This document shows, in pieces, positions 1 through 64,000 of a stretch of DNA of 64,000 nt. Below the pieces are notes generated by a model, which made no database searches, was not told the DNA's origin, and worked only from the letters and a program-made list of their open reading frames with translations. The stretch comes from an uncultured Clostridia bacterium. GTDB lineage: Bacteria; Bacillota; Clostridia; Oscillospirales; Ruminococcaceae. The position numbers and the translations under genes are program-made. The stretch lies in NCBI GenBank assembly GCA_947628655.1, contig CANRAS010000005.1:1-64000 (forward strand), given 5' to 3'. Position 1 is the first letter of the stretch, and the number at the start of each line of letters is the position of its first letter.

Positions 1-123
1 GCTTTGCTGTCGGCGCATCGTGCGCCGACTTTGGGCGAAACGGTAGCGGCGTCCTGCCGCTACCTTGCGGGCGCGGAAAGATTGTCTTTAAGTTAATGCG
101 CCCCGCCAACGCGGTGAGGTTTT

Positions 124-294
124 GCGTTGCTCAATTCAAGCGACCCGCGCTCTTATCCCGCGTTAGTTGACCGCCAGACGTATTAACGCGCCTTTACCGC
201 CCGTGCGTTCCTGCGCCCGTACGCCCGCAATTCGCCTGCGGCGAATTAACGGCGCTGTCGCGCCGTTGTTTTGCGCTCCGCGCAAAACGCGGGC
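124..294 (+). repeat. R1 structured repeat, copy 1
   Basis: The core at 223-294 folds into a cloverleaf. Closing stem GCCCGC (223-228) pairs with GCGGGC (289-294) around three abutting perfect hairpins: 229-247 (8 bp, TGC loop), 248-267 (8 bp, TGTC loop) and 268-288 (9 bp, TCC loop). A conserved ~100-bp 5' part begins near GCGTTGCTCAA at 124. Other copies lie at 32.8, 42.8, 43.2, 45.1, 49.9 and 53.2 kb. Confidence 0.85.
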
Positions 295-349
295 TGCAAA
301 CAAAAGCGCCCCGCCGAACGGCGGGGGCAGCGCCAACTATAAATAACAC

Positions 350-380
350 CGCCCTCCCCCGCCGTAGGCGGGAGAGGGCG
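350..380 (-). terminator. Probable terminator of the cytidylate-kinase-like gene
   Basis: A long GC-rich stem (CGCCCTC paired with GAGGGCG plus an inner CCGCC/GGCGG, loop around GTAG) lies just beyond the stop at 394. On the minus strand it is followed by a short T-rich stretch. Confidence 0.55.
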
Positions 381-393
381 CAAAGGCAACCGC

Positions 394-999
394 TTATTTA
401 TTCAGTATCTTAACATACTCCGTAATAATATCCACGCACTTTTCAAATCCCAGTACTCCGCTGTTCAGGCTCAAATCGTAGTTTCTCGCGTCGTTCCAGA
501 CATTGCCCGTGTGCGCCTTGTAGTATTCGGCGCGCTGTTTATCGGTCGCGGAAATCGCTTTCAGCGCCTCTTTGCGGTCGAGAATGCCTTTTACGTCCGC
601 GACGTTTTGCAGGCAGTGCTGTTCGTCAGCCCAAACGAACACCCTCACGGTATCGCGGCGGTCGCGCAGGATAAAGTCCGCACACCTGCCGACGATTATA
701 CAGCTTTTCTCGTCGGCGAGTTTCTTTATAACTTTTGCGGTATAGTTGAACAGGTTTTCTTCGGAAGTAAACGCTTTCTTGTCGGGGGTAATGATTTCGC
801 CCCTGTAAACGCTGCGCCGACCCTTAGTACGCTCGTCCGACTGTCCGAACAGCGCCTCGTTTATCCCGCTGTCCTCGCTTGCGAGTTTAATAATGTCCTT
901 GTCATAGAAATCCACGCCCAATTTCTTCGAGAGCATTTGACCGATAGTCCGACCACCGCTCCCGTAACCTCTGGCGATTGTGATAATAAACTTTTCCAT
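394..999 (-). CDS. Cytidylate kinase-like family protein
   Basis: This 201-aa protein has the features of the cytidylate-kinase-like P-loop family common in Clostridia. It has an N-terminal glycine-rich nucleotide loop (ARGYGSGGRTIG, about residues 9-20) followed by the YDKD segment, and then the IIVGRCADFIL stretch near residue 100. Members are assumed to be small nucleoside or nucleotide kinases, but the substrate is mostly untested, so CMP kinase activity is not claimed. The start is supported by a purine-rich GTAGGTG upstream. It lies downstream of the small membrane protein and the liv operon on the same strand, separated by repeat-bearing DNA, so cotranscription is uncertain. Confidence 0.85.
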   Translation of the reverse strand: MEKFIITIARGYGSGGRTIGQMLSKKLGVDFYDKDIIKLASEDSGINEALFGQSDERTKGRRSVYRGEIITPDKKAFTSEENLFNYTAKVIKKLADEKSCIIVGRCADFILRDRRDTVRVFVWADEQHCLQNVADVKGILDRKEALKAISATDKQRAEYYKAHTGNVWNDARNYDLSLNSGVLGFEKCVDIITEYVKILNK

Positions 1000-1097
1000 A
1001 ATACACCTACCCTGTAGAGGCTAGAAGTTACATTTCCGCTTGCGCGGAAATGTAAGAGGCTGGAGGCTGGACATTGTGCGGGCTCCGCCCGCAGAAA

Positions 1098-1105
1098 GAT
1101 TGTCT
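1098..1105 (+). repeat. Short interspersed motif GATTGTCT (one of 13)
   Basis: The word GATTGTCT followed by TTGAATTAA, here after a CCGCCCGC segment. The same block recurs at 80, 15007, 32161, 49809, 53121, 53435 and (one mismatch) 57535 on plus, and 9568, 12002, 15142, 45321 and 48122 on minus. It is often next to a GC hairpin or the 5' end of R1. Confidence 0.7.
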
Positions 1106-1163
1106 TTGAATTAAAGCGTTGTTCGCCTTGGTACAAAGCCGATTTCCAGCCTTTAGCCGTTTT

Positions 1164-1310
1164 CTATTCGTCCTCTTGTTCTTTCTCCTCAAACTCCGCG
1201 TCTATTTCGCCTGCGCTGTCCGATGCGTCCTTGCTTTTCGACGCGATAACTGCCGCCGCCGTAAGCGCACCGCCTACGAACGGGATTACAAATTTCAATA
1301 AACCGCCCAT
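1164..1310 (-). CDS. Small membrane-anchored acidic protein (48 aa)
   Basis: I do not recognise this gene. It is a 48-aa frame starting MGGLLKFVIPFVGGALTAAA, so the first ~23 residues form one hydrophobic helix. The rest is a charged tail rich in Asp and Glu ending EEKEQEDE. A good ribosome-binding site (GAGGTG) lies 4-5 nt before the ATG, and the hydrophobic-then-acidic composition argues for a real small protein. It sits between livF and the cytidylate-kinase-like gene on the same strand. A role as a small membrane modulator is possible, but nothing shows it. Confidence 0.5.
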   Translation of the reverse strand: MGGLLKFVIPFVGGALTAAAVIASKSKDASDSAGEIDAEFEEKEQEDE

Positions 1311-1398
1311 ATAGCACCTCGTAAATAGTAGTTAGCAGTTAGTTTTCAAGTCACTTTCTTACTTCTTACATCTAACCTCTAACTTCAACCTCTTACTT

Positions 1399-2109
1399 CT
1401 ATTCGCCTAAGTACGCTTTCTTCACCTGCTCGTTATCCATAAGTTCGTGCGCGTCGCCCGACAGGGAAATACTTCCCGTTTCCAGCACATACGCGCGGTT
1501 CGCTATGGAAAGCGCTTTCTTCGCGTTCTGTTCTACTAACAGCACCGTTGTGCCGTTTTTGTTTATCTCCTCAATTATCTTGAAGATTTCGTTCACATAA
1601 AGCGGAGAAAGCCCCATTGAGGGTTCGTCCATTAAGATAATCGACGGCTTTGACATCAGCGCTCTGCCCATTGCAAGCATTTGCTGTTCACCGCCCGACA
1701 GCGTTCCCGCAAGCTGAGTACGGCGTTCTTTAAGGCGGGGGAAGTATTCGTAAACGCGCTCAAGAGTTTCGCTTATCCCGCGCTTGTCCTTGCGCGTATA
1801 CGCGCCGAGCGTAAGATTTTCGAGAACGGACAGCTGCGCGAACACGCGCCGTCCCTCAGGCACCTGCGCCATTCCCATTGACACTATCTTGTGCGCGGGA
1901 GTTTTCATAAGTTCTTTGCCGTTGAACATAACCGACCCGCGCTTTGCGGGGATAAGCCCCGATATTGTGTGCAGAGTGGTGGTCTTTCCCGCGCCGTTCG
2001 CGCCGATAAGCGCGATTATCTCGCCCTGCTCTACGCTGAACGTAATGCCTTTAAGCGCGTTTATCGCGCCGTAATACACTTCCAAATCCTTTATTTCAAG
2101 CATTGACAT
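1399..2109 (-). CDS. livF: Branched-chain amino acid ABC transporter ATP-binding protein LivF
   Basis: One of two cytoplasmic ATPases of a high-affinity branched-chain amino acid importer. The 236-aa sequence has a Walker A motif (GANGAGKT, residues 36-43), an ABC signature (LSGGEQQ, 137-143), a Walker B motif (IILMDEP, 157-163) and an H-loop region. The VPEGRRVF segment near residue 83 is typical of LivF. Only 3 nt separate it from livG upstream, so the two are translationally coupled. It is the last liv gene of the run. Confidence 0.95.
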   Translation of the reverse strand: MSMLEIKDLEVYYGAINALKGITFSVEQGEIIALIGANGAGKTTTLHTISGLIPAKRGSVMFNGKELMKTPAHKIVSMGMAQVPEGRRVFAQLSVLENLTLGAYTRKDKRGISETLERVYEYFPRLKERRTQLAGTLSGGEQQMLAMGRALMSKPSIILMDEPSMGLSPLYVNEIFKIIEEINKNGTTVLLVEQNAKKALSIANRAYVLETGSISLSGDAHELMDNEQVKKAYLGE

Positions 2110-2112
2110 AAT

Positions 2113-2898
2113 CTATTCTCCCAGATAAGCCGTGATAACTTTCGGGTCGTTAAGCACCGCCGAAGTTTCGCCTTGACAAAGTTCCTGCCCGAAGTTCAGC
2201 ACCGTAAGTTCCTCGCAAATTCCCGAAACAAGTTTCATATCGTGTTCAATAAGCAAAATAGTCATATTGAACTCCTCGCGCACGAAACGAATAGTGTTCA
2301 TAAGCTCCGCGGTTTCATTCGGGTTCATACCCGCCGCGGGCTCGTCCAATAAGAGCAGTTTCGGGTTCGTGGCAAGCGCGCGGGCAATTTCCAGCTTGCG
2401 CTGTTTGCCGTACGGCAGATTTTGGGAAAGCGTATCCTTTTCGTTCTCCAGACCAAACACGGCGAGCAGTTCTTCCGCTTTCGCGTTCATCATCTTTTCC
2501 TCTTTAAAATACCGAGGAAACCGCAGTATGCCCTCTATCGCCGTGTATTTCACCTGATTGTGCATACCGATTTTTACGTTGTCAAGCACGCTCATTCCCT
2601 TAAACAGGCGAATGTTCTGGAAAGTTCTCGCGATACCGCTTTTGTTGATTTCAACGGGGGATTTGCCCGTGATGTTCGCGCCGTCGAGGAATATCGCGCC
2701 CGTCGTGGGCTTGTAAACGCCCGTCAGCATATTGAATACGGTGGTTTTCCCCGCGCCGTTAGGACCTATCAGACCGTACAGCGCGTGCTTTTTCACTTTC
2801 ATATTCAGTTCATCGACCGCGCGAAGTCCGCCGAACTGAATAGACAGTTCCCTGACTTCAAGCATTATGTCGTTTTCGTTCTTAGCAATATCTGTCAA
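2113..2898 (-). CDS. livG: Branched-chain amino acid ABC transporter ATP-binding protein LivG
   Basis: Second ATPase of the Liv importer, 261 aa. It has Walker A (GPNGAGKT, residues 45-52), the LivG-style signature LPYGKQRKLEIARAL in place of LSGGQ, Walker B (LLLLDEP) followed by AAGMNP, and a C-terminal LNFGQ segment typical of LivG. The start is a TTG whose bases overlap the TGA stop of livM. A strong GGGAGGTG site about 8 nt upstream supports this rare start over the internal ATG twelve codons in. Confidence 0.95.
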   Translation of the reverse strand: MTDIAKNENDIMLEVRELSIQFGGLRAVDELNMKVKKHALYGLIGPNGAGKTTVFNMLTGVYKPTTGAIFLDGANITGKSPVEINKSGIARTFQNIRLFKGMSVLDNVKIGMHNQVKYTAIEGILRFPRYFKEEKMMNAKAEELLAVFGLENEKDTLSQNLPYGKQRKLEIARALATNPKLLLLDEPAAGMNPNETAELMNTIRFVREEFNMTILLIEHDMKLVSGICEELTVLNFGQELCQGETSAVLNDPKVITAYLGE

Positions 2899-3974
2899 GC
2901 CTCTGCACCTCCCGATCTGGCGGTATCACTCTTCTTGAAACGCGCCTTGATTTTCTCGCGGAGATTGATAAAGAACGGCGCGTTTTTCCAAAGCATAAGC
3001 AGAATAAGTATAACAGCGTAAATCAGCATACGCGCGTTTACGATATTTTCGTTTACCTTGCGGAGCATTTCGGGCAGAGCGTACAGGATAATCGTAGCGA
3101 TAACCGAACCGCGCATACTCCCAAGACCGCCCAGCACGACGAACACGAGTATCAGTATCGAGAAGTTATAGTCGAACTTTCCGAACGTTATCATCGGCAC
3201 GGAATGTGCGTACAGCGCACCGCCGATACCCGCAATGCCTGCGGAAATCGTGAACGCCATAAGTCTGTATTTCGTGACGTTAATGCCTACCGACTGCGCC
3301 GCGATGTAGTTGTCGCGGACAGCCATACACGCGCGTCCCGAACGGGAGTTTATGAACGTCATCATCACAAACAGCGTTATGATAAGAATAGCGGCAACCC
3401 ACCAGATATTAGTGTCCTGCGGGGTCTGCATACCGATAGAGCCTTTGAGTATCTGTTTCGCCGTAGCCTCGTCAACGTTTTCGGGCGGTTTTGTAAAGCC
3501 GAAGTGCAGTCCGTTCGCGTCAAGCGTAAGGTAGATATTGTTAGCTATGGACTTCATAATCTCGCCGAAACCGAGCGTTACGATAGCGAGGTAGTCCCCG
3601 CGCAGGCGCATAACGGGAATACCAATAAGCAAGCCGAAAACCGCCGCCATAATTCCCGACACGACAAGCGTTATAAGAAGTCTTATCCCCGGCGGACATT
3701 CCGCCGCGTTCGCTCTGATGATCTGCGACACCGTACCGCCGAATATTGCGCCGACGCACATAAATCCCGCGTGTCCCAAAGAAAGTTCGCCGAGTATTCC
3801 GACCGTAAGGTTCAGCGACAGCGCCCAGATGATATGTATTCCGATAAGAACAAGCATACCCTTGAGCATATGGTTCCCGTCAAGCGCGCCGACGGAATAT
3901 AAAACCGCCATTACAACGCAAAGCACGGACGTACCGCCGAGTGTTATAAGGTTGTTTAATTTCTGTTTTTTCAT
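2895..3974 (-). CDS. livM: Branched-chain amino acid ABC transporter permease LivM
   Basis: Inner-membrane permease of the Liv importer, 359 aa, with about nine hydrophobic segments. The diagnostic stretch GHAGFMCVGA (near residue 68) and the loop motif around GDYLAIVTLGFGEI identify LivM. The segment RAVRDNYIAAQSVGINV is the cytoplasmic coupling (EAA-like) region that contacts the ATPases. It follows livH by 9 nt and overlaps livG, so livH-M-G-F form a single unit. The last ~35 residues are basic and cytoplasmic. Confidence 0.95.
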   Translation of the reverse strand: MKKQKLNNLITLGGTSVLCVVMAVLYSVGALDGNHMLKGMLVLIGIHIIWALSLNLTVGILGELSLGHAGFMCVGAIFGGTVSQIIRANAAECPPGIRLLITLVVSGIMAAVFGLLIGIPVMRLRGDYLAIVTLGFGEIMKSIANNIYLTLDANGLHFGFTKPPENVDEATAKQILKGSIGMQTPQDTNIWWVAAILIITLFVMMTFINSRSGRACMAVRDNYIAAQSVGINVTKYRLMAFTISAGIAGIGGALYAHSVPMITFGKFDYNFSILILVFVVLGGLGSMRGSVIATIILYALPEMLRKVNENIVNARMLIYAVILILLMLWKNAPFFINLREKIKARFKKSDTARSGGAEA

Positions 3975-3983
3975 ACTTTTGCC

Positions 3984-4925
3984 TTATACCTTTTCATTTA
4001 TCTTCCTGCCCATAATTCCCGTGGGTTTAACGATAAGCACGATTATCAGCACGAGGAACACAATAGCGTCGGACAATTGCGTAGAGATATACGCTTTCGC
4101 CAAAATCTCGATTATTCCGAGCAGAACGCCGCCGATCATCGCTCCGGGAATACTTCCTATCCCGCCGAACACCGCCGCGACAAACGCCTTTATTCCGGGC
4201 ATAGAGCCTGTTGACGGGGTAAGCAGGGGATAAGACGAACACATCAGCACCGCCGCGACCGCCGCGAGCGCAGAGCCTATTGCGAAAGTCAGCGTTATAG
4301 TGCCGTTTACGTTAATTCCCATAAGCTGAGCCGCGCCCCTGTCCTCACTGCACGCGAGCATTGCCTTGCCCGCTTTTGTCTTGTTGATGAACAGCGACAG
4401 CGCCACCATTATAATAACCGACACGATAATCGCGAGGAATGTTTCCGTTGAGATAGTAAGGTCGGATTTAATGCCTTCCGCCTTGTACGGGTTTTCCTTA
4501 AAGAACACAGCGCCCCTGCCCTTGAACACCTGCAAGAACGGCGGTACGCCGTTTACGATAGACGTAAACATACGCGGGTTCGCCGACTGCGTAAGCAGAG
4601 CGATGTTCTGTAAAAGGTAGCTTACGCCGATAGCCGTAATAAGCACGGCGAGCGGGGGAGAACTTCTAAGCGGGCGGTACGCCAGCTTTTCGATGATTAT
4701 TCCGAGCAATGTGCAGACCGTCACGGTAATCACGAGCGACAGCCACATCGGACACCAGTTTGCAGACAGCGTTATAAACGCCGCGTACCCGCCGACCATA
4801 ATAATGTCGCCGTGCGCGAAGTTCAGCATTTTTGCTATTCCGTAGACCATAGTATAGCCCAAAGCGATAAGCGCATAAATCGACCCCAGACTTATACCGT
4901 CCACTATGTCTGATATGAATTTCAT
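3984..4925 (-). CDS. livH: Branched-chain amino acid ABC transporter permease LivH
   Basis: Second permease subunit, 313 aa. It begins with the LivH hallmark IVDGISLGSIYALIALGYTMVYGI and continues MLNFAHGDIIMVGGY. The coupling loop ACSEDRGAAQLMGINV lies near residue 195. About eight membrane helices are visible. It follows the binding-protein gene after a 167-nt gap that contains a strong hairpin (5034-5073). This suits partial termination, leaving more binding protein than permease. Confidence 0.95.
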   Translation of the reverse strand: MKFISDIVDGISLGSIYALIALGYTMVYGIAKMLNFAHGDIIMVGGYAAFITLSANWCPMWLSLVITVTVCTLLGIIIEKLAYRPLRSSPPLAVLITAIGVSYLLQNIALLTQSANPRMFTSIVNGVPPFLQVFKGRGAVFFKENPYKAEGIKSDLTISTETFLAIIVSVIIMVALSLFINKTKAGKAMLACSEDRGAAQLMGINVNGTITLTFAIGSALAAVAAVLMCSSYPLLTPSTGSMPGIKAFVAAVFGGIGSIPGAMIGGVLLGIIEILAKAYISTQLSDAIVFLVLIIVLIVKPTGIMGRKINEKV

Positions 4926-5033
4926 AAAAACTCCTCGTTAGAAATCGGATTAAACCACGCAGTAAGCGATAATCACCTTATTGCCAAAAGCCACCCTCTA
5001 ATCTCTAACATCTAATCTCTAACCTCTAGTAGC

Positions 5034-5073
5034 GCAAAGCCGTACAACGACTTTACGTCCTTGTACGGTTTGC
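5034..5073 (-). terminator. Hairpin between livJ and livH (probable partial terminator)
   Basis: A 13-bp stem with one bulge (GCAAACCGTACAA pairing with TTGTACGGCTTTGC) around a 13-nt loop lies 20 nt beyond the livJ stop. No long T-run follows, so attenuation or 3'-end protection is likelier than full termination. Confidence 0.5.
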
Positions 5074-5092
5074 GTATGAATTGCCTTATAAA

Positions 5093-6280
5093 TTACAGTA
5101 CTTTGTAAGAGCCTTTTCCGTCTGCTACAGTAATTTGCAGAACTTTCGGAGCCTTTTCGGGTTCGCCATCGGCAGTCCACTTTGTCTTGCCCGTTACGCC
5201 GTCGAACTCGATAGAAGTCATAGCCGATTTCAGCTTGTCGCAAAGTTCGGACGCGGAAATGGACGCGTCTTTTACGCCCGCCTGTTCAAGCGCCTGCTTT
5301 ACTGCGTAAACGCAGTCATAGCCGTCAGCCGCGAACTGGTTTACTTCGTCGTTCGGGAATTTCGCCTGATAAGCCTTTGTGAACGCCGCGGATTTCTCTT
5401 CGGGAGAAGTGGACGCATACGGGCTCATTACATAAACGCCGTCAGCTACGGTTATCTTATCGCCGAGTACGCCGATAAGTCCGTCAAGACCGTCGCCGCC
5501 GAACGCGGGAATGTCCAGACCCTGCTTGTCAGCCTCTTGAAGTACAAGAGCCGCCTGCGTATAGTAGAACGGGAGGAACAGCAGTTCCGCGCCGCTTTCG
5601 CCTATCTGCTTTACCTGCTGAGAGAAGTCCGTCGCGCTGTCCTCGGTAAACGTTGTTTCCGCAACGATTTCAAGACCTTTCTTTCCTGCCTCTTCTTTAA
5701 AGCCGTTGAAGATGCCGACAGAATAGTCGGAGTCGTTCTGATAGATAACGCCTATCTTCTTAGCGGAGAGGTTATCCGCGATATAGTCAGCCGCGATAGC
5801 GCCCTGGTTGGGGTCGGTAAAGCACATACGGAAACAGTTGTCGCCCGCTGTAATGCAGTTAATTGCAGAACCCGACGGTGTGAACAGGAACATATTGTCC
5901 TCCGCAGCCAGAGCGGATACCGCCGTGCAGGAACCCGAAGTTACCGTGCCGAGGAGCATTTTCATACCCTTGTCTTTAAGCGAGTTATAAGCGGTCATAC
6001 CCTTTTCGGGGTCAGCCTGATCGTCCTCGAACTTAACTTCGAGTTTCATACCGTTTACACCGCCGTTTGCGTTGATTTCTTCAGCCGCGAGTTCCATACC
6101 GTGCTGAACGGCAATGCCGTACTGCGCGTTATCGCCCGTTGTAGGACCGATACCGCCGATAACGAGCGTTTCGCCCGACGCCGAGCCGCCGCTTGTTTCG
6201 GACTTGTTGCAGCCTGAAATCGTGAGAGCCGTTGCCGCCGCCATAGCGACAGCCACAGAACGTTTTAAAATTTTGTTCAT
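5093..6280 (-). CDS. livJ: Branched-chain amino acid-binding lipoprotein (LivJ/LivK type)
   Basis: Extracytoplasmic substrate-binding protein of the Liv importer, 395 aa. The signal peptide ends in a lipobox (LTISGC, Cys24), so it is lipid-anchored in this Gram-positive. After a Ser/Gly linker the mature part starts LVIGGIGPTTGDNAQYG, typical of periplasmic-binding-protein type I (Leu/Ile/Val) folds. GVIYQNDSDYSVGI and AFGGDGLDGLIG are further family segments. It is the first gene of the operon and has its own promoter (6358-6386). The precise amino acid preference cannot be read from sequence. Confidence 0.92.
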   Translation of the reverse strand: MNKILKRSVAVAMAAATALTISGCNKSETSGGSASGETLVIGGIGPTTGDNAQYGIAVQHGMELAAEEINANGGVNGMKLEVKFEDDQADPEKGMTAYNSLKDKGMKMLLGTVTSGSCTAVSALAAEDNMFLFTPSGSAINCITAGDNCFRMCFTDPNQGAIAADYIADNLSAKKIGVIYQNDSDYSVGIFNGFKEEAGKKGLEIVAETTFTEDSATDFSQQVKQIGESGAELLFLPFYYTQAALVLQEADKQGLDIPAFGGDGLDGLIGVLGDKITVADGVYVMSPYASTSPEEKSAAFTKAYQAKFPNDEVNQFAADGYDCVYAVKQALEQAGVKDASISASELCDKLKSAMTSIEFDGVTGKTKWTADGEPEKAPKVLQITVADGKGSYKVL

Positions 6281-6357
6281 TGTCTATTACCTTTCCTTTC
6301 AGAAAAACTTGTTGTATCTCGGCAAATCCCCCAATCGGTTCTTCGCCTTGCAAGTTT

Positions 6358-6386
6358 ATTATACCATTTTATTCAAAATATGTAAA
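6358..6386 (-). promoter_or_regulatory. Sigma-A promoter of the liv operon
   Basis: On the minus strand TTTACA (6386-6381), a 17-nt spacer and TATAAT (6363-6358) precede livJ by about 75 nt. Confidence 0.75.
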
Positions 6387-6495
6387 GGACAAAATTATAA
6401 TAATCTTAATAACCGCTTAAAATATATTTTGTGTATTTTGCACGAAAAAGAACCCCAAACGCGGGATTTTGAGAGTTGCAGGCAGATTTTATGCA

Positions 6496-6528
6496 AAAAT
6501 ATTCCCCGCCGTGGGCGGGCAATATTTT
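6496..6528 (-). terminator. Terminator after the 70-aa protein gene
   Basis: Near-symmetric stem with A/T-rich ends (AAAATATT ... AATATTTT) around a CCGCC/GGCGG core and a 3-nt loop. It lies 8 nt beyond the stop at 6536 and can work on both strands. Confidence 0.7.
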
Positions 6529-6535
6529 AAATTCA

Positions 6536-6748
6536 TCAATCCCAGTTAATATCGTCTATGGAAACGACCTCACCGCGCTCCAATTCCAAATCTGATTGTC
6601 TTAGTATCTCAGCCTCTGCGGGAGTCAGTTTGGTGAAATCAGGGTCCCATTCAAACACCGCTTGCCGTATGTAACCGCAAATCAATTGCTTTTCGCGGGC
6701 GGGCAGTCCATCGACAATCTCAAAAAGTTCCCTAGTCTGTTCCGACAT
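6536..6748 (-). CDS. Small antitoxin-like protein (70 aa), orphan
   Basis: An acidic 70-aa protein. It has an N-terminal helix pair (ELFEIVDGLPAREKQLICGYIR) and a C-terminal tail ending GEVVSIDDINWD, a style of ending I associate with small antitoxins of RelE/ParE-type systems. No toxin gene is adjacent. An AAAGAGG site sits 6 nt before the ATG, and terminator hairpins flank the gene on both sides, so it is a stand-alone transcription unit. Family assignment is by resemblance only. Confidence 0.6.
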   Translation of the reverse strand: MSEQTRELFEIVDGLPAREKQLICGYIRQAVFEWDPDFTKLTPAEAEILRQSDLELERGEVVSIDDINWD

Positions 6749-6768
6749 AAAAACCTCTTTCTAACAAA

Positions 6769-6801
6769 GACCCGTTCCCCGCCGTCGGCGGGGAACGGGT
6801 C
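6769..6801 (-). terminator. Terminator hairpin downstream of ireB
   Basis: A perfect 15-bp stem (6769-6783 with 6787-6801) and a 3-nt GTC loop, located 67 nt beyond the ireB stop. The following minus-strand sequence is TTTGTTAGAAAG, only weakly T-rich. Confidence 0.6.
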
Positions 6802-6867
6802 GCCTAATCCCAAGTGTGTCAACGTCTTGACCCAAATAACTAGCTACTATTCTCTATTCTCTAGCAA

Positions 6868-7113
6868 CTATCCCGCAAGATACGATTTCACCAGCACCTG
6901 CAACAGCTCGTCCCTGTCGATGTGTCTGATAAGTCCGCGCGCGTTGTTGAATGTCGTGATATATGTAGGGTCCTCCGACAGAATGTAGCCGACAAGCTGA
7001 TTTATCGGGTTGTAGCCTTTTTGTTTGAGCGCGTCATAGACGGTCGTGAGTATTTCTTTCATCTCGTTTTCCCTGTCCTCGTGGACGGAGAACGTCATTG
7101 TTTTATCCAGCAT
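6868..7113 (-). CDS. ireB: IreB family regulatory phosphoprotein (UPF0297)
   Basis: Matches the IreB/UPF0297 family across nearly its whole 81 aa. The family core [20 protein letters not shown] is followed by [23 protein letters not shown]. In Enterococcus faecalis IreB is a substrate of the Ser/Thr kinase IreK and a negative regulator of cephalosporin resistance. The threonines near the N-terminus (MLDKTMTF) are in the region phosphorylated there. In many Firmicutes the gene precedes ruvX and mudB-like genes, but here it stands alone. An AAAGGA site lies 8 nt before the ATG. Confidence 0.93.
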
Positions 7114-7174
7114 ATTATCAAATCCTTTCTTTCATACATAATTTACATCAGTCCGATGTATTCCCCTACATACA

Positions 7175-7203
7175 ATTATACACAATTTTTGCCGAAATAT
7201 CAA
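7175..7203 (-). promoter_or_regulatory. Sigma-A promoter of ireB
   Basis: TTGATA (7203-7198), 17-nt spacer and TATAAT (7180-7175) on the minus strand, about 60 nt upstream of the start codon. Confidence 0.75.
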
Positions 7204-7334
7204 CAAAATTTGCCGATTAAAATTCTTTTGCTTTGAAAATCTATAATTTTTACAAATTAAACAACTTTTTGTTGTGCTATTTTCACAAAAATAATACCCC
7301 AAAATTTACATATTTATAAAATTTGTTAAAACAC

Positions 7335-7363
7335 TTGTATATTTAAAAAAAATATGTTATAAT
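7335..7363 (+). promoter_or_regulatory. Sigma-A promoter of the DivIVA-like gene
   Basis: TTGTAT (7335-7340), 17-nt spacer, TATAAT (7358-7363), in very AT-rich DNA. The rest of the 309-nt gap 7114-7422 holds only this and the divergent ireB promoter. Confidence 0.75.
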
Positions 7364-7422
7364 GAATTTATACGATTACCGCTAAGCGGCGGAGCGAATT
7401 TTTAGATCTAAGGGGTGTTTAT

Positions 7423-8883
7423 ATGGCAGGCGGAGAAGGCGGCTTCAGCACCAAGGCGATGGGCTTTGATAAAAAGGAAGTCAACGATTACATAGCAAAC
7501 CTCAATCAGCGTATGAAAGAGATTGAGGCGGAAAAGAAAACAAACGACGAGAAAACTCAGTCGGCGCTGAAAAAAGCGTCCGAGGCGGATACTAAGATAA
7601 AGGCGCTGAAGAACGAGTGCGACAGGAAAATTGCCGACCTTGAACTTCAGCTTAAAACCGAACGCAAGAATGAAGAAGACTTGCTCATTCAGATAGACGA
7701 CTTAAAGCGCAAGCTAAAGCAAAAGGCGAGCGCGCCCGCGCCGTCAAAGGCGGGGAGCGCGGACGCTGATAAAAAAGCGTCGGAGATTATCGCAAAGGCG
7801 AACGCGGCGGCAAAGGATATTGTCGATAAGGCAAACGCTACGGCGCGCGATACCGTTGAGAAAGCGAAGTCCGCGGCGGCGGGCATTGTAAGCGGTGCGC
7901 AGGGCGCAGGCGGGAACGCAGAGGGTCTTGACGAGTTTATAAGAGCGTTCAACGGCTTTATGGATACGCTGAAAAAGGGCGCGGGCGACCTTTCCCGCAA
8001 GGCAGAGGAACTCGCAGGAGCGCAGGGTTCGACAAGCGTTGACATACCCGATTTCTCGGATATTGTCGCTCCGTCGGCGAAAGCGCCTGTTGCAAGCGTT
8101 CCCGTGACGGAAACCGTTCCCTCTAAAAAGGCGCGGGATTTGTCCGAGGATTTGTTCGCCGCGCTTGAGGAAAGCGACGAGGATATGGACGACAGCCTCG
8201 ATATGATAACCGAGGTTCAGCCTCTTGACGACCCGTCAAACACTCCGACGGCGGTTGTTCTCGAAGAATTTGACCTGTCGAATACAGTCGGCGCTATGGA
8301 CGAGTTTGACGAACCCGTGACCGAAGTAGAGCCGATAGCGAAGAAGAAACAGGGAAATCAGGAACTGAGCGACGAGTTCGAGCGCCAGATACTTGCGCAG
8401 ACTGCGAACAGTTCTATGCTGAAAGACGATGTGGACGAGGATTTGCTCGCGGCGGTAAAACAGCAGGAGGACTTGTTCGCCGTTCAGCCGTCAGACGACG
8501 TTTCGGATTTCGATATGGAACAGCCTGCGGAGGAGGAAGACCCGCTGGCGGCTATGCTTAAACAGGCAGAACTGACGTTCGGCACGGCGACGGGCGATAA
8601 ACTCGAAGAGGAAGAACCCGAACCCGAGCCCGAAATTGCTCCCGAAGAACCCGCTCCCGCCGATACAAACCCGTGGGCGGCTTTGCAGAATGAACTGTTC
8701 GCAATGGAAAAAGCGGGCGACTTCGGCGAACCCGAAACGAAAACCGCAAAGGGCAAGGCAGCGTCTGTTGACCCCGTTGTTCCGAACGCTGACGATTCGG
8801 CGATCTGGGATTTCGGCTCAACTGATATGAGCGAAAGCGGCGATGATATGGAAATGAGTTCCGACCTGTTCGGAGGGTTCTGA
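7423..8883 (+). CDS. DivIVA-like coiled-coil protein with long acidic C-terminus
   Basis: 486 aa. The first ~25 residues (FSTKAMGFDKKEVNDYIANL) match the membrane-curvature-sensing N-terminus of DivIVA-type proteins. Residues ~28-105 are a Lys/Glu-rich coiled coil. An Ala/Lys-rich amphipathic repeat region follows (AKANAAAKDIVDKANATARD, ~125-165). From about 230 to the end the chain is strongly acidic and low in complexity, with many Asp, Glu and Pro, and is probably disordered. No catalytic motif is visible. DivIVA relatives organise poles, septa or the cell envelope. This one is longer and more acidic than classical DivIVA, so a scaffold role is inference. It is a single-gene unit with its own promoter and terminator. 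Confidence 0.75.
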   Translation: MAGGEGGFSTKAMGFDKKEVNDYIANLNQRMKEIEAEKKTNDEKTQSALKKASEADTKIKALKNECDRKIADLELQLKTERKNEEDLLIQIDDLKRKLKQKASAPAPSKAGSADADKKASEIIAKANAAAKDIVDKANATARDTVEKAKSAAAGIVSGAQGAGGNAEGLDEFIRAFNGFMDTLKKGAGDLSRKAEELAGAQGSTSVDIPDFSDIVAPSAKAPVASVPVTETVPSKKARDLSEDLFAALEESDEDMDDSLDMITEVQPLDDPSNTPTAVVLEEFDLSNTVGAMDEFDEPVTEVEPIAKKKQGNQELSDEFERQILAQTANSSMLKDDVDEDLLAAVKQQEDLFAVQPSDDVSDFDMEQPAEEEDPLAAMLKQAELTFGTATGDKLEEEEPEPEPEIAPEEPAPADTNPWAALQNELFAMEKAGDFGEPETKTAKGKAASVDPVVPNADDSAIWDFGSTDMSESGDDMEMSSDLFGGF

Positions 8884-8898
8884 TTAGTTAAAATCAAC

Positions 8899-8935
8899 AA
8901 GAGCCGACAGCGCAAAAACTTTCGGCTCTTTTGCT
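8899..8935 (+). terminator. Rho-independent terminator of the DivIVA-like gene
   Basis: A 9-bp stem (AAGAGCCGA with TCGGCTCTT), 14-nt loop, then TTGCTTTATT, 16 nt after the stop. Confidence 0.85.
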
Positions 8936-8950
8936 TTATTGAGGTGAATT

Positions 8951-9496
8951 ATGATAGAACTTAACACAAGCGAACTGAAAGAAAAGGCGAAAACGCTGAA
9001 AGCGGGGGACAAAGTCCTGCTTTCGGGAGTGGTCTACACGTCCCGCGACGCGGCGCACAAGCGCATTAAGTCGCTTATTGAGCAGGGCGAACCCCTGCCG
9101 TATGAACTAGACGGCGCGGCAATCTATTACGCAGGTCCTACCGCCGCGAAAGACGGTATGGTCATAGGCTCGTGCGGTCCTACTACATCTTCGAGAATGG
9201 ACGTTTACGCCCCCGATTTCTTAGACAGGGGCTTGTCCGCGATGATAGGCAAGGGCGAACGTTCGCAGGAAGTCTGCGACGCAATAAAGCGCAACAGCGC
9301 CGTATATTTCTGCGCGATAGGCGGTGCGGGCGCACTGGCGTGCAAGTGCATAAAGGAATGTGAGGTAATTGCGTTTGAAGATTTGGGCTGTGAAAGCGTA
9401 AAGCGCTTAGTATTCGACAAGTTCCCGTTAATAGTCGCAGTAGACAGCAACGGGGGAAATCTGTTCAAGACGGGCAGGAAACAGTTCGCCGTCTAG
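8951..9496 (+). CDS. fumB: Class I fumarate hydratase, beta subunit
   Basis: The C-terminal (beta) part of the heterodimeric Fe-S fumarase, 181 aa, catalysing fumarate/malate interconversion. Family marks are the start LSGVVYTSRDAAHKR, GPTAAKDGMVIGSCGPTTSSRMD around residues 56-78, and AIGGAGALACKCI near 121. The start is set by TGAGGTG upstream of the ATG. The alpha subunit is not adjacent: it lies on the other strand at 15256-16095. A tartrate dehydratase beta subunit is a related alternative. The gene symbol here denotes the beta subunit, not the E. coli FumB isozyme. Confidence 0.88.
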   Translation: MIELNTSELKEKAKTLKAGDKVLLSGVVYTSRDAAHKRIKSLIEQGEPLPYELDGAAIYYAGPTAAKDGMVIGSCGPTTSSRMDVYAPDFLDRGLSAMIGKGERSQEVCDAIKRNSAVYFCAIGGAGALACKCIKECEVIAFEDLGCESVKRLVFDKFPLIVAVDSNGGNLFKTGRKQFAV

Positions 9497-9739
9497 CAGC
9501 TGGAGAATAGTTAGTAGAGATTAGTTTTGAACGTGGCTTTGACTTATGTGTCAACCTTTCAACTAAAAGACAATCTAAACTGCGCCCGCAGGGCGCACCG
9601 AAACTAGCTGCTAGAGAGTTATCCGCGCAGCGGATAACTCGGCTATTCTCTAGCAACTCCCCCTCGCATTTTCGTTGCAATGCACAAATTTCATCAAAAA
9701 ATATTTATCACAAATTATCACCTAATTTTCATAAAATCA
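9497..9739. other. Intergenic repeat-bearing stretch
   Basis: No gene seen. It contains short AG-rich repeats of the GTTAGTAGAGATTAG type, the interspersed motif at 9568-9575 (minus) next to a GCGCCC/GGGCGC hairpin, and a perfect hairpin made of GTTATCCGC / GCGGATAAC near 9619-9640. Confidence 0.6.
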
Positions 9740-9768
9740 TTGACAAATCAAGTTAAATGTGTTAAAAT
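9740..9768 (+). promoter_or_regulatory. Sigma-A promoter of the SigH-like gene
   Basis: Perfect TTGACA (9740-9745), 17-nt spacer and TAAAAT (9763-9768), 30 nt before the start codon. Confidence 0.8.
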
Positions 9769-9798
9769 AAGTTGTGGACAGGCTTTAAGGAGAGAAAT

Positions 9799-10362
9799 AT
9801 GGCGGACTATTCGCAGATGAGCGATCGTGAACTTCTCGATAATTACACCGCCGACAGCGGGAAATTGGAGGAGATTGTTTCAAGGTATATGAAAACCGTT
9901 TTTGCTGTCGCCGCGAAATATTCAGCGTCCGCCGACCGTGAGGAACTCGTAAGCGACGGTATGCAGGCGCTTATGTCGGCTATTCGCAGTTACGACAGCG
10001 AAAAGGGCGAGTTCGCGGGGTACGCTTACATATGTATCGAAAACAGGCTGAAAAATACCGCGAAACGCGTCAAAAGGCGCAAGGAAGTGTTTCTTGAGGC
10101 TGAACCCGAAGAATTATCGGAATATGCGGACAAAAATCCCACGCCGGAAGAAATCGTTATCGACCGCGAAAGCAGAGCCGCGCTGATAAACAATATGCGC
10201 ACAAACCTTACGGAACTCGAATTTCGCTGTATCGAGGGCGTTATGATGGGTTATTCCTACGGGGAAATAGCGGACGTGCTGAAAATCGACAGGAAAGCGG
10301 TTGACAATGCCGTGACGCGGGCGCGCGGGAAACTGCGCCGATACTTCGCGGGGAAACCTTAA
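9799..10362 (+). CDS. Sigma-70 family RNA polymerase sigma factor, SigH-like
   Basis: 187 aa from the ATG that follows the AAGGAGAG site (an earlier in-frame ATG at 9772 has no such site). Region 2 is visible at about residues 25-95, including ADREELVSDGMQALMSAIRSY and the YICIENRLKNTAKR helix. Region 4 is at about 130-183, with the helix-turn-helix YGEIADVLKIDRKAVDNAVTRARGKL. There is no region 1 or 3. The NPTPEEIVIDRE linker and region 4 resemble SigH, which starts sporulation in Bacillus. Clostridial relatives also control other programmes, so the regulon is unknown. Confidence 0.85.
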   Translation: MADYSQMSDRELLDNYTADSGKLEEIVSRYMKTVFAVAAKYSASADREELVSDGMQALMSAIRSYDSEKGEFAGYAYICIENRLKNTAKRVKRRKEVFLEAEPEELSEYADKNPTPEEIVIDRESRAALINNMRTNLTELEFRCIEGVMMGYSYGEIADVLKIDRKAVDNAVTRARGKLRRYFAGKP

Positions 10363-10468
10363 ACCACAAAATTTAACCCGATAGCTTAACAGAAAAGCAC
10401 CGCGCAAAGCGCGGAGAATACGGTGCAATTCCGTGCGGGTTGACAATATTTTTAAAAAGAGGTATACT

Positions 10469-10747
10469 ATGTACACAGACAAGACACTGAAATGTAAAGA
10501 CTGCGGCGCGGACTTCGTTTTTACTGCAGGCGAGCAGGAATTCTACGCTGAAAAAGGCTTCGAGAACGAGCCGCAGAGATGCAAGGCTTGCCGCGACGCG
10601 AAGAAGAATGCGGGCAGAGGACCGAGAACGTTTTTCGAGGCTACCTGCGCGGTATGTGGAGGCGTAGCAAGAGTTCCGTTTGAGCCGAAAGGCGACAGAC
10701 CCGTATTGTGCAGCGAATGTTTCGCAAAACAACGCGGCGAGAACTAA
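10469..10747 (+). CDS. Zinc-ribbon protein, CxxC repeat type
   Basis: 92 aa with four CxxC knuckles: CKDC near residue 9, CKAC near 42, CAVC near 65 and CSEC near 84, so two zinc sites. The segment ADFVFTAGEQEFYAEKGF matches the probable zinc-ribbon family zf-trcl (PF13451), and the second half (GGVARVPFEPKGDRPVLCSECF) is the companion motif. The function of the family is unknown. The start follows an AAAGAGG site. A promoter-like pair (TTGACA, 17 nt, TATACT) ends directly at this ATG and is treated as coincidence or a leaderless oddity. Confidence 0.8.
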   Translation: MYTDKTLKCKDCGADFVFTAGEQEFYAEKGFENEPQRCKACRDAKKNAGRGPRTFFEATCAVCGGVARVPFEPKGDRPVLCSECFAKQRGEN

Positions 10748-10845
10748 CCCGAGGTCTGAACCCCTCAAATCACCGATAAGTACATGGGAATACACGGCAA
10801 TATAACATTGGCGAAACCTTACGGCTTTTTGGTAGAAAAAATTTT

Positions 10846-10876
10846 CCCCCGTTCGAGAGAGCGGGGGATTATTTTG
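10846..10876 (+). terminator. Terminator-like hairpin after the zinc-ribbon gene
   Basis: CCCCCG pairs with CGGGGG across a 10-nt loop, followed by ATTATTTTG. It lies about 100 nt beyond the stop. Confidence 0.6.
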
Positions 10877-10895
10877 TCCGGCATACTTTGAATGG

Positions 10896-11211
10896 CAGTT
10901 TATAGTTAACGCATTATCCGCTACGCGGAAAATGCTCATTATCCGTTTCGCGGAAAACGCTGTGCATAGTGAATAATAAAAGCCCCCTCCCGCCTTCGGC
11001 GGGGGGGGCGCGGATAATATCAGCCAACGGCGGAGGAACGGCAACTCCAATTAACAAGAAATTTCCCCGCCAACGGGCGGGGAAACGCTAACTCTAATTA
11101 AGCGCAATCTCCTGCGCAGGCGGGGAGGACGCTTTTACTATGCACAGCGTTTTCCGCATAGCGGATAATGAGCGTTTTCCGCGTAGCGGATAATGCGTTA
11201 ACTATAAACTG
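10896..11211. repeat. Large imperfect inverted repeat (about 80-bp arms)
   Basis: The arm at 10896-10980 reappears inverted at 11132-11211. Each arm contains GTTTATAGTTAACGCATT, two tandem hairpins of the TTATCCGC/GCGGAAAA type and GCACAGCGTTTTCCGC. The ~150-bp centre carries further GC hairpins (10982-11009, 11067-11083). Half-arms of the same family occur near 11905, 45060, 52590 and 53030. No coding capacity is seen in 10748-11250. Confidence 0.7.
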
Positions 11212-11250
11212 TTAAACGGCGGGGAGAACGGGTGTTGAATTTTGTGAAGA

Positions 11251-11532
11251 TTATTTTTTAAACAATTCCGAATGACTGCCCAATCTATAAAGCATAAGTA
11301 CCAAAACATCGCCCCGTATCTCGTAAATTAAAAGCCAATCGGGTTCAATGTGACATTCACGGGAACCCTTATATTTTCCCGTGAGTTCGTGGTCTTGATA
11401 CTTTTCATCAAGTTTCCCGCCGTTCGCCAAAATATCAATTACATCAAACAGCTTGTCAAGGTTTTTGCTCTGCTTTTTTGCGAGTTTTAAATCCCGCTTA
11501 AACTGATTGGTAAACTGAACGTCGTATTTCAT
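11251..11532 (-). CDS. yafQ: YafQ-family (RelE superfamily) mRNA interferase toxin
   Basis: 93 aa, the usual YafQ size. It has FTNQFKRDLKLAKKQ at the start and YQDHELTGKYKGSRECHIEPDWLLIYEI in the middle, with the His and Asp-Trp residues of the YafQ active site. LYRLGSHSELF at the end holds the C-terminal catalytic His and Phe. YafQ-type toxins cleave mRNA on the ribosome. Its start overlaps the stop of the antitoxin gene by ATGA (11529-11532), the usual arrangement for coupled translation. All the family's key residues appear present, so it should be active. Confidence 0.92.
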   Translation of the reverse strand: MKYDVQFTNQFKRDLKLAKKQSKNLDKLFDVIDILANGGKLDEKYQDHELTGKYKGSRECHIEPDWLLIYEIRGDVLVLMLYRLGSHSELFKK

Positions 11533-11801
11533 ACTTCAAGCGCCGCCTTTAATTCTTCCATACTTGAATATCTAGGCGCATTGGGGTCGTTCATCAGCTT
11601 TCTGCCCTCGTCAATGGCGGCGGCGGTGACTTCGTTCGGAATGTCCAATTTAAGCGGGAACGGAATACCGTGTTCGCGTACGGCGGTTCTTAGGAAAATA
11701 TTGACGGCGGTAGTCATATTAAGCCCAAGTTCCGCGAATATTTCCTCCGCCTGCTCCTTAACGGCTTTGTCGGTTCTGATGTTCAAATTTGTAGTTGCCA
11801 T
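11529..11801 (-). CDS. dinJ: RelB/DinJ-family antitoxin
   Basis: 90 aa from the ATG preceded by AAAGGAGG. The N-terminus (TTNLNIRTDKAVKEQAEEIFAELGLN) and the following MTTAVNIFLRTAVREHGIPF are the ribbon-helix-helix DNA-binding and dimerisation part of DinJ. The C-terminal ~35 residues (ending YSSMEELKAALEV) would wrap the toxin. DinJ-type proteins neutralise YafQ and repress their own operon. It is the first gene of the two-gene unit. Confidence 0.92.
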   Translation of the reverse strand: MATTNLNIRTDKAVKEQAEEIFAELGLNMTTAVNIFLRTAVREHGIPFPLKLDIPNEVTAAAIDEGRKLMNDPNAPRYSSMEELKAALEV

Positions 11802-12119
11802 AAATATCGCCTCCTTTAAGTATATTATACCCCGATTTTCGGCGTTTGTCAATATGAAGTAATGAAAATAGCAATATTTTTATAGCTTTTTCCCGCCTGC
11901 AACAGTTTATAGTTAAGGGTGTACAGCGAATAGTAAAAGCGTACTCCCCGCCAAAAACAAAGCAACCCCCACACCGAAGTGCAGGGTGCGTTTTGACTAA
12001 AAGACAATCTAATCGCGGGCGAGAGCCCGCACCAAAACTAACAGGGTAATCCGCCAACGGCGGATTACCCGCTAACTACTATTCTCTAGCTACTTAATCT
12101 TACCGCTTACCTCTAACAC
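11802..12119. other. Intergenic stretch upstream of the toxin-antitoxin pair
   Basis: No gene is visible. The part nearest dinJ is AT-rich and contains TATTATA-like sequences suited to a promoter (around 11820-11830). The rest holds a half-arm of the 10.9-kb inverted repeat (about 11905-11945), the interspersed motif at 12002-12009 (minus), and a hairpin GGGTAATCCGCC/GGCGGATTACCC near 12046-12071. Confidence 0.6.
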
Positions 12120-14657
12120 CTACCCTCTCTCCCTAACGACAATCTTGTCAATAAACTCCGCAGTATGCAGCGGACGGCAGTTGATAATGCCTTGATACAT
12201 ATTCGCGCCGTAATTGCGCGCGTGTTCGAGAGCCTGCTCGTTGTCTACGCCCTTAATGCACACTCTGATGTCCTTGCTGTGGGCGCGTTCTATAAGCGAG
12301 CGCACGAACTTTTCACCGACGGGGTCGTTCGTCAGACGGCGTGCGCGCAGTTTGATGATATTGATGAACGGGTTGTTTAGGAAATCGCCCGTAAAGAAGT
12401 TCTCGCCCTTGTCGTCGGCGATTATCGTGACGCCGAGTTTCGAGAACGTTTTCAGCGTATTGCTGTTCGTAAGCAGTGTATTGTCGCTCTGCGAAATGTT
12501 TATCGCAATAGCGTCGGGCGGTAATGAATATTCGAGCAGTTTTTCCTTCAAAATGTGAATACAGTCCTCGGAGTTCAGGATATTTTCGGGTATTGTATAA
12601 CTTACCGCGAAATCCTCAAATCCGCATTCGCGGACGCGCGCGGCGAGTTCGCACACACGGCTGAGCGCAAACTTGTGAAATTCAAACTCCGCTCCCATAC
12701 GGTCTATTATCGGAAGAAATCTGTCGCGCGGTACGATAATGTCGCCGTTTCCCCAGAACAAATGCGCCTCGCACGCGATAAGTTCGCCCGTTTCAACGTC
12801 GAGAATTGGAGCGTACAGGTAGTAGAACCCTTTGAAATCGTTCTCCGCCGCGTCAATAATCAGCTTTTTAACGCGCATATTTTCGTCGAGTTTCTCTTCA
12901 AGGTCGTTTGAGTAGCACACCGCGTCGCGGACTTTTCTGTCCTTTGCAAGCCTCAGCGTCTTTGTTGCCGCGCGAACGCAGTCGGGAACGCTGTCCGCGT
13001 CGTTCGGGAACATACATATTCCCGCGTAAATTTCGAGATTATTTTCATTGTCGTTGAGATACCACGGACTTCTGAATTTAGTCAAAATGCTTTCGGACAG
13101 TTCCCGCGCCTCGTTATAATCCGCGTTCGTCATCACAACGAACAGTATATCGTTAGAGAACATATAAATGCTCTTTTCACATTCCGTATGCAAAGCCGAG
13201 ATATATTCGGCGATGGAACGCATTACCTCGTCCGTATATCGGCACGAGTAGACTTCGGACAGCGTTTTCAGGTTCGCTATCTCGATAGACAGCACCGCGC
13301 CTTTTTTCCCGTCCGCCGTAATTTCGCGGAAATCCCGTTCAAACGCGCTCCTGTTCGGTATGCCCGTTGTCGTGTTGTAATAAGCAAGCCTTAAAAGGTG
13401 TTCCTGCGATACCGCGAGTTCGTTTTCCATAAACGAGCGGTAAATAATTGTCGAGATGATTTGCGTTATGCTTTTTATCAGCTTTCTGTCGCGGTTTGTC
13501 CAAACGCGGTCGCAGTCGTTTGAAATGTAGAGCAGCACTCCGCGCGACTCTCCGTTTTCGTAAATCCTCGACAGCGCACAGCTCCTGTTTGTTTGGCTTG
13601 CCGTGTTAATTTCGCTTTCGTTCAGGCACACAACAGCGTCGTTTTCGAGCATTTTTTCCACTTCTTTATTCACAACGGCATTAGCGATAATCGGCACAAT
13701 AACTCCGCTGTCGTCCCAGCTATAGACCTTTAACGGCAGTTCCGCGTCATAGCAGAATACCATATTATCAAGCCCGAAGTATTCTTTGACAAGCGGGATA
13801 ACGCTCCTAAAGGAATTAGAAGTCGTTCGGCTTTGAAGAATAAGCGAATAGATGTTGTTGATAAGTATTTGGTCCTCAAAATTCTGTCCGAGCATTTTGT
13901 TGGCTTTTTGAGAGTTTTCCATTTCCTCGCTTATTACGATATACGAGTTAGCGAGTTCGGAAACGGTCTGCACGAGCGTATCCAAAAGCGGTGTGCAGGC
14001 GTTTATGTCGTCGGGGGATTCGCTTGCTATCAGCCATTCGCCGACATTGTGGTGCTTTATGCGGATATACTTCTTGCGCTGATAGCTCATCTTGTTGAGG
14101 TTTGCGCTTTCGTCCTGCTCGGCGGGTATTATCGTACTGCCCTTTTCGTCAATTATCATCGAGTACACGCCCTTTATCATAGTAAAGGGCTGTTGAATAC
14201 GCCTTAGGTAATCCTTTCCCAAAACGTCAAGCAGACGCGGAGCGTTTTCCGCCAAATCGAACGCCTCCTGCGCACGCACCTGCATATCGCGCATAACGCG
14301 GTCGTCGCCCTCGCAGTCGAGGTAAGCGGTCACGTCGTACATAATACCGTTTATTTCATAAAGACTGCCGTCCTTGCGGAAGAAAGGCACAGCCGAGATA
14401 TAGAACCAGTGATAAGTATTTTCGCACAGCATTCTCGCGTGCGCCGCCAGCTTGTCGGTACGGCGGCTGACAATTTCGTCTATTATCTCGCAGAACGGAC
14501 GGTAATCCTCAGGGTGAACCAAATCGCAGAACACGGCGCGTTTCTTTTTGGTGAAAGGATTATCGTCAAAATAGAACTCAATGGGGAAGTCGGGTTTATA
14601 TTCCATTTTGAAAACTACAACTCCGCTGTTTACAATCATTTTTTCGAGTTTTGACAT
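12120..14657 (-). CDS. PAS-GAF-like protein with degenerate GGDEF and EAL domains
   Basis: 845 aa from the ATG after GAGAGGTG (a GTG three codons upstream lies inside that site). A PAS-like sensor fills roughly residues 1-120 and a GAF-like region about 245-400. A GGDEF fold follows (~435-580): TGIPNRSAFERDF is good, but the signature loop reads SNDIL in place of GGDEF. The EAL-like domain (~600-840) keeps Glu in CEAHLFW and the DD pair in IIADDKGEN. It lacks several other metal and catalytic residues: the TES-type Glu is replaced in INISQS, and EGVE reads KGVD. It therefore probably senses or binds rather than makes or breaks c-di-GMP. It is soluble, with no transmembrane segments. Confidence 0.85.
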   Translation of the reverse strand: MSKLEKMIVNSGVVVFKMEYKPDFPIEFYFDDNPFTKKKRAVFCDLVHPEDYRPFCEIIDEIVSRRTDKLAAHARMLCENTYHWFYISAVPFFRKDGSLYEINGIMYDVTAYLDCEGDDRVMRDMQVRAQEAFDLAENAPRLLDVLGKDYLRRIQQPFTMIKGVYSMIIDEKGSTIIPAEQDESANLNKMSYQRKKYIRIKHHNVGEWLIASESPDDINACTPLLDTLVQTVSELANSYIVISEEMENSQKANKMLGQNFEDQILINNIYSLILQSRTTSNSFRSVIPLVKEYFGLDNMVFCYDAELPLKVYSWDDSGVIVPIIANAVVNKEVEKMLENDAVVCLNESEINTASQTNRSCALSRIYENGESRGVLLYISNDCDRVWTNRDRKLIKSITQIISTIIYRSFMENELAVSQEHLLRLAYYNTTTGIPNRSAFERDFREITADGKKGAVLSIEIANLKTLSEVYSCRYTDEVMRSIAEYISALHTECEKSIYMFSNDILFVVMTNADYNEARELSESILTKFRSPWYLNDNENNLEIYAGICMFPNDADSVPDCVRAATKTLRLAKDRKVRDAVCYSNDLEEKLDENMRVKKLIIDAAENDFKGFYYLYAPILDVETGELIACEAHLFWGNGDIIVPRDRFLPIIDRMGAEFEFHKFALSRVCELAARVRECGFEDFAVSYTIPENILNSEDCIHILKEKLLEYSLPPDAIAINISQSDNTLLTNSNTLKTFSKLGVTIIADDKGENFFTGDFLNNPFINIIKLRARRLTNDPVGEKFVRSLIERAHSKDIRVCIKGVDNEQALEHARNYGANMYQGIINCRPLHTAEFIDKIVVRERG

Positions 14658-15255
14658 CAGTATCACCTCTCAAGAGTTTGGTACGACAAAACCGCCGAGA
14701 ATTAATATTATCGCACAAAATACATTATATTCACAAATCCGCGGGAAATTACAATCCGCTCGCAGGGGGAAATCAAAAGCCGTAAACCCGCATTGCATCA
14801 ACATTTCCCGATAAATCCCCGCACATTTTTCCTATTGTCTGTATACATTATAGCACAAAATTTTCAACATTTCAAGTATATTTTTGTTATTTTCATAAAT
14901 TTTTCATAATTTTTTTAATTTTGGGAAAAACTACGCGCCGGCGTTCGCAGTTAATAGTTAATAGTGCATAGTTCACAGCGAATGTGCGCACTTCGTGCGC
15001 AGATTGGATTGTCTTTAGGTCATTGCGCTGACACTCTAAAAAAGCGTTTTCCCCCGCCGACTGCGGGGGAGAACGCGAAGATAAAATCCCCGCCGACGGC
15101 GGGGATATGCTTTACCCAAGCGTGTCAGCGTCTTAATTCAAAGACAATCTTTCCGCGCCCGTTAGGGCGTACAAAAACTAATAGGGCAATCCGCTGATAA
15201 TTATTCTCTAACTGCTAATTCTTACTTCTTACCTCTAACCTCTTACCTCTTGCGC
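14658..15255. other. 598-nt intergenic stretch
   Basis: The right edge of the GGDEF/EAL gene has a promoter (14847-14875) and a ~180-nt leader with weak pairing (TCGGGAAAT with ATTTCCC). The part from 14940 to 15250 is repeat DNA: interspersed motifs at 15007 (+) and 15142 (-), GC hairpins with CCGCC/GGCGG stems, and AG-rich short repeats near the fumarase alpha stop. Confidence 0.6.
14847..14875 (-). promoter_or_regulatory. Sigma-A promoter of the GGDEF/EAL gene
   Basis: TTGAAA (14875-14870), 17-nt spacer ending TGTGC, and TATAAT (14852-14847) on the minus strand. The TG upstream of the -10 box is the extended type also seen at 41058 and 41685. Confidence 0.75.
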
Positions 15256-16095
15256 CTACAACTCCACACTAACGTGCCTCGTCACATGACAGCCCATATT
15301 CACCGCCACGGGCAGTCCCGCGATGTGGGTCGGGGCTTGCTCAATGTTGACGTAAAGCGCCGTCACCGTGCCTCCAAACCCCTGCGAGCCTATGCCCGTC
15401 TTGTTGATTTCGTCAAGCATAACGCGTTCGAGTTCCGCATAGAACGGCGCGGGGTTGCGCTCGCTCAAATCGCGGCAGAGCGCCTTTTTCGCAAGATAAG
15501 CGCAATACTCAAAATCCCCGCCTATTCCTACGCCGACAACAATCGGCGGACACGGATTGCTCCCTGCGAGCGACACGGTTTCCGTTACGAACTTCACAAT
15601 GTCCTCTTTCGCTGCGGACGGCGTGAACATTTTAAGCCTGCTCATATTCTCGCTGCCAAACCCTTTCGGCGCAACAGTAAGCCGAATTTTGTCGCCCCCC
15701 ACAAGTTTCGTGTGGATAACCGCGGGCGTATTGTCGCCCGTGTTCACGCGGTCGAGCGGGTCTTTCACAATCGACAGGCGCAAACGTCCGTCAACGTAGC
15801 CGCGCCGCACGCCCTCGTTCACAGCGTTCTCAAAATCGCCGTTTATGTGAACGTCCTGCCCGATTTCCGCAAATATCACAGCCATTCCCGTGTCCTGACA
15901 AATCGGCACGCCGAGTTCATTTGCACAGTCAATGTTCGCGGCAATGTCGCCCAGCACCGAACGGCACAGTTCGCTTTTCTCGCATTTCTGCGCGTTTTCA
16001 ATACATTCGCGCATACCGCCCGGCAGGTTCAGATTAGCGTCAACGCACATCTGCGCTATCGCCGTGGTTATTTCATTGCAGTCAATTTCTCGCAT
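15256..16095 (-). CDS. fumA: Class I fumarate hydratase, alpha subunit
   Basis: The N-terminal (alpha) part of the Fe-S fumarase, 279 aa. Three cysteines in the expected family contexts should ligate the 4Fe-4S cluster: Cys66 in PICQDTG, Cys182 in SNPCPPIVVGVGIGG and Cys269 in NMGCHV. KGFGSEN and IGSQGFGG are further family segments. It should pair with the beta subunit at 8951-9496, about 6 kb away on the opposite strand. It is 20 nt downstream of the amidohydrolase gene and probably cotranscribed with it. The gene symbol denotes the alpha subunit. Confidence 0.9.
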   Translation of the reverse strand: MREIDCNEITTAIAQMCVDANLNLPGGMRECIENAQKCEKSELCRSVLGDIAANIDCANELGVPICQDTGMAVIFAEIGQDVHINGDFENAVNEGVRRGYVDGRLRLSIVKDPLDRVNTGDNTPAVIHTKLVGGDKIRLTVAPKGFGSENMSRLKMFTPSAAKEDIVKFVTETVSLAGSNPCPPIVVGVGIGGDFEYCAYLAKKALCRDLSERNPAPFYAELERVMLDEINKTGIGSQGFGGTVTALYVNIEQAPTHIAGLPVAVNMGCHVTRHVSVEL

Positions 16096-16115
16096 AACAG
16101 TTTCCCTTTCATAAA

Positions 16116-17300
16116 TTATTTTTTAAACGCAGTTTCCCCGCCGATTATGACAACATCGGGGGTCGTCGCAACGTCAAGCGGGTCGCCCGAAAACAGAGCA
16201 AAATCCGCGTCCTTGCCTGTTTCAACAGTGCCGAGCCTGTCCGAAACGCCGAGGATTTTCGCGGCGTTCGCCGTGATTGCCATAAGCGCGTCCTCCCGCG
16301 ATAATCCTCCGCGCACCGCAAGCGCCGCCGTAAGCGGAAGATACTGTATCGGCGTTTCGGGGTGGTCGGTGCATAGCGCGGCTTTTATGCCGTGCGCTGA
16401 AAGCACGTTCGGAGTGGTTATGTCGTGGTTCGCAAGTTCGGGCTTGCCGCGGTCGCCGAACAGCGGTCCTAGAATAACCGAGGGCGCGTCCTCGGCGAGT
16501 TCATCGGCTATGATACCGCCGTCCGTGCAGTGTATCAGGACATAATCAAGCGAAAATTCCCGCGCTATGCGGATTGCCGTGAAAATATCATCTGCACGGT
16601 GGCAATGAAAATGCGCTTTCAGCTTGTTTTTCCTGTCAAACAGCGGTAACATCGCCTCGCATTTCACATCGAGGTCGGGCTTGTTTATCTCGTCGTCCGT
16701 GCCCTTTTTCGCGGCGTACTCTTCGAGCAATTCTTTGTAACGCAAAGTTTTCTGGAGCTGTTCGCGGATAAGCGCGGCGGTTGCCATTCGGGTAATCGGC
16801 GTTTCGTCGCGGTCGGTGTAGGTGACTTTCGGGTTCTCGCCGAGCGCGAACTTTATCGCGGCGGGACTTTTCACAATAAGATTGTCCACGCGTTTTGAAC
16901 CGAACGTCTTAATGACCGCGAACGAACCGCCGATAGGGTTTGCCGAACCAACGCCCGTACACACGGCGGTAACGCCCGCCCTCACAGCGTCGGAAAAACA
17001 CCTGTCCAATGCGTTAATGCTGTCGATTGCGCGCAGGTGCGGGGTACAGGGATCGGTAGTTTCGTTGCCGTCGTCGCCCTCTGTCTGCATTGAAAGGCTG
17101 TCGCTCCACATTCCGAGGTGGCAGTGCGCGTCAATAAATCCGGGATAGAGCGTTCGCCCGCCGCCGTCGAGTTCTTCTTCTATCATAGGCGAAAGTTCGT
17201 CCATTGCGCCGAGTTCGGTTATCTTATCGGAAAAACGGACATACCCGTTTTCGATAACTTTTCCTGTCATAGTGCAAATTTTGACATTCTTAATAATCAT
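16116..17300 (-). CDS. Amidohydrolase family protein (imidazolonepropionase-like)
   Basis: 394 aa with the metal-dependent amidohydrolase plan. An N-terminal beta sandwich ends in TLYPGFIDAHCHLGM (first metal His pair), HFHCHRADD carries the next His, VLIHCTDGG a further one, and ALCTDHPETP the catalytic Asp. The C-terminal GTVETGKDADFALFSGDPLD completes the composite domain. It resembles the imidazolonepropionase-like or dihydroorotase-like cyclic amidases, but the substrate cannot be assigned. It is the upstream partner of fumarase alpha and is 48 nt downstream of aroK. Confidence 0.85.
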   Translation of the reverse strand: MIIKNVKICTMTGKVIENGYVRFSDKITELGAMDELSPMIEEELDGGGRTLYPGFIDAHCHLGMWSDSLSMQTEGDDGNETTDPCTPHLRAIDSINALDRCFSDAVRAGVTAVCTGVGSANPIGGSFAVIKTFGSKRVDNLIVKSPAAIKFALGENPKVTYTDRDETPITRMATAALIREQLQKTLRYKELLEEYAAKKGTDDEINKPDLDVKCEAMLPLFDRKNKLKAHFHCHRADDIFTAIRIAREFSLDYVLIHCTDGGIIADELAEDAPSVILGPLFGDRGKPELANHDITTPNVLSAHGIKAALCTDHPETPIQYLPLTAALAVRGGLSREDALMAITANAAKILGVSDRLGTVETGKDADFALFSGDPLDVATTPDVVIIGGETAFKK

Positions 17301-17348
17301 AGCAACCTCAATTTTCGTTTAAAAGTAAAATCCGCAAACCGCTTTCCT

Positions 17349-17855
17349 CTAATTGCTCTCCGAATACCTTACCAGTTTCGCAATCTCCTCCACGATAACG
17401 CTGTCCGACGCATTGCCGTTTACCATGTACATCGAGTTACGGCGGTAAACCGCGGAACGCTTTTCGTAGAGTTCGAGGAGCTGTTCTTTCGTGTTCTGCA
17501 TAACAAGCGGGCGGTTCGTATCGCTTTTTATGCGGTTGTAGCAGATTTCAAACGATGTGTTGATATACACGGAAATCCCGCTTTTCCGCGCGTATTCGGC
17601 GGTTTCATCGTTAATCAAAGCGCCGCCGCCCGTCGCTACGATATTATCGTTCGCAAGTTCGCGGATATACTTCGCCTCAAGCGCGCGGAAATGCGGTTCG
17701 CCGAATTTCTCAAATATTTCGGGAATACTCATACGCTCCGCGTTTACGATATAGCGGTCAAGGTCAACGAAATCCCGTTTCAGCGCCGCCGCCAGCTGAC
17801 GCCCGACGTGACTTTTCCCGCACCCCATAAACCCGCATAGATAAACCGAACTCAT
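17349..17855 (-). CDS. aroK: Shikimate kinase
   Basis: 168 aa, normal family length. Walker A is GFMGCGKSHVG (residues 8-18). DLDRYIV contains the Asp that contacts shikimate, GGGALINDET is the substrate-binding glycine motif, and the NRPLV region is the lid arginine segment. It phosphorylates shikimate on the chorismate (aromatic amino acid) pathway. The start overlaps the stop of aroE by 4 nt, so the two are coupled. Confidence 0.95.
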   Translation of the reverse strand: MSSVYLCGFMGCGKSHVGRQLAAALKRDFVDLDRYIVNAERMSIPEIFEKFGEPHFRALEAKYIRELANDNIVATGGGALINDETAEYARKSGISVYINTSFEICYNRIKSDTNRPLVMQNTKEQLLELYEKRSAVYRRNSMYMVNGNASDSVIVEEIAKLVRYSESN

Positions 17856-18697
17856 ACGAGCGCCTCCATTTCGGCGATAATAGCGTCAATGTCCGCTTTG
17901 CTGTAGAAATCCCCGTCCCAAATCTCGTGAGCCGCCGCCGCCTGAAGAACAAGCATTGCCATTCCCGTAAGCGCGGGTTTACCCATTTCGCGGGCAGTCT
18001 TGGCAAGCAGAGTTTCACACGGGTTGTAAATCACGTCGAACACCGCCGCCGCGTTTTCGAGAACGTCCGCGCCGCACGGCATACGGTCTGTTTTCGGGAA
18101 CATTCCGACGGGCGTTGAGTTGATAAGCAAATCGAACTTCTCCCCGCCGAGATTTTCGGCGGTAAGCCCGCCCTCGCCGATTTCGGCAATTCGCACACGC
18201 GCGTTTGCGTTCTGCGCACTTATCTCCGCAATCGTCTTTTCCGCAAGCGGTATGTCCGACTTCAGCACGGCAACGGTAAGTTCCCCGCCCTGTAAAGCCG
18301 TTTCGATAGCCGCCATTCTTCCAACGCCGCCGCAGCCGATAAGCAAAACCTTGCTTTTAAGGTCAGCGCCGAGCATTTCTATAGACTTTACAAATCCGAT
18401 ACAGTCGGTATTATACCCGACCTTTTTCGCGCCGTTCTTAACGCAGTTTACGGAACTGTAACGCCCGGCCTCGTCCGACAGTTCGTCGCAGTATTCGATA
18501 ATCGCCATTTTGTGCGGAATTGTTATGTTGAACCCCTCGTATTCCTCCAAAGCGGAGTATTCGTTTTTGAGGACTTCGGGCGCGGTATCCCGCAGAGTAT
18601 ATTCGCCGTCCCGCCCCGCAAGCGCGAACAGCCGTTCGTGTATCTGAGGCGACAGCGAGTGTCCAAGCGGATGACCTATAAGACAGAATTTTCGCAT
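17852..18697 (-). CDS. aroE: Shikimate dehydrogenase (NADP+)
   Basis: 281 aa. The N-terminus GHPLGHSLSPQIHERLF and NITIPHKMAIIEYCDEL carry the shikimate-binding serine and catalytic lysine. The NADP-binding loop is GCGGVGRMAAIETAL near residue 130. INSTPVGMFP and GMAMLVLQAA complete the family pattern. It reduces 3-dehydroshikimate to shikimate, the step just before aroK. It lies 23 nt downstream of fabD on the same strand. Confidence 0.95.
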   Translation of the reverse strand: MRKFCLIGHPLGHSLSPQIHERLFALAGRDGEYTLRDTAPEVLKNEYSALEEYEGFNITIPHKMAIIEYCDELSDEAGRYSSVNCVKNGAKKVGYNTDCIGFVKSIEMLGADLKSKVLLIGCGGVGRMAAIETALQGGELTVAVLKSDIPLAEKTIAEISAQNANARVRIAEIGEGGLTAENLGGEKFDLLINSTPVGMFPKTDRMPCGADVLENAAAVFDVIYNPCETLLAKTAREMGKPALTGMAMLVLQAAAAHEIWDGDFYSKADIDAIIAEMEALV

Positions 18698-18720
18698 AAT
18701 AACAATCTCCTTTCAAGCCT

Positions 18721-19644
18721 TCACGCTTTAAGCGCCGACAAAGCCTTTTCCATAGTTTCCGCGCTTTCGATGTTCACGCAGGTTACGCCTTTGAGCGTCT
18801 TTCGCACAAGCCCCGTCAGGACGTGCCCCGGACCTAGTTCCACAAACGCCTCTATCCCCGCGCTTTGCATTTCTGAAAGTTCGCTTGCGAATTTCACGGG
18901 CGAACAGATATGCCGCGCCAGATAATCGGGCATATCGGAAGTGTCCGAGAGCTTGCCTCCGAGTAAGTTGGAGTAGAAATCGCAGTTCGGCGCGTTGAAT
19001 TTCATATCGGCGATCTGCGCCTTGAATTTCTCCGCCGCCGCGTTCATCAGCTTTGTGTGGAACGCGGCGGACACCGCGAGTTTAACGCACCGTTTTCCCA
19101 TCTGCGAGAAAATCTCCGCCGCCTCGTCAATCGCTTTCGTTTCCCCCGCAATGACCGTCTGCACGGGCGAGTTGTAGTTCGCGGGGGCAATGTAACCGTT
19201 TACTTTCCCGCACACCTCGTTTATCATATCATCGTCAGCGCCGATAACCGCCGCCATTGCCCCGTCGGAACTTTCGGCGGCGTCCGCCATTGCGGAACTT
19301 CTGAGTTTAATCGCCGTGAACGCGTCCTCCAAAGACAGCATACCCGACGCGTACATCGCCGCATATTCGCCGAGCGAATGTCCCGCAACGGCTGTGTTGT
19401 CAATGCCCTCCTCGCGGGCGGCGGTGAGCGCCAAAAGCGACACCGTGAATATCGCGGGCTGGGACAGTCTTGTCTGCGCCAATTCCTGCTCCGTGCTTTC
19501 ACACAGCTTTTTCAGCACGTCAAAGCCCATAATGTCCGAACCGCACTCCAGAATTTTCCCGCACGCGGGATATTTCTCTGCGAGCGACGCGCCCATATTC
19601 GGATACTGCGAACCTTGTCCCGAAAATAAAAACGCCTTTTTCAT
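18721..19644 (-). CDS. fabD: Malonyl-CoA:ACP transacylase
   Basis: 307 aa. It has the N-terminal FSGQGSQYPNMG, the nucleophile elbow GHSLGEYAA with the catalytic Ser, and the later AAFHTKLM with the catalytic His. It loads malonyl groups onto ACP for chain elongation. It is transcribed away from the other fab/acc genes, with its start 172 nt from fabH in a divergent control region. In most Firmicutes fabD lies inside the same operon as fabH, fabG and fabF. A GGAGG site precedes the start. Confidence 0.95.
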   Translation of the reverse strand: MKKAFLFSGQGSQYPNMGASLAEKYPACGKILECGSDIMGFDVLKKLCESTEQELAQTRLSQPAIFTVSLLALTAAREEGIDNTAVAGHSLGEYAAMYASGMLSLEDAFTAIKLRSSAMADAAESSDGAMAAVIGADDDMINEVCGKVNGYIAPANYNSPVQTVIAGETKAIDEAAEIFSQMGKRCVKLAVSAAFHTKLMNAAAEKFKAQIADMKFNAPNCDFYSNLLGGKLSDTSDMPDYLARHICSPVKFASELSEMQSAGIEAFVELGPGHVLTGLVRKTLKGVTCVNIESAETMEKALSALKA

Positions 19645-19696
19645 AATAATCTATACCTCCAAATAAATAAAAATCTTGTGATAAGCCAAAAAGTGG

Positions 19697-19725
19697 TTGA
19701 CAAATTCCCGAAAATAGGTTAAAAT
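19697..19725 (+). promoter_or_regulatory. Sigma-A promoter of the fab/acc operon
   Basis: Perfect TTGACA (19697-19702), 17-nt spacer and TAAAAT (19720-19725), giving a ~85-nt leader to fabH. I see no FapR-like or FabT-like palindrome here. Confidence 0.8.
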
Positions 19726-19816
19726 ATAAATGATTGTATTTTTATGGGAGTTTGGGGAAATTTTCTCCACAGTCTTATTATACAATATTTGCAAAATAAA
19801 ATCAAGGAGTATTTTA

Positions 19817-20812
19817 ATGAACGGAATAGAGATTTTGGGCGCAGGCAGTTTCACGCCTGATTTTATCGCGGATAACGATAAGTTTTCCGAGATACTTGAC
19901 ACGTCTGACGAGTGGATTTTCCCGCGTACGGGAATAAAGCAGAGGCATATAGCCTCCGATATTCCCAACTACTATATGGGCGCGCAGGCGGCGAAAGCCG
20001 CGCTTGCGGACGCGAATGTAAACGCCGTGGACGTGGATTTGATAATAGTATCGACGTGTACGCCCGATTTTTTCTATCCCGCGATGAGCTGTCTTATACA
20101 AAAGCGCATCGGCGCGGACAGAGCCGCCTGCTTTGACGTGAACAGCGCCTGCACGGGCTTTATCACGTCGCTTGACATAGCGCACGGGTATCTTGCGACG
20201 GGGAAATACCGCAATATTCTGATAGTATCATCAGAAAAGCTGTCACAGCAGGTGGACTATACAGACCGCGCGTCCTCGATACTCTTCGGCGACGCGGCGG
20301 GCGCGGTGCTTATAACCGCGGGCGACAAGCCGTTCTATTCGTATCTCGGCGCGGAGGGCGACGAGTTCGAGGCGCTTTACTGCAAGGCGAATTATGAAAC
20401 AAACTGCCCGTGGTACGGCGATATAGACGGGTTCTACGAAAACAAATTCGACACTCCGCAAAAACAGCATTTCTTGGTTCAGGACGGCAAGGCGGTCTAT
20501 AAATTCGCGGTGAACGCTATGGCAAACGCCGTAAAGAACGCGATAAACGGGCATTACGACGTTTCTGAAATTGATATTGTGATACCGCACCAGGCAAACC
20601 TGCGGATAATCGAAAAGGCAACGGAACTGCTCGGAATTTCGTCGGATAAAGTCTATACGAATATCGAGCATATGGGAAACGTTTCCAGCGCGTGCATACC
20701 GATTTGCTTTAGTGAACTTAAATCATCGGGGCGAATAAAAAGCGGTATGAAGATTTGTTTCGTGGGTTTCGGTGCGGGTCTTACATACGGCGCTGTAGTT
20801 ATTGAAGTATAG
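19817..20812 (+). CDS. fabH: Beta-ketoacyl-ACP synthase III
   Basis: 331 aa from the ATG after CAAGGAG. It starts fatty-acid synthesis by condensing an acyl-CoA with malonyl-ACP. The catalytic Cys112 is in NSACTGFITSLD, the His is in IPHQANLRI, and the Asn is in MGNVSSACIP. The N-terminal TSDEWIFPRTGIKQRHIA is diagnostic. It is the first gene of the fab/acc run. Primer preference (acetyl or branched) is not readable by eye. Confidence 0.95.
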   Translation: MNGIEILGAGSFTPDFIADNDKFSEILDTSDEWIFPRTGIKQRHIASDIPNYYMGAQAAKAALADANVNAVDVDLIIVSTCTPDFFYPAMSCLIQKRIGADRAACFDVNSACTGFITSLDIAHGYLATGKYRNILIVSSEKLSQQVDYTDRASSILFGDAAGAVLITAGDKPFYSYLGAEGDEFEALYCKANYETNCPWYGDIDGFYENKFDTPQKQHFLVQDGKAVYKFAVNAMANAVKNAINGHYDVSEIDIVIPHQANLRIIEKATELLGISSDKVYTNIEHMGNVSSACIPICFSELKSSGRIKSGMKICFVGFGAGLTYGAVVIEV

Positions 20813-20878
20813 CCAAGGTAAATTTTGGCAATATTATATAATACATAGAATAGAATAATACCGAAAGGAAATGTGAAG

Positions 20879-21616
20879 ATGGGAAAAACGGCATTGATTA
20901 CGGGTTCGGCAAGAGGAATAGGCGCGGCGGCCGCGTTAAGGCTAGCCGAGGACGGCTTTGACATCGCGCTGAACGATATAAGCGAACAGAGTTTTGAAAA
21001 CAACGATATTATCGAGCGCATAACCGCAAAGGGCGTCAAGTGCGAAAAGTATATAGCCGACGTGTCCGACCACGAGCAGTGCGCGGAACTCGCAAAAAAG
21101 GTAAAAGCGGATTTCGGCAGTATCGACGCGCTTGTAAACAACGCGGGAATAACGCGCGACGGACTGCTTTTGCGAATGAGCGAGGAAAACTACGACGATG
21201 TGATAAGAATTAACCAAAAATCCGTGTTCAATATGACAAAGCACGTCGGCGCTGTTATGTTAAGGCAAAAAAGCGGACGGATAGTAAATCTCGCGTCGGT
21301 CGCGGGCTTGTACGGAAATCCGGGGCAGATGAACTATTCGGCAAGCAAAGGCGCGGTTATTTCAATGACGAAAACCGCCGCGAAAGAACTAGGTTCGCGC
21401 GGGATAACCGTAAACGCGGTAGCGCCGGGATTTATAAAAACGCCGATGACGGATAAACTCACACAAGAACAGCGAAACGCGATTTTAGCGCAGATAGCTA
21501 TGAACCGTTACGGCGAACCCGAAGAGGTGGCGGCGGTCATATCGTTCCTTTGCAGCGACAATGCAAGCTATGTCACGGGGCAGGTAATAGAAATAAGCGG
21601 CGGGCTTTCGATGTGA
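20879..21616 (+). CDS. fabG: 3-oxoacyl-ACP reductase
   Basis: 245 aa short-chain dehydrogenase. It has the cofactor loop TGSARGIGAAAAL, NNAGITRDGL, the catalytic YSASKGA (Tyr and Lys) preceded by the Ser in LASVAG, and the C-terminal VTGQVIEISGGLSM typical of FabG. It reduces 3-ketoacyl-ACP with NADPH. The ATG at 20879 is 8-9 nt after AAAGGA. A GTG two codons earlier is too close to it. Confidence 0.95.
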   Translation: MGKTALITGSARGIGAAAALRLAEDGFDIALNDISEQSFENNDIIERITAKGVKCEKYIADVSDHEQCAELAKKVKADFGSIDALVNNAGITRDGLLLRMSEENYDDVIRINQKSVFNMTKHVGAVMLRQKSGRIVNLASVAGLYGNPGQMNYSASKGAVISMTKTAAKELGSRGITVNAVAPGFIKTPMTDKLTQEQRNAILAQIAMNRYGEPEEVAAVISFLCSDNASYVTGQVIEISGGLSM

Positions 21617-21676
21617 GAAATCTAAGATAACCATAATCGCGGGAAAGTCGGCGTAAGGGTAAATTAAGGAGATTTT

Positions 21677-22918
21677 ATGGGACAGAACAGAAGAGTGGCA
21701 ATAACGGGTATGGGGTGCGTAACGCCGATAGGCAATTCGCCCGCGGAACTATGGGCAAGCCTTATGGCGGGAAAACACGGCTTTGAAGTCGGGAGCTGGT
21801 TTCCCGAAGAACCCGAAACGCAGGGGATAATTTCACGGGTGAAGAATTTCGACCCGTCGGAATTGTTCGACAAAAAAGAAGTCCGCCGAAACGACGTTAT
21901 CGTTCAGTACGCGGTATACTGCGCAAAACAGGCTCTTGACGACGCGGGAACGGACTTGAAAGACCTAGACCCCTACAGAGTGGGCGTCGTTATCGGCAGC
22001 GGTATAGGCGGTATCCACACAACGGACGAGGAATTGCAGGTGTACCGCGAAAAGGGCAGCAAGCGCGTTTCCGTGTTCACGATAACAAAGATGATAGGGA
22101 ATATGGCTGCGGGCGAGGTCGCGATAAGAACGGGTTTCAAAGGCTCGAACTTCTGCGTTACCACCGCGTGCGCGAGCGGTACGCAGGCGATAGGCGAGGC
22201 GTTCCGCTCGATAAAGAACGGCTATCTTGACGCGGCGGTGACGGGCGGTACGGAATGTGCGAATATCGGATTTTGCTACGCAAGTTTCAATAATATGAAA
22301 GCACTCACGAAATCGACGGACGTTGACAGAGCGTCAATTCCGTTTGACGCGGAGCGCAGCGGGTTCGTTTTAGGCGACGGGTGCGGTCTGCTCGTTTTGG
22401 AGGAATACGAACACGCAAAGGCGCGGGGCGCGAAGATTTACGCGGAAATATGCGGTTACGGCTCAACGTGCGACGCTTACCACGAAACCAGCCCCGACCC
22501 CGACGGTCAGGGCGGCGCAAAGGCAATGGAGTTCGCCGTGGAAGAGGCGGGAATTTCTCCCGCGCAGGTGAACTACATCAACGCGCACGGCACGTCAACG
22601 CATATGAACGACGTTACCGAAACGAAAGCCATTAAGTTAGCGTTCGGCGAACACGCGAAGAACATCGCGGTAAATTCGACAAAATCTATGACGGGGCATT
22701 TGCTGGGCGCGGCAGGCGGCGTTGAGGCTATAGTCACGGCGCTGTCGATAAAGAACGGCAAAATTCATATGACGCTCGGTTATAAGACCCCCGACCCCGA
22801 ATGTGACTTAGACTACGTTACCGAGGGCGCGAGGGAGCTTAAAATCACGGCGGCGCTGTCAAATTCGCTCGGTTTCGGCGGACACAACGGCTGTATCTGC
22901 CTGAAACCCGCTGAATAA
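21677..22918 (+). CDS. fabF: Beta-ketoacyl-ACP synthase II
   Basis: 413 aa elongating condensing enzyme. The catalytic Cys165 is in TTACASGTQAIGEAF. The two histidines are in NAHGTSTHMND and KSMTGHLLGAAGG. N-terminal VAITGMGCVTPIG and C-terminal SNSLGFGGHNGCI complete the family. It sits 60 nt after fabG with a TTAAGGAG site before the ATG. Confidence 0.96.
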   Translation: MGQNRRVAITGMGCVTPIGNSPAELWASLMAGKHGFEVGSWFPEEPETQGIISRVKNFDPSELFDKKEVRRNDVIVQYAVYCAKQALDDAGTDLKDLDPYRVGVVIGSGIGGIHTTDEELQVYREKGSKRVSVFTITKMIGNMAAGEVAIRTGFKGSNFCVTTACASGTQAIGEAFRSIKNGYLDAAVTGGTECANIGFCYASFNNMKALTKSTDVDRASIPFDAERSGFVLGDGCGLLVLEEYEHAKARGAKIYAEICGYGSTCDAYHETSPDPDGQGGAKAMEFAVEEAGISPAQVNYINAHGTSTHMNDVTETKAIKLAFGEHAKNIAVNSTKSMTGHLLGAAGGVEAIVTALSIKNGKIHMTLGYKTPDPECDLDYVTEGARELKITAALSNSLGFGGHNGCICLKPAE

Positions 22919-22956
22919 TGTATAAACGCAATACGCCTTGAATTTAGGAGGATTTT

Positions 22957-23442
22957 ATGAGCAGTATCAAAGAGAAAAAAGAACCGCGCCTTATCGAGGA
23001 CACGGTAGAATGTGTCGAGGAGTTAGCGCGGATATTAAAGGAAAACGACTTAGGGCGGATTAAGGTAAGCACTCCCGACGATGTGGAAATTCTCGTCGAG
23101 GCAAAACCGCGCGTCGCTCCGCCTATCGGAGGCATAGGCGCAATGCCCGCGCCCGCCGCGCCCCGCGCGGATAAGCCCGAAGAAAAGCCTGCCGAAGAAA
23201 AGATAAGCGGTAACTTCATCACAAGCCCGATTATCGGCACGTTCTACACCTCGCCCAGTCCAGAAAAGCCGACGTTTGTAAAAATCGGCGATACTATAAA
23301 CGCGGGCGACGTCGTGTGCATAATCGAGAGTATGAAACTGATGAACGAGATAAATTCGGAGTTTTCGGGCAGAGTAGCGGAGATTTACGTCAATAACGGC
23401 GACAGCGTTGAATACGGTCAGAAACTGATGAGGATAGAATAA
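22957..23442 (+). CDS. accB: Biotin carboxyl carrier protein of acetyl-CoA carboxylase
   Basis: 161 aa. An N-terminal helical part (1-50) is followed by a Pro/Ala-rich linker (51-82). The biotinyl domain has the modified Lys127 in IESMKLMNEI, where most BCCPs have AMKMMNEI, and the FYTSPSPEKPTFVKIGD thumb segment. It carries CO2 between AccC and AccDA. Its TAA stop shares a base with the fabZ ATG (TAATG), so the two are coupled. Confidence 0.95.
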   Translation: MSSIKEKKEPRLIEDTVECVEELARILKENDLGRIKVSTPDDVEILVEAKPRVAPPIGGIGAMPAPAAPRADKPEEKPAEEKISGNFITSPIIGTFYTSPSPEKPTFVKIGDTINAGDVVCIIESMKLMNEINSEFSGRVAEIYVNNGDSVEYGQKLMRIE

Positions 23443-23876
23443 TGGTACTGAACAAAGAACAGATAAAGGAAATAATCCCGCACCGCGACCCGTTTTTGCT
23501 TATCGACGAGGTAACGGAACTTGAGGCGGGCGTATCCGTCACGGCGCGGAAGTACTTAAAGGAAGAAGATTTCTGGTTCAAGGGGCATTTCCCCGGTCAG
23601 CCCGTAACGCCGGGAGTGCTTATGATAGAGATGCTCGCGCAGGCGGGCGCGGTTTGTACGCTCTCGCTCCCCGAAAACAAAGGCAAGATAGCGTTTTTCG
23701 CGGGGATAGACAAGGCGCGTTTTCGCGGGCAGGTACTCCCCGGAGATACCCTCGAACTCAACGTAGTTATGACGGGCAAAAAAGGCGCGATAGGCTTTGG
23801 CAAGGCGACGGCAACAGTAAACGGAAAGAAAGTCGTCACCGCTGAAATAAGTTTCGCGCTTGCAGACCCTAAATAA
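23442..23876 (+). CDS. fabZ: 3-hydroxyacyl-ACP dehydratase
   Basis: 144 aa hot-dog fold enzyme. The active-site His is in [13 protein letters not shown], the Glu is in [12 protein letters not shown], and [13 protein letters not shown] joins them. It dehydrates 3-hydroxyacyl-ACP to the trans-2-enoyl form. It overlaps accB by one base, and accC follows after 25 nt. Confidence 0.96.
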
Positions 23877-23901
23877 TTCAACGCAGAACGGAAGATGGAA
23901 G

Positions 23902-25254
23902 ATGTTTAATAAAATACTTATTGCAAATCGCGGAGAGATAGCCATACGGATTATGCGCGCGTGCAGGGAGTTAGGTATAAAGACCGCCGCGGTGTATTCC
24001 ACCGCCGACAAAACAGCTCTCCACGCGCAAATCGCGGACGAGGCTATATGTATAGGACCCGCGCCGTCAAAGGACAGCTATTTGAACACTAAAGCGATAA
24101 TCGCCGCCTGCGAGGTGACAGGCGCGGACGCTTTACACCCCGGGTTCGGATTTCTCTCCGAGAACACGGACTTCGCACGGCTATGCGATAAATGCGGGAT
24201 AACGTTCATAGGACCTACTCCCGAAACTATGGAGAATATGGGCGACAAGGCGAACGCCCGCAGGACGATGATAGACGCGGGAGTTCCCGTAATCCCGGGT
24301 TCCGACGGCATTGTAAGCGACATAGACGAGGCAAAGCGCATCTGCCGGGAGATAGGCTATCCCGTAATGGTGAAAGCCACGGCGGGCGGCGGCGGGCGCG
24401 GTATCAGAATGGTCGAAAGCGAAAGCGACCTTGAGGCGAAATTCGCCGAGGCGCAGAGCGAGGCGGCGGCGTGTTTCGGAAACGGGGGCTTGTACATCGA
24501 GAAGTTTCTCGTAAACCCGCGCCATATAGAGGTTCAGCTGCTCGCGGACAATTACGGGAATATCGTCCACTTAGGTGAGCGCGACTGTTCACTTCAGCGG
24601 CGCAACCAAAAAGTTCTTGAGGAAAGCCCCAGCCCCATAATGACCGACGAACTTCGCCGAAAAATGGGCGAGGCGGCAGCGGCGGCGGCGAAAGCCTGCG
24701 GATACCGCAACGCGGGTACGATAGAATTTCTAGTCGATAAAGACCGAAACTTCTACTTTATGGAAATGAACACTCGTATACAAGTAGAACACCCCGTCAC
24801 GGAATTTGTCACGGGAATTGACCTCGTTAAAGCGCAGATACGCATAGCGGGCGGTGAAAAGCTGTGGTTTACGCAGGACGATGTGAAACTCACGGGTCAC
24901 GCGATAGAGTGCCGTATAAACGCCGAGGACCCGCGCCACGGCTTTCGTCCTTGCCCCGGAAAGATTAATTCCATCCACGTTCCGGGCGGGTTTAACGTAA
25001 GAATAGACAGCGCCGCATACGTCGGCTATGAAATTCCCCCGCAGTATGACAGTATGATTGCAAAGCTTATTGTAAAGGGCGAAAACCGCGCCGAGGCTAT
25101 AGCGAAAATGCGCGTCGCGCTGTCGGAGTTCATCATAGACGGCGTTGAAACGAACATAGATTTTCACTTGAAACTGCTGAGAAACGAGTTTTTCGAGCGC
25201 GGAGAGTTCGACAACGGTTTTCTTAACAGAACGGACATTATGAAAGACGGCTGA
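23902..25254 (+). CDS. accC: Acetyl-CoA carboxylase, biotin carboxylase subunit
   Basis: 450 aa ATP-grasp enzyme that carboxylates biotin on AccB. The start is [20 protein letters not shown]. The glycine-rich ATP loop is [30 protein letters not shown] carries the catalytic Glu/Asn/Arg, and [18 protein letters not shown] is near the C-terminal domain. The ATG at 23902 follows GGAAGATGGAAG. There is no fused biotinyl domain, so it is the bacterial acetyl-CoA type rather than pyruvate carboxylase. Confidence 0.96.
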
Positions 25255-25292
25255 ATAATATGCAGTAGCGTCTTTCAAAAATAAGGAGATTT

Positions 25293-26180
25293 ATGGCTAG
25301 TATAGAAGATTTGTTTAAGGTCGTAAAGAACAGATTTGTTGATGACAGCCGTCCCGCGGCGAAGTCAAAGGGTGTGGAAATACCGCAGGATTTGCTGTTC
25401 AAATGCCCGCGCTGCGGGAACGTATTGTATAAAGAAGAGTTCGTCCGCGCGCTTAACGTCTGCCCGAAGTGCGATTATCACGCGCGGCTGACGTGGCAGG
25501 AGCGTTTGGAACTTACCGTGGACGACGGGAGTTTTGTCGAATTTGACGCGGAACTGCGTTCGCTGAACCCTATCGGTTTCCCGAAATACGAGGAAAAAAT
25601 AGCGAAACTTAAAGAGCAGTGCGGTACGAACGAGGCTATCGTCACGGGCGAGTGTACCATTCGCGGGTATCGCTGTGTTATCGGAATTATGGACAGCCAC
25701 TTTATGATGGCGAGTATGGGGAGCGTAGTCGGCGAAAAGATAACGCGGGCGTTTGAGTACGCGACAGAGCGCGGTCTGCCCGTCGTTATGTTCACGGCAA
25801 GCGGAGGCGCGAGAATGCAGGAGGGAATAATTTCCCTTATGCAGATGGCAAAGACGTCGGGCGCGGTAAAACGCCACAGCGACGCGGGAGGACTGTACGT
25901 CACCGTCTTGACCGACCCGACGACGGGCGGCGTCGCGGCGTCGTTCGCAAGTTTAGGCGACATAATCCTTGCCGAACCAAAGGTACTTATAGGATTTGCG
26001 GGGCGCAGAGTTATCGAGGACACGATAAGACAGCGCCTGCCCGATGATTTCCAAAGCGCGGAGTTCCAGCAGGAATGCGGGTTTGTGGATATGATAGTGT
26101 CGCGCGGTATGATGCGCAAAGCGCTGTCCAACATCTTGAAACTTCACGGTTTCCCGAAAGAAACGGCAGTCAGAAAGTAG
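25293..26180 (+). CDS. accD: Acetyl-CoA carboxylase carboxyltransferase, beta subunit
   Basis: 295 aa. The N-terminal zinc ribbon is CPRCGN ... CPKCDYH (about residues 36-58). The crotonase-type carboxyltransferase core contains [30 protein letters not shown] and [14 protein letters not shown]. With AccA it moves the carboxyl group from biotin to acetyl-CoA. RBS AAGGAG precedes the start. accA is 260 nt downstream, an unusually large gap for this operon. Confidence 0.95.
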
Positions 26181-26440
26181 CGAATATCAAGGAAAGACGC
26201 GCTGTCTTTTCACGGTTTGCGGAGTTGCCGTGACAAGGCGCAAATTTACGGCGAAAGCGCGGTTGAAAAGGTAACGCAAATCAAGAGAAATACGCTTTTT
26301 TACACGGCGCGTTTCTCAAAAAGCGCGAAATTGCGGGCGAGCGGGAAAGAAACCGCTGATTTTCATGGTTTGCGGAACTGCCCGACAGCGCGGAGTTTAG
26401 AAAAAATACGGCTGAATAAAGTCCGCATCAAGGAGGAAAT
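26181..26440. other. 260-nt gap between accD and accA with an imperfect direct repeat
   Basis: A segment beginning TTTTCACGGTTTGCGGAG (26206-26248) recurs as TTTTCATGGTTTGCGGAA (26360-26400), both continuing through a GCGC-containing stretch to TTTA. The single long frame across it has no ribosome-binding site and an Arg/Lys/Ser-rich composition, so I do not call a gene. Confidence 0.5.
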
Positions 26441-27235
26441 ATGACGGCTTGGGAGCGAATGGGTCTGGTTCACGACAAGAACCGCCCGACAATAAGCGAT
26501 TATATCCCCGCTATTTTTACACGGTTTATGGAATTTCACGGGGACAGATACTACGGCGACGACGCGGCGATACTCGGCGGGATAGGCTATTTGTCGGACA
26601 CGGCGGTAACGGTCATAGCGCAGATGAAAGGGCGCAATCTCGAAGAAAACAAGCGGAGCAACTTTTCAATGCCCCACCCCGAGGGCTACCGAAAGGCATT
26701 GCGTCTGGCAAAGCAGGCGGAGAAGTTCAAGCGTCCGATAATCTGCCTTGTGGACACCCCCGGCGCGTACTGCGGAATAGAGGCTGAAAAGCGCGGTCAA
26801 GGCGAGGCGATAGCGCGAAATCTGTACGAATTTATGACGCTGAAAACCCCGATAATCTCCGTCGTACTCGGCGAAGGCGGGAGCGGAGGAGCGCTTGCGC
26901 TTGCGGTCTGCGATGAACTTGCAATGCTCGAAAACGCACTTTACAGCGTTATTTCCCCGCGCGGCGCGGCGTCAATTCTCTGGAAAGACAGTTCCAAAGA
27001 GCGCGAGGCGTGCGAGATTTTGAAGATAACCGCCGAAGATTTGACAAAATTCGGTGTATGCGACAAAATAATCAAAGAACCCGACGGCGGCGCGCAAAAC
27101 GCGCCCGAACAAGCGGCGGACAGCATTTACGAATATCTCGTTGACGCGGTAAACAGACTGAATTCGGCAGACAGGACAGAACTTGTCGAGCGGAGGTATC
27201 AGAAGTTCAGGAAGATTGGAATGTACGCGGAGTAG
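26441..27235 (+). CDS. accA: Acetyl-CoA carboxylase carboxyltransferase, alpha subunit
   Basis: 264 aa, the short clostridial form. It has RPTISDYIPAIFTRFMEFHGDR at the N-terminus, GRNLEENKRSNFSMPHPEGYRKALRL, VDTPGAYCGIEAEKRGQGEAIARN, the oxyanion segment GEGGSGGALALAV and SPRGAASILWKD. It completes the carboxyltransferase with AccD. An AAGGAGG site lies 5 nt before the ATG. It is the last gene of the contiguous run, and acpP has its own promoter. Confidence 0.95.
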   Translation: MTAWERMGLVHDKNRPTISDYIPAIFTRFMEFHGDRYYGDDAAILGGIGYLSDTAVTVIAQMKGRNLEENKRSNFSMPHPEGYRKALRLAKQAEKFKRPIICLVDTPGAYCGIEAEKRGQGEAIARNLYEFMTLKTPIISVVLGEGGSGGALALAVCDELAMLENALYSVISPRGAASILWKDSSKEREACEILKITAEDLTKFGVCDKIIKEPDGGAQNAPEQAADSIYEYLVDAVNRLNSADRTELVERRYQKFRKIGMYAE

Positions 27236-27406
27236 TTGGTAGTTATTAGAGAATAGTTGTTAGTTAATAGTTAAGGTGTGCGCGGGCGTTTGCCCGCGCA
27301 TTAACACCCTGCCCTGTTTGACGGCTTTATATAAAATCACGAAAAAACCGCGAAATTCGCCAAATAATTTTGGTAAATTTTACCCGAAAAAATTTCGGCT
27401 TGCCTA

Positions 27407-27435
27407 TTGATTATTTTTTCAGATTGATTTATAAT
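27407..27435 (+). promoter_or_regulatory. Sigma-A promoter of acpP
   Basis: TTGATT (27407-27412), 17-nt spacer and perfect TATAAT (27430-27435), about 50 nt upstream of the acpP ATG. A separate promoter fits the high ACP level cells need. Confidence 0.75.
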
Positions 27436-27483
27436 AATATTTGACAATGCCGTGTCTAGCGGTGAAATATTTGGAGGTATCGT

Positions 27484-27717
27484 ATGGATATTTTTGAAAA
27501 GGTAAAAGAACTTATATCAGACCAGCTTGATGTTGAGGACAAGGAAAGCATCAGTATGGATTCGTCGATAACCGATGATCTCGGCGCGGATTCCCTTGAT
27601 GTTGTGGATTTGGTAATGGCGATTGAGGACGAATTCGGCGTTGAAGTCCCCGAAGATCAAGTAGAGAACATCAAGACCGTAGGCGATATTGTAAAATACA
27701 TCGAAGATAAGCAGTAA
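27484..27717 (+). CDS. acpP: Acyl carrier protein
   Basis: 77 aa, strongly acidic. The phosphopantetheine attachment site is DSLD with Ser37, in DDLGADSLDVVDLVMAIEDEFGVEV. The start is fixed by TTGGAGG 6 nt upstream. It carries the growing chain for the Fab enzymes upstream. Its own promoter and terminator enclose it. Confidence 0.97.
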   Translation: MDIFEKVKELISDQLDVEDKESISMDSSITDDLGADSLDVVDLVMAIEDEFGVEVPEDQVENIKTVGDIVKYIEDKQ

Positions 27718-27781
27718 GCTGTCAGAGGTTAGATATTGGAGTAAGAAAGCAAGCGGGCAGTTCGCTTTGCGGATTGCTCTT

Positions 27782-27807
27782 GCGCGGGCGTTGCCCGCGC
27801 TTTTTTT
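27782..27807 (+). terminator. Rho-independent terminator of acpP
   Basis: Perfect 8-bp stem GCGCGGGC/GCCCGCGC, GTT loop, then seven T residues. Confidence 0.9.
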
Positions 27808-27954
27808 CGCGCGTGCGGGGTGCGGTTAATTTGACCGTGGTGCTTTGTAACCGCCAACGGCGGAGCGGTTTACGGCTTGGATACCGAAATCTTGCCCCTT
27901 ACTTCTCTCTGACGCTGTAATTTTTAAAAATTTTTACAAATTTGCGAAAAACAC

Positions 27955-27983
27955 TTGAAAAATTTCTCAAAATATTGTACAAT
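27955..27983 (+). promoter_or_regulatory. Sigma-A promoter of the pgk operon
   Basis: TTGAAA (27955-27960), 17-nt spacer and TACAAT (27978-27983), 60 nt before the pgk start. The rest of the gap 27808-27954 holds only short GC hairpins and an AT-rich run. Confidence 0.75.
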
Positions 27984-28042
27984 ATATAGTGTAATACTCG
28001 GTGCAACCGAAAAATTTCATTTACGAAAGGAATAGTGTAATT

Positions 28043-29263
28043 ATGGCTAAGCTCAATAAGAAGAATGTTGAGGATTTGAACGTCAAAGGCAAGTTCGTGC
28101 TGGTGCGCGTTGACTTTAACGTTCCGCTCAAAGACGGCAAAATCACAAACGATAACCGCATTACCGCGGCTCTGCCCACAATAAACAAGCTGACTGAAAA
28201 CGGCGCAAAGGTCGTTCTCTGCTCACACCTCGGAAAGCCGAAGAACGGTCCGGAGGCTAAGTTCTCCCTGAAACCCGCCGCTGACAGACTTGCTGAACTC
28301 GTAAAGTGCAAGGTTACTTTCGCGCCCGATGATACTGTTGTCGGCGAGAACGCGAAGAAAGCCGTTGCCGAGATGAACGACGGCGAGATAGTCGTACTCG
28401 AAAACACACGTTTCCGCGGCGCTGACGAAACCAAAAACGGCGAGGGCTTTTCCAAAGAGCTTGCCGACCTTGTTCACGGCGAAGTTTTCGTAATGGACGC
28501 TTTCGGTTCTTCGCACAGAGCGCACGCGTCTACAGTCGGCGTTACGAAGTTTGTAAAGGAAACCGCCGTAGGTTACTTGATGAATAAGGAAATAGAGTTT
28601 TTGGGCAATGCCGTTGAGAACCCGACGCGCCCGTTTGTTGCCGTACTCGGCGGCGCAAAGGTAGCCGATAAACTGAACGTTATCTCAAACCTGCTCGAAA
28701 AGTGCGACACGCTTATTATAGGCGGCGGTATGGCTTACACTTTCCTCAAAGCAAAGGGTCTGGAAGTCGGCAAATCGCTCGTTGATAATGAAAAGATTGA
28801 CTACTGCAAGGAAATGATTGCCAAGGCTGAAAAGAACGGCAAGAAACTGCTCCTGCCCATTGACACAACGATCGCTAAGGACTTCCCCGACCCTATCGAC
28901 GCGCCTATCAGCGTATCAACCGTTCCCGTTGACGGTATCCCCGCAGATATGGAGGGTCTTGACATCGGACCTAAGACAATGGAACTTTTCGCGTCTGAAG
29001 TGAAGTCCGCAAAGACTGTTGTCTGGAACGGTCCTATGGGCGTATTTGAGAACCCGACGCTCGCGGCAGGTACAATAGCGGTAGCTAAAGGAATGGCGGA
29101 GGCTGACGCGGTAACTATAATCGGCGGCGGCGATTCCGCGGCGGCTGTTACGCAGCTTGGATTTGCGGATAAGATGAGCCACATTTCGACAGGCGGCGGC
29201 GCGTCGCTCGAATACCTTGAGGGCAAGGGACTTCCCGGCATTGACGCTATTCAGGATAAGTAA
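28043..29263 (+). CDS. pgk: Phosphoglycerate kinase
   Basis: 406 aa glycolytic enzyme making ATP from 1,3-bisphosphoglycerate. The signature [22 protein letters not shown] is at residues ~19-40. [32 protein letters not shown] and the ATP loop [11 protein letters not shown] follow. The ATG follows CGAAAGGAAT. It heads a run with tpiA and, after a small gene, gpmI. gapA and eno are not in the window. Codon use is that of an abundant protein (many GCT, AAG, GTT). Confidence 0.96.
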
Positions 29264-29274
29264 TTGAAAACATC

Positions 29275-29307
29275 TGCGTTCTCCCTGACTTTATTGGGGA
29301 GAACGCA
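29275..29307 (+). terminator. Strong hairpin between pgk and tpiA
   Basis: An 11-bp perfect stem (TGCGTTCTCCC with GGGAGAACGCA) and ~11-nt loop, 11 nt after the pgk stop. No T-run follows directly, so partial termination or mRNA stabilisation is more likely than a full stop. Confidence 0.55.
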
Positions 29308-29348
29308 AAGTGTGTTATATAATTTTCTAGGGAAAGGAATGACTTTAT

Positions 29349-30122
29349 ATGAAGAAAAGTGTAAGAAAAGCGATAATCGCGGGCAACTGGAAGATGAACA
29401 AGACCCGCCCGGAGGCAAAGGCTCTGCTCGAAGAATTAAAACCGCTCGTAGCGGACGTTAAGGGCGTTGAGATAGTAGCGTGCGTACCGTTCACGAACCT
29501 TGAAACCGCTCTGGACGTTACCAAAGGCACGAACATAAAAGTAGGCGCGGAGAACTGCCACTTTGAAAAGAGCGGAGCATATACGGGCGAGATTTCCGCC
29601 GATATGCTCGCGGAAATGGGCGTTGAGTATGTGGTTTTGGGTCACTCGGAACGCCGTCAGTATTTCGCAGAAACCGATGAAACCGTAAACAAGCGCACGA
29701 AAGCGGCGCTTGCGGCGGGGCTGAAACCGATAGTTTGCGTAGGCGAACTTTTGTGGGAGCGCGAGTGCAATATTACCGAGGAGGTAATTGCGCGCCAGAT
29801 AAAACTCGATTTCTTCGGCATTTCAGATGCGGATTTGAGAAAATGCACAATAGCGTATGAACCCGTTTGGGCGATAGGAACGGGCAAGACCGCGACCGCC
29901 GACCAGGCGGAGGAAGTCTGCGCGTTTATCCGCGCAGAGCTTGCGAAACTTTACAGCGCGGACACCGCAGAGGCGGTAACTATCCAGTACGGCGGTTCGA
30001 TGAACGCGAAGAACGCCGAAGAACTCGTATCCAAAACGAACGTAGACGGCGGACTTATCGGCGGTGCAAGCCTTAAAGCCCCCGATTTCACAGCGATAAT
30101 CAAGGCGGCGGAGAACGGCTGA
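29349..30122 (+). CDS. tpiA: Triosephosphate isomerase
   Basis: 257 aa TIM barrel. Catalytic residues are in AGNWKMNKT (Asn, Lys), VLGHSERR (His) and AYEPVWAIGTGKTA (Glu and the mobile loop). IQYGGSMNAKN and DGGLIGGASL bind phosphate. GGAAAGGA precedes the ATG. It interconverts dihydroxyacetone phosphate and glyceraldehyde 3-phosphate. Confidence 0.96.
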   Translation: MKKSVRKAIIAGNWKMNKTRPEAKALLEELKPLVADVKGVEIVACVPFTNLETALDVTKGTNIKVGAENCHFEKSGAYTGEISADMLAEMGVEYVVLGHSERRQYFAETDETVNKRTKAALAAGLKPIVCVGELLWERECNITEEVIARQIKLDFFGISDADLRKCTIAYEPVWAIGTGKTATADQAEEVCAFIRAELAKLYSADTAEAVTIQYGGSMNAKNAEELVSKTNVDGGLIGGASLKAPDFTAIIKAAENG

Positions 30123-30139
30123 TTTTCGGAGGCGGGTTT

Positions 30140-30352
30140 ATGAGTACAAGAGATATTGCTTATCAAATCTTTCAACAGCTTTCGGACGAACAGCTTAGAG
30201 GGTTTATTCTTATGTTTCGTAACGGCAACGCGGAAATCCCAAACGAAGATATGCTTGAGGCGTTTCAAGAAGTCGAGGATATGAAAAAACATCCCGAAAA
30301 TTACAAGCATTACTCCGATGTTGACGAGATGATGAGGGATTTGGCAGACTAA
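30140..30352 (+). CDS. Small antitoxin-like protein (70 aa), orphan, in the glycolysis run
   Basis: 70 aa, acidic, with a two-helix N-terminus (STRDIAYQIFQQLSDEQLRGFILMF) and a C-terminus ending YSDVDEMMRDLAD. Style and length resemble the protein at 6536-6748 and small antitoxins of RelE/ParE systems. No toxin gene is adjacent. A GGAGGCGGG site precedes the ATG, 17 nt after tpiA, so it is cotranscribed with glycolytic genes. Function not established. Confidence 0.55.
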   Translation: MSTRDIAYQIFQQLSDEQLRGFILMFRNGNAEIPNEDMLEAFQEVEDMKKHPENYKHYSDVDEMMRDLAD

Positions 30353-30438
30353 TCCTGTACTTAAATCCACCTAAACTTGCTAAAAAAGAACGCCGTTTAT
30401 TACGGCGTATCTTTTGCACAGCGGAAAGGAAATTTTAT

Positions 30439-32007
30439 ATGGCAAAACCTGTTTTACTTGTAGTAATGGACGGCGTTGGTTTCTCGAAAACGGGATTGGG
30501 CGACGCCGTGACTGAGGCGAATACGCCTACTCTCGACTGGCTTTTGAAGAATTGCCCGAACACTCGTCTGAAAGCGCACGGCGGCGCCGTGGGACTTCCG
30601 ACCGACGACGATATGGGAAATTCCGAAGTCGGTCATAACGCTCTGGGGTGCGGTCAGATTTACTCACAGGGCGCGAAACTCGTAAACGAGAGCATTGAAA
30701 GCGGAAAGATGTACAATTCCGACGCTTGGAAAGAACTTGTCGAAAACGTAAAATCTAAAAATTCGACAATGCACTTTATCGGTCTGCTGTCGGATGGAAA
30801 TGTTCACTCGAATATTTCACATCTCTTTAGTATGCTGAAAAAGGCGAAAGCGGAGGGCGTTAAAAAGGCGAGAGTTCACGTTCTCCTTGACGGACGCGAC
30901 GTTCCCGCTACGTCCGCGCCTGTCTATATCGAACAGCTTGAAAAGACTTTAGCGGAACTGAATGACGCGGATTTCGACGGAAAAATCGCGTCGGGCGGCG
31001 GCAGAATGAAGATTACGATGGACAGATACCAAGCCGATTGGGCTATGGTAGAGCGGGGATGGAATACGCACGTCAAGGGCGAGGGCAGACAGTTCGGCTC
31101 GGCGCTTGAGGCTGTCGAAACGCTCCGCAATGAAACGGGCGCGATTGACCAAGACCTCCCCGCGTTCGTAATTGCCGAAAACGGCGTTCCCGTCGGGAAA
31201 ATCGCTGACGGCGACAGCGTTATACTCTACAACTTCCGCGGCGACCGCGCTATCGAACTTTCGATGGCGTTTGATATGGAAGATTTCACTCACTTCAACA
31301 GAGGAAAGAAACCCGACGTGTGCTATGCGGGAATGTTACAGTATGACGGAGATTTGAAACTCCCCGCGCGTTATCTCGTAAACCCGCCCGAAATACACGA
31401 TACGCTGTCGGAAGTGCTTGTCGCGGCGAAACTCAATCAGTACGCGGTTTCCGAAACGCAGAAGTACGGTCACGTTACCTACTTCTGGAACGGCAACAGG
31501 AGCGGAAAATTCTCCGAAGAACTCGAAACGTTCAAGGAAATCCCGTCCGACAACGTTTCGTTCGACCAGCGCCCGTGGATGAAGAGCGCGGATATTGTCG
31601 ACGACCTTATTGAGGCTATAAAGTCGAAGAAGTATGATTTCCTGCGGTGCAATTTCCCGAACGGCGATATGGTAGGGCATACAGGTTCTTTGCAGGCGAC
31701 GATAATCGGCGTAGAATCCGTTGACATCGGACTTGCAAGACTTATGAAAGTCTGCGACGAGTACGGCGTTACAATGATCATCACAGCCGACCACGGCAAC
31801 GCCGATGAAATGCTTGAAAAGAACAAGAAAGGCGAGATACAGGTGCGCACGGCGCACTCGCTGAACCCCGTGCCGTTTATCATATACGATAAGGACGTTA
31901 AATACACGATAAAGGACGGGAACTTCGGACTTTCCAATGTTGCGCCGACGGTGGTAAAGATGTTCGGACTGCAAGCGCCTGATTGCTGGCAGGAAAGTAT
32001 GATTTAG
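30439..32007 (+). CDS. gpmI: 2,3-bisphosphoglycerate-independent phosphoglycerate mutase
   Basis: 522 aa alkaline-phosphatase-fold, Mn-dependent enzyme. The catalytic Ser62 is in DDMGNSEVGHNALG, the substrate loop in HVLLDGRDVPATSA, and metal ligands in NFPNGDMVGHTG and ITADHGNADEM. It converts 3- to 2-phosphoglycerate. GGAAAGGAA precedes the start. It ends the glycolytic run, followed by repeat DNA with a GCGCGGGC/GCCCGCGC hairpin at 32040-32059. Confidence 0.96.
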   Translation: MAKPVLLVVMDGVGFSKTGLGDAVTEANTPTLDWLLKNCPNTRLKAHGGAVGLPTDDDMGNSEVGHNALGCGQIYSQGAKLVNESIESGKMYNSDAWKELVENVKSKNSTMHFIGLLSDGNVHSNISHLFSMLKKAKAEGVKKARVHVLLDGRDVPATSAPVYIEQLEKTLAELNDADFDGKIASGGGRMKITMDRYQADWAMVERGWNTHVKGEGRQFGSALEAVETLRNETGAIDQDLPAFVIAENGVPVGKIADGDSVILYNFRGDRAIELSMAFDMEDFTHFNRGKKPDVCYAGMLQYDGDLKLPARYLVNPPEIHDTLSEVLVAAKLNQYAVSETQKYGHVTYFWNGNRSGKFSEELETFKEIPSDNVSFDQRPWMKSADIVDDLIEAIKSKKYDFLRCNFPNGDMVGHTGSLQATIIGVESVDIGLARLMKVCDEYGVTMIITADHGNADEMLEKNKKGEIQVRTAHSLNPVPFIIYDKDVKYTIKDGNFGLSNVAPTVVKMFGLQAPDCWQESMI

Positions 32008-32244
32008 TTGTTAGAGAATAGAGATTAGTTTTTAGTTTGCGCGGGCGTTCGCCCGCGCATTCGCTTTTAGAGGTTAGAGGTAAGAGGTAGGAGGTAAGAA
32101 TAAGTAGTTAGAGAATAGTTATTAGTAGTTAGTTTAGGTGCGCCCTGCGGGCGCGGATTAGATTGTCTGCGGGTCAAAGCGCACCGACGCTTGTCGCAAC
32201 GTTGGAAAGTAGCACCCGTAAACCGCCCCGCCGTAGGCAAGCAA

Positions 32245-32321
32245 AAGTTTCGTCCACCTTTTCAAAGGTGGCGGGAGTCCAGAGGGCAGAGCCCTCTGGT
32301 CGCCACGAAGTGGCGAAACTT
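32245..32321. repeat. R3 cloverleaf-like unit
   Basis: AAGTTTCG (32245-32252) pairs with CGAAACTT (32314-32321). Inside are three perfect hairpins: 32254-32271 (CCACCTTT/AAAGGTGG), 32279-32299 (CCAGAGGGC/GCCCTCTGG) and 32303-32313 (CCAC/GTGG). It has the same topology as the R1 and R2 cores with unrelated sequence. It is the only copy in the window. Confidence 0.65.
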
Positions 32322-32514
32322 CGCTCAAGAGCTCCGAAAAGGGGTGAATTTTTGCTCCGCTTTAGCGGAGCAAAAAGAGGGCGGGTTGACCGCAAGCGGT
32401 CAACGCTAGCCCTGCGATAGAGGGCGTCCCCCTTGCGCCTAGTGGAGCGAGCGGAACGGTTGGTTTAAAGCAACCTCTCCGCGCGCGGAATGCCAGTGAC
32501 ATTCCGCGCGCCAA

Positions 32515-32790
32515 AAGCTACCTAGAGTGGTTTCGCAGGCGCGTTACGGTTTGCCGTCGTTTGGCGTAGCCAAACGACCCCGCCGTCAGGCGGGGTGAAT
32601 TTTGCGTCAGCAAAATTCAGACGGCAAACCGTCGCGTTTTCGAGTGCGCCTATATTCCCCGCGCCCGTATGGGCGCGGGGAATGAGGTGCATCGAGAAAA
32701 CGCCTCACCGCGATAAGGGGGCGCGGTGACCTAAGGCATCCCCCGCGCCTGCCGTCCAAATCCACATAACCGTTTTAAAGGCGCGTTCAG
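32515..32790 (+). repeat. R2 structured repeat, copy 1
   Basis: A 13-bp closing stem (32546-32558 with 32620-32632) encloses three perfect hairpins (32559-32575, 32578-32595, 32596-32619). Next comes a long hairpin: GCGTTTTCGA at 32634 pairs with TCGAGAAAACGC at 32692, around a perfect 13-bp inner stem (32654-32666/32671-32683). The inner stem sequence differs entirely from the one in the 43.5-kb and 52.8-kb copies. R1 copy 2 follows directly. Confidence 0.8.
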
Positions 32791-32962
32791 CGTGGCTCAA
32801 TTCAAGCGCCCCTTTCCCTTATCCCGCATTAGCTTACCGCCCCGCGTATTAACGCGCCTTTACCGCTCGTACCGTGCCTGCTCCCGCCCGCCCGCAATTC
32901 GCCTGACGGCGAATTAACGGCGCTGTCGCGCCGTTGTTTTGCGCTCCGCGCAAAACGCGGGC
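32791..32962 (+). repeat. R1 structured repeat, copy 2
   Basis: Cloverleaf core 32890-32962 with perfect closing stem GCCCGC/GCGGGC and the three standard hairpins, loops TGAC, TGTC and TCC. It abuts R2 copy 1 on the 5' side. Confidence 0.85.
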
Positions 32963-33133
32963 TAGGTGGCGCGGTTCGGCGCGCCCTTTATCTTACCCTC
33001 CCGCATAACTCCCCAATTCGCGGGAACACTTATTTAAAAGGCGCGTTCACCCGCTTTTTGCACTGTACAGCATTTTGCACAACAAATTATTAAAAAACGC
33101 ATACGAGTTTGTGAATATTTTTCTCAAAAACCC

Positions 33134-33162
33134 TTGACAAACGGTGAAAAATATGTTAAATT
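33134..33162 (+). promoter_or_regulatory. Sigma-A promoter of the hrcA-dnaK operon
   Basis: Perfect TTGACA (33134-33139), 17-nt spacer and TAAATT (33157-33162), directly upstream of the CIRCE operator. Confidence 0.75.
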
Positions 33163-33166
33163 ATAT

Positions 33167-33193
33167 TTAGCACTCAAAGTGATAGAGTGCTAA
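33167..33193 (+). promoter_or_regulatory. CIRCE operator (HrcA-binding site)
   Basis: Exact consensus inverted repeat TTAGCACTC (33167-33175), 9-nt spacer, GAGTGCTAA (33185-33193). It covers the transcription start region, so the HrcA repressor encoded by the first gene controls its own operon and releases it on heat shock. Confidence 0.97.
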
Positions 33194-33253
33194 ATATAAT
33201 TGGCAACAGAAAAATTCGGATAGTACGGCTAAAAGCGGTTCGGGGGTGAATTT

Positions 33254-34306
33254 GTGGAACGTCGTGCGGCAAAGATATTGGCGGCTGTAGTGGACGCTTA
33301 TATCAGAACGGGCGAACCCGTGGGTTCTAAAACGCTGTCTTTAGACCCCGAAATAGGCGTTTCTTCGGCTACTATACGAAACCATATGGCGGCTTTGGAA
33401 CAGGATGGCTACCTTGACCACCCGCACACCTCCGCAGGGCGAGTGCCTACCTACAAGGGACTTCGTTATTATGTCGATAATCTTATGAGCCCCGAACCTA
33501 TCACACTCGAAGAGATAACCGAAATCGACAGACGGCTCGCGTCGGATATGAGCGCCGAGGCGATTATCGAAAACGCGTCGTCCGCTCTCGCGGAACTTAC
33601 TCAATGCGCGGCGGTGTCAACAAACCACGTTTCAAAGTTTTCCGTCATAACGAAAGTCGACGTTGTGCCTGCGGGCAGACGGCTTTATGTACTGCTGATG
33701 ATAGATTCCAACGGAACTATAAAGAATAAAGTCTGCCGAATGGAATTTGATATGACAAACGACCAAATGGCGGACTTCACGGCGTTTCTGAATGAACACC
33801 TGCGCGGAGTGAACCTTGAAACAATGTCGGAAGAATACGTCGAACATCTGGCGGCGGCGCTCGGCGGTTATATGCTTTCGCTGTCGCCGTTGCTCCACGC
33901 GGTTTATGAACTGTCTGCGGAAATGCTCAAAGGGAGCGTCGACGTCAAAGGCGAGGCGAATTTGCTTGCAAGAACCGATATACCGCCCGCCGAGGTAATA
34001 CGCTTTATAGAGCGGAAAGCGGAACTTTCAAATCTTTTGGAGGGCGCGTTTTCGGGTATCAATATCCGTTTCGGCGAAGAGGGCGATACTTTCGCAATAT
34101 CGAACTCAACGGTAGTTTCCGCAAGCTATTACAAAAACGGCAAGCCCGCGGGCGCTATCGGAATTATCGGACCTATGAGATTGGATTACCGCAAGGTAGT
34201 CCCTTATATAGAATATCTTAGCCGAAAGGTGACGCAAATGCTTTCCGAAGAGGAAGATATGGGTCTGCCCGACGGCGGGAAAGGAGATAAGGCGAATGAC
34301 AAATGA
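33254..34306 (+). CDS. hrcA: Heat-inducible transcription repressor HrcA
   Basis: 350 aa. The winged-helix N-terminus has ERRAAKILAAVVDAYIRTGEPVGSKTL and SSATIRNHMAALEQDGYLDHPHTSAGRVPTYKG. The C-terminus has GAIGIIGPMRLDYRKVVPYIEYLS. The start is a GTG preceded by GGGGGTGA. It binds the CIRCE site upstream and depends on GroE in known systems. It overlaps grpE by 11 nt. Confidence 0.97.
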   Translation: MERRAAKILAAVVDAYIRTGEPVGSKTLSLDPEIGVSSATIRNHMAALEQDGYLDHPHTSAGRVPTYKGLRYYVDNLMSPEPITLEEITEIDRRLASDMSAEAIIENASSALAELTQCAAVSTNHVSKFSVITKVDVVPAGRRLYVLLMIDSNGTIKNKVCRMEFDMTNDQMADFTAFLNEHLRGVNLETMSEEYVEHLAAALGGYMLSLSPLLHAVYELSAEMLKGSVDVKGEANLLARTDIPPAEVIRFIERKAELSNLLEGAFSGINIRFGEEGDTFAISNSTVVSASYYKNGKPAGAIGIIGPMRLDYRKVVPYIEYLSRKVTQMLSEEEDMGLPDGGKGDKANDK

Positions 34307-34853
34307 AGAAGAACAGCTTTTAGAGGAAACGGAAGAAACTCCGGCAGATGAAAGCGAAACAACCGAGGAGGACGTAAGCGCTGATGAAAACAGCGAAACA
34401 GCAGACCCCGCCAAACCCGCCGAAACGGCTGACAAAGCGGAACTCGACGCGGTAAAGGAACAGCTTTTGCGGACAATGGCGGAGTACGACAACTTCCGAA
34501 AGCGTTCCGCGCGGGAAAAGGACGCGCTCCGCGCCGAAATCGTGCTGAACGTCACGTCAAAATTCCTGCCCGTGCTGGATAATCTCGAACGCGCTTTGGG
34601 AACGGAATGTTCCGACGAGAACTACAAAAAGGGCGTTGAGATGATAGGCAGCAGCTTTCTTTCTATCCTTAAAGATTTGGGAGTTGAGGAAATAGCAAGC
34701 GACGGCGCGCCGTTCGACCCTAATCTTCATCAGGCTGTCCAGAGAGTGGACGGGGGAGATGCTGAAAGCGGTACGGTAGTTCAGACGTTCGCTAAAGGCT
34801 ATAAAATCGGCGACAGGGTGATAAGGTTCGCTATGGTAAGCGTGGCGAATTAG
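34296..34853 (+). CDS. grpE: Nucleotide exchange factor GrpE
   Basis: 185 aa. An acidic, low-complexity N-terminal ~50 residues is followed by the long dimerising helix (LLRTMAEYDNFRKRSAREKDA) and the beta-domain ending GYKIGDRVIRFAMVSVAN. It swaps ADP for ATP on DnaK. Its ATG lies inside the end of hrcA with an AAAGGAG site. Confidence 0.96.
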   Translation: MTNEEEQLLEETEETPADESETTEEDVSADENSETADPAKPAETADKAELDAVKEQLLRTMAEYDNFRKRSAREKDALRAEIVLNVTSKFLPVLDNLERALGTECSDENYKKGVEMIGSSFLSILKDLGVEEIASDGAPFDPNLHQAVQRVDGGDAESGTVVQTFAKGYKIGDRVIRFAMVSVAN

Positions 34854-34913
34854 CGAAATTCCCCGAACAAAAAAACGCAAACAAAGTAATTTTTCAAATA
34901 GGAGGAAATTGTT

Positions 34914-36746
34914 ATGAGCAAGATAATAGGTATTGATTTGGGTACAACAAACAGCTGTGTATCAGTAATCGAGGGCGGCGAACCCGTCGTTATCACGAAC
35001 TCCGAGGGTTCGAGAACAACGCCGTCGGTAGTAGCGTTCACAAAGGACGGCGAACGCCTTGTAGGTCAGCTTGCGAAGAACCAAGCCGTTCAGAACCCCG
35101 AAAAGACTGTCATTTCCATAAAAAGACATATGGGAAGCGACTACAAAGTTGACATCGACGGCAAGAAGTACACCCCGCAGGAAATTTCCGCGATGATACT
35201 TCAAAAGCTGAAAGCGGACGCGGAGGGTTATCTGGGCGAAAAGGTAACGGACGCCGTTATTACCGTTCCCGCATACTTCACGGACTCACAGCGCCAGGCT
35301 ACTAAGGACGCGGGTCAAATCGCGGGACTTAACGTTCAGCGTATCATCAACGAGCCGACAGCGGCGGCGCTCGCCTACGGCGTTGACAAGGAAGAAGATC
35401 AGAATATCGTCGTTTACGACTTAGGCGGCGGTACGTTCGATGTGTCCGTTATCAACATCGGCGACGGCGTTCAGGAAGTTCTCGCGACGGCGGGCAATAA
35501 CCACCTCGGCGGCGACGACTTCGACCAGAGAATAATCGACTACCTCAAGGAGGAGTTCAAAAAGTCCGACGGAATTGACCTGTCAAGCGACAAGTTCGCT
35601 ATGCAGAGATTAAAGGACGAGGCTGAAAAGGCGAAAATCGCGCTTTCCAATTCAACGAGCGTCAACATCTCCATTCCGTATATTACGGCGGACGCAAACG
35701 GCGCAAAGCACTTGAATGTTACGCTTTCGAGAGCGAAGTTCAACGAACTCACCGCAGACCTTGTAGAGGCTACAATGGGTCCGCTCAAACAAGCTATAGC
35801 GGACAGCGGTCTTGAAAAGAGCGAGATACACAAGATACTGCTCGTCGGCGGTTCTACAAGAATACCCGCCGTTCAGGAGGCTGTCAAAGGCTTTTTGGGC
35901 AAAGACCCGTTCAAGGGAATTAACCCCGACGAATGTGTGGCAATCGGCGCGTCCATTCAAGGCGGCGTACTCAATAAGGAAGTCGGCGGTATCGTACTGC
36001 TCGACGTAACTCCGCTGTCGCTCGGTATCGAAACGGCAGGCGGCGTCTGCACCCGTATGATAGAGCGCAACACGACTATCCCGACGAAACATTCGCAGGT
36101 GTTCACGACGTATTCCGACAATCAGCCGTCGGTTGATATAAACATTCTGCAAGGTGAACGCGAGTTCGCAAAGGACAACAAGTCCATAGGCAACTTCCGT
36201 CTGGACGGCATTGCTCCCGCGCCGCGCGGTATCCCGCAGATAGAGGTAACGTTCGACATAGACGCGAACGGTATCGTAAACGTATCCGCGGTCGATAAGG
36301 GTACGGGCAAGGAACAGCACATTTCGATTACCGCGTCAACGAATATGAGCAAAGAGGACATCGACAAGGCTGTCAAGGAAGCGGAGGCTTTCGCGGCGGA
36401 GGATAAAAAGCGCAAGGAAGAAGTTGACATTCGCAACGAGGCGGACGCTATGGTATACAGCGTTGAAAAGTCAATGAACGATTTCGGCGATAAAGTTACC
36501 GAGGACGACAAGGCAAAGGTTCAGCCCAAACTCGACGCTCTTAAAGAGGCGCTCAAAGGCTCGGACATCGAGGCTGTCAAGACCGCAAAGGACGAACTCC
36601 AGAAAGAGTTCTATGAAATAGCGGGCAAGGTTTATCAGCAAAACGGCGCAGACGCGGGAAATCCGCAGGGCGCGCCCGATAACGGCGGTAACGGCAGCAG
36701 CGGTGACGACGGCGCAGTTGACGTGGAGTTCACCGAAAAGAAGTAA
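34914..36746 (+). CDS. dnaK: Molecular chaperone DnaK (Hsp70)
   Basis: 610 aa, full length. The ATPase domain has [15 protein letters not shown], the [14 protein letters not shown] phosphate loop and [11 protein letters not shown]. The linker and substrate-binding domain begin at [17 protein letters not shown]. The lid ends in a Gly/Asn/Asp-rich tail (VDVEFTEKK). Strong AGGAGG site. A GC hairpin without a T-run (about 36756-36783) follows the stop and may protect or partly terminate the message before the next gene. Confidence 0.98.
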
Positions 36747-36812
36747 TCTAAAGCGGTGCGCCGCGCGGCAGTGCGCGGCGTACTTTGCCGATTTTGAAAG
36801 GAGTACACTTCT

Positions 36813-37859
36813 ATGAACGCTGAACAGGCGAAAGCGGCGTGCGAGGCGCTCTCCGAGTGGCTTTGCGAATACGAGGGGTACAAGAAACCCCCGTCGGAAA
36901 TCACGGCAGCTCTCGATTTTGAAGCGGACGGACTGAACTTCTATGTGATAAAATACAAGAAGTCCGCGCTTTCTAAATCTCTTATCGGCGTGGTTTGCTT
37001 TGAGGGAAATTCTCTCGAAAAATGCAGGGGTATCTATACGGACGCTAAAGAACCGTATAACGAGAAAACCGCGCTCGATTACGGCAGAGAATACGCGCAG
37101 TATGTTCATGACGATATGGCGCGCAGGAAACAGCAAGATGAAGTAAAGGCGTTATTCAAGAAAAATCTCGATTATACGCTCTCGAAAACGCTTGACGCGG
37201 ACGTGATAGCAAGGCAGTTCGTAAAGACCGAAACGCGGTTCTTTCTCGAAGTCGGCAAGGTTGACATAAAAAGCGGACGCGTTGTCGCAGCAGACCCGCT
37301 GTGTTATCTCGCTATGGGCAAATTCCGTCCAACGCTTGAAATAGAGATACCGAACGGTACTTATCCCGCCGAAGTTTCGATTTTCCGAAACGATTTAATA
37401 GGGCTTAGAATGTGTACGGCGCGGCTTAAAATCAAGGACACGAAAGCCGTTCGCTATGAACTCGCAAAACCTGTCCCCGACACGGCGGCAAATGTTTCAG
37501 AGGACGGCGAGGTTTGGACGGGTTATCCCGTAGACGCGGGAATGATGTGCTTTATCGACGCGAAAGGCGCGGACGAGTTCGGCGAGTGGGTTGATAATTG
37601 GCATAAGGAAAACAAGGGCAAGAACCACTATGACGACTATTTCGCGGCGCTTTTCGCGGAAAGCTATAAGAAACTCCCCGCGTATCAGCGCGAGGACGGC
37701 GATTTCATCGAGTGGACAAATCCCGATACAAACGAAAGAATGGTTATGGTTTCGTCAGGTTTCGGCGACGGATTTTATCAGTGTTTTTGGGGCTATGACG
37801 AAAGCGGGGAAGTGTGCGAACTTGTATCTCCGCTTGTAAATCCCGATTTATTTGACTAA
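36813..37859 (+). CDS. DUF4241-domain protein inserted between dnaK and dnaJ
   Basis: 348 aa, not a normal member of this operon. Residues ~1-130 are an unrecognised helical/charged part ([20 protein letters not shown]...). From about 147 the sequence fits the DUF4241 pattern: [42 protein letters not shown], and [19 protein letters not shown] at the end. The function of DUF4241 is unknown. An AAAGGAG site precedes the ATG, and the stop is only 14 nt before dnaJ, so it is transcribed with the chaperones and likely HrcA-controlled. Base composition and codon use look like the neighbours. Confidence 0.75.
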
Positions 37860-37873
37860 GGCAGGGAGCTTTT

Positions 37874-39022
37874 ATGGAAAAACGTGACTATTATGAGGTG
37901 CTGGGACTGCAAAAGGGAGCGACGGACGCGGAAATCAAAAAGGCGTACCGAAAACTCGCAAAGCAGTATCACCCCGACTTAAACCCCGACGACCCGACAG
38001 CGGCGGAAAAGTTCAAGGAGATAAACGAGGCAAATCAGGTGCTTTCCGACCCTGAAAAGCGGGCGAAGTATGACCAGTTCGGCTTTTCGGGCGTAGACCC
38101 GTCATACGGCGGAGGGAACGCGTGGGCAGGCGGTTTTGACGGTGTTGATTTGGGCGATATATTCGCGGATATATTCGGCGGGGGCTTTGGCGGAGGTTTT
38201 TCAAGCAGGAGCGCGAACCCGAACCGCGCGCGGCGCGGCGAGGATATAGTCGTGTCGCTTGACATTTCGTTTATGGAGGCGTGCCGAGGCGTTTCCCACG
38301 ACATAACGGTAAATCGCGCGGAAGAATGTCCCGACTGCAAGGGAACAGGCGCCGCCGAGGGAACGTCGCCCAAGACTTGCCCCGAATGTAAAGGCAAGGG
38401 CGTTGTTACATTCCAGCAGCGGAGTATGTTCGGTATGATGCAGTCGCAGCGCCCGTGTACGAAGTGCGGCGGGAGCGGAAAGATAATCGAAACCCCGTGT
38501 GCGAAGTGCAAGGGCAAGGGAACGGTAAATATGAAGAAAACGGTTTCCGTGAAAGTACCCGCAGGCATTGACGACGGACTTATTCTCAATGTTCGCGGAC
38601 AGGGCAACGCAGGTACGAACGGCGGAGGCAGGGGCGATATGAAAGTGCGGATTTCCGTGCGCCGCGACCCCGTGTTCACGCGCGAGGAGAACAACATTCG
38701 CATAGATTTCCCGATAACGTATGCGCAGGCGGCGCTGGGCGCGGAAATAGAAGTCCCGACGATTGACGGACCTGTTACTTACAGCGTACCCGCGGGAACG
38801 CAGCCGGGTACGGTGTTCAGACTGCGCGGAAAGGGCGTGCAGAAACTCCAGAGGAGCGAGGGCGACCGCGGCGACCAGTTTGTGCATATAAATGTTGAAG
38901 TGCCGAAGAATTTGAGCAAAAAGCAAAAGGACGCGCTTGAGGCGTTCGAGGCAACGCTTGACGAGAAGAATTACGAGAAACGGAAGAGTTTCTTTGATAA
39001 GATTAAGGAGAAGTTTAAGTAA
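37874..39022 (+). CDS. dnaJ: Chaperone protein DnaJ (Hsp40)
   Basis: 382 aa. J domain with HPD (YHPDLNPDD, ~33-41), a Gly/Phe-rich linker (~75-115), and the zinc region with four CxxCxGxG repeats ([32 protein letters not shown]). The substrate-binding C-terminal domains include [22 protein letters not shown]. It stimulates DnaK ATPase. It is the last gene of the heat-shock operon, followed by a perfect bidirectional terminator. Confidence 0.97.
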
Positions 39023-39170
39023 ACAGCACTCCCTCCCGCCGTTTATCAGTTTATAGGGCATAGTGCTGAGTGAATAGTAATCTCACACTACGCCCCGACG
39101 GCAGGGGGATTGCTGACCCTAATTTACACGAAAATCCCCCGCCGAACTGCGGGAGGAACGCATTTGAATT

Positions 39171-39206
39171 AAAAAAATCCCCCGCCGAACGGCGGGGGAT
39201 TTTTTT
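39171..39206. terminator. Bidirectional terminator between dnaJ and the LRR protein gene
   Basis: Perfect 16-bp stem: AAAAAAATCCCCCGCC, GAAC loop, GGCGGGGGATTTTTTT. The T-run on either strand serves both convergent genes. Confidence 0.9.
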
Positions 39207-39228
39207 ATGCTGTTATATATGGGGGAAA

Positions 39229-40998
39229 TTACTTCTTTTTCTTAGATGCTACGATAACCACGCTTGCCGCGAGAATTACGGGAACAAGCGCAACAGCAAC
39301 GCCCGTGTTCGGGTTCTTGGTGGCGTTGTTGTCAGCGGGTTTTTCGGTGTCGGTCTTGTCTGTGGTGTCTGTTTTGTCGGTGTTATCGGTTTTGTCGGTG
39401 TCTGTGTCAGTGTCGGTATCAGTATCGGTATCGGTGTCTGTGTTACCCGTATTACCCGTATTACCTGTGTTACCTGTGTTACCCGTGTTGCCTGTGTTAT
39501 CGGGGTCAACAGTCGGGTCGGTTGTAAATGTTACATCGGACAGAAGGTATTCACTAAAATGTGTCGTGTTAAAGTAAACAAAACCGCCTTTAACCCAACC
39601 GCTCATATCTTTAAGTGTGCCGTCTTCTTTAACAAAGTATACGAAAACATTTTCTGATTCCTTAAATCTTTCGGGAAGTTCGATTTTAACAAGGAACTCT
39701 GTTGTGTTTGCGCTGAAATCAACAGGTTTGCCGTCTTTTGTGAACGACAAATCATATTTTAGTTCCTTAGCGTCATCATCTGTAAGGAGAGTAGCCGTAA
39801 ATTCTGCACCTGTAAGGTCAACAGCCGTCACAGCGTCTGTCGGTAAAGAAACCTCGATTTTATCTTCCATAGCCTTAAATTCGGTAGACGCGGCAGTCGT
39901 TATGCTTGCGCCGTTGAACGCATTGTAATCACCTGTTTCATCTTTGTAAACAGCTTCATACAGACCCAATGAAACAGCGTCCCACTCGTTTTTAGTTCCC
40001 GCATATGTAACGGTATCTTTTATACACGCTGCACTGCTTTCGGTTGTCCAGAACGCGCGTTCGCCGACGGATTTAATGCTCTTAGGCAAACTAATGCTTT
40101 CAAGAGCAGTACCCAAAAATGCGTTATTGCCGATAGTTTCCACGCCCTCTTCAAATTTCACGTCTGTAAGAGCGGTACAGCCCGAAAATGCGCTGTTGCC
40201 TATTACAGAAGACGGGATATTAATTTTTGTGAGAGCCGTACTGTTGCTAAACGCATAGTCGCCAATTTTTTCAAGGCTTGCAGGAAGTGCTAGTTCTGTA
40301 ATATTTGTTTTCTCAAACGCTCTTTCGCCTATTTCCTTTATTGTGCTGGGCAATTCCAATTTTGTGAGTTGAGGGCAGGAACAATTCGGTTTAAAGGCGT
40401 TTGCATGTAAACCAAATGCACGATTTCCGATTTTCTCAACGCCCTCGCCAATTTTTACTTCTGTAAGATTTTGGAGGGTGTTTTGAATATTATTGCCACT
40501 GCCGGGTATCATACTTGAGGGAATTTCTTTAACGCTTCCCGGAATTGTTATTGATGTAAGCGCATTACATTCCCAAAAAGCAGCTTTGCCTATGCTTTCT
40601 ACCTCATCGGGAATAACTATGCTTGTGAGTTTTGAACAACCCGCAAACTGATAATCCCCAATCTTCTTTAAGTGTTTCGGCAGTCTGATAGATGTAGCTT
40701 GAATATCGGGAGTTGACCAAGTGCCGATTTCAACCTCGACTACAACTTTACCGCTGGGAGATTGGTCGGGGAAGATTAAATTTGTTTCTGCCATACCTGC
40801 TTTGGTTATGCTTGCTTTACAAGTTCCCGCCGCTTCATCTATGGTGGTAAATGTCAGCGTTCCTTTTTTGTACTCTTGAGAATCGGCTTCCTCCGCGCTT
40901 GCCGTTATGCTGACTGCGGGGAACAATCCCGCCGCAGGCGCTGCCGCTGCAAGTACCGCAGCAACCGCTGCCACCGCTGTTATTTTCTTTAAATTCAT
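39229..40998 (-). CDS. Secreted leucine-rich repeat (BspA-type) surface protein with PNTG sorting signal
   Basis: 589 aa from the ATG 8 nt after GGAGG. Signal peptide (NLKKITAVAAVAAVLAAAAP...ITASA), then a beta-rich part. BspA-like LRR_5 repeats follow from about 100 to 330 (units such as IGDYQFAGCSKLTSIVIP and IGKAAFWECNALTSITIP), then a beta domain. The C-terminal spacer is made of Thr-Gly-Asn and Thr-Asp repeats (NTGNTG, DTDTDT). It ends NPNTG, a hydrophobic helix and KKKK: an NPxTG-like sortase signal. It is probably wall-anchored and may bind host or plant polymers. Transcribed divergently from the XRE regulator at 41195. Confidence 0.9.
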   Translation of the reverse strand: MNLKKITAVAAVAAVLAAAAPAAGLFPAVSITASAEEADSQEYKKGTLTFTTIDEAAGTCKASITKAGMAETNLIFPDQSPSGKVVVEVEIGTWSTPDIQATSIRLPKHLKKIGDYQFAGCSKLTSIVIPDEVESIGKAAFWECNALTSITIPGSVKEIPSSMIPGSGNNIQNTLQNLTEVKIGEGVEKIGNRAFGLHANAFKPNCSCPQLTKLELPSTIKEIGERAFEKTNITELALPASLEKIGDYAFSNSTALTKINIPSSVIGNSAFSGCTALTDVKFEEGVETIGNNAFLGTALESISLPKSIKSVGERAFWTTESSAACIKDTVTYAGTKNEWDAVSLGLYEAVYKDETGDYNAFNGASITTAASTEFKAMEDKIEVSLPTDAVTAVDLTGAEFTATLLTDDDAKELKYDLSFTKDGKPVDFSANTTEFLVKIELPERFKESENVFVYFVKEDGTLKDMSGWVKGGFVYFNTTHFSEYLLSDVTFTTDPTVDPDNTGNTGNTGNTGNTGNTGNTDTDTDTDTDTDTDTDKTDNTDKTDTTDKTDTEKPADNNATKNPNTGVAVALVPVILAASVVIVASKKKK

Positions 40999-41057
40999 GG
41001 GTTTTTCCTCCATATCAATGTTAAATTTCCGCGCAGACCTCCCGCGCGGTTTATATT

Positions 41058-41086
41058 ATTATAGCACATATTTTTCTGTTTGTCAA
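41058..41086 (-). promoter_or_regulatory. Sigma-A promoter of the LRR protein gene
   Basis: TTGACA (41086-41081), 17-nt spacer ending GTGC, and TATAAT (41063-41058) on the minus strand. The leader contains a small CCGCGC/GCGCGG hairpin. Confidence 0.8.
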
Positions 41087-41165
41087 GTAACTTCATCAAT
41101 TTTGTCAAGTAATATATCATAAAATATTGTACAAAAATATTGTCATATAATGATACAATATTATC
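41081..41165. promoter_or_regulatory. Candidate operator region between the LRR and XRE genes
   Basis: TTTGTCAAGTAA occurs twice as a direct repeat (about 41079 and 41101), the first overlapping the LRR -35 box. A partial palindrome AATATTGT ... ACAATATT spans about 41136-41162. These are plausible sites for the divergently encoded XRE protein. No binding data. Confidence 0.45.
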
Positions 41166-41194
41166 AACAATTGCACAAAAAAGGAGGTTCTCTT

Positions 41195-41521
41195 ATGAAT
41201 TATAATTTGTGTCAGCGCATAGCGCAGTTAAGAAATCGGTTAGGAATAACGCAGTCGGACCTTGCGAAACGGCTTGGAGTAACGCGAAGTTCCGTCAACG
41301 CGTGGGAACTTGGCTTTGCCACGCCTCAGCTAAAGCACATTTACGAAATGTCAAGGATTTTCGGCACTACTGTTGACGGTATATTGACGTCCGATGAACA
41401 GGTAATTGTTGACATAACCGACCTTTCCCCGAAAGCACAGCAGGCAATTCTAAATATAGTTCAGCTCCTGCGTGAAGAAAAATCCGCGAACGACAATCCT
41501 CCTGTTGGTGACAATCTGTAA
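41195..41521 (+). CDS. XRE-family helix-turn-helix regulator
   Basis: 108 aa from the ATG after AAAAAGGAGG. The Cro/C1-type HTH covers residues ~6-60 (IAQLRNRLGITQSDLAKRLGVTRSSVNAWELG). The rest is an acidic helical tail. It is divergent from the LRR surface protein, with which it shares a ~200-bp control region, so it may regulate that gene and itself. No metabolite-binding or peptidase domain is visible. Confidence 0.88.
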   Translation: MNYNLCQRIAQLRNRLGITQSDLAKRLGVTRSSVNAWELGFATPQLKHIYEMSRIFGTTVDGILTSDEQVIVDITDLSPKAQQAILNIVQLLREEKSANDNPPVGDNL

Positions 41522-41661
41522 TTGCGGGTTATATTTATAATGTATAATAATATAAAAATCGCCCTTTCCCGCCGTCGGCGGGGAGGGCGAACATTTTAAC
41601 CTAGCGGTTCAGCGCCGTAATCCGCAGGTCTTACATCTTACCTCTAACATCTTATATCTCC
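41522..41661. other. Short intergenic repeat stretch
   Basis: Terminator-like hairpin CGCCCT...AGGGCG near 41561-41590 after the XRE gene, then AG/CT-rich short repeats (TCTTACCTCTAACATC type). Confidence 0.5.
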
Positions 41662-41690
41662 TTGACTTTTCCCAAAAACCGTGCTATAAT
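41662..41690 (+). promoter_or_regulatory. Sigma-A promoter of the MIF-like gene
   Basis: TTGACT (41662-41667), 17-nt spacer ending GTGC, TATAAT (41685-41690), 34 nt before the start. Confidence 0.8.
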
Positions 41691-41723
41691 TAAAGAAAAG
41701 CACTATCCAAAGGAGGAAATGTT

Positions 41724-42065
41724 ATGCCGTTTATCAACACAAAATATTCGGGCGAGATTACGCCCGCGCAGGAGGACGCGATAAAGTCCGCGCTCGGCAG
41801 CGCCGTGTCCGTTATCGGAAAAACCGAAAATTGGCTTATGGTCGGCTTTGAGCCGAACTGCTCGCTCTACTTCAAGGGCAAAAAGCTTGAAAAAATCGCG
41901 TTTGTTGAGGTAAGCCTTTTCGGTCATGCGTCGGACAGCGCGTATGAAAAGTTCACATCAGCCGTGTGCAATGCCCTTGAAAGCACGCTCGGAGTGCCTG
42001 CGGACTGCGTTTACGTCAAGTATTCCCCGACCGACAATTGGGGCTGGAACGGCGGGAATTTCTGA
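41724..42065 (+). CDS. MIF-like tautomerase family protein
   Basis: 113 aa, the size of macrophage migration inhibitory factor (phenylpyruvate tautomerase). Pro2, the catalytic base after Met removal, is present (MPFINTKYSG). The family core VSVIGKTENWLMVGFEPN is followed by AFVEVSLFG and CVYVKYSPTDNWGWNGGNF at the C-terminus. Bacterial members are poorly characterised tautomerases. It has its own promoter and an AGGAGG site. ung follows 38 nt downstream, probably cotranscribed. Confidence 0.88.
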   Translation: MPFINTKYSGEITPAQEDAIKSALGSAVSVIGKTENWLMVGFEPNCSLYFKGKKLEKIAFVEVSLFGHASDSAYEKFTSAVCNALESTLGVPADCVYVKYSPTDNWGWNGGNF

Positions 42066-42103
42066 TTTAACCCGATGAATTTTGCCGTGTAAAGGAAAAG
42101 ATA

Positions 42104-42772
42104 ATGGTAAATATAGGAAACGAGTGGGACGCTCTGCTTGCCGATGAATTCAAGAAAGAATATTATCTGCAATTACGGCAGTTTTTGATTGCCGAGTATA
42201 ATTCGCGGAAAATATTCCCGCCGATGAATGATATTTTCAACGCGTTGAAAGCGACGTCCTACAGCGATGTAAAGGCGGTCATACTTGGTCAGGACCCGTA
42301 TCACGGAGAGGGACAGGCTCACGGAATGTGCTTTTCGGTGAAGAAAGGCACACCGCCTCCGCCCTCTCTGCAAAATATTTTCAAGGAAATACAAAGCGAA
42401 TTAGGCTTGCCGATACCGCCGCACGGGGAACTCACCGCATGGGCGAAACGCGGCGTTCTGCTCCTGAACACCGTGCTTACGGTGCGCGAGGGTATGGCGA
42501 ACTCGCATAGAGGGCGCGGGTGGGAGATATTCACCGACCGCGTTATAGAACTGCTGAACGCGCGAGAAACGCCGATGGTCTTTCTGCTTTGGGGAGCGAA
42601 CGCCCGCGCCAAAAAAGGGCTTATCACGAACCCCGCGCACTTGGTACTCGAATGTGCGCACCCCAGTCCGCTTTCCGCGAACAACGGATTTTTCGGCTGC
42701 GGACATTTTGTGAAAGCAAACGAGTTTTTGGAGAAGAACGGTGTCCAGCCGATTGATTGGGCGATTGAATAG
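42104..42772 (+). CDS. ung: Uracil-DNA glycosylase (family 1)
   Basis: 222 aa. Catalytic water-activating motif GQDPYHGEGQAHGMCFSV (about residues 63-80), LLLNTVLTVREGMANSH, VFLLWGANARAKK, and the leucine loop HPSPLSANNGFFGCGHF. It removes uracil from DNA to start base-excision repair. AAAGGAAAAG precedes the ATG. Confidence 0.96.
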   Translation: MVNIGNEWDALLADEFKKEYYLQLRQFLIAEYNSRKIFPPMNDIFNALKATSYSDVKAVILGQDPYHGEGQAHGMCFSVKKGTPPPPSLQNIFKEIQSELGLPIPPHGELTAWAKRGVLLLNTVLTVREGMANSHRGRGWEIFTDRVIELLNARETPMVFLLWGANARAKKGLITNPAHLVLECAHPSPLSANNGFFGCGHFVKANEFLEKNGVQPIDWAIE

Positions 42773-42839
42773 GTTTTGGGAAATATTTGTCAGCAGTTAG
42801 TCGGGGAACAGGCGCAGGCAACCCGCAACGCGCCACACA

Positions 42840-43012
42840 GCCCGCGTTTTGCGCGTAGCGCAAAACAACGGCGCGTAAGCGCCGTTAATTCGCCGATAGG
42901 CGAATTGCGGGCGGTCGGCAACAGTCGCGGCACGGGCGGCGCAGGCGCGTTAATACGCTTGGCGGTAAACTATTGCGGGATAAGGGAAAAGGTCGCTTGA
43001 ATTGAACCGCGC
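42840..43012 (-). repeat. R1 structured repeat, copy 3
   Basis: Inverted copy. Cloverleaf core 42840-42912, perfect closing stem, loops GTA, GTAA and GATA in plus-strand order. Confidence 0.85.
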
Positions 43013-43013
43013 C

Positions 43014-43112
43014 GAACGCGCTTTGAAAGCGGTTGTGTGGCTTTAGACGGTGTGGCAAGTGTGGCTTTGGGTCATAACGTTGCCCTATCGCAGTGGGCGT
43101 TTTCAGCTTTCA
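43014..43112 (-). repeat. R2 structured repeat, truncated
   Basis: Matches the 3' flank of R2 (AAAGCGGTTGTGTGGCTTT ... GTGGGCGTTTTC) but stops where the long hairpin should begin and is joined to AG-rich sequence. Confidence 0.6.
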
Positions 43113-43212
43113 GAGGCTAGAAGTAAGAGGCTAGAGAAGTGGGACGCAATGTTGCTTTACGACGGTAAAGTGGCTTTAGACGGCGGCGAACCGCAACGCG
43201 TCGCGCCACCTA

Positions 43213-43385
43213 GCCCGTGTTTTGCGCGTAGCGCAAAACAGCGCCGCGCAAGCGGCGCTAAATTCGCCGAAGGCGAATTGCGGGCGGTCGGCAACAGTCG
43301 CGGCACGGGCGGCGCAGGCGCGTTAATACGTCGGGCGGCAAACTATTGCGAGATAAGGGCACGGGGCGCGTGAATAGAGCAACGC
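43213..43385 (-). repeat. R1 structured repeat, copy 4 (with compensatory changes)
   Basis: Inverted copy, core 43213-43285. The middle hairpin reads AGCGCCGC/GCGGCGCT where other copies have AACGGCGC/GCGCCGTT: two base pairs changed on both sides so pairing is kept. One closing-stem pair is a G-T wobble (GCCCGT/GCGGGC). Confidence 0.85.
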
Positions 43386-43390
43386 TGAAC

Positions 43391-43640
43391 GCGCCTTGAA
43401 AGCGGTTGTGTGGCTTTAGACGGCGTGGCAAGTGTGGCTTCGGGTCATAACGTTGCCTTATCGCGGTGGGCGTTTTCTCGATACACTCCTACGGAGTGTA
43501 CTCGAAAACGCGACGGTTCGCCGCCTGAAATTCGCTGTCGCGAATTTCCCCCGCCTGACGGCGGGGGCGTTTGGCTGCGCCAAACGGCGGCGAACCGCAA
43601 CGCGCCCGCGCGGCAAACCGTAACGTGCCCAAAAGACCGG
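43391..43640 (-). repeat. R2 structured repeat, copy 2
   Basis: Inverted copy. Closing stem CGGTTCGCCGCC/GGCGGCGAACCG is a perfect 12-bp pair that differs from copy 1 at two positions on both strands. It has the same three hairpins (TGAAATTCGC, CCCCGCC and GTTTGGC arms). The long hairpin carries the inner stem TACACTCC/GGAGTGTA. Confidence 0.8.
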
Positions 43641-43766
43641 CGAAACTTTTAATAGCCTACGGCGAGAGCGGTTACGGCTGGAACCTCTATTTCTTACCTC
43701 TTACCTCTAACTTCTTACATCTTCCCGCCGCCCCCGTCAAAAATCAACTTCAAAAGAGGTGTCCCC

Positions 43767-44924
43767 ATGCTGGAATACTGCGTTTGCCCGTGGTGCGAGC
43801 GAATGATTATGCTGGACAGCGAGTTCGACAGCGGATTTTGCTGTTACTGCGGAACCCATATCCTGTACAGCGAGGCACGCGATGAACTGCTGAACGGACT
43901 TCGCGCCGCCGTTCCCGATGACCTCGCAATCGAGGCGGATTTGTCCGAACTTATTGATGAAGAACCCGCCGAAAATACTTTCGGTTTGGACGAGTGTAAG
44001 GAAAAACGCGCGGCGGCGCAGACGTTTCTCGGGAAATGGGATTTTGAAAATGCGTTCAAGGCGTTTTCGGAGGCTTTGGAATGGTATCCGAACGACTTCG
44101 AGAGCCGCTGCGGCGCTATGGTCGCGGGAATACTGCGCCTAAAAGATACCGAAAATTGGGAGCGTTATCTTTCGGAATGTATCGACAAAATACGTTCGCA
44201 AAATGATTGGAATATGGCAAACGCCGCGCTTGAATACACGCTCGATATTATGAAACGCTTTCTTTCAAAGGGCGGGCGCTACGTTTCGCCGTCGTATACC
44301 GTGGGATTTTTCGAGAAAGTAACGCGCTCGTTTCCCGTGCTTAAACAAACCGCCGCCGAAATACTCGCGCATTGCCTTAACATAGAAAACGCGCCGTTTA
44401 CGCCTGCGGCACGGCTTGACCGTGAAACGACAAAATTTGCCGTCGGCAATTGTCCCGCCGAACCCGACAAAAATCTTCGGCGCGGTATGCTTGTAGTGCT
44501 GAAATGTCATTGTGACAAGCGCGTAAAAGAGGAACTCTGCCGTGCGCTTTATGTGTACGACCGCACGGTCTGGCTGCGTGCAAAAGATACGGCGCGGATA
44601 AACGACGCAGTTGAACTTTGCGAACAGGTGACAGGCGGCGAATACCCGCCCGATGATGTGCGAATTGTGCTGAATACGATGTACGATTTCCTGATGATGG
44701 GCGCGTTAGAGCCGAACGCTGCCGAGCATGAAAAACTGCTGTTCTTATCGACCGTTTATACATACGAGCAAATTCGGCGTATGGAGCGTTTTTTCAGCGG
44801 ATTTTTGTTTTTCAATAAACTGTATGCGGAGATATATCTAAAACAGCGCGGTGCGACACTAATCAGCGGTGAATACAAGCGTATCCAAGCGAAAATCGCC
44901 GAATTGCAGGCGGAGAACAGCTAA
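43767..44924 (+). CDS. Zinc-ribbon protein with TPR-like helical body
   Basis: 385 aa, no family recognised for the full length. The N-terminus is a zinc ribbon (Cys7-x2-Cys10 and Cys25-x2-Cys28, in CPWCERMI and FCCYCGTHI). After an acidic linker (~50-80) a helical region follows, with at least one TPR-like unit (FLGKWDFENAFKAFSEALEWYPNDFESRCG, ~90-120), and helices continue to the end. There is no signal peptide or membrane segment. Start supported by AAAAGAGGTG. It is a single gene between two repeat clusters. A cytoplasmic scaffold or adaptor is the most that can be suggested. Confidence 0.7.
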   Translation: MLEYCVCPWCERMIMLDSEFDSGFCCYCGTHILYSEARDELLNGLRAAVPDDLAIEADLSELIDEEPAENTFGLDECKEKRAAAQTFLGKWDFENAFKAFSEALEWYPNDFESRCGAMVAGILRLKDTENWERYLSECIDKIRSQNDWNMANAALEYTLDIMKRFLSKGGRYVSPSYTVGFFEKVTRSFPVLKQTAAEILAHCLNIENAPFTPAARLDRETTKFAVGNCPAEPDKNLRRGMLVVLKCHCDKRVKEELCRALYVYDRTVWLRAKDTARINDAVELCEQVTGGEYPPDDVRIVLNTMYDFLMMGALEPNAAEHEKLLFLSTVYTYEQIRRMERFFSGFLFFNKLYAEIYLKQRGATLISGEYKRIQAKIAELQAENS

Positions 44925-44958
44925 TAATTACATAAAACTGTTCCCCGCTTTAGTTTAC

Positions 44959-45041
44959 AATGCAAAGCCCTCTCCCGCCTACGGCGGGGGGGAATGGCTT
45001 TGCATTGATTTTGCGCCCTCCCCGCCGTAGGCGGGGAGGGC
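44959..45041 (+). terminator. Double hairpin after the zinc-ribbon/TPR-like gene
   Basis: AATGCAAAGCC (44959-44969) pairs with GGCTTTGCATT (44996-45006) around an inner CCCGCC/GGCGGG stem. A second hairpin, GCCCTCCCCGCC with GGCGGGGAGGGC, follows at 45014-45040 and is followed by GATTTTACT. Confidence 0.65.
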
Positions 45042-45111
45042 GATTTTACTATTCGCAAGACACAGCGTTCCCGCTAAGCGGATAACGCGTTAATTCATCG
45101 CTGATAACAAA

Positions 45112-45285
45112 GCCCGCGTTTTGCGCAAAGCGCAAAACAACGGCGCGTAAGCGCCGTTAATTCGCCGTCAGGCGAATTGCGGGCGGTCGGGCAATGGCGC
45201 GGTACAGGCGGTGCAGGCGCGTTAATACGCTGGACGGTAAACTAATGCGGGATAAGGGCAAGGGGCGCTTGAATTGAGCAACGCC
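45112..45285 (-). repeat. R1 structured repeat, copy 5
   Basis: Inverted copy, cloverleaf core 45112-45184, loops AAA, GTAA and GTCA. It is followed by the interspersed motif (45321-45328, minus) and the hairpin GTTATCCGC/GCGGATAAC near 45374-45394. The rest of 44925-45421 shows no gene. Confidence 0.85.
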
Positions 45286-45421
45286 AAACGCTCGATAATG
45301 CGAACAACGCGCTGACCCGCAGACAATCTTTATTGTCCCCCGTAGGGGGGACACATAAACTAACTACTAGAGGGTTATCCGCGTAGCGGATAACTCGGCT
45401 ATTCTCTAGCTACTACCCGCG

Positions 45422-46594
45422 CTATTCTCTAGCTACTGCAACCGGTTTTGCAATATCGCCTTGCAAGGTGTAATCGACTATCAGCCTTATTCCGTCCTCG
45501 CGCGGGTAGAACTTTTCCTCTGCGTTTATTATTTCGTAGGTCGGGTAGAAATTCTCCTCAAACCTCTGCTTTTGCTTCGCAAGCTCCGAAATCGCGTCAT
45601 CGGGACTTCGCATTATCTGCTGCTCGGTGTATTCCGTGTAAATCCCCGTTTTCAGCTTGAACGCCGTTTCCTGCCCGAACAGCTTTACTATGCTCGTCTG
45701 TTCCGTGTAAAGTGAATTATCCGCGCCCGCTTTCCCGAAAAACAGCGGGTATTCGTCGCTGCCGAATACCAGATACTTGAACTCGTGACGTTCGCCGTTC
45801 GGTATGCTTACGGTTTCGCTGTAAGGTACGAAAAACTCCCGCGTTTCCATCCACTCGCCGATTATTTCCGCGTCCGCGCGGACGTACAGAACCTTATCTC
45901 TGCCGTCGGGGACTACTCCCGAAACAAGCAGATCGCCCGCGTTTACGCCGCTGCCGTTTTCCACAACGGACGCTCCGACGCGCGGAATTTGCCGTACTAT
46001 CATAGCCGAACGCGCCGCTACGATATTCCGCGGACTGCTGTCCTCCATTTCGGGCTTTGGAGCGCCTTTTTCCACATGAACATCAACGCGGAAACCGACG
46101 CACGAAACATCAGCCCAGGCGCAGTTTTCCACTTCGGCAAGAATACGGTGTTCCGCTTTTGATATTTGGAGATTATCAACGGACGCGCCCACTTTTATAT
46201 TACATTCGTTCAGTATCTGCATTATTTGTGAACGCGGAACATCTCCGTCTATCATAATTGAGCGCACACTTGTCTGCCATAGAGAAATAGTCAGCACGAA
46301 CAGCAGAGCGCCTACGCAAAGTCCCACCCGACTGCGGTATCTTGACAGAGTAAAGTATATCCCGCCGCGCTCTCCCGCGCGTATTCTTACGCCGTATTTG
46401 CGGGCGGTTTCGGCGGTGCGGTAATAGTCAAGAGGCGACACCGCGCCGAATATTTTCCCGTCCTTTATTTCAACACCGCGTATTGCAACGCCGTTTTCAA
46501 GAAGTTCGGTAATCATCTTTTCGCTGTACCCGCCAATTCCCGAAAACTTCACATATCCAAACCGCAAACCGCGTATTTTTTGTTTTTTCATCAA
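45422..46594 (-). CDS. yqfD: Sporulation protein YqfD
   Basis: 390 aa. Family features are the N-terminal FGYVKFSGIGGYSEKMITELL and DYYRTAETARKYGVRIR, one membrane helix near residues 87-106 (RVGLCVGALLFVLTISLW), then an extracytoplasmic beta-rich region with SIMIDGD. In Bacillus yqfD is a mother-cell sporulation gene next to yqfC. Its first codon overlaps the yqfC stop (ATGA). It marks the organism as belonging to a spore-forming lineage. Confidence 0.92.
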   Translation of the reverse strand: MMKKQKIRGLRFGYVKFSGIGGYSEKMITELLENGVAIRGVEIKDGKIFGAVSPLDYYRTAETARKYGVRIRAGERGGIYFTLSRYRSRVGLCVGALLFVLTISLWQTSVRSIMIDGDVPRSQIMQILNECNIKVGASVDNLQISKAEHRILAEVENCAWADVSCVGFRVDVHVEKGAPKPEMEDSSPRNIVAARSAMIVRQIPRVGASVVENGSGVNAGDLLVSGVVPDGRDKVLYVRADAEIIGEWMETREFFVPYSETVSIPNGERHEFKYLVFGSDEYPLFFGKAGADNSLYTEQTSIVKLFGQETAFKLKTGIYTEYTEQQIMRSPDDAISELAKQKQRFEENFYPTYEIINAEEKFYPREDGIRLIVDYTLQGDIAKPVAVARE

Positions 46595-46866
46595 TTGTTC
46601 TCCTCGAAATCAAGCGAATGAATATTCCCCGTTATGCGCACACTGCCGACGCCGAAATTTTCAAGGGTGAGCGGAGTTCCCGAAACGCGGATATTCATTC
46701 CGTAAACGGACAGCACGATAAAATTATCGTCAAGTTCCTGTATACAACGGCAGTTTTCGACGCATATTTCCGCGCCCCCGTGAAGTTCGCCGTCCGTTGT
46801 TATTGTAACAGTACTTTTTCGCCCCGACAGTTCTTCAAGAGCAATCAGCTTTTCCTTTAAACCCAT
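46591..46866 (-). CDS. yqfC: Sporulation protein YqfC (YabP/YqfC family)
   Basis: 91 aa. It has the YabP/YqfC beta-sheet pattern: GRKSTVTITTDGELHGGAEICVENCRCIQELDDNFIVLS followed by YGMNIRVSGTPLTLENF and ITGNIHSLDFEE. It is cotranscribed with yqfD. Upstream (minus strand, near 46900) the sequence CATAACTA resembles a sigma-E -10 box, which would suit the known mother-cell control, but no clear -35 is visible. Start supported by GGGGGTGG. Confidence 0.9.
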   Translation of the reverse strand: MGLKEKLIALEELSGRKSTVTITTDGELHGGAEICVENCRCIQELDDNFIVLSVYGMNIRVSGTPLTLENFGVGSVRITGNIHSLDFEENN

Positions 46867-46963
46867 AGTCCACCCCCGCTTTAGATGACTTGTCTAATAG
46901 TTATGCAATTATGGGGGGAAAAATTACTTAGAGGGAAGATGTAAGAGGTAAGAAGTAAGAGAG

Positions 46964-47090
46964 ATTAGAGAATAGTTGTTAGTAGCTGGTTGTTTGGGTC
47001 ATTGCGTTTTCGCAAAGAGGTAAGAGGTAAGACCTTTAAATCAAGAGGGTGTCACTCTGGGGAATACAGAACGCCCCGCCGACGGCGGGG
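46964..47090 (+). repeat. 127-bp direct repeat (leader), copy 1
   Basis: Identical to 47384-47510 except one base (G at 47049, T at 47469). The offset is exactly 420 bp. It begins ATTAGAGAATAG, has GCGTTTTCGC in the middle and ends in the hairpin CCCCGCC/GGCGGGG. Confidence 0.9.
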
Positions 47091-47108
47091 GCGGGTTAAG
47101 AGTAATCG

Positions 47109-47375
47109 GCACGAGTTGCACGAGTTGCACGAGTTGCACGAGTTCGGCACGAGTTTTGGCACGAGTTATTTGGCTTAACAGAGCCGTTGGCACGAGTTTT
47201 TACTATTTTTATATATTTCTAATACATTTTTATAAAATACAAAACGGCGCGTGCATATGAAAAAAGTACTAAGGAATTTCAAAAAAGCCCGCTAACTCGT
47301 GCGAAACGCGGTGTAATGCGAAATAACTCGTGCCAAAACTCGTGCCAAAACTCGTGCAGGTTTATCAACTCGTGC
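47109..47375. repeat. Inverted-array element 1 (GCACGAGTT iterations)
   Basis: GCACGAGTT occurs seven times in direct orientation (starts 47109, 47118, 47127, 47136, 47147, 47159, 47190) and five times inverted as AACTCGTGC (47294, 47325, 47337, 47349, 47367). The first four are tandem with no spacer, others 10-12 bp apart. Between arms lies ~95 bp of AT-rich DNA with TAGTACTTTTTTC inverted. The left arm holds TTATTTGGCTT and the right arm its counterpart. Confidence 0.85.
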
Positions 47376-47383
47376 AACTAGTA

Positions 47384-47510
47384 ATTAGAGAATAGTTGTT
47401 AGTAGCTGGTTGTTTGGGTCATTGCGTTTTCGCAAAGAGGTAAGAGGTAAGACCTTTAAATCAAGAGGTTGTCACTCTGGGGAATACAGAACGCCCCGCC
47501 GACGGCGGGG
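47384..47510 (+). repeat. 127-bp direct repeat (leader), copy 2
   Basis: Second copy of the leader, immediately after element 1 and before element 2. One mismatch to copy 1. Confidence 0.9.
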
Positions 47511-47567
47511 TGTTGAGTTTTGACGGCACATTCTAGCTACTAGCATCTATTAAACTAGCTACTATTT

Positions 47568-48008
47568 GGACAGACTTTGGACAGACTTTGGACAGGCTTG
47601 TGGACAGACTTATTTGGCTTTACACCGCCGTTTGGACAGGCTGGACAGACTATTTGCCAAAATCCCTAGTACTTTTTTCGGGTGCATTTTACTGCACCTG
47701 TTGTTTTTGTTAAGTTACTGCTTGTCTAAAATTTGGCTTTACAAAGGCATTTATAGCTATATAATTCCCCACTTAGGAACGTTCGACTGCATTTAACTGA
47801 AATTAAATTAATATAAATAAAGCTGTTAAGTAAAGTGCTGTATTTCCCTTTATAAAGCCGTTTATAAGGATTATGCACTAAATTGCAGGAGAAAAAACGC
47901 ATAGGAATTTGCGATTTTTGCCAAAAGCCTGTCCAAATGGCGGTGTAAAGCCAAATAAGCCTGTCCACAAGTCTGTCCAAAGTCTGTCCACAACCTTAAA
48001 GCCTGTCC
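47568..48008. repeat. Inverted-array element 2 (GGACAG iterations)
   Basis: GGACAGAC/GGACAGGC words at 47568, 47579, 47590, 47602, 47634 and 47643 in direct orientation, and inverted as CTGTCC at 47929, 47961, 47973, 47984 and 48003, mostly 11-12 bp apart. Arms share TTATTTGGCTTTACACCGCC with its inverted partner near 47941-47957. The ~270-bp centre carries TAGTACTTTTTTC and AT-rich sequence without a credible gene. Confidence 0.85.
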
Positions 48009-48191
48009 AAACTTCCTCTTAACCCACGCAAAACCGCCCCGCCGACGGCGGGGGAAAACTGCGTATTGATTAGATTTAGCGCCCTCCCCGCCGTAGGCGG
48101 GGAGAAAGCGCTGTAATTCAAAGACAATCTGATCGCGGGCGACAGCCCGCACCTAATACTGTGTACTATGCACTATAGACTGATTTCGCGG

Positions 48192-49322
48192 TTAAATTTT
48201 CCTTAAAACATCAATCAGTCTTTCTACCTCGCGGAAGTTATTGAACGCGGACGGCGAAAATCTTATCGTACCGCCCTTTATTGTACCGATTTTTTTGTGA
48301 GCAAGCGGTGCGCAGTGAAGTCCGCCGCGCATATAAAAGCCGTGTTCCGACAATAACCTCGCGCCCTCCTCTGAACCATACCGCTCGAAGTTGAACGAAA
48401 CTACGGGCGCGTAACGGTTTTTATTCTGCGGGGTAATTCGGTTGTGCAGAATAATTCCGTCTATCCGTTCGGCGGCGGAGCAGAAAAGTTCGCATAGCGA
48501 AAGTTCGTGTTCGAGTATCGCTTTCGGCGTTTTGCGCGTTACAAAATCAACGCCCGCGCCCAAAGCGACAACGCCCGCGGTGTTGATAGTTCCGCTCTCA
48601 AAGCGGTCGGGCGTGAAATCGGGCTGTACTATGCTTTCGGACGCGCTTCCCGTTCCTCCCTCGATAATCGTAGACAGCGGGTATTTCCCGTTCGTAATCA
48701 TCAAACCCGTGCCCATAGGACCGTAAAGTCCCTTATGTCCTGCCGCGCAGATGATGTCCGCGTTCTCCGAAGTAAGCGGAAGTGTTCCCGCGCCCTGCGC
48801 CGCGTCAAGTATAAAGCAAACTCCGCGTTTTCGGCAAAGGTCGGCGAGTTCGTTTACGGGAGTGCGCAGTCCGATGACGTTTGACGCCGCCGTGCAGACG
48901 AGCGCCGCCGTGTGCGGAGTTATCGCGCGTTCGGCGTTCAAAACAGTCTGCTCGGTATCAAATTCGACCTCAAACATCGTGCAGGCGCCGTCCATTGCTT
49001 TTGCGGCGGAGTAAACGGGACGAATGGCGGCGTTATGCTCCATATCGCTTACTACAAAATGACATCCGCGCCGTGCAATCCCCTTTACCGCGAAATTAAG
49101 CGCGTGTGTGCAGTTCAGCGTAAAGATAGTATTTTCGGGGCTTGCACCAAAAAAGTCAGCGCAGATTTCCCTGCTTTTGTAGACTGCCTCGGCGGTTTTC
49201 ATTGAAAATTCGTGACCCGAACGTCCGGGGTTTGCGCCGCAGACGCTCATTGCCGACTGCCACGTCCGATAGACATTTTGCGGTTTTGGGTAGGTAGTAG
49301 CGGCGTTATCAAGATAGACCAC
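48192..49322 (-). CDS. Cysteine desulfurase family protein (class V aminotransferase)
   Basis: 376 aa PLP enzyme. It has YLDNAATTYPKP at the N-terminus, DMEHNAAIRP, ILDAAQGAGTLPL, the PLP lysine in AAGHKGLYGPMGTG, FESGTINTAG, and a catalytic-loop Cys in MRGGLHCAPLAHK. It resembles the EF2568-type subfamily rather than IscS or SufS. That subfamily is often found with DUF3343 and with labile-selenium or molybdenum hydroxylase genes, none of which are in this window. It probably removes sulfur (or selenium) from cysteine (or selenocysteine). It overlaps the upstream DUF3343 gene by 14 nt. Confidence 0.88.
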   Translation of the reverse strand: MVYLDNAATTYPKPQNVYRTWQSAMSVCGANPGRSGHEFSMKTAEAVYKSREICADFFGASPENTIFTLNCTHALNFAVKGIARRGCHFVVSDMEHNAAIRPVYSAAKAMDGACTMFEVEFDTEQTVLNAERAITPHTAALVCTAASNVIGLRTPVNELADLCRKRGVCFILDAAQGAGTLPLTSENADIICAAGHKGLYGPMGTGLMITNGKYPLSTIIEGGTGSASESIVQPDFTPDRFESGTINTAGVVALGAGVDFVTRKTPKAILEHELSLCELFCSAAERIDGIILHNRITPQNKNRYAPVVSFNFERYGSEEGARLLSEHGFYMRGGLHCAPLAHKKIGTIKGGTIRFSPSAFNNFREVERLIDVLRKI

Positions 49323-49512
49323 AAGGAACTCCCACGGAATTCAGCAGAGCGCAAACCTCCGCTTTATTCGCATTCTTATCGGTAATTTTCAGCATAAATC
49401 CGCACCCGCCTTTTCCTAAACTGCGCTCCAGAACACAGCGTATCCCGTGCTTTTGGAGAAACTTCAATGCTTTCTGCGCGGCTGTAAAGGATTTTATATT
49501 AACAGTTATCAT
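49309..49512 (-). CDS. DUF3343 family small protein
   Basis: 67 aa from the ATG 9 nt after AGGAG (a GTG three codons earlier is too close to that site). The family pattern is an N-terminal ferredoxin-like beta strand and helix (ITVNIKSFTAAQKALKFLQKHGI), then KGGCGFMLKI and a C-terminal GVPCG. Function unknown. Fixed neighbours in other Firmicutes are cysteine desulfurases and sulfur or selenium carriers, which suits its overlap with the desulfurase here. Confidence 0.78.
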   Translation of the reverse strand: MITVNIKSFTAAQKALKFLQKHGIRCVLERSLGKGGCGFMLKITDKNANKAEVCALLNSVGVPCGLS

Positions 49513-50175
49513 AACTAACACTCCTATTTCAGATTAATTCGGGCATAGCCCGTTGGTTTATTATATGCGTGAGGTTGGATAGTTGTTAGAGAATAGTTCT
49601 TAGTAGTTAGTTATTTAGGTCAAGGGGTTGACCTGCTAGAGGTAAGAGGTTAGATGTAAGATGTAAGAACGCCCCGCCGTCGGCGGGGCGTGGTTCTGTT
49701 TATCGCGCGTTTTGGCGTGGCTCAATTCAAGCGACCTTTAACAGTTTATAGTGCACAGTGCAAAGTGCAAAGTATGTATAAAGTTGCCCGCCTTTGGCGG
49801 GCATATTAGATTGTCTTTGGGTTAATATGTCCTGCGCTGTCCGTGAGGTTTGGCGTTGCTCAATTCAAGCACCCCATTCCCTTATCCCGCGCACCGTAAC
49901 CGCCAAGCGTGTGAACGCGCCTGCGTCGACCGTGTACGCGCCGTTTCCCGACCGCCCGCAATTCGCCTGACGGCGAATTAACGGCGCTGTCGCGCCGTTG
50001 TTTTGCGCGTTGCGCAAAACGCGGGCTGCAAACATAAGCGCCCCGCCGTTCGGCGGGTGAGTGCCGCAAACCACACTAGCGCAATTCCCCCGCCAACGGC
50101 AGGGGAATACGCATTATTACTATGCACTCTTAACTTAACACTATAAACCGATAACGGCGGGGAGTGCGCTGAAAT
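49513..50175. other. 663-nt repeat-bearing intergenic stretch
   Basis: No gene. AG-rich short repeats, a GC hairpin (49671-49688), part of the TTTATAGT-type inverted-repeat family, the motif at 49809-49816, R1 copy 6 (49852-50026), and a hairpin CCCCGCC/GGCGGGG region before the permease stop. Confidence 0.65.
49852..50026 (+). repeat. R1 structured repeat, copy 6
   Basis: Cloverleaf core 49954-50026, perfect closing stem and hairpins, loops TGAC, TGTC and GTT. The 5' end is joined to the GATTGTCT motif at 49809. Confidence 0.85.
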
Positions 50176-51549
50176 CTACTTCTTCTCGTTCTTCTTAGTC
50201 AGTTTGGAATTTCGGCGCGGGTTCATCACTCGCTTTGTATGCTCAACGCTCTTTTTGCGGATAACTTCGCGCAGGAAGTAGCGTTTCGGAACAGCGGGCG
50301 GGGGAGCGGGTTCTAAGTTTTCGGGTTCTTCGGGTTCAATGTAGATGTAATCTTCGGTAATATAATCGACATTGCCGACATACTGCATTGTATTCTGCGG
50401 TAAACGGCGCTTTTTGAGCCTGCCCTCAACGTAATCTTTAACGAGCATATAAAGCACCGCGCATACAGGTACGCCTAGGAGCATACCCGGTATCTTGAAA
50501 AATCCACCGCCTATTACTATCGCGATAAGCACCCATACGGCGGGCAGTCCCGTGGAATCGCCGAGTATCCACGGAGCTATGATATTTCCGTCTATCGTCT
50601 GCAAAACAAGAACTATCACGATAAACCATATAGTCATCTGCGGGCTGTCCGACAAAAGCAACAGCAGACTGCACGGAACAGCGCCGATAAACGGTCCTAC
50701 AAACGGTATCAGATTGAATAAGAACATAGTAACGGCAAGAAGCGGAGTATACGGCATATCGACTATTCTGCACACGAGGAACACTAGAACGCCCACAAGG
50801 AAAGCCTCGATTATCTTGCCGATTATCGAACCTAAAAACTTTTTGCTTGCCTCACGGCAGACGCTTAAAACGCGCTGTGCTCTCGCGGGCTTTACAAACG
50901 CGAACAGCATTTTCTTGCTCTGACCTATAAACATTTCCTTTTTCGCAAGCAGATAAACGGAAATCGTAAGCCCGATAAAGAAGTTCTTCATACCGTCGAG
51001 TACGGACATTATCCCCGACGCGAGGTTTCCCGCAAAGCCCATAACTTCGCCCGAATGGTTCTGCCAGATGTTCGATAACAGCTTGTCCAAATCGTCAAGG
51101 GGCGCGCCGATGTAGTCTTTCAGCGCGGGGAGTTTCTCGTTTACAAATCCGCGGAAATGCTTTAAATAATCGTCCATATTGTCAAACAGCATAATGATGT
51201 TTTGCGCAAGCTGAGGGATCACCAAAATAATCAGCAAAACAAGCACCGCGAGTACGATAAGCATTGTAAGAGTAAGCGCCAGACCGCGTGCGAGGTTGCG
51301 TTTAGAACGCTTTTCCGAACGCGACAGCGCGCCGAACATTCCGTTTTCAAGATACGTCATCAGCGGGTTTAGTATATACGCGCTGAATATTCCGATAGTA
51401 ATCGGCACAGCGACTGTGGCAATAAACGACAGCCTGTCCGCGAGTTCGTCAAAATTGAATATCGCGAGTATAGCAAGTGTGCTGACTATTATCGTCATTG
51501 TGGCGTATCGTGCGATAGTGAAGTATTTTTGGTTGCGTTCGATTTTCAT
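50176..51549 (-). CDS. AI-2E family transporter (PerM-like membrane protein)
   Basis: 457 aa from the ATG at 51549. The nearest AAAGGAGC site is 14 nt upstream, rather far, but no better start exists. About eight membrane helices: two pairs at the N-terminus, a long soluble loop (~105-170), and a C-terminal set containing FNLIPFVGPFIGAVP and IDGNIIAPWILGDSTGLPAVWVLIAI, both hallmarks of the family. A ~75-residue charged, Pro/Glu-rich cytoplasmic tail follows. Members export autoinducer-2, ions or unknown solutes, so the substrate is open. Confidence 0.9.
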   Translation of the reverse strand: MKIERNQKYFTIARYATMTIIVSTLAILAIFNFDELADRLSFIATVAVPITIGIFSAYILNPLMTYLENGMFGALSRSEKRSKRNLARGLALTLTMLIVLAVLVLLIILVIPQLAQNIIMLFDNMDDYLKHFRGFVNEKLPALKDYIGAPLDDLDKLLSNIWQNHSGEVMGFAGNLASGIMSVLDGMKNFFIGLTISVYLLAKKEMFIGQSKKMLFAFVKPARAQRVLSVCREASKKFLGSIIGKIIEAFLVGVLVFLVCRIVDMPYTPLLAVTMFLFNLIPFVGPFIGAVPCSLLLLLSDSPQMTIWFIVIVLVLQTIDGNIIAPWILGDSTGLPAVWVLIAIVIGGGFFKIPGMLLGVPVCAVLYMLVKDYVEGRLKKRRLPQNTMQYVGNVDYITEDYIYIEPEEPENLEPAPPPAVPKRYFLREVIRKKSVEHTKRVMNPRRNSKLTKKNEKK

Positions 51550-51675
51550 TAGAGTTAAACTGCTCCTTTCGATTTGGGGTGCGGTTATAAAACAGGGAAG
51601 TGCTTTTCTGTTCTGCTTTCCCACGGCGGGTGAAACGGGTTGTTTTTTTATCCTGCCCGCCGTAGGCGGGCAGAA

Positions 51676-52482
51676 CTATTGATTTAGCATCTTCAGCAAA
51701 TTTTCGCCGAGAATTTGTCCGCGCTCCCTCTCCGTCAAGGGTATTTCTCTAAACCGCGCAAGTTCCTCGCCTGCGTTCCAAATTGGGTAATCCGTTCCCC
51801 AGAAAACGCGTTCCGCTCCGAATGTTCGGATAAGTTCCGCCGCGCGGGTCGGGGTCATTGCGAAAAGTGAACTTGAACAGTCCGTGTAGATTTTCGCGTC
51901 CTTGTGCTGACTTAGATATTCGGCGAATTGTTCAGCGCGTTTGTTCCGGAACGTCCAGCCCGCGAAATGCGCCGCTATTACTGTAAGGCGCGGAAATTTC
52001 CGAACGACGTTCAGCAGGCGTTCGGGAGAAGAGCCGTCGGAACGCGGGTCACCGCAGTGGAACAGAATAGGCAAACGCCCCTCGCACGCCTTGTAGATGG
52101 GGTAGGCGCATTCGTCGTCAATGCGGAAGTTCTGAAAATCGCTGTGCAGTTTCACACCGCGCAAGCCAAGTGAAATTAGGCGTTCGGTTTCGGCGGGGAT
52201 ATTCGGGAAGTTCGGGTGCATTGCGCCGAAACCGATAAACTTATCGGGGTAATTTTTACAGCATTCGGCGATAAAATTGTTGATTGTCACGACTTGCAGA
52301 GGTACGGTAGCAACGGATTGCACCAAGAACATATCCACGCCTGCCGACGCGCCTTTTTGGAGGAGTTCGGACACGGTGCCGTTGCTGTCCGTTGGGAGAT
52401 TGCCGTAAAAGGCGCTTATTCCCGCAGTAGCCTTTTCTGCTATCTTGTCGGGGAAGATGTGCGCGTGAGCGTCCACTATCAT
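51676..52482 (-). CDS. Amidohydrolase 2 family metal-dependent hydrolase
   Basis: 268 aa TIM-barrel hydrolase. The metal site begins DAHAHIFPDKIAEKA. GLRGVKLHSDFQNF and ILFHCGDPRSDG give further ligands, AAHFAG another His, and the catalytic Asp is in FWGTDYPIWNAGEE. The C-terminus ILGENLLKML is typical (NA-type helix). It resembles aminocarboxymuconate-semialdehyde-decarboxylase-like members, and the substrate is unknown. It is not related in domain type to the amidohydrolase at 16116-17300. Confidence 0.88.
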   Translation of the reverse strand: MIVDAHAHIFPDKIAEKATAGISAFYGNLPTDSNGTVSELLQKGASAGVDMFLVQSVATVPLQVVTINNFIAECCKNYPDKFIGFGAMHPNFPNIPAETERLISLGLRGVKLHSDFQNFRIDDECAYPIYKACEGRLPILFHCGDPRSDGSSPERLLNVVRKFPRLTVIAAHFAGWTFRNKRAEQFAEYLSQHKDAKIYTDCSSSLFAMTPTRAAELIRTFGAERVFWGTDYPIWNAGEELARFREIPLTERERGQILGENLLKMLNQ

Positions 52483-52586
52483 ATAGTTGTATTCATTCCT
52501 TTCAGTAGTCGGCAGTAGTAGATAGAGAATAGTTGTTAGTCGTTAGCGAGTAATCCGCCGTAGGCGGATTACCCTAAGGTGCGCCC

Positions 52587-52645
52587 TGCAACAGTTGACA
52601 GTTAGGAGTGCACGCATTATCCGCTTCGCGGAAAACGCTGGCATA
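52587..52645 (+). repeat. ~60-bp direct repeat, copy 1
   Basis: Nearly identical to 53029-53090. Contains CAACAGTT, GAGTGCACGCATTATCCGC and CGGAAAACGCTGGCATAGTA. It is a half-arm of the large inverted repeat at 10896-11211. Confidence 0.7.
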
Positions 52646-52704
52646 GTATATGGTGCGCTCCGCGCTCGTTTTCTAACTTCTTACTTCTAACCTCTAGTTT
52701 CTAA

Positions 52705-52947
52705 AAGCCACCTAGAGCGGTTTCGCAGGCTCCTCGCGGTGAACCGCGCGTTTGGCGTTAGCCAAACGCCCCCGCCGTCAGGCGGGGTGAAATTCGCGAA
52801 TGCGAATTTCAAGCGGTGAACCGCCGCGTTTTCGAGTACACTCCGTAGGAGTGTATCGAGAAAACGCCCACCGCGATAAGGCAACGCCGTGACCCAAAGC
52901 CACCCCGCGCCTGCCGTTCAAAGTTGCCTAACCGCTGTAAAGGCGCG
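52705..52947 (+). repeat. R2 structured repeat, copy 3
   Basis: The outer stem is GCGGTGAACCGC on both sides (5+5 pairs with two central mismatches). The three hairpins are conserved (GTTTGGC, CCCCGCC and TGAAATTCGC arms). The long hairpin GCGTTTTCGAG...TCGAGAAAACGC encloses TACACTCC-GTA-GGAGTGTA. Confidence 0.75.
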
Positions 52948-53028
52948 GGCGCTGATAGTAGCTAGCGCATTTCCCGCTCCGCGGGAACGCTGATAGAGGC
53001 TAGTAGCTAGTTTCTAGTGTACGCACAG

Positions 53029-53090
53029 CAACAGTTTACAGTTAAGAGTGCACGCATTATCCGCTTCGCGGAAAACGCTGGCATAGTACG
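53029..53090 (+). repeat. ~60-bp direct repeat, copy 2
   Basis: Second copy of the 52587-52645 segment, located between R2 copy 3 and R1 copy 7. Confidence 0.7.
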
Positions 53091-53165
53091 AATAGTGTTG
53101 CGCCCTGCGGGCGCGGATTAGATTGTCTGCGGGTCAATACGCCCCCGCGCCGTCCGTGGCGTTTG

Positions 53166-53338
53166 GCGTTGCTCAACTCAAGCGCCCCTTGCCCTTATCC
53201 CGCATTAGTTTACCGCCAAGCGTATAAACGCGCCCTTACCGCCCGTGCCGAGCCGTTTCCCGACCGCCCGCAATTCGCCTGACGGCGAATTAACGGCGCT
53301 TACGCGCCGTTGTTTTGCGCAAAGCGCAAAACGCGGGC
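53166..53338 (+). repeat. R1 structured repeat, copy 7
   Basis: Cloverleaf core 53266-53338, perfect closing stem and hairpins, loops TGAC, TTAC and AAA. Confidence 0.85.
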
Positions 53339-53557
53339 TATGCTATTAGAGGCTAGAGAATAGCCGAGTTATCCGCTACGCGGATAACCCTCTAGTAGCT
53401 AGTTTCTAGTGTTGCGCCCTGCGGGCGCTTATTGGATTGTCTGCGGGTCAGCACGTTGCTCGCATTATCACGCGTTCGTCGTTGCTCAATCCCCCGCGCT
53501 CTTACCTCTAAATCTCTAACTTCTATTATAGTACATCTCCCCGCGCTTGTCAATACC

Positions 53558-54007
53558 TTACCCAACTACTTGCCTGATGTACCCGACAATCGCAACTACC
53601 GAAAATATTCCCGCGGGAATAAACACGAAACTTCCGATTATGATTGTGAAAAGCGCGTTCTTATCGAAAACTTTCCTGCGCGGTTTGCAATAGAGCAGAG
53701 TGACCTGCTTTTGCGGAACGTACAGTTTACTTCGCATTATCATTTCGCACGGGAACATATTCGCGATTTCCTCGTTACCGAGCCTGTACACGGCGCACGG
53801 AAAGCGCAAATCCTCGTCAAACCGCACGAAAACTCCGCGCCGTACCCGCGAAAACGCAAGCATTGCCAGACACACAGCGAAAAACACCCCGATAAGCGCA
53901 ACGAGAAAGCCGATTATCAAAAGCGTTAAAATTCCCACCTGTAAAAGCGAAAATCCCATAAACAGCATAATAGCCGCTATCATTACATACCCGATAATGA
54001 TTTCCAT
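53558..54007 (-). CDS. Membrane protein of unknown function (149 aa)
   Basis: I do not recognise the family. Two adjacent hydrophobic segments (about residues 1-25 and 26-52) are followed by a ~65-residue polar part (RVRRGVFVRFDEDLRFPC ... KPRRKVF) and a third helix (about 122-145, FTIIIGSFVFIPAGIFSVVAIVGY). It lies 40 nt downstream of the ABC ATPase gene on the same strand and may be the last gene of that operon. AAAGGAA precedes the ATG. Confidence 0.65.
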   Translation of the reverse strand: MEIIIGYVMIAAIMLFMGFSLLQVGILTLLIIGFLVALIGVFFAVCLAMLAFSRVRRGVFVRFDEDLRFPCAVYRLGNEEIANMFPCEMIMRSKLYVPQKQVTLLYCKPRRKVFDKNALFTIIIGSFVFIPAGIFSVVAIVGYIRQVVG

Positions 54008-54047
54008 AAAATTCCTTTCCCGTGCGAATTTCGCAGGCGAAACCGCC

Positions 54048-54611
54048 CTAAAGCCTTATTACCTCGTCCGCGAGGAGTTCACATTCGGCGCTGTCGTGGG
54101 TAACGAGAACTACCGTTTTCCCAAGCGTTTTTTCCCTAAAGTATTGCAGAACGCTCTGTTTCGTGTCCAAGTCCAGACCCTTGAACGGTTCGTCCGCGAA
54201 CAGAATGTCGTACTTTGAAAGCAACGCCCTAAGCAGAGCAACGCGCCGTTTCATTCCGCCCGAAAGTTCCCGCACGGGCTTTTTCATACAATCCGAAAGC
54301 CCGACAGCCGAAAGTTCGCGGGCTATCTGTTCATCAGCAATAGCACCGCCCGTCACAAGCCGAATGTTCGCGCCCGCCGAAAGATTTTCGCACAGCCTGT
54401 TTTCCTGAAATACCGCGCTTATCTGCCCATCGCGGAGTACCTCTCCGCCGTCGGGCGGGAGCAGTCCCATCAGAATATTCAACAGCGTAGTTTTCCCGCA
54501 CCCCGAACGCCCCAATATCACGGCGGTTTTCCCGTCGGGGAAATCCCGCGAGAAGTTTTCGAGCACAATATTCCCGCCGAATTTCTTGCTGATATTCACC
54601 GCTTTCAGCAT
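54048..54611 (-). CDS. ABC transporter ATP-binding protein (nitrate/sulfonate/thiamine-precursor type)
   Basis: 187 aa, shorter than the ~250 aa usual for this class. It ends soon after the H-loop (VLVTHDSAECELLADEVIRL). All catalytic parts are present: Walker A GRSGCGKTT (~33-41), Q-loop in ISAVFQENRL, signature ELSGGMKRRVALLRAL, and Walker B ILFADEP. It lies 21 nt after the permease gene. With the permease and the NMT1-like binding protein it forms a small-molecule importer. Confidence 0.9.
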   Translation of the reverse strand: MLKAVNISKKFGGNIVLENFSRDFPDGKTAVILGRSGCGKTTLLNILMGLLPPDGGEVLRDGQISAVFQENRLCENLSAGANIRLVTGGAIADEQIARELSAVGLSDCMKKPVRELSGGMKRRVALLRALLSKYDILFADEPFKGLDLDTKQSVLQYFREKTLGKTVVLVTHDSAECELLADEVIRL

Positions 54612-54632
54612 AAACGCACCCCCGAATTTGAT

Positions 54633-55400
54633 TTAAAGCTGTTCCACCCGCTTGTAAAGCAGGTCGATAAGGAGCATAAACAGTTTCTCGCAGAGGAAAC
54701 TCAAAATAATCACCGCCGCCGTCCAGGCGAAAAGGTCGGCGGTTTCAAGATAGACTTTTGACTGATACAGTTTTTCGCCGACAGAACCGTTCGGTATGCC
54801 GATGACCTCCGCCGCTACGCCCGATTTCCAGCAAAGTCCGATTGCAAGCCTTGATGCGGCGCGGAAATACGGCAAAAGCTGTGACAGATACACCCCGACA
54901 AATCGGCGCAGGGGCGGTATCCGAAAGATTTTCGCCATTTCGGAGAGTTTTGGGTCAAGCTGTTCCATACCCTCCGTCATATTTGCGCATACTATCGGTA
55001 CGCAGATTAAAAACGACACAAGCACCGAAAGGTTTTTCGAGCCTATCCAGATAAGCGCCAATATCGTGAACGACGCGACGGGAATGGATTTCATCGCCGA
55101 AATAAGCGGTGCGAATAGCATTTTCACGAACTTCACTTTATAGCAGACAAGCGCGAGCGCCGTGCCCACGGCAAGTCCGAGCGCAAACCCCGAAAGCACC
55201 CTCACGGAGGAAAACAGTACGCTCCCCCAAAATTCCCCGACCGTCAAAAGTTCGGCAAGCCGGCGCGCCGCCTCAATCGGCGTTACTAAAATAATATCGC
55301 TGTCGATTTTAAGAGCGATAATTTCCCACACGACAAGCCAGAACACCACAGCTCCGACCGTTACGGCGAATTTCTTTAGTCTGCTCAAACTGTCACACAC
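54633..55400 (-). CDS. ABC transporter permease (SsuC/TauC/ThiX-like)
   Basis: 255 aa BPD_transp_1 permease, about six helices. VWEIIALKIDSDIILVTPIEAARRL at the start and FWGSVLFSSVRVLSGFALGLAVGTALAL are typical. The coupling loop is KIFRIPPLRRFVGVYLSQLLPYFRAASRLAIGLCWKSGVAAEVIGIP. It is the membrane channel for the ATPase at 54048-54611. Its start is separated from the binding-protein gene by a 332-nt repeat-bearing gap. Confidence 0.92.
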   Translation of the reverse strand: MCDSLSRLKKFAVTVGAVVFWLVVWEIIALKIDSDIILVTPIEAARRLAELLTVGEFWGSVLFSSVRVLSGFALGLAVGTALALVCYKVKFVKMLFAPLISAMKSIPVASFTILALIWIGSKNLSVLVSFLICVPIVCANMTEGMEQLDPKLSEMAKIFRIPPLRRFVGVYLSQLLPYFRAASRLAIGLCWKSGVAAEVIGIPNGSVGEKLYQSKVYLETADLFAWTAAVIILSFLCEKLFMLLIDLLYKRVEQL

Positions 55401-55411
55401 CCCCTTTAGCT

Positions 55412-55654
55412 GTTAGTGAAATAGTAGTCAGCAGTTAGTTTTGGACGTGGTTTTGGTCTGACCGCTTACTGTTTACAATTAACAACTTGCTGTTAAATTA
55501 ATTGTTAGTAAAATAGTAGTCAGCGGTTAGTTTTGAACGTGGTTTTGAAGTAACCGCTTGCTGTTTACAATTAATAACTTACTGTTAAATTAATTGCTAG
55601 TAAAATAGTAGTTAGCAGTTAGTTTTGGACGTGGTTTTGGACTGACCGCTTACT
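55412..55654 (+). repeat. 92-bp tandem repeat, about 2.6 copies
   Basis: Units start at 55412, 55504 and 55596 (exact 92-bp period). Each has AAATAGTAGT near the start, GTTAGTTTTG, ACGTGGTTTTG and ACCGCTT. They fill the gap between the binding-protein and permease genes. No gene and no clear promoter were seen in 55401-55732. Confidence 0.85.
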
Positions 55655-55732
55655 ATTCAACTAACTACTAACTACTTAAAACTATTAACTATTAGCTATC
55701 TAACTAATCATCGGCAACTATTAAACTCGTTA

Positions 55733-56863
55733 CTATTCACCGATATAGTAGAAACTGTCATCGGGCAAAGTACCGCCCACGGACGCGGGGTCGTTGTCCA
55801 TCAGTACCTGAAGATAGCCCGACAGCTTTTCTTTCATTTCATTGCCCGTAATGCAGACTATGTTGCAGTTCGGAATTGCCTTTTGTGCAACCGCTTCGGG
55901 TACAATGTCGTACTTTCCGATAAGCGCCGCGCCCTCTTCGATGTTGCTGTTTACAAAATCAACGGAACTTGCGTACTCCTTTAAGAAATCGTTAAGTTCC
56001 TTTGGATTGCTCTCCGCAAAATCCGTGCGTACTATCGCAACGCCCGTGATAAGCGAACTGTCCAGACCTAAGTTATCCCATTCCTTTGTGAGGTCAAGCG
56101 CGACGCGCACCGCGTCATTCTTCGTCTGCGCCGTAGTAACAAACGGCTGAGGGAGCATTGCCACGCAGTTCTCGCCTTTGAGCATTGCCTCAAGACACTC
56201 CGCGTGTTCGCTCTTCCATTCGATAGTAACATCGTTTGCGGGGTCAATGCCGTTGCTTTGCAGGATAAAGTTCAGCGCGTATTCGGGCGTAGAGCCTTTG
56301 CCCGCGGAATATATCGTCTTGCCTTTAAGGTCGGCAACGCTCTTTACGGTATCGCCGTTTTCGCAGATATACAGAACGCCGAGCGTATTTATAGCGACAG
56401 CCTTTACCTTGCCTTCCGTCTTGTTGCAGAGTACGCTTGCGAGGTTAGCGGGAACGCAGAATATATCCGCAGTTCCCTGCGCTGCCATAGGAGAAATTTC
56501 TTCGGGCGACGCCTTTATCTGGAAGTCGATGTCAAGCGTATTGCACCCCTCGTCAGCCAGCTTTACAAGACCCATAGCCGTCGGACCTTTCAGCGCGACT
56601 ACTCTTACAAGAGCCTTGGTAGGCGCAGTTGAGTTGCTGTTTTCCTCCGAAGAAGTGGAAACGGGAGCGGACGCCGTGCTTTCGTTCTTTGAGGAACTCT
56701 CCGCGCTCGAACTCTCCGTGTTCACAGAGCTTGCCGAACTTACCGTGCTGACGTCGCTTTGAGTTCCGCTTGACGAAGAACCGCCGTTTGCGTTACACCC
56801 CGCGAGCGACAATGCGCACATCGCCGATACGAGTATGCTTGATACGAGTTTTTTGATTTTCAT
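55733..56863 (-). CDS. ABC transporter substrate-binding lipoprotein (NMT1/ThiY-like)
   Basis: 376 aa. The signal peptide ends in a lipobox (LSLAGC, Cys23). A ~60-residue Ser/Thr-rich low-complexity linker follows. The periplasmic-binding fold of the NMT1/TauA type has KGPTAMGLVKL, GTADIFCVPANLASVL, LKGKTIYSAGKGSTPEYAL and LKGENCVAMLPQPFV. Clostridial homologues often sit beside the TM1266-type regulator and hydrogenase genes. The ligand may be a thiamine or pyrimidine precursor or another small anion (inference). It starts 3 nt after the regulator stop. Confidence 0.9.
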   Translation of the reverse strand: MKIKKLVSSILVSAMCALSLAGCNANGGSSSSGTQSDVSTVSSASSVNTESSSAESSSKNESTASAPVSTSSEENSNSTAPTKALVRVVALKGPTAMGLVKLADEGCNTLDIDFQIKASPEEISPMAAQGTADIFCVPANLASVLCNKTEGKVKAVAINTLGVLYICENGDTVKSVADLKGKTIYSAGKGSTPEYALNFILQSNGIDPANDVTIEWKSEHAECLEAMLKGENCVAMLPQPFVTTAQTKNDAVRVALDLTKEWDNLGLDSSLITGVAIVRTDFAESNPKELNDFLKEYASSVDFVNSNIEEGAALIGKYDIVPEAVAQKAIPNCNIVCITGNEMKEKLSGYLQVLMDNDPASVGGTLPDDSFYYIGE

Positions 56864-56866
56864 AAA

Positions 56867-57136
56867 CTATCCCTCTTTCGTTTTTTGGTCTGTCTGTTTT
56901 GAATAGACAGCCTTTGATGTGACGCCCTGCAGTCTGCCCAGCTTCCCTGACAAAGCCGAGATAACGTCCGCGGGAGCGTCCGCGACAACGCATATGATAT
57001 TCAAAGCCCGTTCGCGGTAAGGCAGTCCCATACGGCTCAGGATATACCTGCCGTATTCATGGAGCAGTCTGTTCACTTCGGGGATAATTTCCTCGTTGTC
57101 AATTATCATCGAGATTATCGCTACTCTGTTTTCCAT
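56867..57136 (-). CDS. TM1266-type iron-only hydrogenase system putative regulator
   Basis: 89 aa from the ATG preceded by GAGGACAG. It matches the TM1266 family over its length: ENRVAIISMIIDN, NRLLHEYGRYILSRMGLPYRERALNIICVVADAP and LSGKLGRLQGVTSKAVYSK. The family has an ACT/NikR-C-like fold and usually accompanies [FeFe]-hydrogenase maturation genes. Its regulatory role is assumed, not proven. It is the first gene after a long structured leader and is coupled to the binding-protein gene. Confidence 0.9.
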   Translation of the reverse strand: MENRVAIISMIIDNEEIIPEVNRLLHEYGRYILSRMGLPYRERALNIICVVADAPADVISALSGKLGRLQGVTSKAVYSKQTDQKTKEG

Positions 57137-57187
57137 AAGCGCTGTCCTCATCTTGACGCTGTTTTTGCCGATAAACTCACAATCAAC

Positions 57188-57211
57188 AAAAAATGCGCCC
57201 CGAAAGACGCA
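57188..57211 (-). terminator. Intrinsic terminator inside the leader of the TM1266/ABC unit
   Basis: Minus-strand RNA: TGCGTC pairs with GGCGCA (one G-U pair) around a 6-nt loop, followed by six T residues (57193-57188), 52 nt before the start codon at 57136. Its 5' arm and loop contain GTCTTTCGG, which an upstream CCGAAAGAC can pair with instead. Confidence 0.7.
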
Positions 57212-57420
57212 CAAATATATTATGCGGAAAATCCGCACCCTTATACCTGTTCATTGTCTTTCGGCTCAATAAAAATTTTGCCGTCAGTATCGGCAGGTGA
57301 AACTGCACAAGCGAACCCCGCTCAGGAGCGGAACTCCGCAAAAGCGCCGAAAACTTTGAAATCAGTAACTCCTGTATTCTCAGAATTCCAACGCCGACCC
57401 AATGCAATCCTCTGTCCGAC
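57188..57420 (-). promoter_or_regulatory. Candidate riboswitch or attenuator leader, class not recognised
   Basis: The transcript from about 57420 holds several helices: GGAG/CTCC near 57330, TGCCG/CGGCA (57296-57280) and TGCGGA/TCCGCA (57236-57222). Two alternative pairings are visible. TTTCGGC (57352-57346) pairs with GCCGAAA (57265-57259). CCGAAAGAC (57264-57256) pairs perfectly over 9 bp with GTCTTTCGG (57208-57200) inside the terminator. They cannot form together, so the leader can switch between reading through and stopping. TPP, lysine, glycine, cobalamin, SAM, FMN and T-box signatures were not found. Confidence 0.6.
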
Positions 57421-57426
57421 AATAAC

Positions 57427-57455
57427 ATTATATCCGTTTTTTTCCTATTTGTCAA
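57427..57455 (-). promoter_or_regulatory. Sigma-A promoter of the TM1266/ABC unit
   Basis: Perfect TTGACA (57455-57450), 17-nt spacer and perfect TATAAT (57432-57427) on the minus strand, nearly 300 nt from the first start codon. Confidence 0.88.
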
Positions 57456-57635
57456 GTAGTTTTTTAAATAATTTACAGTTAATGGTGCGCAGCGCAAAAT
57501 ATGAACAGAGTTTCGGGCTTGCGCCCGCTTATTAGATTGTCATTAAGTCATTGCTTTGACACGCTGACTGCTAACAACTATTCGCCTTTTCCAACAATTT
57601 TATTGAAAAAATCCCGAAAAATTGACAAATTCCCC

Positions 57636-57664
57636 TTTACAAATCGCTTTTTTTGTATTATAAT
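57636..57664 (+). promoter_or_regulatory. Sigma-A promoter of the sugar transferase gene
   Basis: TTTACA (57636-57641), 17-nt spacer and TATAAT (57659-57664), 65 nt before the ATG. Confidence 0.75.
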
Positions 57665-57728
57665 ATATAATAGAAAAAAACATGTTGTACATCGGCGTTT
57701 GCCGACCGAAAATAGTTGAGGAAAAAAT

Positions 57729-58502
57729 ATGGAAAACACAAGGAGAATGAAATTGCAGCCGCAAGACCTTGATTTTCACAGCACGGCTGTGGAACTTAAA
57801 GAACACAGCGAAACTCCTGCCGAAAATTTATCTTACGGCAAAGAGGAGTTTGAGCATATCTGTGAACCGAAACCGAAAGATAAACGTGTGTATGAAACGG
57901 TAAAGCGCGCGTTTGATATAGTCGGCTCGTTTTTGGGCGGTATTGTATTACTGCCCGTGTTCGCCGTGATTTCTTTTATAATTTGGGCGGGTCATACGGG
58001 AAAGCACGTTATTTACAAGCAAAAGAGAATAGGCAGATATGGGCGGGAGGTATACATATACAAATTCCGCTCAATGGTCGATGACGCGGATAACGTCGAG
58101 CGCTGGCTTGACAAAAATCAGCTTAAACAGTACTATGCGGAATTTAAAGTCGCAAACGACCCGCGCGTTACTAAGATAGGGAAGTTCCTGCGCAGAACGG
58201 GTCTTGACGAACTGCCTCAGATACTGAACATTCTCAAAGGGGAACTCAGCATAGTAGGTCCGCGCCCGATACAGGAATCGGAACTGAAATTCTACGGCGA
58301 CAGCAAGGACTTGCTCCTTTCGGTACGACCGGGCTTGACGGGCTATTGGCAGGCGTATTACGGCGACGGCGTAAGCTACAACAACGGCGAACGTCAGCGT
58401 ATGGAACTGAATTACGTCCAAAACCGCAGTTTTTGGTGGGACGTAAAGATAATATTCGCGACGTTCGGAGCGCTTGTAAGAAAAGCAAAAAGAGGACAAT
58501 AA
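57729..58502 (+). CDS. Exopolysaccharide sugar transferase (polyprenyl-phosphate hexose-1-phosphate transferase)
   Basis: 257 aa. A polar N-terminus of ~60 residues, one membrane hairpin (KRAFDIVGSFLGGIVLLPVFAVISF, ~59-85), then the catalytic domain: YKQKRIGRYGREVYIYKFRSM, RRTGLDELPQILNILKGELSIVGPRP and VRPGLTGYWQ. It resembles the short, single-hairpin WcaJ/CpsE C-terminal type. It transfers the first sugar phosphate onto undecaprenyl phosphate to start a surface polysaccharide repeat unit. ATG 57729 follows GAGG. A later ATG at 57747 is too near its AAGGAGA. Confidence 0.93.
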   Translation: MENTRRMKLQPQDLDFHSTAVELKEHSETPAENLSYGKEEFEHICEPKPKDKRVYETVKRAFDIVGSFLGGIVLLPVFAVISFIIWAGHTGKHVIYKQKRIGRYGREVYIYKFRSMVDDADNVERWLDKNQLKQYYAEFKVANDPRVTKIGKFLRRTGLDELPQILNILKGELSIVGPRPIQESELKFYGDSKDLLLSVRPGLTGYWQAYYGDGVSYNNGERQRMELNYVQNRSFWWDVKIIFATFGALVRKAKRGQ

Positions 58503-58687
58503 ACAGTTTATAGTGCTTTTAGTAGCTAGAGAATAGAGGTTAGAGATTAGAGTTATTGAGCGGTTGCGTTTCTTTGGCGCGGACTGCGCGGTTTTGGGTT
58601 TGTCTGCGCGTTCAGCGCACTATAAATATATTAGTACCGTAACGCGGGCAACACCGCGTTATTGTTGTAATTTTACTGAGGATAACT

Positions 58688-59761
58688 ATGAAAAAGGTTC
58701 TTATGATAGCGTCGGAGAGTTCGCATTTCAGAAACTTCCATATACCTTATATAAAGCGCCTTCAGGAACAGGGAGCGATAGTTTACACGGCGGCGAACGG
58801 CGTGTTTGCGATGGACGGAGTTATTCACACAACGCTGAAATTCCGCAAGAAAATCACTTCCCCCGCGAATATCGGCGTTATTTTTAAACTCGCAAAACTT
58901 ATTCGCAAAGAGAAATTCGACGCTGTTTACACGAACTCTACGCTCGCGGGGATAGCGGGCAGGGTCGCGGCGGGATTGTCTGGGGTGAAAACCGCGGAAC
59001 GCCGCCATATCTGTCACGGCTATCTGTTCAACGATGACAATTCAAAGCGCGCCCGCGTTTACCTGATGTTTGAAAAGTTAGTAAGAAAACGCACGGACTT
59101 GCTTGCCGTGATGAACGCCGATGATTTGAATATCGCTCGGAAATATTCGCTCGGACGTGAAATCGTGTTCTTAAACGGAATGGGTCTTGACGCGCGGAGA
59201 TTTCCAGAATGTACGGCAGACGAAATTGAAAACGAGCGCCGTCGGCTCGGCGCGGAGGAGAACGGCGTACTGTTTTTGTGCGTAGGCGAGTTTTCCGCGA
59301 GAAAGAACCAGTCGGCTATTTTGGAGGCGTTCGCAAAGCTGAAACGGCAGGACTGCCGGCTTGTGTTCGCGGGAACGGGCGAACTTTTCGAGGATTGTCA
59401 AAGCCTTGCCGAAACGCTCGGAATATCCGATAAAACCGCCTTTCTCGGACACTGCGACAACGTGAATTTGCTGTACCGCGCGTGCGATGTGCTGATTTCC
59501 GCGTCCCGCTTTGAGGGACTGCCGTTCAACGTAATGGAAGCGCTTTACTGCGGAGAGCATATAATAGTAAGCGATGTAAAGGGCAACAGGGATTTGTCTA
59601 AAGACGAAACGGAGCGTTACCCGTACGGCGACACAAAGCGTTTGAGCGAACTTATGGCAACCGCCCGCCCAAGCGGACGTTCGGGAGTTCTGCCGAGCAG
59701 GTATTATTTGGAAAACGCGTTTGACGAGAATTTCACTCTGCTGAAATACGATGACTTGTGA
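58688..59761 (+). CDS. Glycosyltransferase family 4 (GT-B fold)
   Basis: 357 aa. The Glyco_trans_4-like N-terminal half has KKVLMIASESSHFRNFHIPYIKRL and KFDAVYTNSTLAGIAGRV. The GT1/GT4 C-terminal half has FLCVGEFSARKNQSAILEAF, LVFAGTGELFEDCQ and the nucleotide-sugar site RFEGLPFNVMEALYCG. It should add a sugar to the lipid-linked unit begun by the gene upstream. The donor is unknown. GAGGATAACT precedes the ATG. Confidence 0.93.
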   Translation: MKKVLMIASESSHFRNFHIPYIKRLQEQGAIVYTAANGVFAMDGVIHTTLKFRKKITSPANIGVIFKLAKLIRKEKFDAVYTNSTLAGIAGRVAAGLSGVKTAERRHICHGYLFNDDNSKRARVYLMFEKLVRKRTDLLAVMNADDLNIARKYSLGREIVFLNGMGLDARRFPECTADEIENERRRLGAEENGVLFLCVGEFSARKNQSAILEAFAKLKRQDCRLVFAGTGELFEDCQSLAETLGISDKTAFLGHCDNVNLLYRACDVLISASRFEGLPFNVMEALYCGEHIIVSDVKGNRDLSKDETERYPYGDTKRLSELMATARPSGRSGVLPSRYYLENAFDENFTLLKYDDL

Positions 59762-59926
59762 TTTTGTACGCCGCGCGGACGATTTTCAAGTCGGTTTCGT
59801 AACGGGAATGTGTTTTTGGAGAAAAAACAATAGTCGATTTGCACAAACTATTTGCACAAAAATTGTATAAACCTAATATATTTTTAACAAATATCCAATA
59901 AATCGGGATAAAACTGAAAAAAACAC

Positions 59927-59955
59927 TTGACTATTCCAGCCGCATATGTTATAAT
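59927..59955 (+). promoter_or_regulatory. Sigma-A promoter of the EpsG-like gene
   Basis: TTGACT (59927-59932), 17-nt spacer ending ATGT, and TATAAT (59950-59955), 78 nt before the ATG. Confidence 0.8.
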
Positions 59956-60033
59956 TACAAGTGTTGAAAGAGGAAAGTCTATCAACGCTGTGCCTTTTCT
60001 CATCTTTAAAAAATAATTCGGTGGGTGGGGACA

Positions 60034-61356
60034 ATGTTCGTATACATATTAAATATCGTTTTGGTGTGTATTTACGCACTGTTTCTGCTAAGAGATGAAG
60101 AAAGCAGAGTGCCTATCGGCGGTTTCGGCAAGGGCGGTAAAGGCGGCAAGGACGTTCAAGCAAGCAAAAGCGGCGAGGGCGGCAATGCCGATAACGAGAG
60201 CAAGGGAAACGAAAACCGTTTCTTGGATATTTTCAGCAAGCGGAATGTTTTCATTGTCTTGTGTTTCTGCCAATGCTTGATTATTTCCGCCGTAAGATAC
60301 GACGTAGGGCTTGACTATCAGATGTACGCTATCGGCTTTAAAAGTATGGCGGCAAGCGGATTTTCAAGTATGACTTACGAGGACTGGGAAATCGGCTATA
60401 TCCTTCTCAACAAAATAGTCGGTCTGCTCACAAGAGATGTCAATGTGATGATGTTCATTACTTCGGCGCTTGCGTTGGCGGGTCCGTTCTATATGATATG
60501 GCGGTATTCAAAAAATCCGTTTATGTCCGTGTTCTTGTTCTTGAATACATATTTATTCTATTTGGACATGAACTTTATTCGTCAGGGAATTGCGATGTCG
60601 ATAATGTGTTTCGCATACGGTTTCCTACAGGACAGAAAAATGTGGCGTTATATTCTGCTGATAGCGATTGCGGCGACGTTCCATTTGCCCGTGATTTATT
60701 TGATACCTGTCTACTTCTTCACTTATATTAAATTGAATTTGAAAACTATGCCGATTTACGCGGCGGCTGTGATAATTTACTTCGTCGCGTCCGACGCTGT
60801 GTTGAATGTTGTGCTTTCGCATTTTCATCAGGAATATCTGGGTTCGCGTTTCATAAGACTTGGTCTTGCGAAATATTACGCGATAATCCCGCTGTTACTG
60901 TGCATTGCACTGGTGGCGTTGGTTTTCTACATGGATTTCGACCTGCCAAAGCATATGAATGTGCTTACTCATCTGATGTTGATGATGGGCTTTTGGCAGA
61001 TAGCAATGACAAAACACTCTCTGTTTGAGAGGTTTTCATATTACACTATGCCGTTTATGCTGATAGCAATTCCCGAAGCAGTACACATCTTCAAGGACAA
61101 GTTCTCGGAGCGCACAATGGAGGCTCTCGCGAACAGGTTTCAAGATGATTCGGACGGATTGCAGGAAGCGCAGACAAAAGCAAAAAAGAAACTGGAAATA
61201 ATCGTGTTAGCAGTAGACGCGGTGGTTTTGATTGCTATGTTTGCTTATAACCTTATGGGTCTTATTATTCCCGAAAGAGGTGCGCACGGGGCGTTGCCCT
61301 ACAACAACATCTTCGGGTTGGATTTGCCCAACATAGACGGATGGTTCAAGCGTTAA
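60034..61356 (+). CDS. EpsG family polysaccharide polymerase-like membrane protein
   Basis: 440 aa from the ATG 8 nt after GGTGGG (GTG at 60025 is an alternative). The pattern is EpsG: about ten helices, with SAVRYDVGLDYQMYAIGFKSM after the second helix, NFIRQGIAMSIMCFAYGFL, and KHSLFERFSYYTMPFMLIAIPEA. EpsG-type proteins polymerise exopolysaccharide units. An unusual ~35-residue Gly/Lys/Ser/Asn-rich insertion (about residues 26-62) separates helices 1 and 2, and a charged loop lies near 370-390. Its own promoter is present. Confidence 0.88.
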   Translation: MFVYILNIVLVCIYALFLLRDEESRVPIGGFGKGGKGGKDVQASKSGEGGNADNESKGNENRFLDIFSKRNVFIVLCFCQCLIISAVRYDVGLDYQMYAIGFKSMAASGFSSMTYEDWEIGYILLNKIVGLLTRDVNVMMFITSALALAGPFYMIWRYSKNPFMSVFLFLNTYLFYLDMNFIRQGIAMSIMCFAYGFLQDRKMWRYILLIAIAATFHLPVIYLIPVYFFTYIKLNLKTMPIYAAAVIIYFVASDAVLNVVLSHFHQEYLGSRFIRLGLAKYYAIIPLLLCIALVALVFYMDFDLPKHMNVLTHLMLMMGFWQIAMTKHSLFERFSYYTMPFMLIAIPEAVHIFKDKFSERTMEALANRFQDDSDGLQEAQTKAKKKLEIIVLAVDAVVLIAMFAYNLMGLIIPERGAHGALPYNNIFGLDLPNIDGWFKR

Positions 61357-61415
61357 ATATTGGCATTTGCCATTATTTAATATAAACCCAAAAAAAACAT
61401 ATGGAGGAAATAATC

Positions 61416-62087
61416 ATGAAAAAGAAAATTCTTTCCGCTGTACTTGCTTGTGCAGCAACAATGGCGCTTTCTGTAAGTGCTTTCGCAGCAGAGACTGCTA
61501 CACCCGGCGATACCGGTACAACAACACAGCCCGGCGACACCGAAACTTCTTCTACTCCTGCCGATCCTTCTGAGGAAACTTCTACGACAGAATTGGTAGA
61601 AAAGACTGTTACAGTTGAGGTTGGTGAAGTTGGCTCTGACGGTAAGGCTCTCGAAGCTAAGGACCTGTTCACAGGTGATGCTGAGGGTGCTGATTGGGAA
61701 AATGTAGAGGAAATCACTTTTACATCCGAGGACGGCAAATTTGCTCTTATCTTTAGCGTAGAGAAAGGCGCTGTTGATGGTAAAGAGGACGCTGTAGAGT
61801 TCACAAAGGGTGTTGACAACTACAAGGCAATTGATGAAAAGGCTCTTAATACTACACAGACACTCACCAAGGAAGACGCAGGTCACGTTGCTAAGTCCGA
61901 TGCTAAGAAAGTAACTCTCCAGACAAAGGACGGCGAAACCGCTACTGTAACTGCTACCGTTAAGGTAAAGGTTCCTGCTGAAGAGAAAGCTCCCAACACA
62001 GGTATTGCTCTTGCAATCGCTCCTGCTGCTCTCGCAGTTTCTTTCGTAACAGTTGCTGCTGTTATGTCCAAGAAGAAAAAGGGCTAA
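61416..62087 (+). CDS. Small secreted surface protein with PNTG sorting signal
   Basis: 223 aa from the ATG 9 nt after GGAGG. Signal peptide KKKILSAVLACAATMALSVSAFA, a Thr/Pro/Ser/Glu-rich stalk (~26-60), then an acidic beta-rich domain of ~120 residues with no recognised family. It ends APNTG, a hydrophobic helix and KKKKG, parallel to the ending of the LRR protein. Codon use is strongly biased (GCT, GTT, AAG, GAC, ACA) compared with its neighbours, as in highly expressed genes. It lies 59 nt after the EpsG-like gene and may share its transcript. Confidence 0.78.
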   Translation: MKKKILSAVLACAATMALSVSAFAAETATPGDTGTTTQPGDTETSSTPADPSEETSTTELVEKTVTVEVGEVGSDGKALEAKDLFTGDAEGADWENVEEITFTSEDGKFALIFSVEKGAVDGKEDAVEFTKGVDNYKAIDEKALNTTQTLTKEDAGHVAKSDAKKVTLQTKDGETATVTATVKVKVPAEEKAPNTGIALAIAPAALAVSFVTVAAVMSKKKKG

Positions 62088-62133
62088 TTAGAAATTGTAA
62101 ATATTTTTGACATCTGCTATTTACTTTTCGGGG

Positions 62134-62166
62134 AACGGCGCGGTGAAAACCGCGCCGTTTTCTTTG
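62134..62166 (+). terminator. Rho-independent terminator of the surface protein gene
   Basis: Perfect 10-bp stem AACGGCGCGG/CCGCGCCGTT, TGAAAA loop, then TTTTCTTTG, 46 nt after the stop. Confidence 0.88.
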
Positions 62167-62379
62167 TGCAATTGTGCGCGTGTTGTCAGTTTACAGTTAA
62201 AAATGCAAAGCGCATAATAACGCCCTACTCCCGCCGCAGGCGAATAGGGCTTTGGAAATGCTTTAACGCCCTCCCCGCCGTAGGCGGGGAGGGCGCTCTG
62301 TTTTATATACCAAGTGTGTCAACGTAATGGACCTAAAGGTCTTACAGGTCAATCCGAAAAGAGGATTGCCCGCTTACTT
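62167..62379. other. Intergenic stretch between the surface protein gene and rnr
   Basis: No gene. Two GC hairpins (CGCCCTACTCCCGCC region 62221-62250 and CGCCCTCCCCGCC/GGCGGGGAGGGCG 62268-62296), then the GTGTGTCAACGT motif also seen at 6813, and CT-rich short repeats. The second hairpin may end rnr transcription on the minus strand. Confidence 0.55.
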
Positions 62380-64000
62380 CTAACCTCTATCCTCTAGCCG
62401 CGCAAACTCAAAATCAATAAATCCCCCGTTGACATTGACATTCACGCACTTCACGCGCACTTTGTCCCCGACCGTGAACACCTGCCCGTTTGCCGCGCCC
62501 GTTAAAATTACCCCGTGCTGAACGTCATACTCGCCGAGCGGGAGCGCGGATACCGACACCATACCCTCGACCGTGTTGTCAAGTTCGACAAATACTCCGC
62601 TCGGAGAAACTCCCGATATAAAGCCGTCAAACTCTTCGCCGATGTGCTTTTTCATATATTCCGCCATATAGAAGTTTTCACATTCGCGTTCGCACCGAAC
62701 GGCGGAAAGTTCCGTATTGCTGGCGCGCAGAGCGGATTCGGCGGCGAACTTCGCGTACTTTTTGCACAATTTTTCATTCGACAGCGCGTAAACATAGTCC
62801 GTCAAAATCCTATGTATCGACAAGTCCGCGTACCGTCTGATAGGCGACGTGAAGTGCGCGTATTCGGGCATAACCAGCCCGTAGTGACCTAAAGGTTCTT
62901 CACTGTAGCGGGCTTTCATCATCGTGCGGAGTACTATCGAGTTTATTACGTTGTATTTGTCGGAATTTTTGTTGTCGGCGATTATCCGCGCGAGGTCGCC
63001 CGCCGCAGATTTTTCGCCGATACCCTGCGGGTCTATTCCCAAAGCCGTCAGCGTTTCGTTAAGCAGAGTAAGTTTTTCCACCGTCGGCGGTTCGTGTACT
63101 CGGTAAACAAACGGTATCTTCTCTTTCATCGCAAGCGCGGCGGCGGAATTGTTCGCCATAAGCATAAATTCCTCGATAATCCGCTCCGCAGTGCCGCGTT
63201 CGCGGACTTTCACGTCCACGCATATGCCGTTTTCATCGGTAATTATCTTCGGCTCTAACGTGTCAATTTCGGGAGAACCGCGCTCTATACGGTTCTTTTC
63301 GAGAATTAACGCGAGTTCCCGCATTATCGGTATGCGCTCGATAACCCGCGCGTACTTTTCCTTAACAGCGCTGTCCGCCGTCCCGTCAAGTATCTTGTTC
63401 ACTTCGCTGTAAACGCCCTTTACACGGCTCCTGATAACGGTTTTTTCAAAGCGATAGGATAACAGTTTTCCGCTTGCGGAAATTTCCATAAGGCACGAAA
63501 ACGCCAGCCTGTCCACATTCGGGTTCAGCGAGCATATCCCGTTTGAAAGTTCTTTCGGGAGCATAGGCACAACGCGGTCGGCGTAGTAAATCGAAGTTCC
63601 GCGGTAAAACGCCTCTTTGTCGAGTTCCGAGCCTTTCTTGACGTAATGCGAAACGTCCGCGATATGTACGCCTAACTTGTAGCCGCCGTCCGTTTTCGCA
63701 ATGGAAACCGCGTCGTCAATGTCTTTCGTGTCCGCGCCGTCAATCGTGAATATCGGTTCTCCGCGCAGGTCGAGCCTGCGGGCAACCTCGTCGGGGTCGG
63801 GTTCGCTTATATCCAGCTTTGCCGTTTCCGCAAGAACCTCGTCGGGGAACTCCGTGTGCAGACCGTTCACGAGCATATACGCCTCCGCGCTCGACTTCGC
63901 GTCCTCCGCAGAACCGAACGCGTCCGCTATTGCGACCGTGTGGTCAAAGTGCCGTTCCCCGCGCTTTTTTATCGAGAACGCGACCTTTTCGCCGACTTTC
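62380..64000 (-). CDS. rnr: Ribonuclease R (3'-5' exoribonuclease), 5' end beyond the window
   Basis: 540 codons are visible and the frame stays open through the window edge (upstream residues HFDHTVAIADAFG), so the ATG at 63876 is internal. It has the cold-shock/OB linker, then the RNB catalytic core with the Mg-binding aspartates in FTIDGADTKDIDDAVS. HIADVSHYVKKGSELDKEA, YYADRVVPMLPKELSNGICSLNP, RVHEPPTVEKL and HFTSPIRRYADLSIHRIL follow, and a C-terminal S1 domain ends the protein (EFDGFISGVSPSGVFVELDN). It degrades structured RNA and works in RNA quality control, relevant in a genome full of hairpin repeats. Confidence 0.95.
   Translation of the reverse strand, partial: KVGEKVAFSIKKRGERHFDHTVAIADAFGSAEDAKSSAEAYMLVNGLHTEFPDEVLAETAKLDISEPDPDEVARRLDLRGEPIFTIDGADTKDIDDAVSIAKTDGGYKLGVHIADVSHYVKKGSELDKEAFYRGTSIYYADRVVPMLPKELSNGICSLNPNVDRLAFSCLMEISASGKLLSYRFEKTVIRSRVKGVYSEVNKILDGTADSAVKEKYARVIERIPIMRELALILEKNRIERGSPEIDTLEPKIITDENGICVDVKVRERGTAERIIEEFMLMANNSAAALAMKEKIPFVYRVHEPPTVEKLTLLNETLTALGIDPQGIGEKSAAGDLARIIADNKNSDKYNVINSIVLRTMMKARYSEEPLGHYGLVMPEYAHFTSPIRRYADLSIHRILTDYVYALSNEKLCKKYAKFAAESALRASNTELSAVRCERECENFYMAEYMKKHIGEEFDGFISGVSPSGVFVELDNTVEGMVSVSALPLGEYDVQHGVILTGAANGQVFTVGDKVRVKCVNVNVNGGFIDFEFARLEDRG

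Follow-up and report, generated by a model that had tools for sequence, protein, structure and literature searches.

What does it take for every copy of an iterated word to be exchanged while the structure that carries the word stays the same? The window analyzed here (64,000 nt, C5:1-64000 of G000, the genome under study, 2.09 Mb in 34 contigs) raises this question, as it holds two neighboring elements that a sequence-only reading had described as built on a common plan, with the word replaced throughout each. The features of the two elements are as follows.

47074..47090, unstranded: GC-rich hairpin CCCCGCCGACGGCGGGG, left of element 1
47109..47375, + strand (canonical orientation): element 1 (W1), inverted array of GCACGAGTT
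47109..47198, + strand: left array of element 1, with GCACGAGTT starting at 47109, 47118, 47127, 47136, 47147, 47159 and 47190
47166..47188, + strand: left-arm scaffold of element 1, TTATTTGGCTTAACAGAGCCGTT, exact pattern match
47215..47235, + strand: core motif A of element 1, family consensus TTCTAAGAACATTTTTATAA, from alignment A1
47256..47279, + strand: core motif B of element 1, family consensus AAAAAAGTACTAAGGAATTT, from alignment A1
47294..47375, − strand: right array of element 1, with AACTCGTGC at 47294, 47325, 47337, 47349 and 47367
47303..47324, − strand: diverged right-arm scaffold of element 1, GAAACGCGGTGTAATGCGAAAT on the + strand, from the arm alignment
47494..47510, unstranded: GC-rich hairpin, left of element 2
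47565..48011, − strand (canonical orientation): element 2 (W2), inverted array of GGACAG(A/G)CTT, direct and inverted copies counted on the + strand
47568..47648, + strand: left array of element 2, with GGACAG at 47568, 47579, 47590, 47602, 47634 and 47643
47610..47633, + strand: left-arm scaffold of element 2, TTATTTGGCTTTACACCGCCGTTT, from sequence and pattern match
47659..47680, − strand: core motif B of element 2, including TAGTACTTTTTTC on the + strand
47892..47910, + strand: second B-like motif of element 2, in its enlarged interior
47926..48011, − strand: right array of element 2, inverted (CTGTCC)
47935..47958, − strand: right-arm scaffold of element 2, from sequence and pattern match
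48037..48053, unstranded: GC-rich hairpin, right of element 2, with a second at 48086-48102

The copies that had been counted are all there, namely twelve in element 1 (seven direct GCACGAGTT, five inverted AACTCGTGC) and eleven in element 2 (six direct GGACAG, five inverted CTGTCC), although the full word of element 2 is GGACAG(A/G)CTT, whose two variants occur roughly half and half. A spacing of mostly 11-12 bp holds for element 2, while element 1 has 9-bp steps too (9, 9, 9, 11, 12 and 31 bp in the left array; 31, 12, 12 and 18 bp in the right). The segment TTATTTGGCTT, thought to recur in all arms, is found unaltered in three of the four (the left arm of element 1 and both of element 2), whereas the right arm of element 1 carries a diverged form (reverse complement TTATTTCGCAT). 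Both elements contain the internal TAGTACTTTTTTC, but on different strands (+ in element 2, 47667-47679; − in element 1, 47259-47271), so that the two are oppositely oriented. The arms of element 2 (65 nt) are 95% complementary and enclose an enlarged interior with an inner gap of 274 bp, in which a third scaffold-like copy (47731-47752) has B-type motifs to either side. Element 1 is flanked by 127-bp direct repeats (46964-47090 and 47384-47510, 99% identical), as if it sat within a tandem duplication. That no protein gene lies inside was borne out, the five ORFs that overlap elements having no Pfam and no PHROG match.

Searching G000 with elements 1 and 2 as queries gave 16 and 18 matches, respectively, self-matches included, and the fetched loci held 15 further elements at 12 more places in the genome:

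C1: elements at 30.7, 44.4, 44.8, 154.1 and 154.6 kb
C3: elements at 36 and 80 kb
C5: an element at 115 kb
Other contigs: elements on C7, C13, C14, C20 (two), C23 and C24

Judged from these sequences, G000 harbors a scattered family of short, non-coding palindromic elements that follow a common plan, each with its own 9-11-letter word; it numbers at least 17 elements, both window elements included. Under this plan, an AT-rich core lies between two inverted short-word arrays, whose arms also contain a TTTGGCTTAACAnnGCC-type scaffold, in a length of ~240-450 bp (~237 to 447 bp from word to word for elements resolved singly) with 3-7 word copies per arm. In an alignment of 15 of the 17 cores (A1; element 2, whose core is rearranged, and the near-duplicate C5:115k were left out), the common parts were the scaffold TTTGGCTTAACAnnGCC, motif A and motif B. 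Motif B, when reversed, looks like motif A to the eye, which makes the core itself a weak inverted repeat. A sequence-only core model had 16 matches in G000 with E values of 3.4e-18 at most (47166-47287 in element 1, match R1, E 1.2e-22), with element 2 as a weak match, and gave no match of that strength in 60 relatives searched with stricter filters (best 1.9e-5). Weak matches in seven relatives were set aside, as they had no arrays; four of them had the scaffold motif.

To assess the arrays themselves, we scanned 2,056,932 bases for 7-mers with ≥3 direct and ≥3 inverted copies, each set within 180 bp and the arms ≤600 bp apart. This returned 17 clusters (16 in G000, one in a relative) and none once the same sequences had been resampled by a first-order Markov process (one resample), so that chance falls far short of explaining the arrays. 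The scan recovered 16 of the 17 known G000 elements, missing C3:36k, and found no array without the known scaffold in 400 kb of G000 deliberately taken away from known elements. Single-arm runs, sought as a possible mark of an autoregulated gene, were limited outside elements to L040 (TTGAAAC, three copies) in 535,186 bases of G000 and to four short runs in relatives, and pairs of GGACAGACTT (≤3 mismatches) were confined genome-wide to the two known elements. Clusters from a looser scan (L111, L123 and L124 in G000; L140, L142, L144 and L146 in relatives) were dismissed by eye or for alternating orientation. When arms ≤9 kb apart were allowed, two inverted AGAGGTAA clusters ~4 kb apart were seen in a relative (G007:C1, L163, 109-4215).

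Between them, the 17 G000 elements use 12 words, and a given word is almost confined to a single element or to close copies. In a matrix of 13 words by 19 elements (17 from G000 and one each from two other species, G016 and G019), word counts are nearly diagonal, the off-diagonal counts ranging from 0 to 3 with the maximum for the 6-letter TACACA. Words found in two elements belong to close copies, with the exception of GGACAG(R)CT, which is carried by element 2 and C1_154.1, two elements that do not come out as sisters once word positions are dropped from the tree. The same word-stripped tree joins sisters with different words (C1_30 and C3_36, support 98) and groups C20_11.3, in which two AGACGT copies persist amid its ATACGT words, with the AGACGT pair (support 96). 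The scaffold search and word tabulation that the sequence-only reading had proposed were thus clearly positive, with 17 elements and 12 words in G000 and a 13th word in the two other species, and its claim of a common plan with the word replaced throughout each element is supported; the scaffold is found elsewhere, and the arrays are not slippage products lacking a conserved plan.

Simple tandem-repeat expansion without function would explain the exact tandem copies in some arrays, such as the 9-bp steps of element 1. It is already contradicted by the conservation of the plan, which recurs in 17 elements and two other species; in addition, unlike spacers and the scaffold separate the words, the arms are inverted and close relatives show few copy-number differences between arrays, and we regard such slippage debris as hardly credible.

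Pairs of related elements reveal how the words change. C1_154.1 and C7 are 85% identical in non-word DNA (pairwise alignment), and the word goes from GGACAGACT to GGGCAGGCT, such that, on both arms, all 11 copies differ at position 7, and all 8 ungapped ones at position 3. For C20_10.9 and C3_80, the change from GTACAGGTT to GGACAGGTT affects 9 of 10 copies, the remaining one being misaligned, while C1_30 and C3_36, also 85% identical outside the words, are set apart by an insertion-type change that most of the 8 word copies show. A half-way state is seen between C23 and C20_11.3, where AGACGT has become ATACGT in 8 of 11 copies with 3 unchanged, and one outer copy is already in the new form. 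As these alignments show, related elements differ by the replacement, in unison, of most or all word copies. Pairs with the same word displayed word identities of 95, 98 and 99%, compared to 92, 88 and 94% for non-word DNA. Counting consensus changes over seven of nine aligned pairs (the two dropped pairs repeat an already counted contrast, and four of the seven share a member with another pair), we observed ~6 word changes where ~9 would be expected for single-copy sequence at the non-word rate, so that the ten-odd copies act as one sequence.

The sequence-only reading had held such arrays to suit cooperative binding of a protein whose specificity had changed, but a single protein of this sort fits poorly with twelve words coexisting in a single genome; this coexistence makes copying that homogenizes arrays at least as likely as changed specificity. 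Uniform words inside elements and different words between them likewise point to copying within the element. On balance, and a little better than evenly, we favor the reading that these are non-coding, transposon-like foldback elements with words that would serve as protein-binding sites and arrays that undergo concerted evolution inside each element. We infer that word copies are overwritten from one another, which would keep them uniform within an element, most simply by polymerase template switching or repair while the arms fold back and pair. Shifted registers in the foldback could carry a variant across both arms, and each element would drift to its own word, the copies behaving as if they were one gene. 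Template switching between (imperfect) inverted repeats is reported to homogenize their arms (PMC8604942; PMC8794818), and foldback of the arms seen here would favor it.

Within an element, each arm is an inverted copy of the other. Arm-to-arm alignment of 16 elements gave agreement in 595 of 632 columns at word positions and 361 of 480 at non-word positions; foldback repair should homogenize spacers and scaffolds too, yet these are only 75% alike, which counts against it. Non-consensus copies are more frequent at array ends (30/64) than in the middle (28/114; Fisher p 0.003), as they are at the outer end alone (17/32, p 0.004) and, not significantly, at the inner end alone (13/32, p 0.08), in counts where the two-mismatch limit for copies may inflate the ends and element 2 is scored against one variant. 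Ends are less uniform here as in arrays homogenized by exchange. By inspection, few elements have variants common to mirror positions of both arms, a further point against foldback copying.

Concerted arms might instead reflect a functional RNA, with the element transcribed as a long hairpin and the words co-varying to preserve its stem. The arms do change together, and all 17 elements with their flanks fold as long rods (−102 to −220 kcal/mol, with no shuffled control). Pairing would account for changes of partner across arms, but not for identical words within one arm. Non-word arm mismatches (22 G-T and 27 A-C) show no strand bias, i.e., no excess of G-U over A-C, which favors a constraint on DNA over one on a single RNA strand. 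No Rfam family reached the gathering threshold in 71,186 bases from 12 loci, and all matches in an E-value search of the window fell below gathering; weak miRNA matches to element 1 (best E 4.7e-8, 51 bits versus a curated 249) were rejected as a generic likeness of long hairpins. In addition, 27 of the 34 element ends have a GC-rich hairpin no more than 110 bp away, and in 15 of these cases TTTT occurs among the next 12 nt inward, so that read-through transcription may stop there. Overall, we consider a functional RNA improbable.

We next turn to what the words may do. Across 16 elements (n = 146), 79 spacings measure 11-12 bp, 21 measure 31-34, 12 measure 41-44, 6 measure 51-53 and 10 measure 9 bp. 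None of 20,000 random sets was as tightly clustered in its long spacings, related elements not being independent given their common descent. A period of 10.5 bp is not distinguishable in the fit from 11-12, and the spacings in G016 and G019 depart from the G000 pattern. Spacing looks compatible with phased protein sites, short of proof of helical phasing. Words that form terminal inverted repeats at these usual 11-12-bp steps, with larger steps of ~31-34, 41-44 and 51-53, would be candidate DNA sites for a protein that works at the ends of the element, probably a transposase or recombinase provided in trans, in keeping with published proposals that treat repeats in transposon ends as extra transposase sites (PMC3573991).

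Short-word arrays around an AT-rich center also resemble plasmid partition sites and origins, whose iterons are short direct repeats about one helical turn apart, with a conserved plan and a word that differs between replicons. The arrays could be a chromosome-organizing or partition site, cooperatively bound by a ParB-like or ribbon-helix-helix protein, and the innermost-word gap of 95-99 bp in 8 of the 16 elements measured would agree with this. Unlike iterons, however, the elements occur as many dispersed chromosomal copies, some duplicated recently, and no initiator or partition gene was seen to be linked to them; G016 and G019 have sharp terminal inverted repeats, and locus-specific words are unsuited to a single organizer. 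We therefore rate a partition role as very improbable, and of the transposase, replication or partition proteins that had been proposed as binders, word-made terminal inverted repeats would best suit a transposase-type role.

Comparison of copies and genomes shows the family to be dispersed at unrelated loci. The 421-bp copies on C1 and C5 are 97.6% identical, which shows recent spread, and the syntenic csd-yqfC gap is ~100 bp and element-free in G011 versus 1325 bp in G000. A blind scan of stretches from relatives detected one element of the same plan in G016 (L131:3574-4003), with the 13th word, GTAGACA, between gerA-type and spore-permease-type germination genes. Searched against 43 genomes, it had matches in four, and its sole long non-self match was the G019 copy, 84-85% identical, in a 3-kb locus that is without these germination genes and hence different. 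The G016 element holds 9 perfect and 3 one-mismatch word copies, and the G019 element 12 perfect 7-letter words (7 direct, one of these in the right arm, and 5 inverted). Both elements (430 and 440 bp from word to word in G016 and G019) end in perfect terminal inverted repeats of 21 bp, composed of two words, and homology stops exactly there; no target-site duplication of 2-11 bp was found around either copy. Given such exact, word-made ends, at least this lineage moves as a word-bounded unit. Ends in G000 are less clear, as homology often runs on into GC-rich hairpin modules. The G016 and G019 cores align partly with the G000 family, in a joint alignment too little conserved for a model.

Across 12 relatives (with G016 among them), a sample of 1,521,746 bases yielded no further inverted array of this kind. 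Genus-wide, the scaffold alone has 41 copies in 21 of 42 other genomes, compared to 3 for a reversed control pattern. At ~8 of the 29 other-genome loci shown (L077, L080, L083, L085, L088, L091, L098 and L104), TTTGGCTTAACAnnGCC sits, by eye, at the tips of terminator-like hairpins with different stems, and around 1460-1640 of L089 (G019:C125) there is a tandem array of ~40-bp units with one scaffold motif each. Short matches of the G016 query in G001, G000 and G019:C230 (22-36 bp) were scaffold-type, without arrays, and were not retained; neither were two exact matches to the core motif among 84,980 named genomes, in Fusobacterium sp. CAG:439 and an uncultured Firmicutes MAG, which had no arrays and were judged to be chance. 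Phage and plasmid collections gave no match. Viral contigs had no match to the core pattern, 65 matches to the scaffold and one to the G016 word pair; an array scan of these 66 loci returned one cluster with a different word, a small inverted AGTGCTA array around 7307-7506 of L269.

No partner of the elements emerged from their surroundings. Flanking genes at 13 G000 loci are convergent in 4 cases, tandem in 9 and divergent in none (p 0.024 if a quarter is expected). Among the 27 neighboring proteins, 23 have a Pfam family, mostly with housekeeping or sporulation functions; no family is common to several loci, no partition or initiator protein adjoins an element, and the linked protein gene that the sequence-only reading had suggested looking for was not found. 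A phage-type DNA primase/helicase fragment (DUF5906, Pox_D5; phrog_864) at a contig end (L043:2877-3674) adjoins the C14 element, and a BREX BrxC/D-type ATP-binding protein (PF10923; L036:3675-4982) the C1:30k element. Other modular palindromic intergenic repeats are abundant, including GTCCGCGAGAGCGGAC, CTAG and CAGTGCACAG modules, and some abut elements (window 45111-45289, 49848-50027 and 49742-49835; C1:155757-155854 and elsewhere). Y1_Tnp (PF01797), present in 9 of 43 genus genomes, has no match in G000, G016 or G019 (the last 73% complete), and rve transposases have none in G000, where phage-integrase matches number 7 (6 of them exceed the cut-off) and no array lies within 1.5 kb of any.

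These counts bear on a further alternative, co-evolution, in which each word or word group would be recognized by a separate transposase or recombinase paralog, with every site changed by selection rather than copying once that specificity shifts. Words that make up the terminal inverted repeats of G016 and G019, that are more conserved than the remainder in same-word pairs and that are spaced in clusters are what it would lead one to expect. However, 12 words in a 2.1-Mb genome would require ~12 paralogs, against no Y1, no rve and 7 integrase-family matches in G000, and each switch up to ~20 parallel substitutions, each selected singly; the mixed arrays (element 2 and C20_11.3) and the less uniform array ends resemble the spread of a variant. 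We regard co-evolution as doubtful.

Among known systems, REP/REPIN elements with RAYT (Y1) transposases are short palindromic intergenic repeats in inverted pairs, and the G000 elements resemble them in this and in that their scaffold is often itself a small hairpin. A REPIN/RAYT identity was rejected, as no Y1 transposase was found in the three carrier genomes, and we know of no iterated words in REPs. Prokaryotic MITEs such as Correia, QMITE and Chunjie are likewise <500 bp, non-coding, intergenic and multicopy, with inverted repeats and strong predicted hairpins (PMC10969869). The elements described here are <500 bp, lack a protein gene and have terminal inverted repeats (perfect 21-bp ones in G016 and G019; inverted arrays in 17 of 17 G000 elements, with exact ends unclear). 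They differ from MITEs in that these repeats are arrays of a repeated word, which varies between elements of one family in one genome; we did not file them as MITEs because no target duplication was found at the two tested copies (G016 and G019) and a parent transposase is not known. The G000 elements share with eukaryotic foldback transposons, e.g., Galileo, inverted repeats that are long and internally repetitive; in Galileo, the internal repeats are proposed as secondary or extra transposase sites and a convergent trait of transposon ends (PMC3573991). The units of Galileo F are ~210 bp and variable in copy number, whereas here they are ~9-11 bp and the whole word is exchanged, in a bacterial host and with no coding region known. 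Taken together, the elements work like a MITE or foldback element and are real, conserved in plan and unusual; their private iterated words are a variant on MITE/foldback-like elements, for which we recognized no description in the literature searched, mostly outside subscription papers.

A more specific form of the favored foldback reading is possible, though we hold it tentatively and as well short of even: these would be a class of bacterial mobile DNA in which the word is a private address for each element, forming ends that shared machinery recognizes loosely, and foldback copying would rewrite every copy of it within an element, creating new end specificities in single sweeps. If true, the genome holds a dozen mutually distinct end specificities of one family at once. 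For transposon ends, iterons and centromeres alike, it is an unsolved question how arrays of binding sites come to switch specificity jointly, and the usual approach is to compare distant species. In G000, a dozen outcomes of one process can be found side by side, half-converted arrays included, so that the steps of concerted change can be read directly and the process becomes testable in a bacterium. The pattern points to rapid homogenization, within single elements, of short repeats that are inverted and non-tandem, for which ordinary unequal crossing-over would be a poor account.
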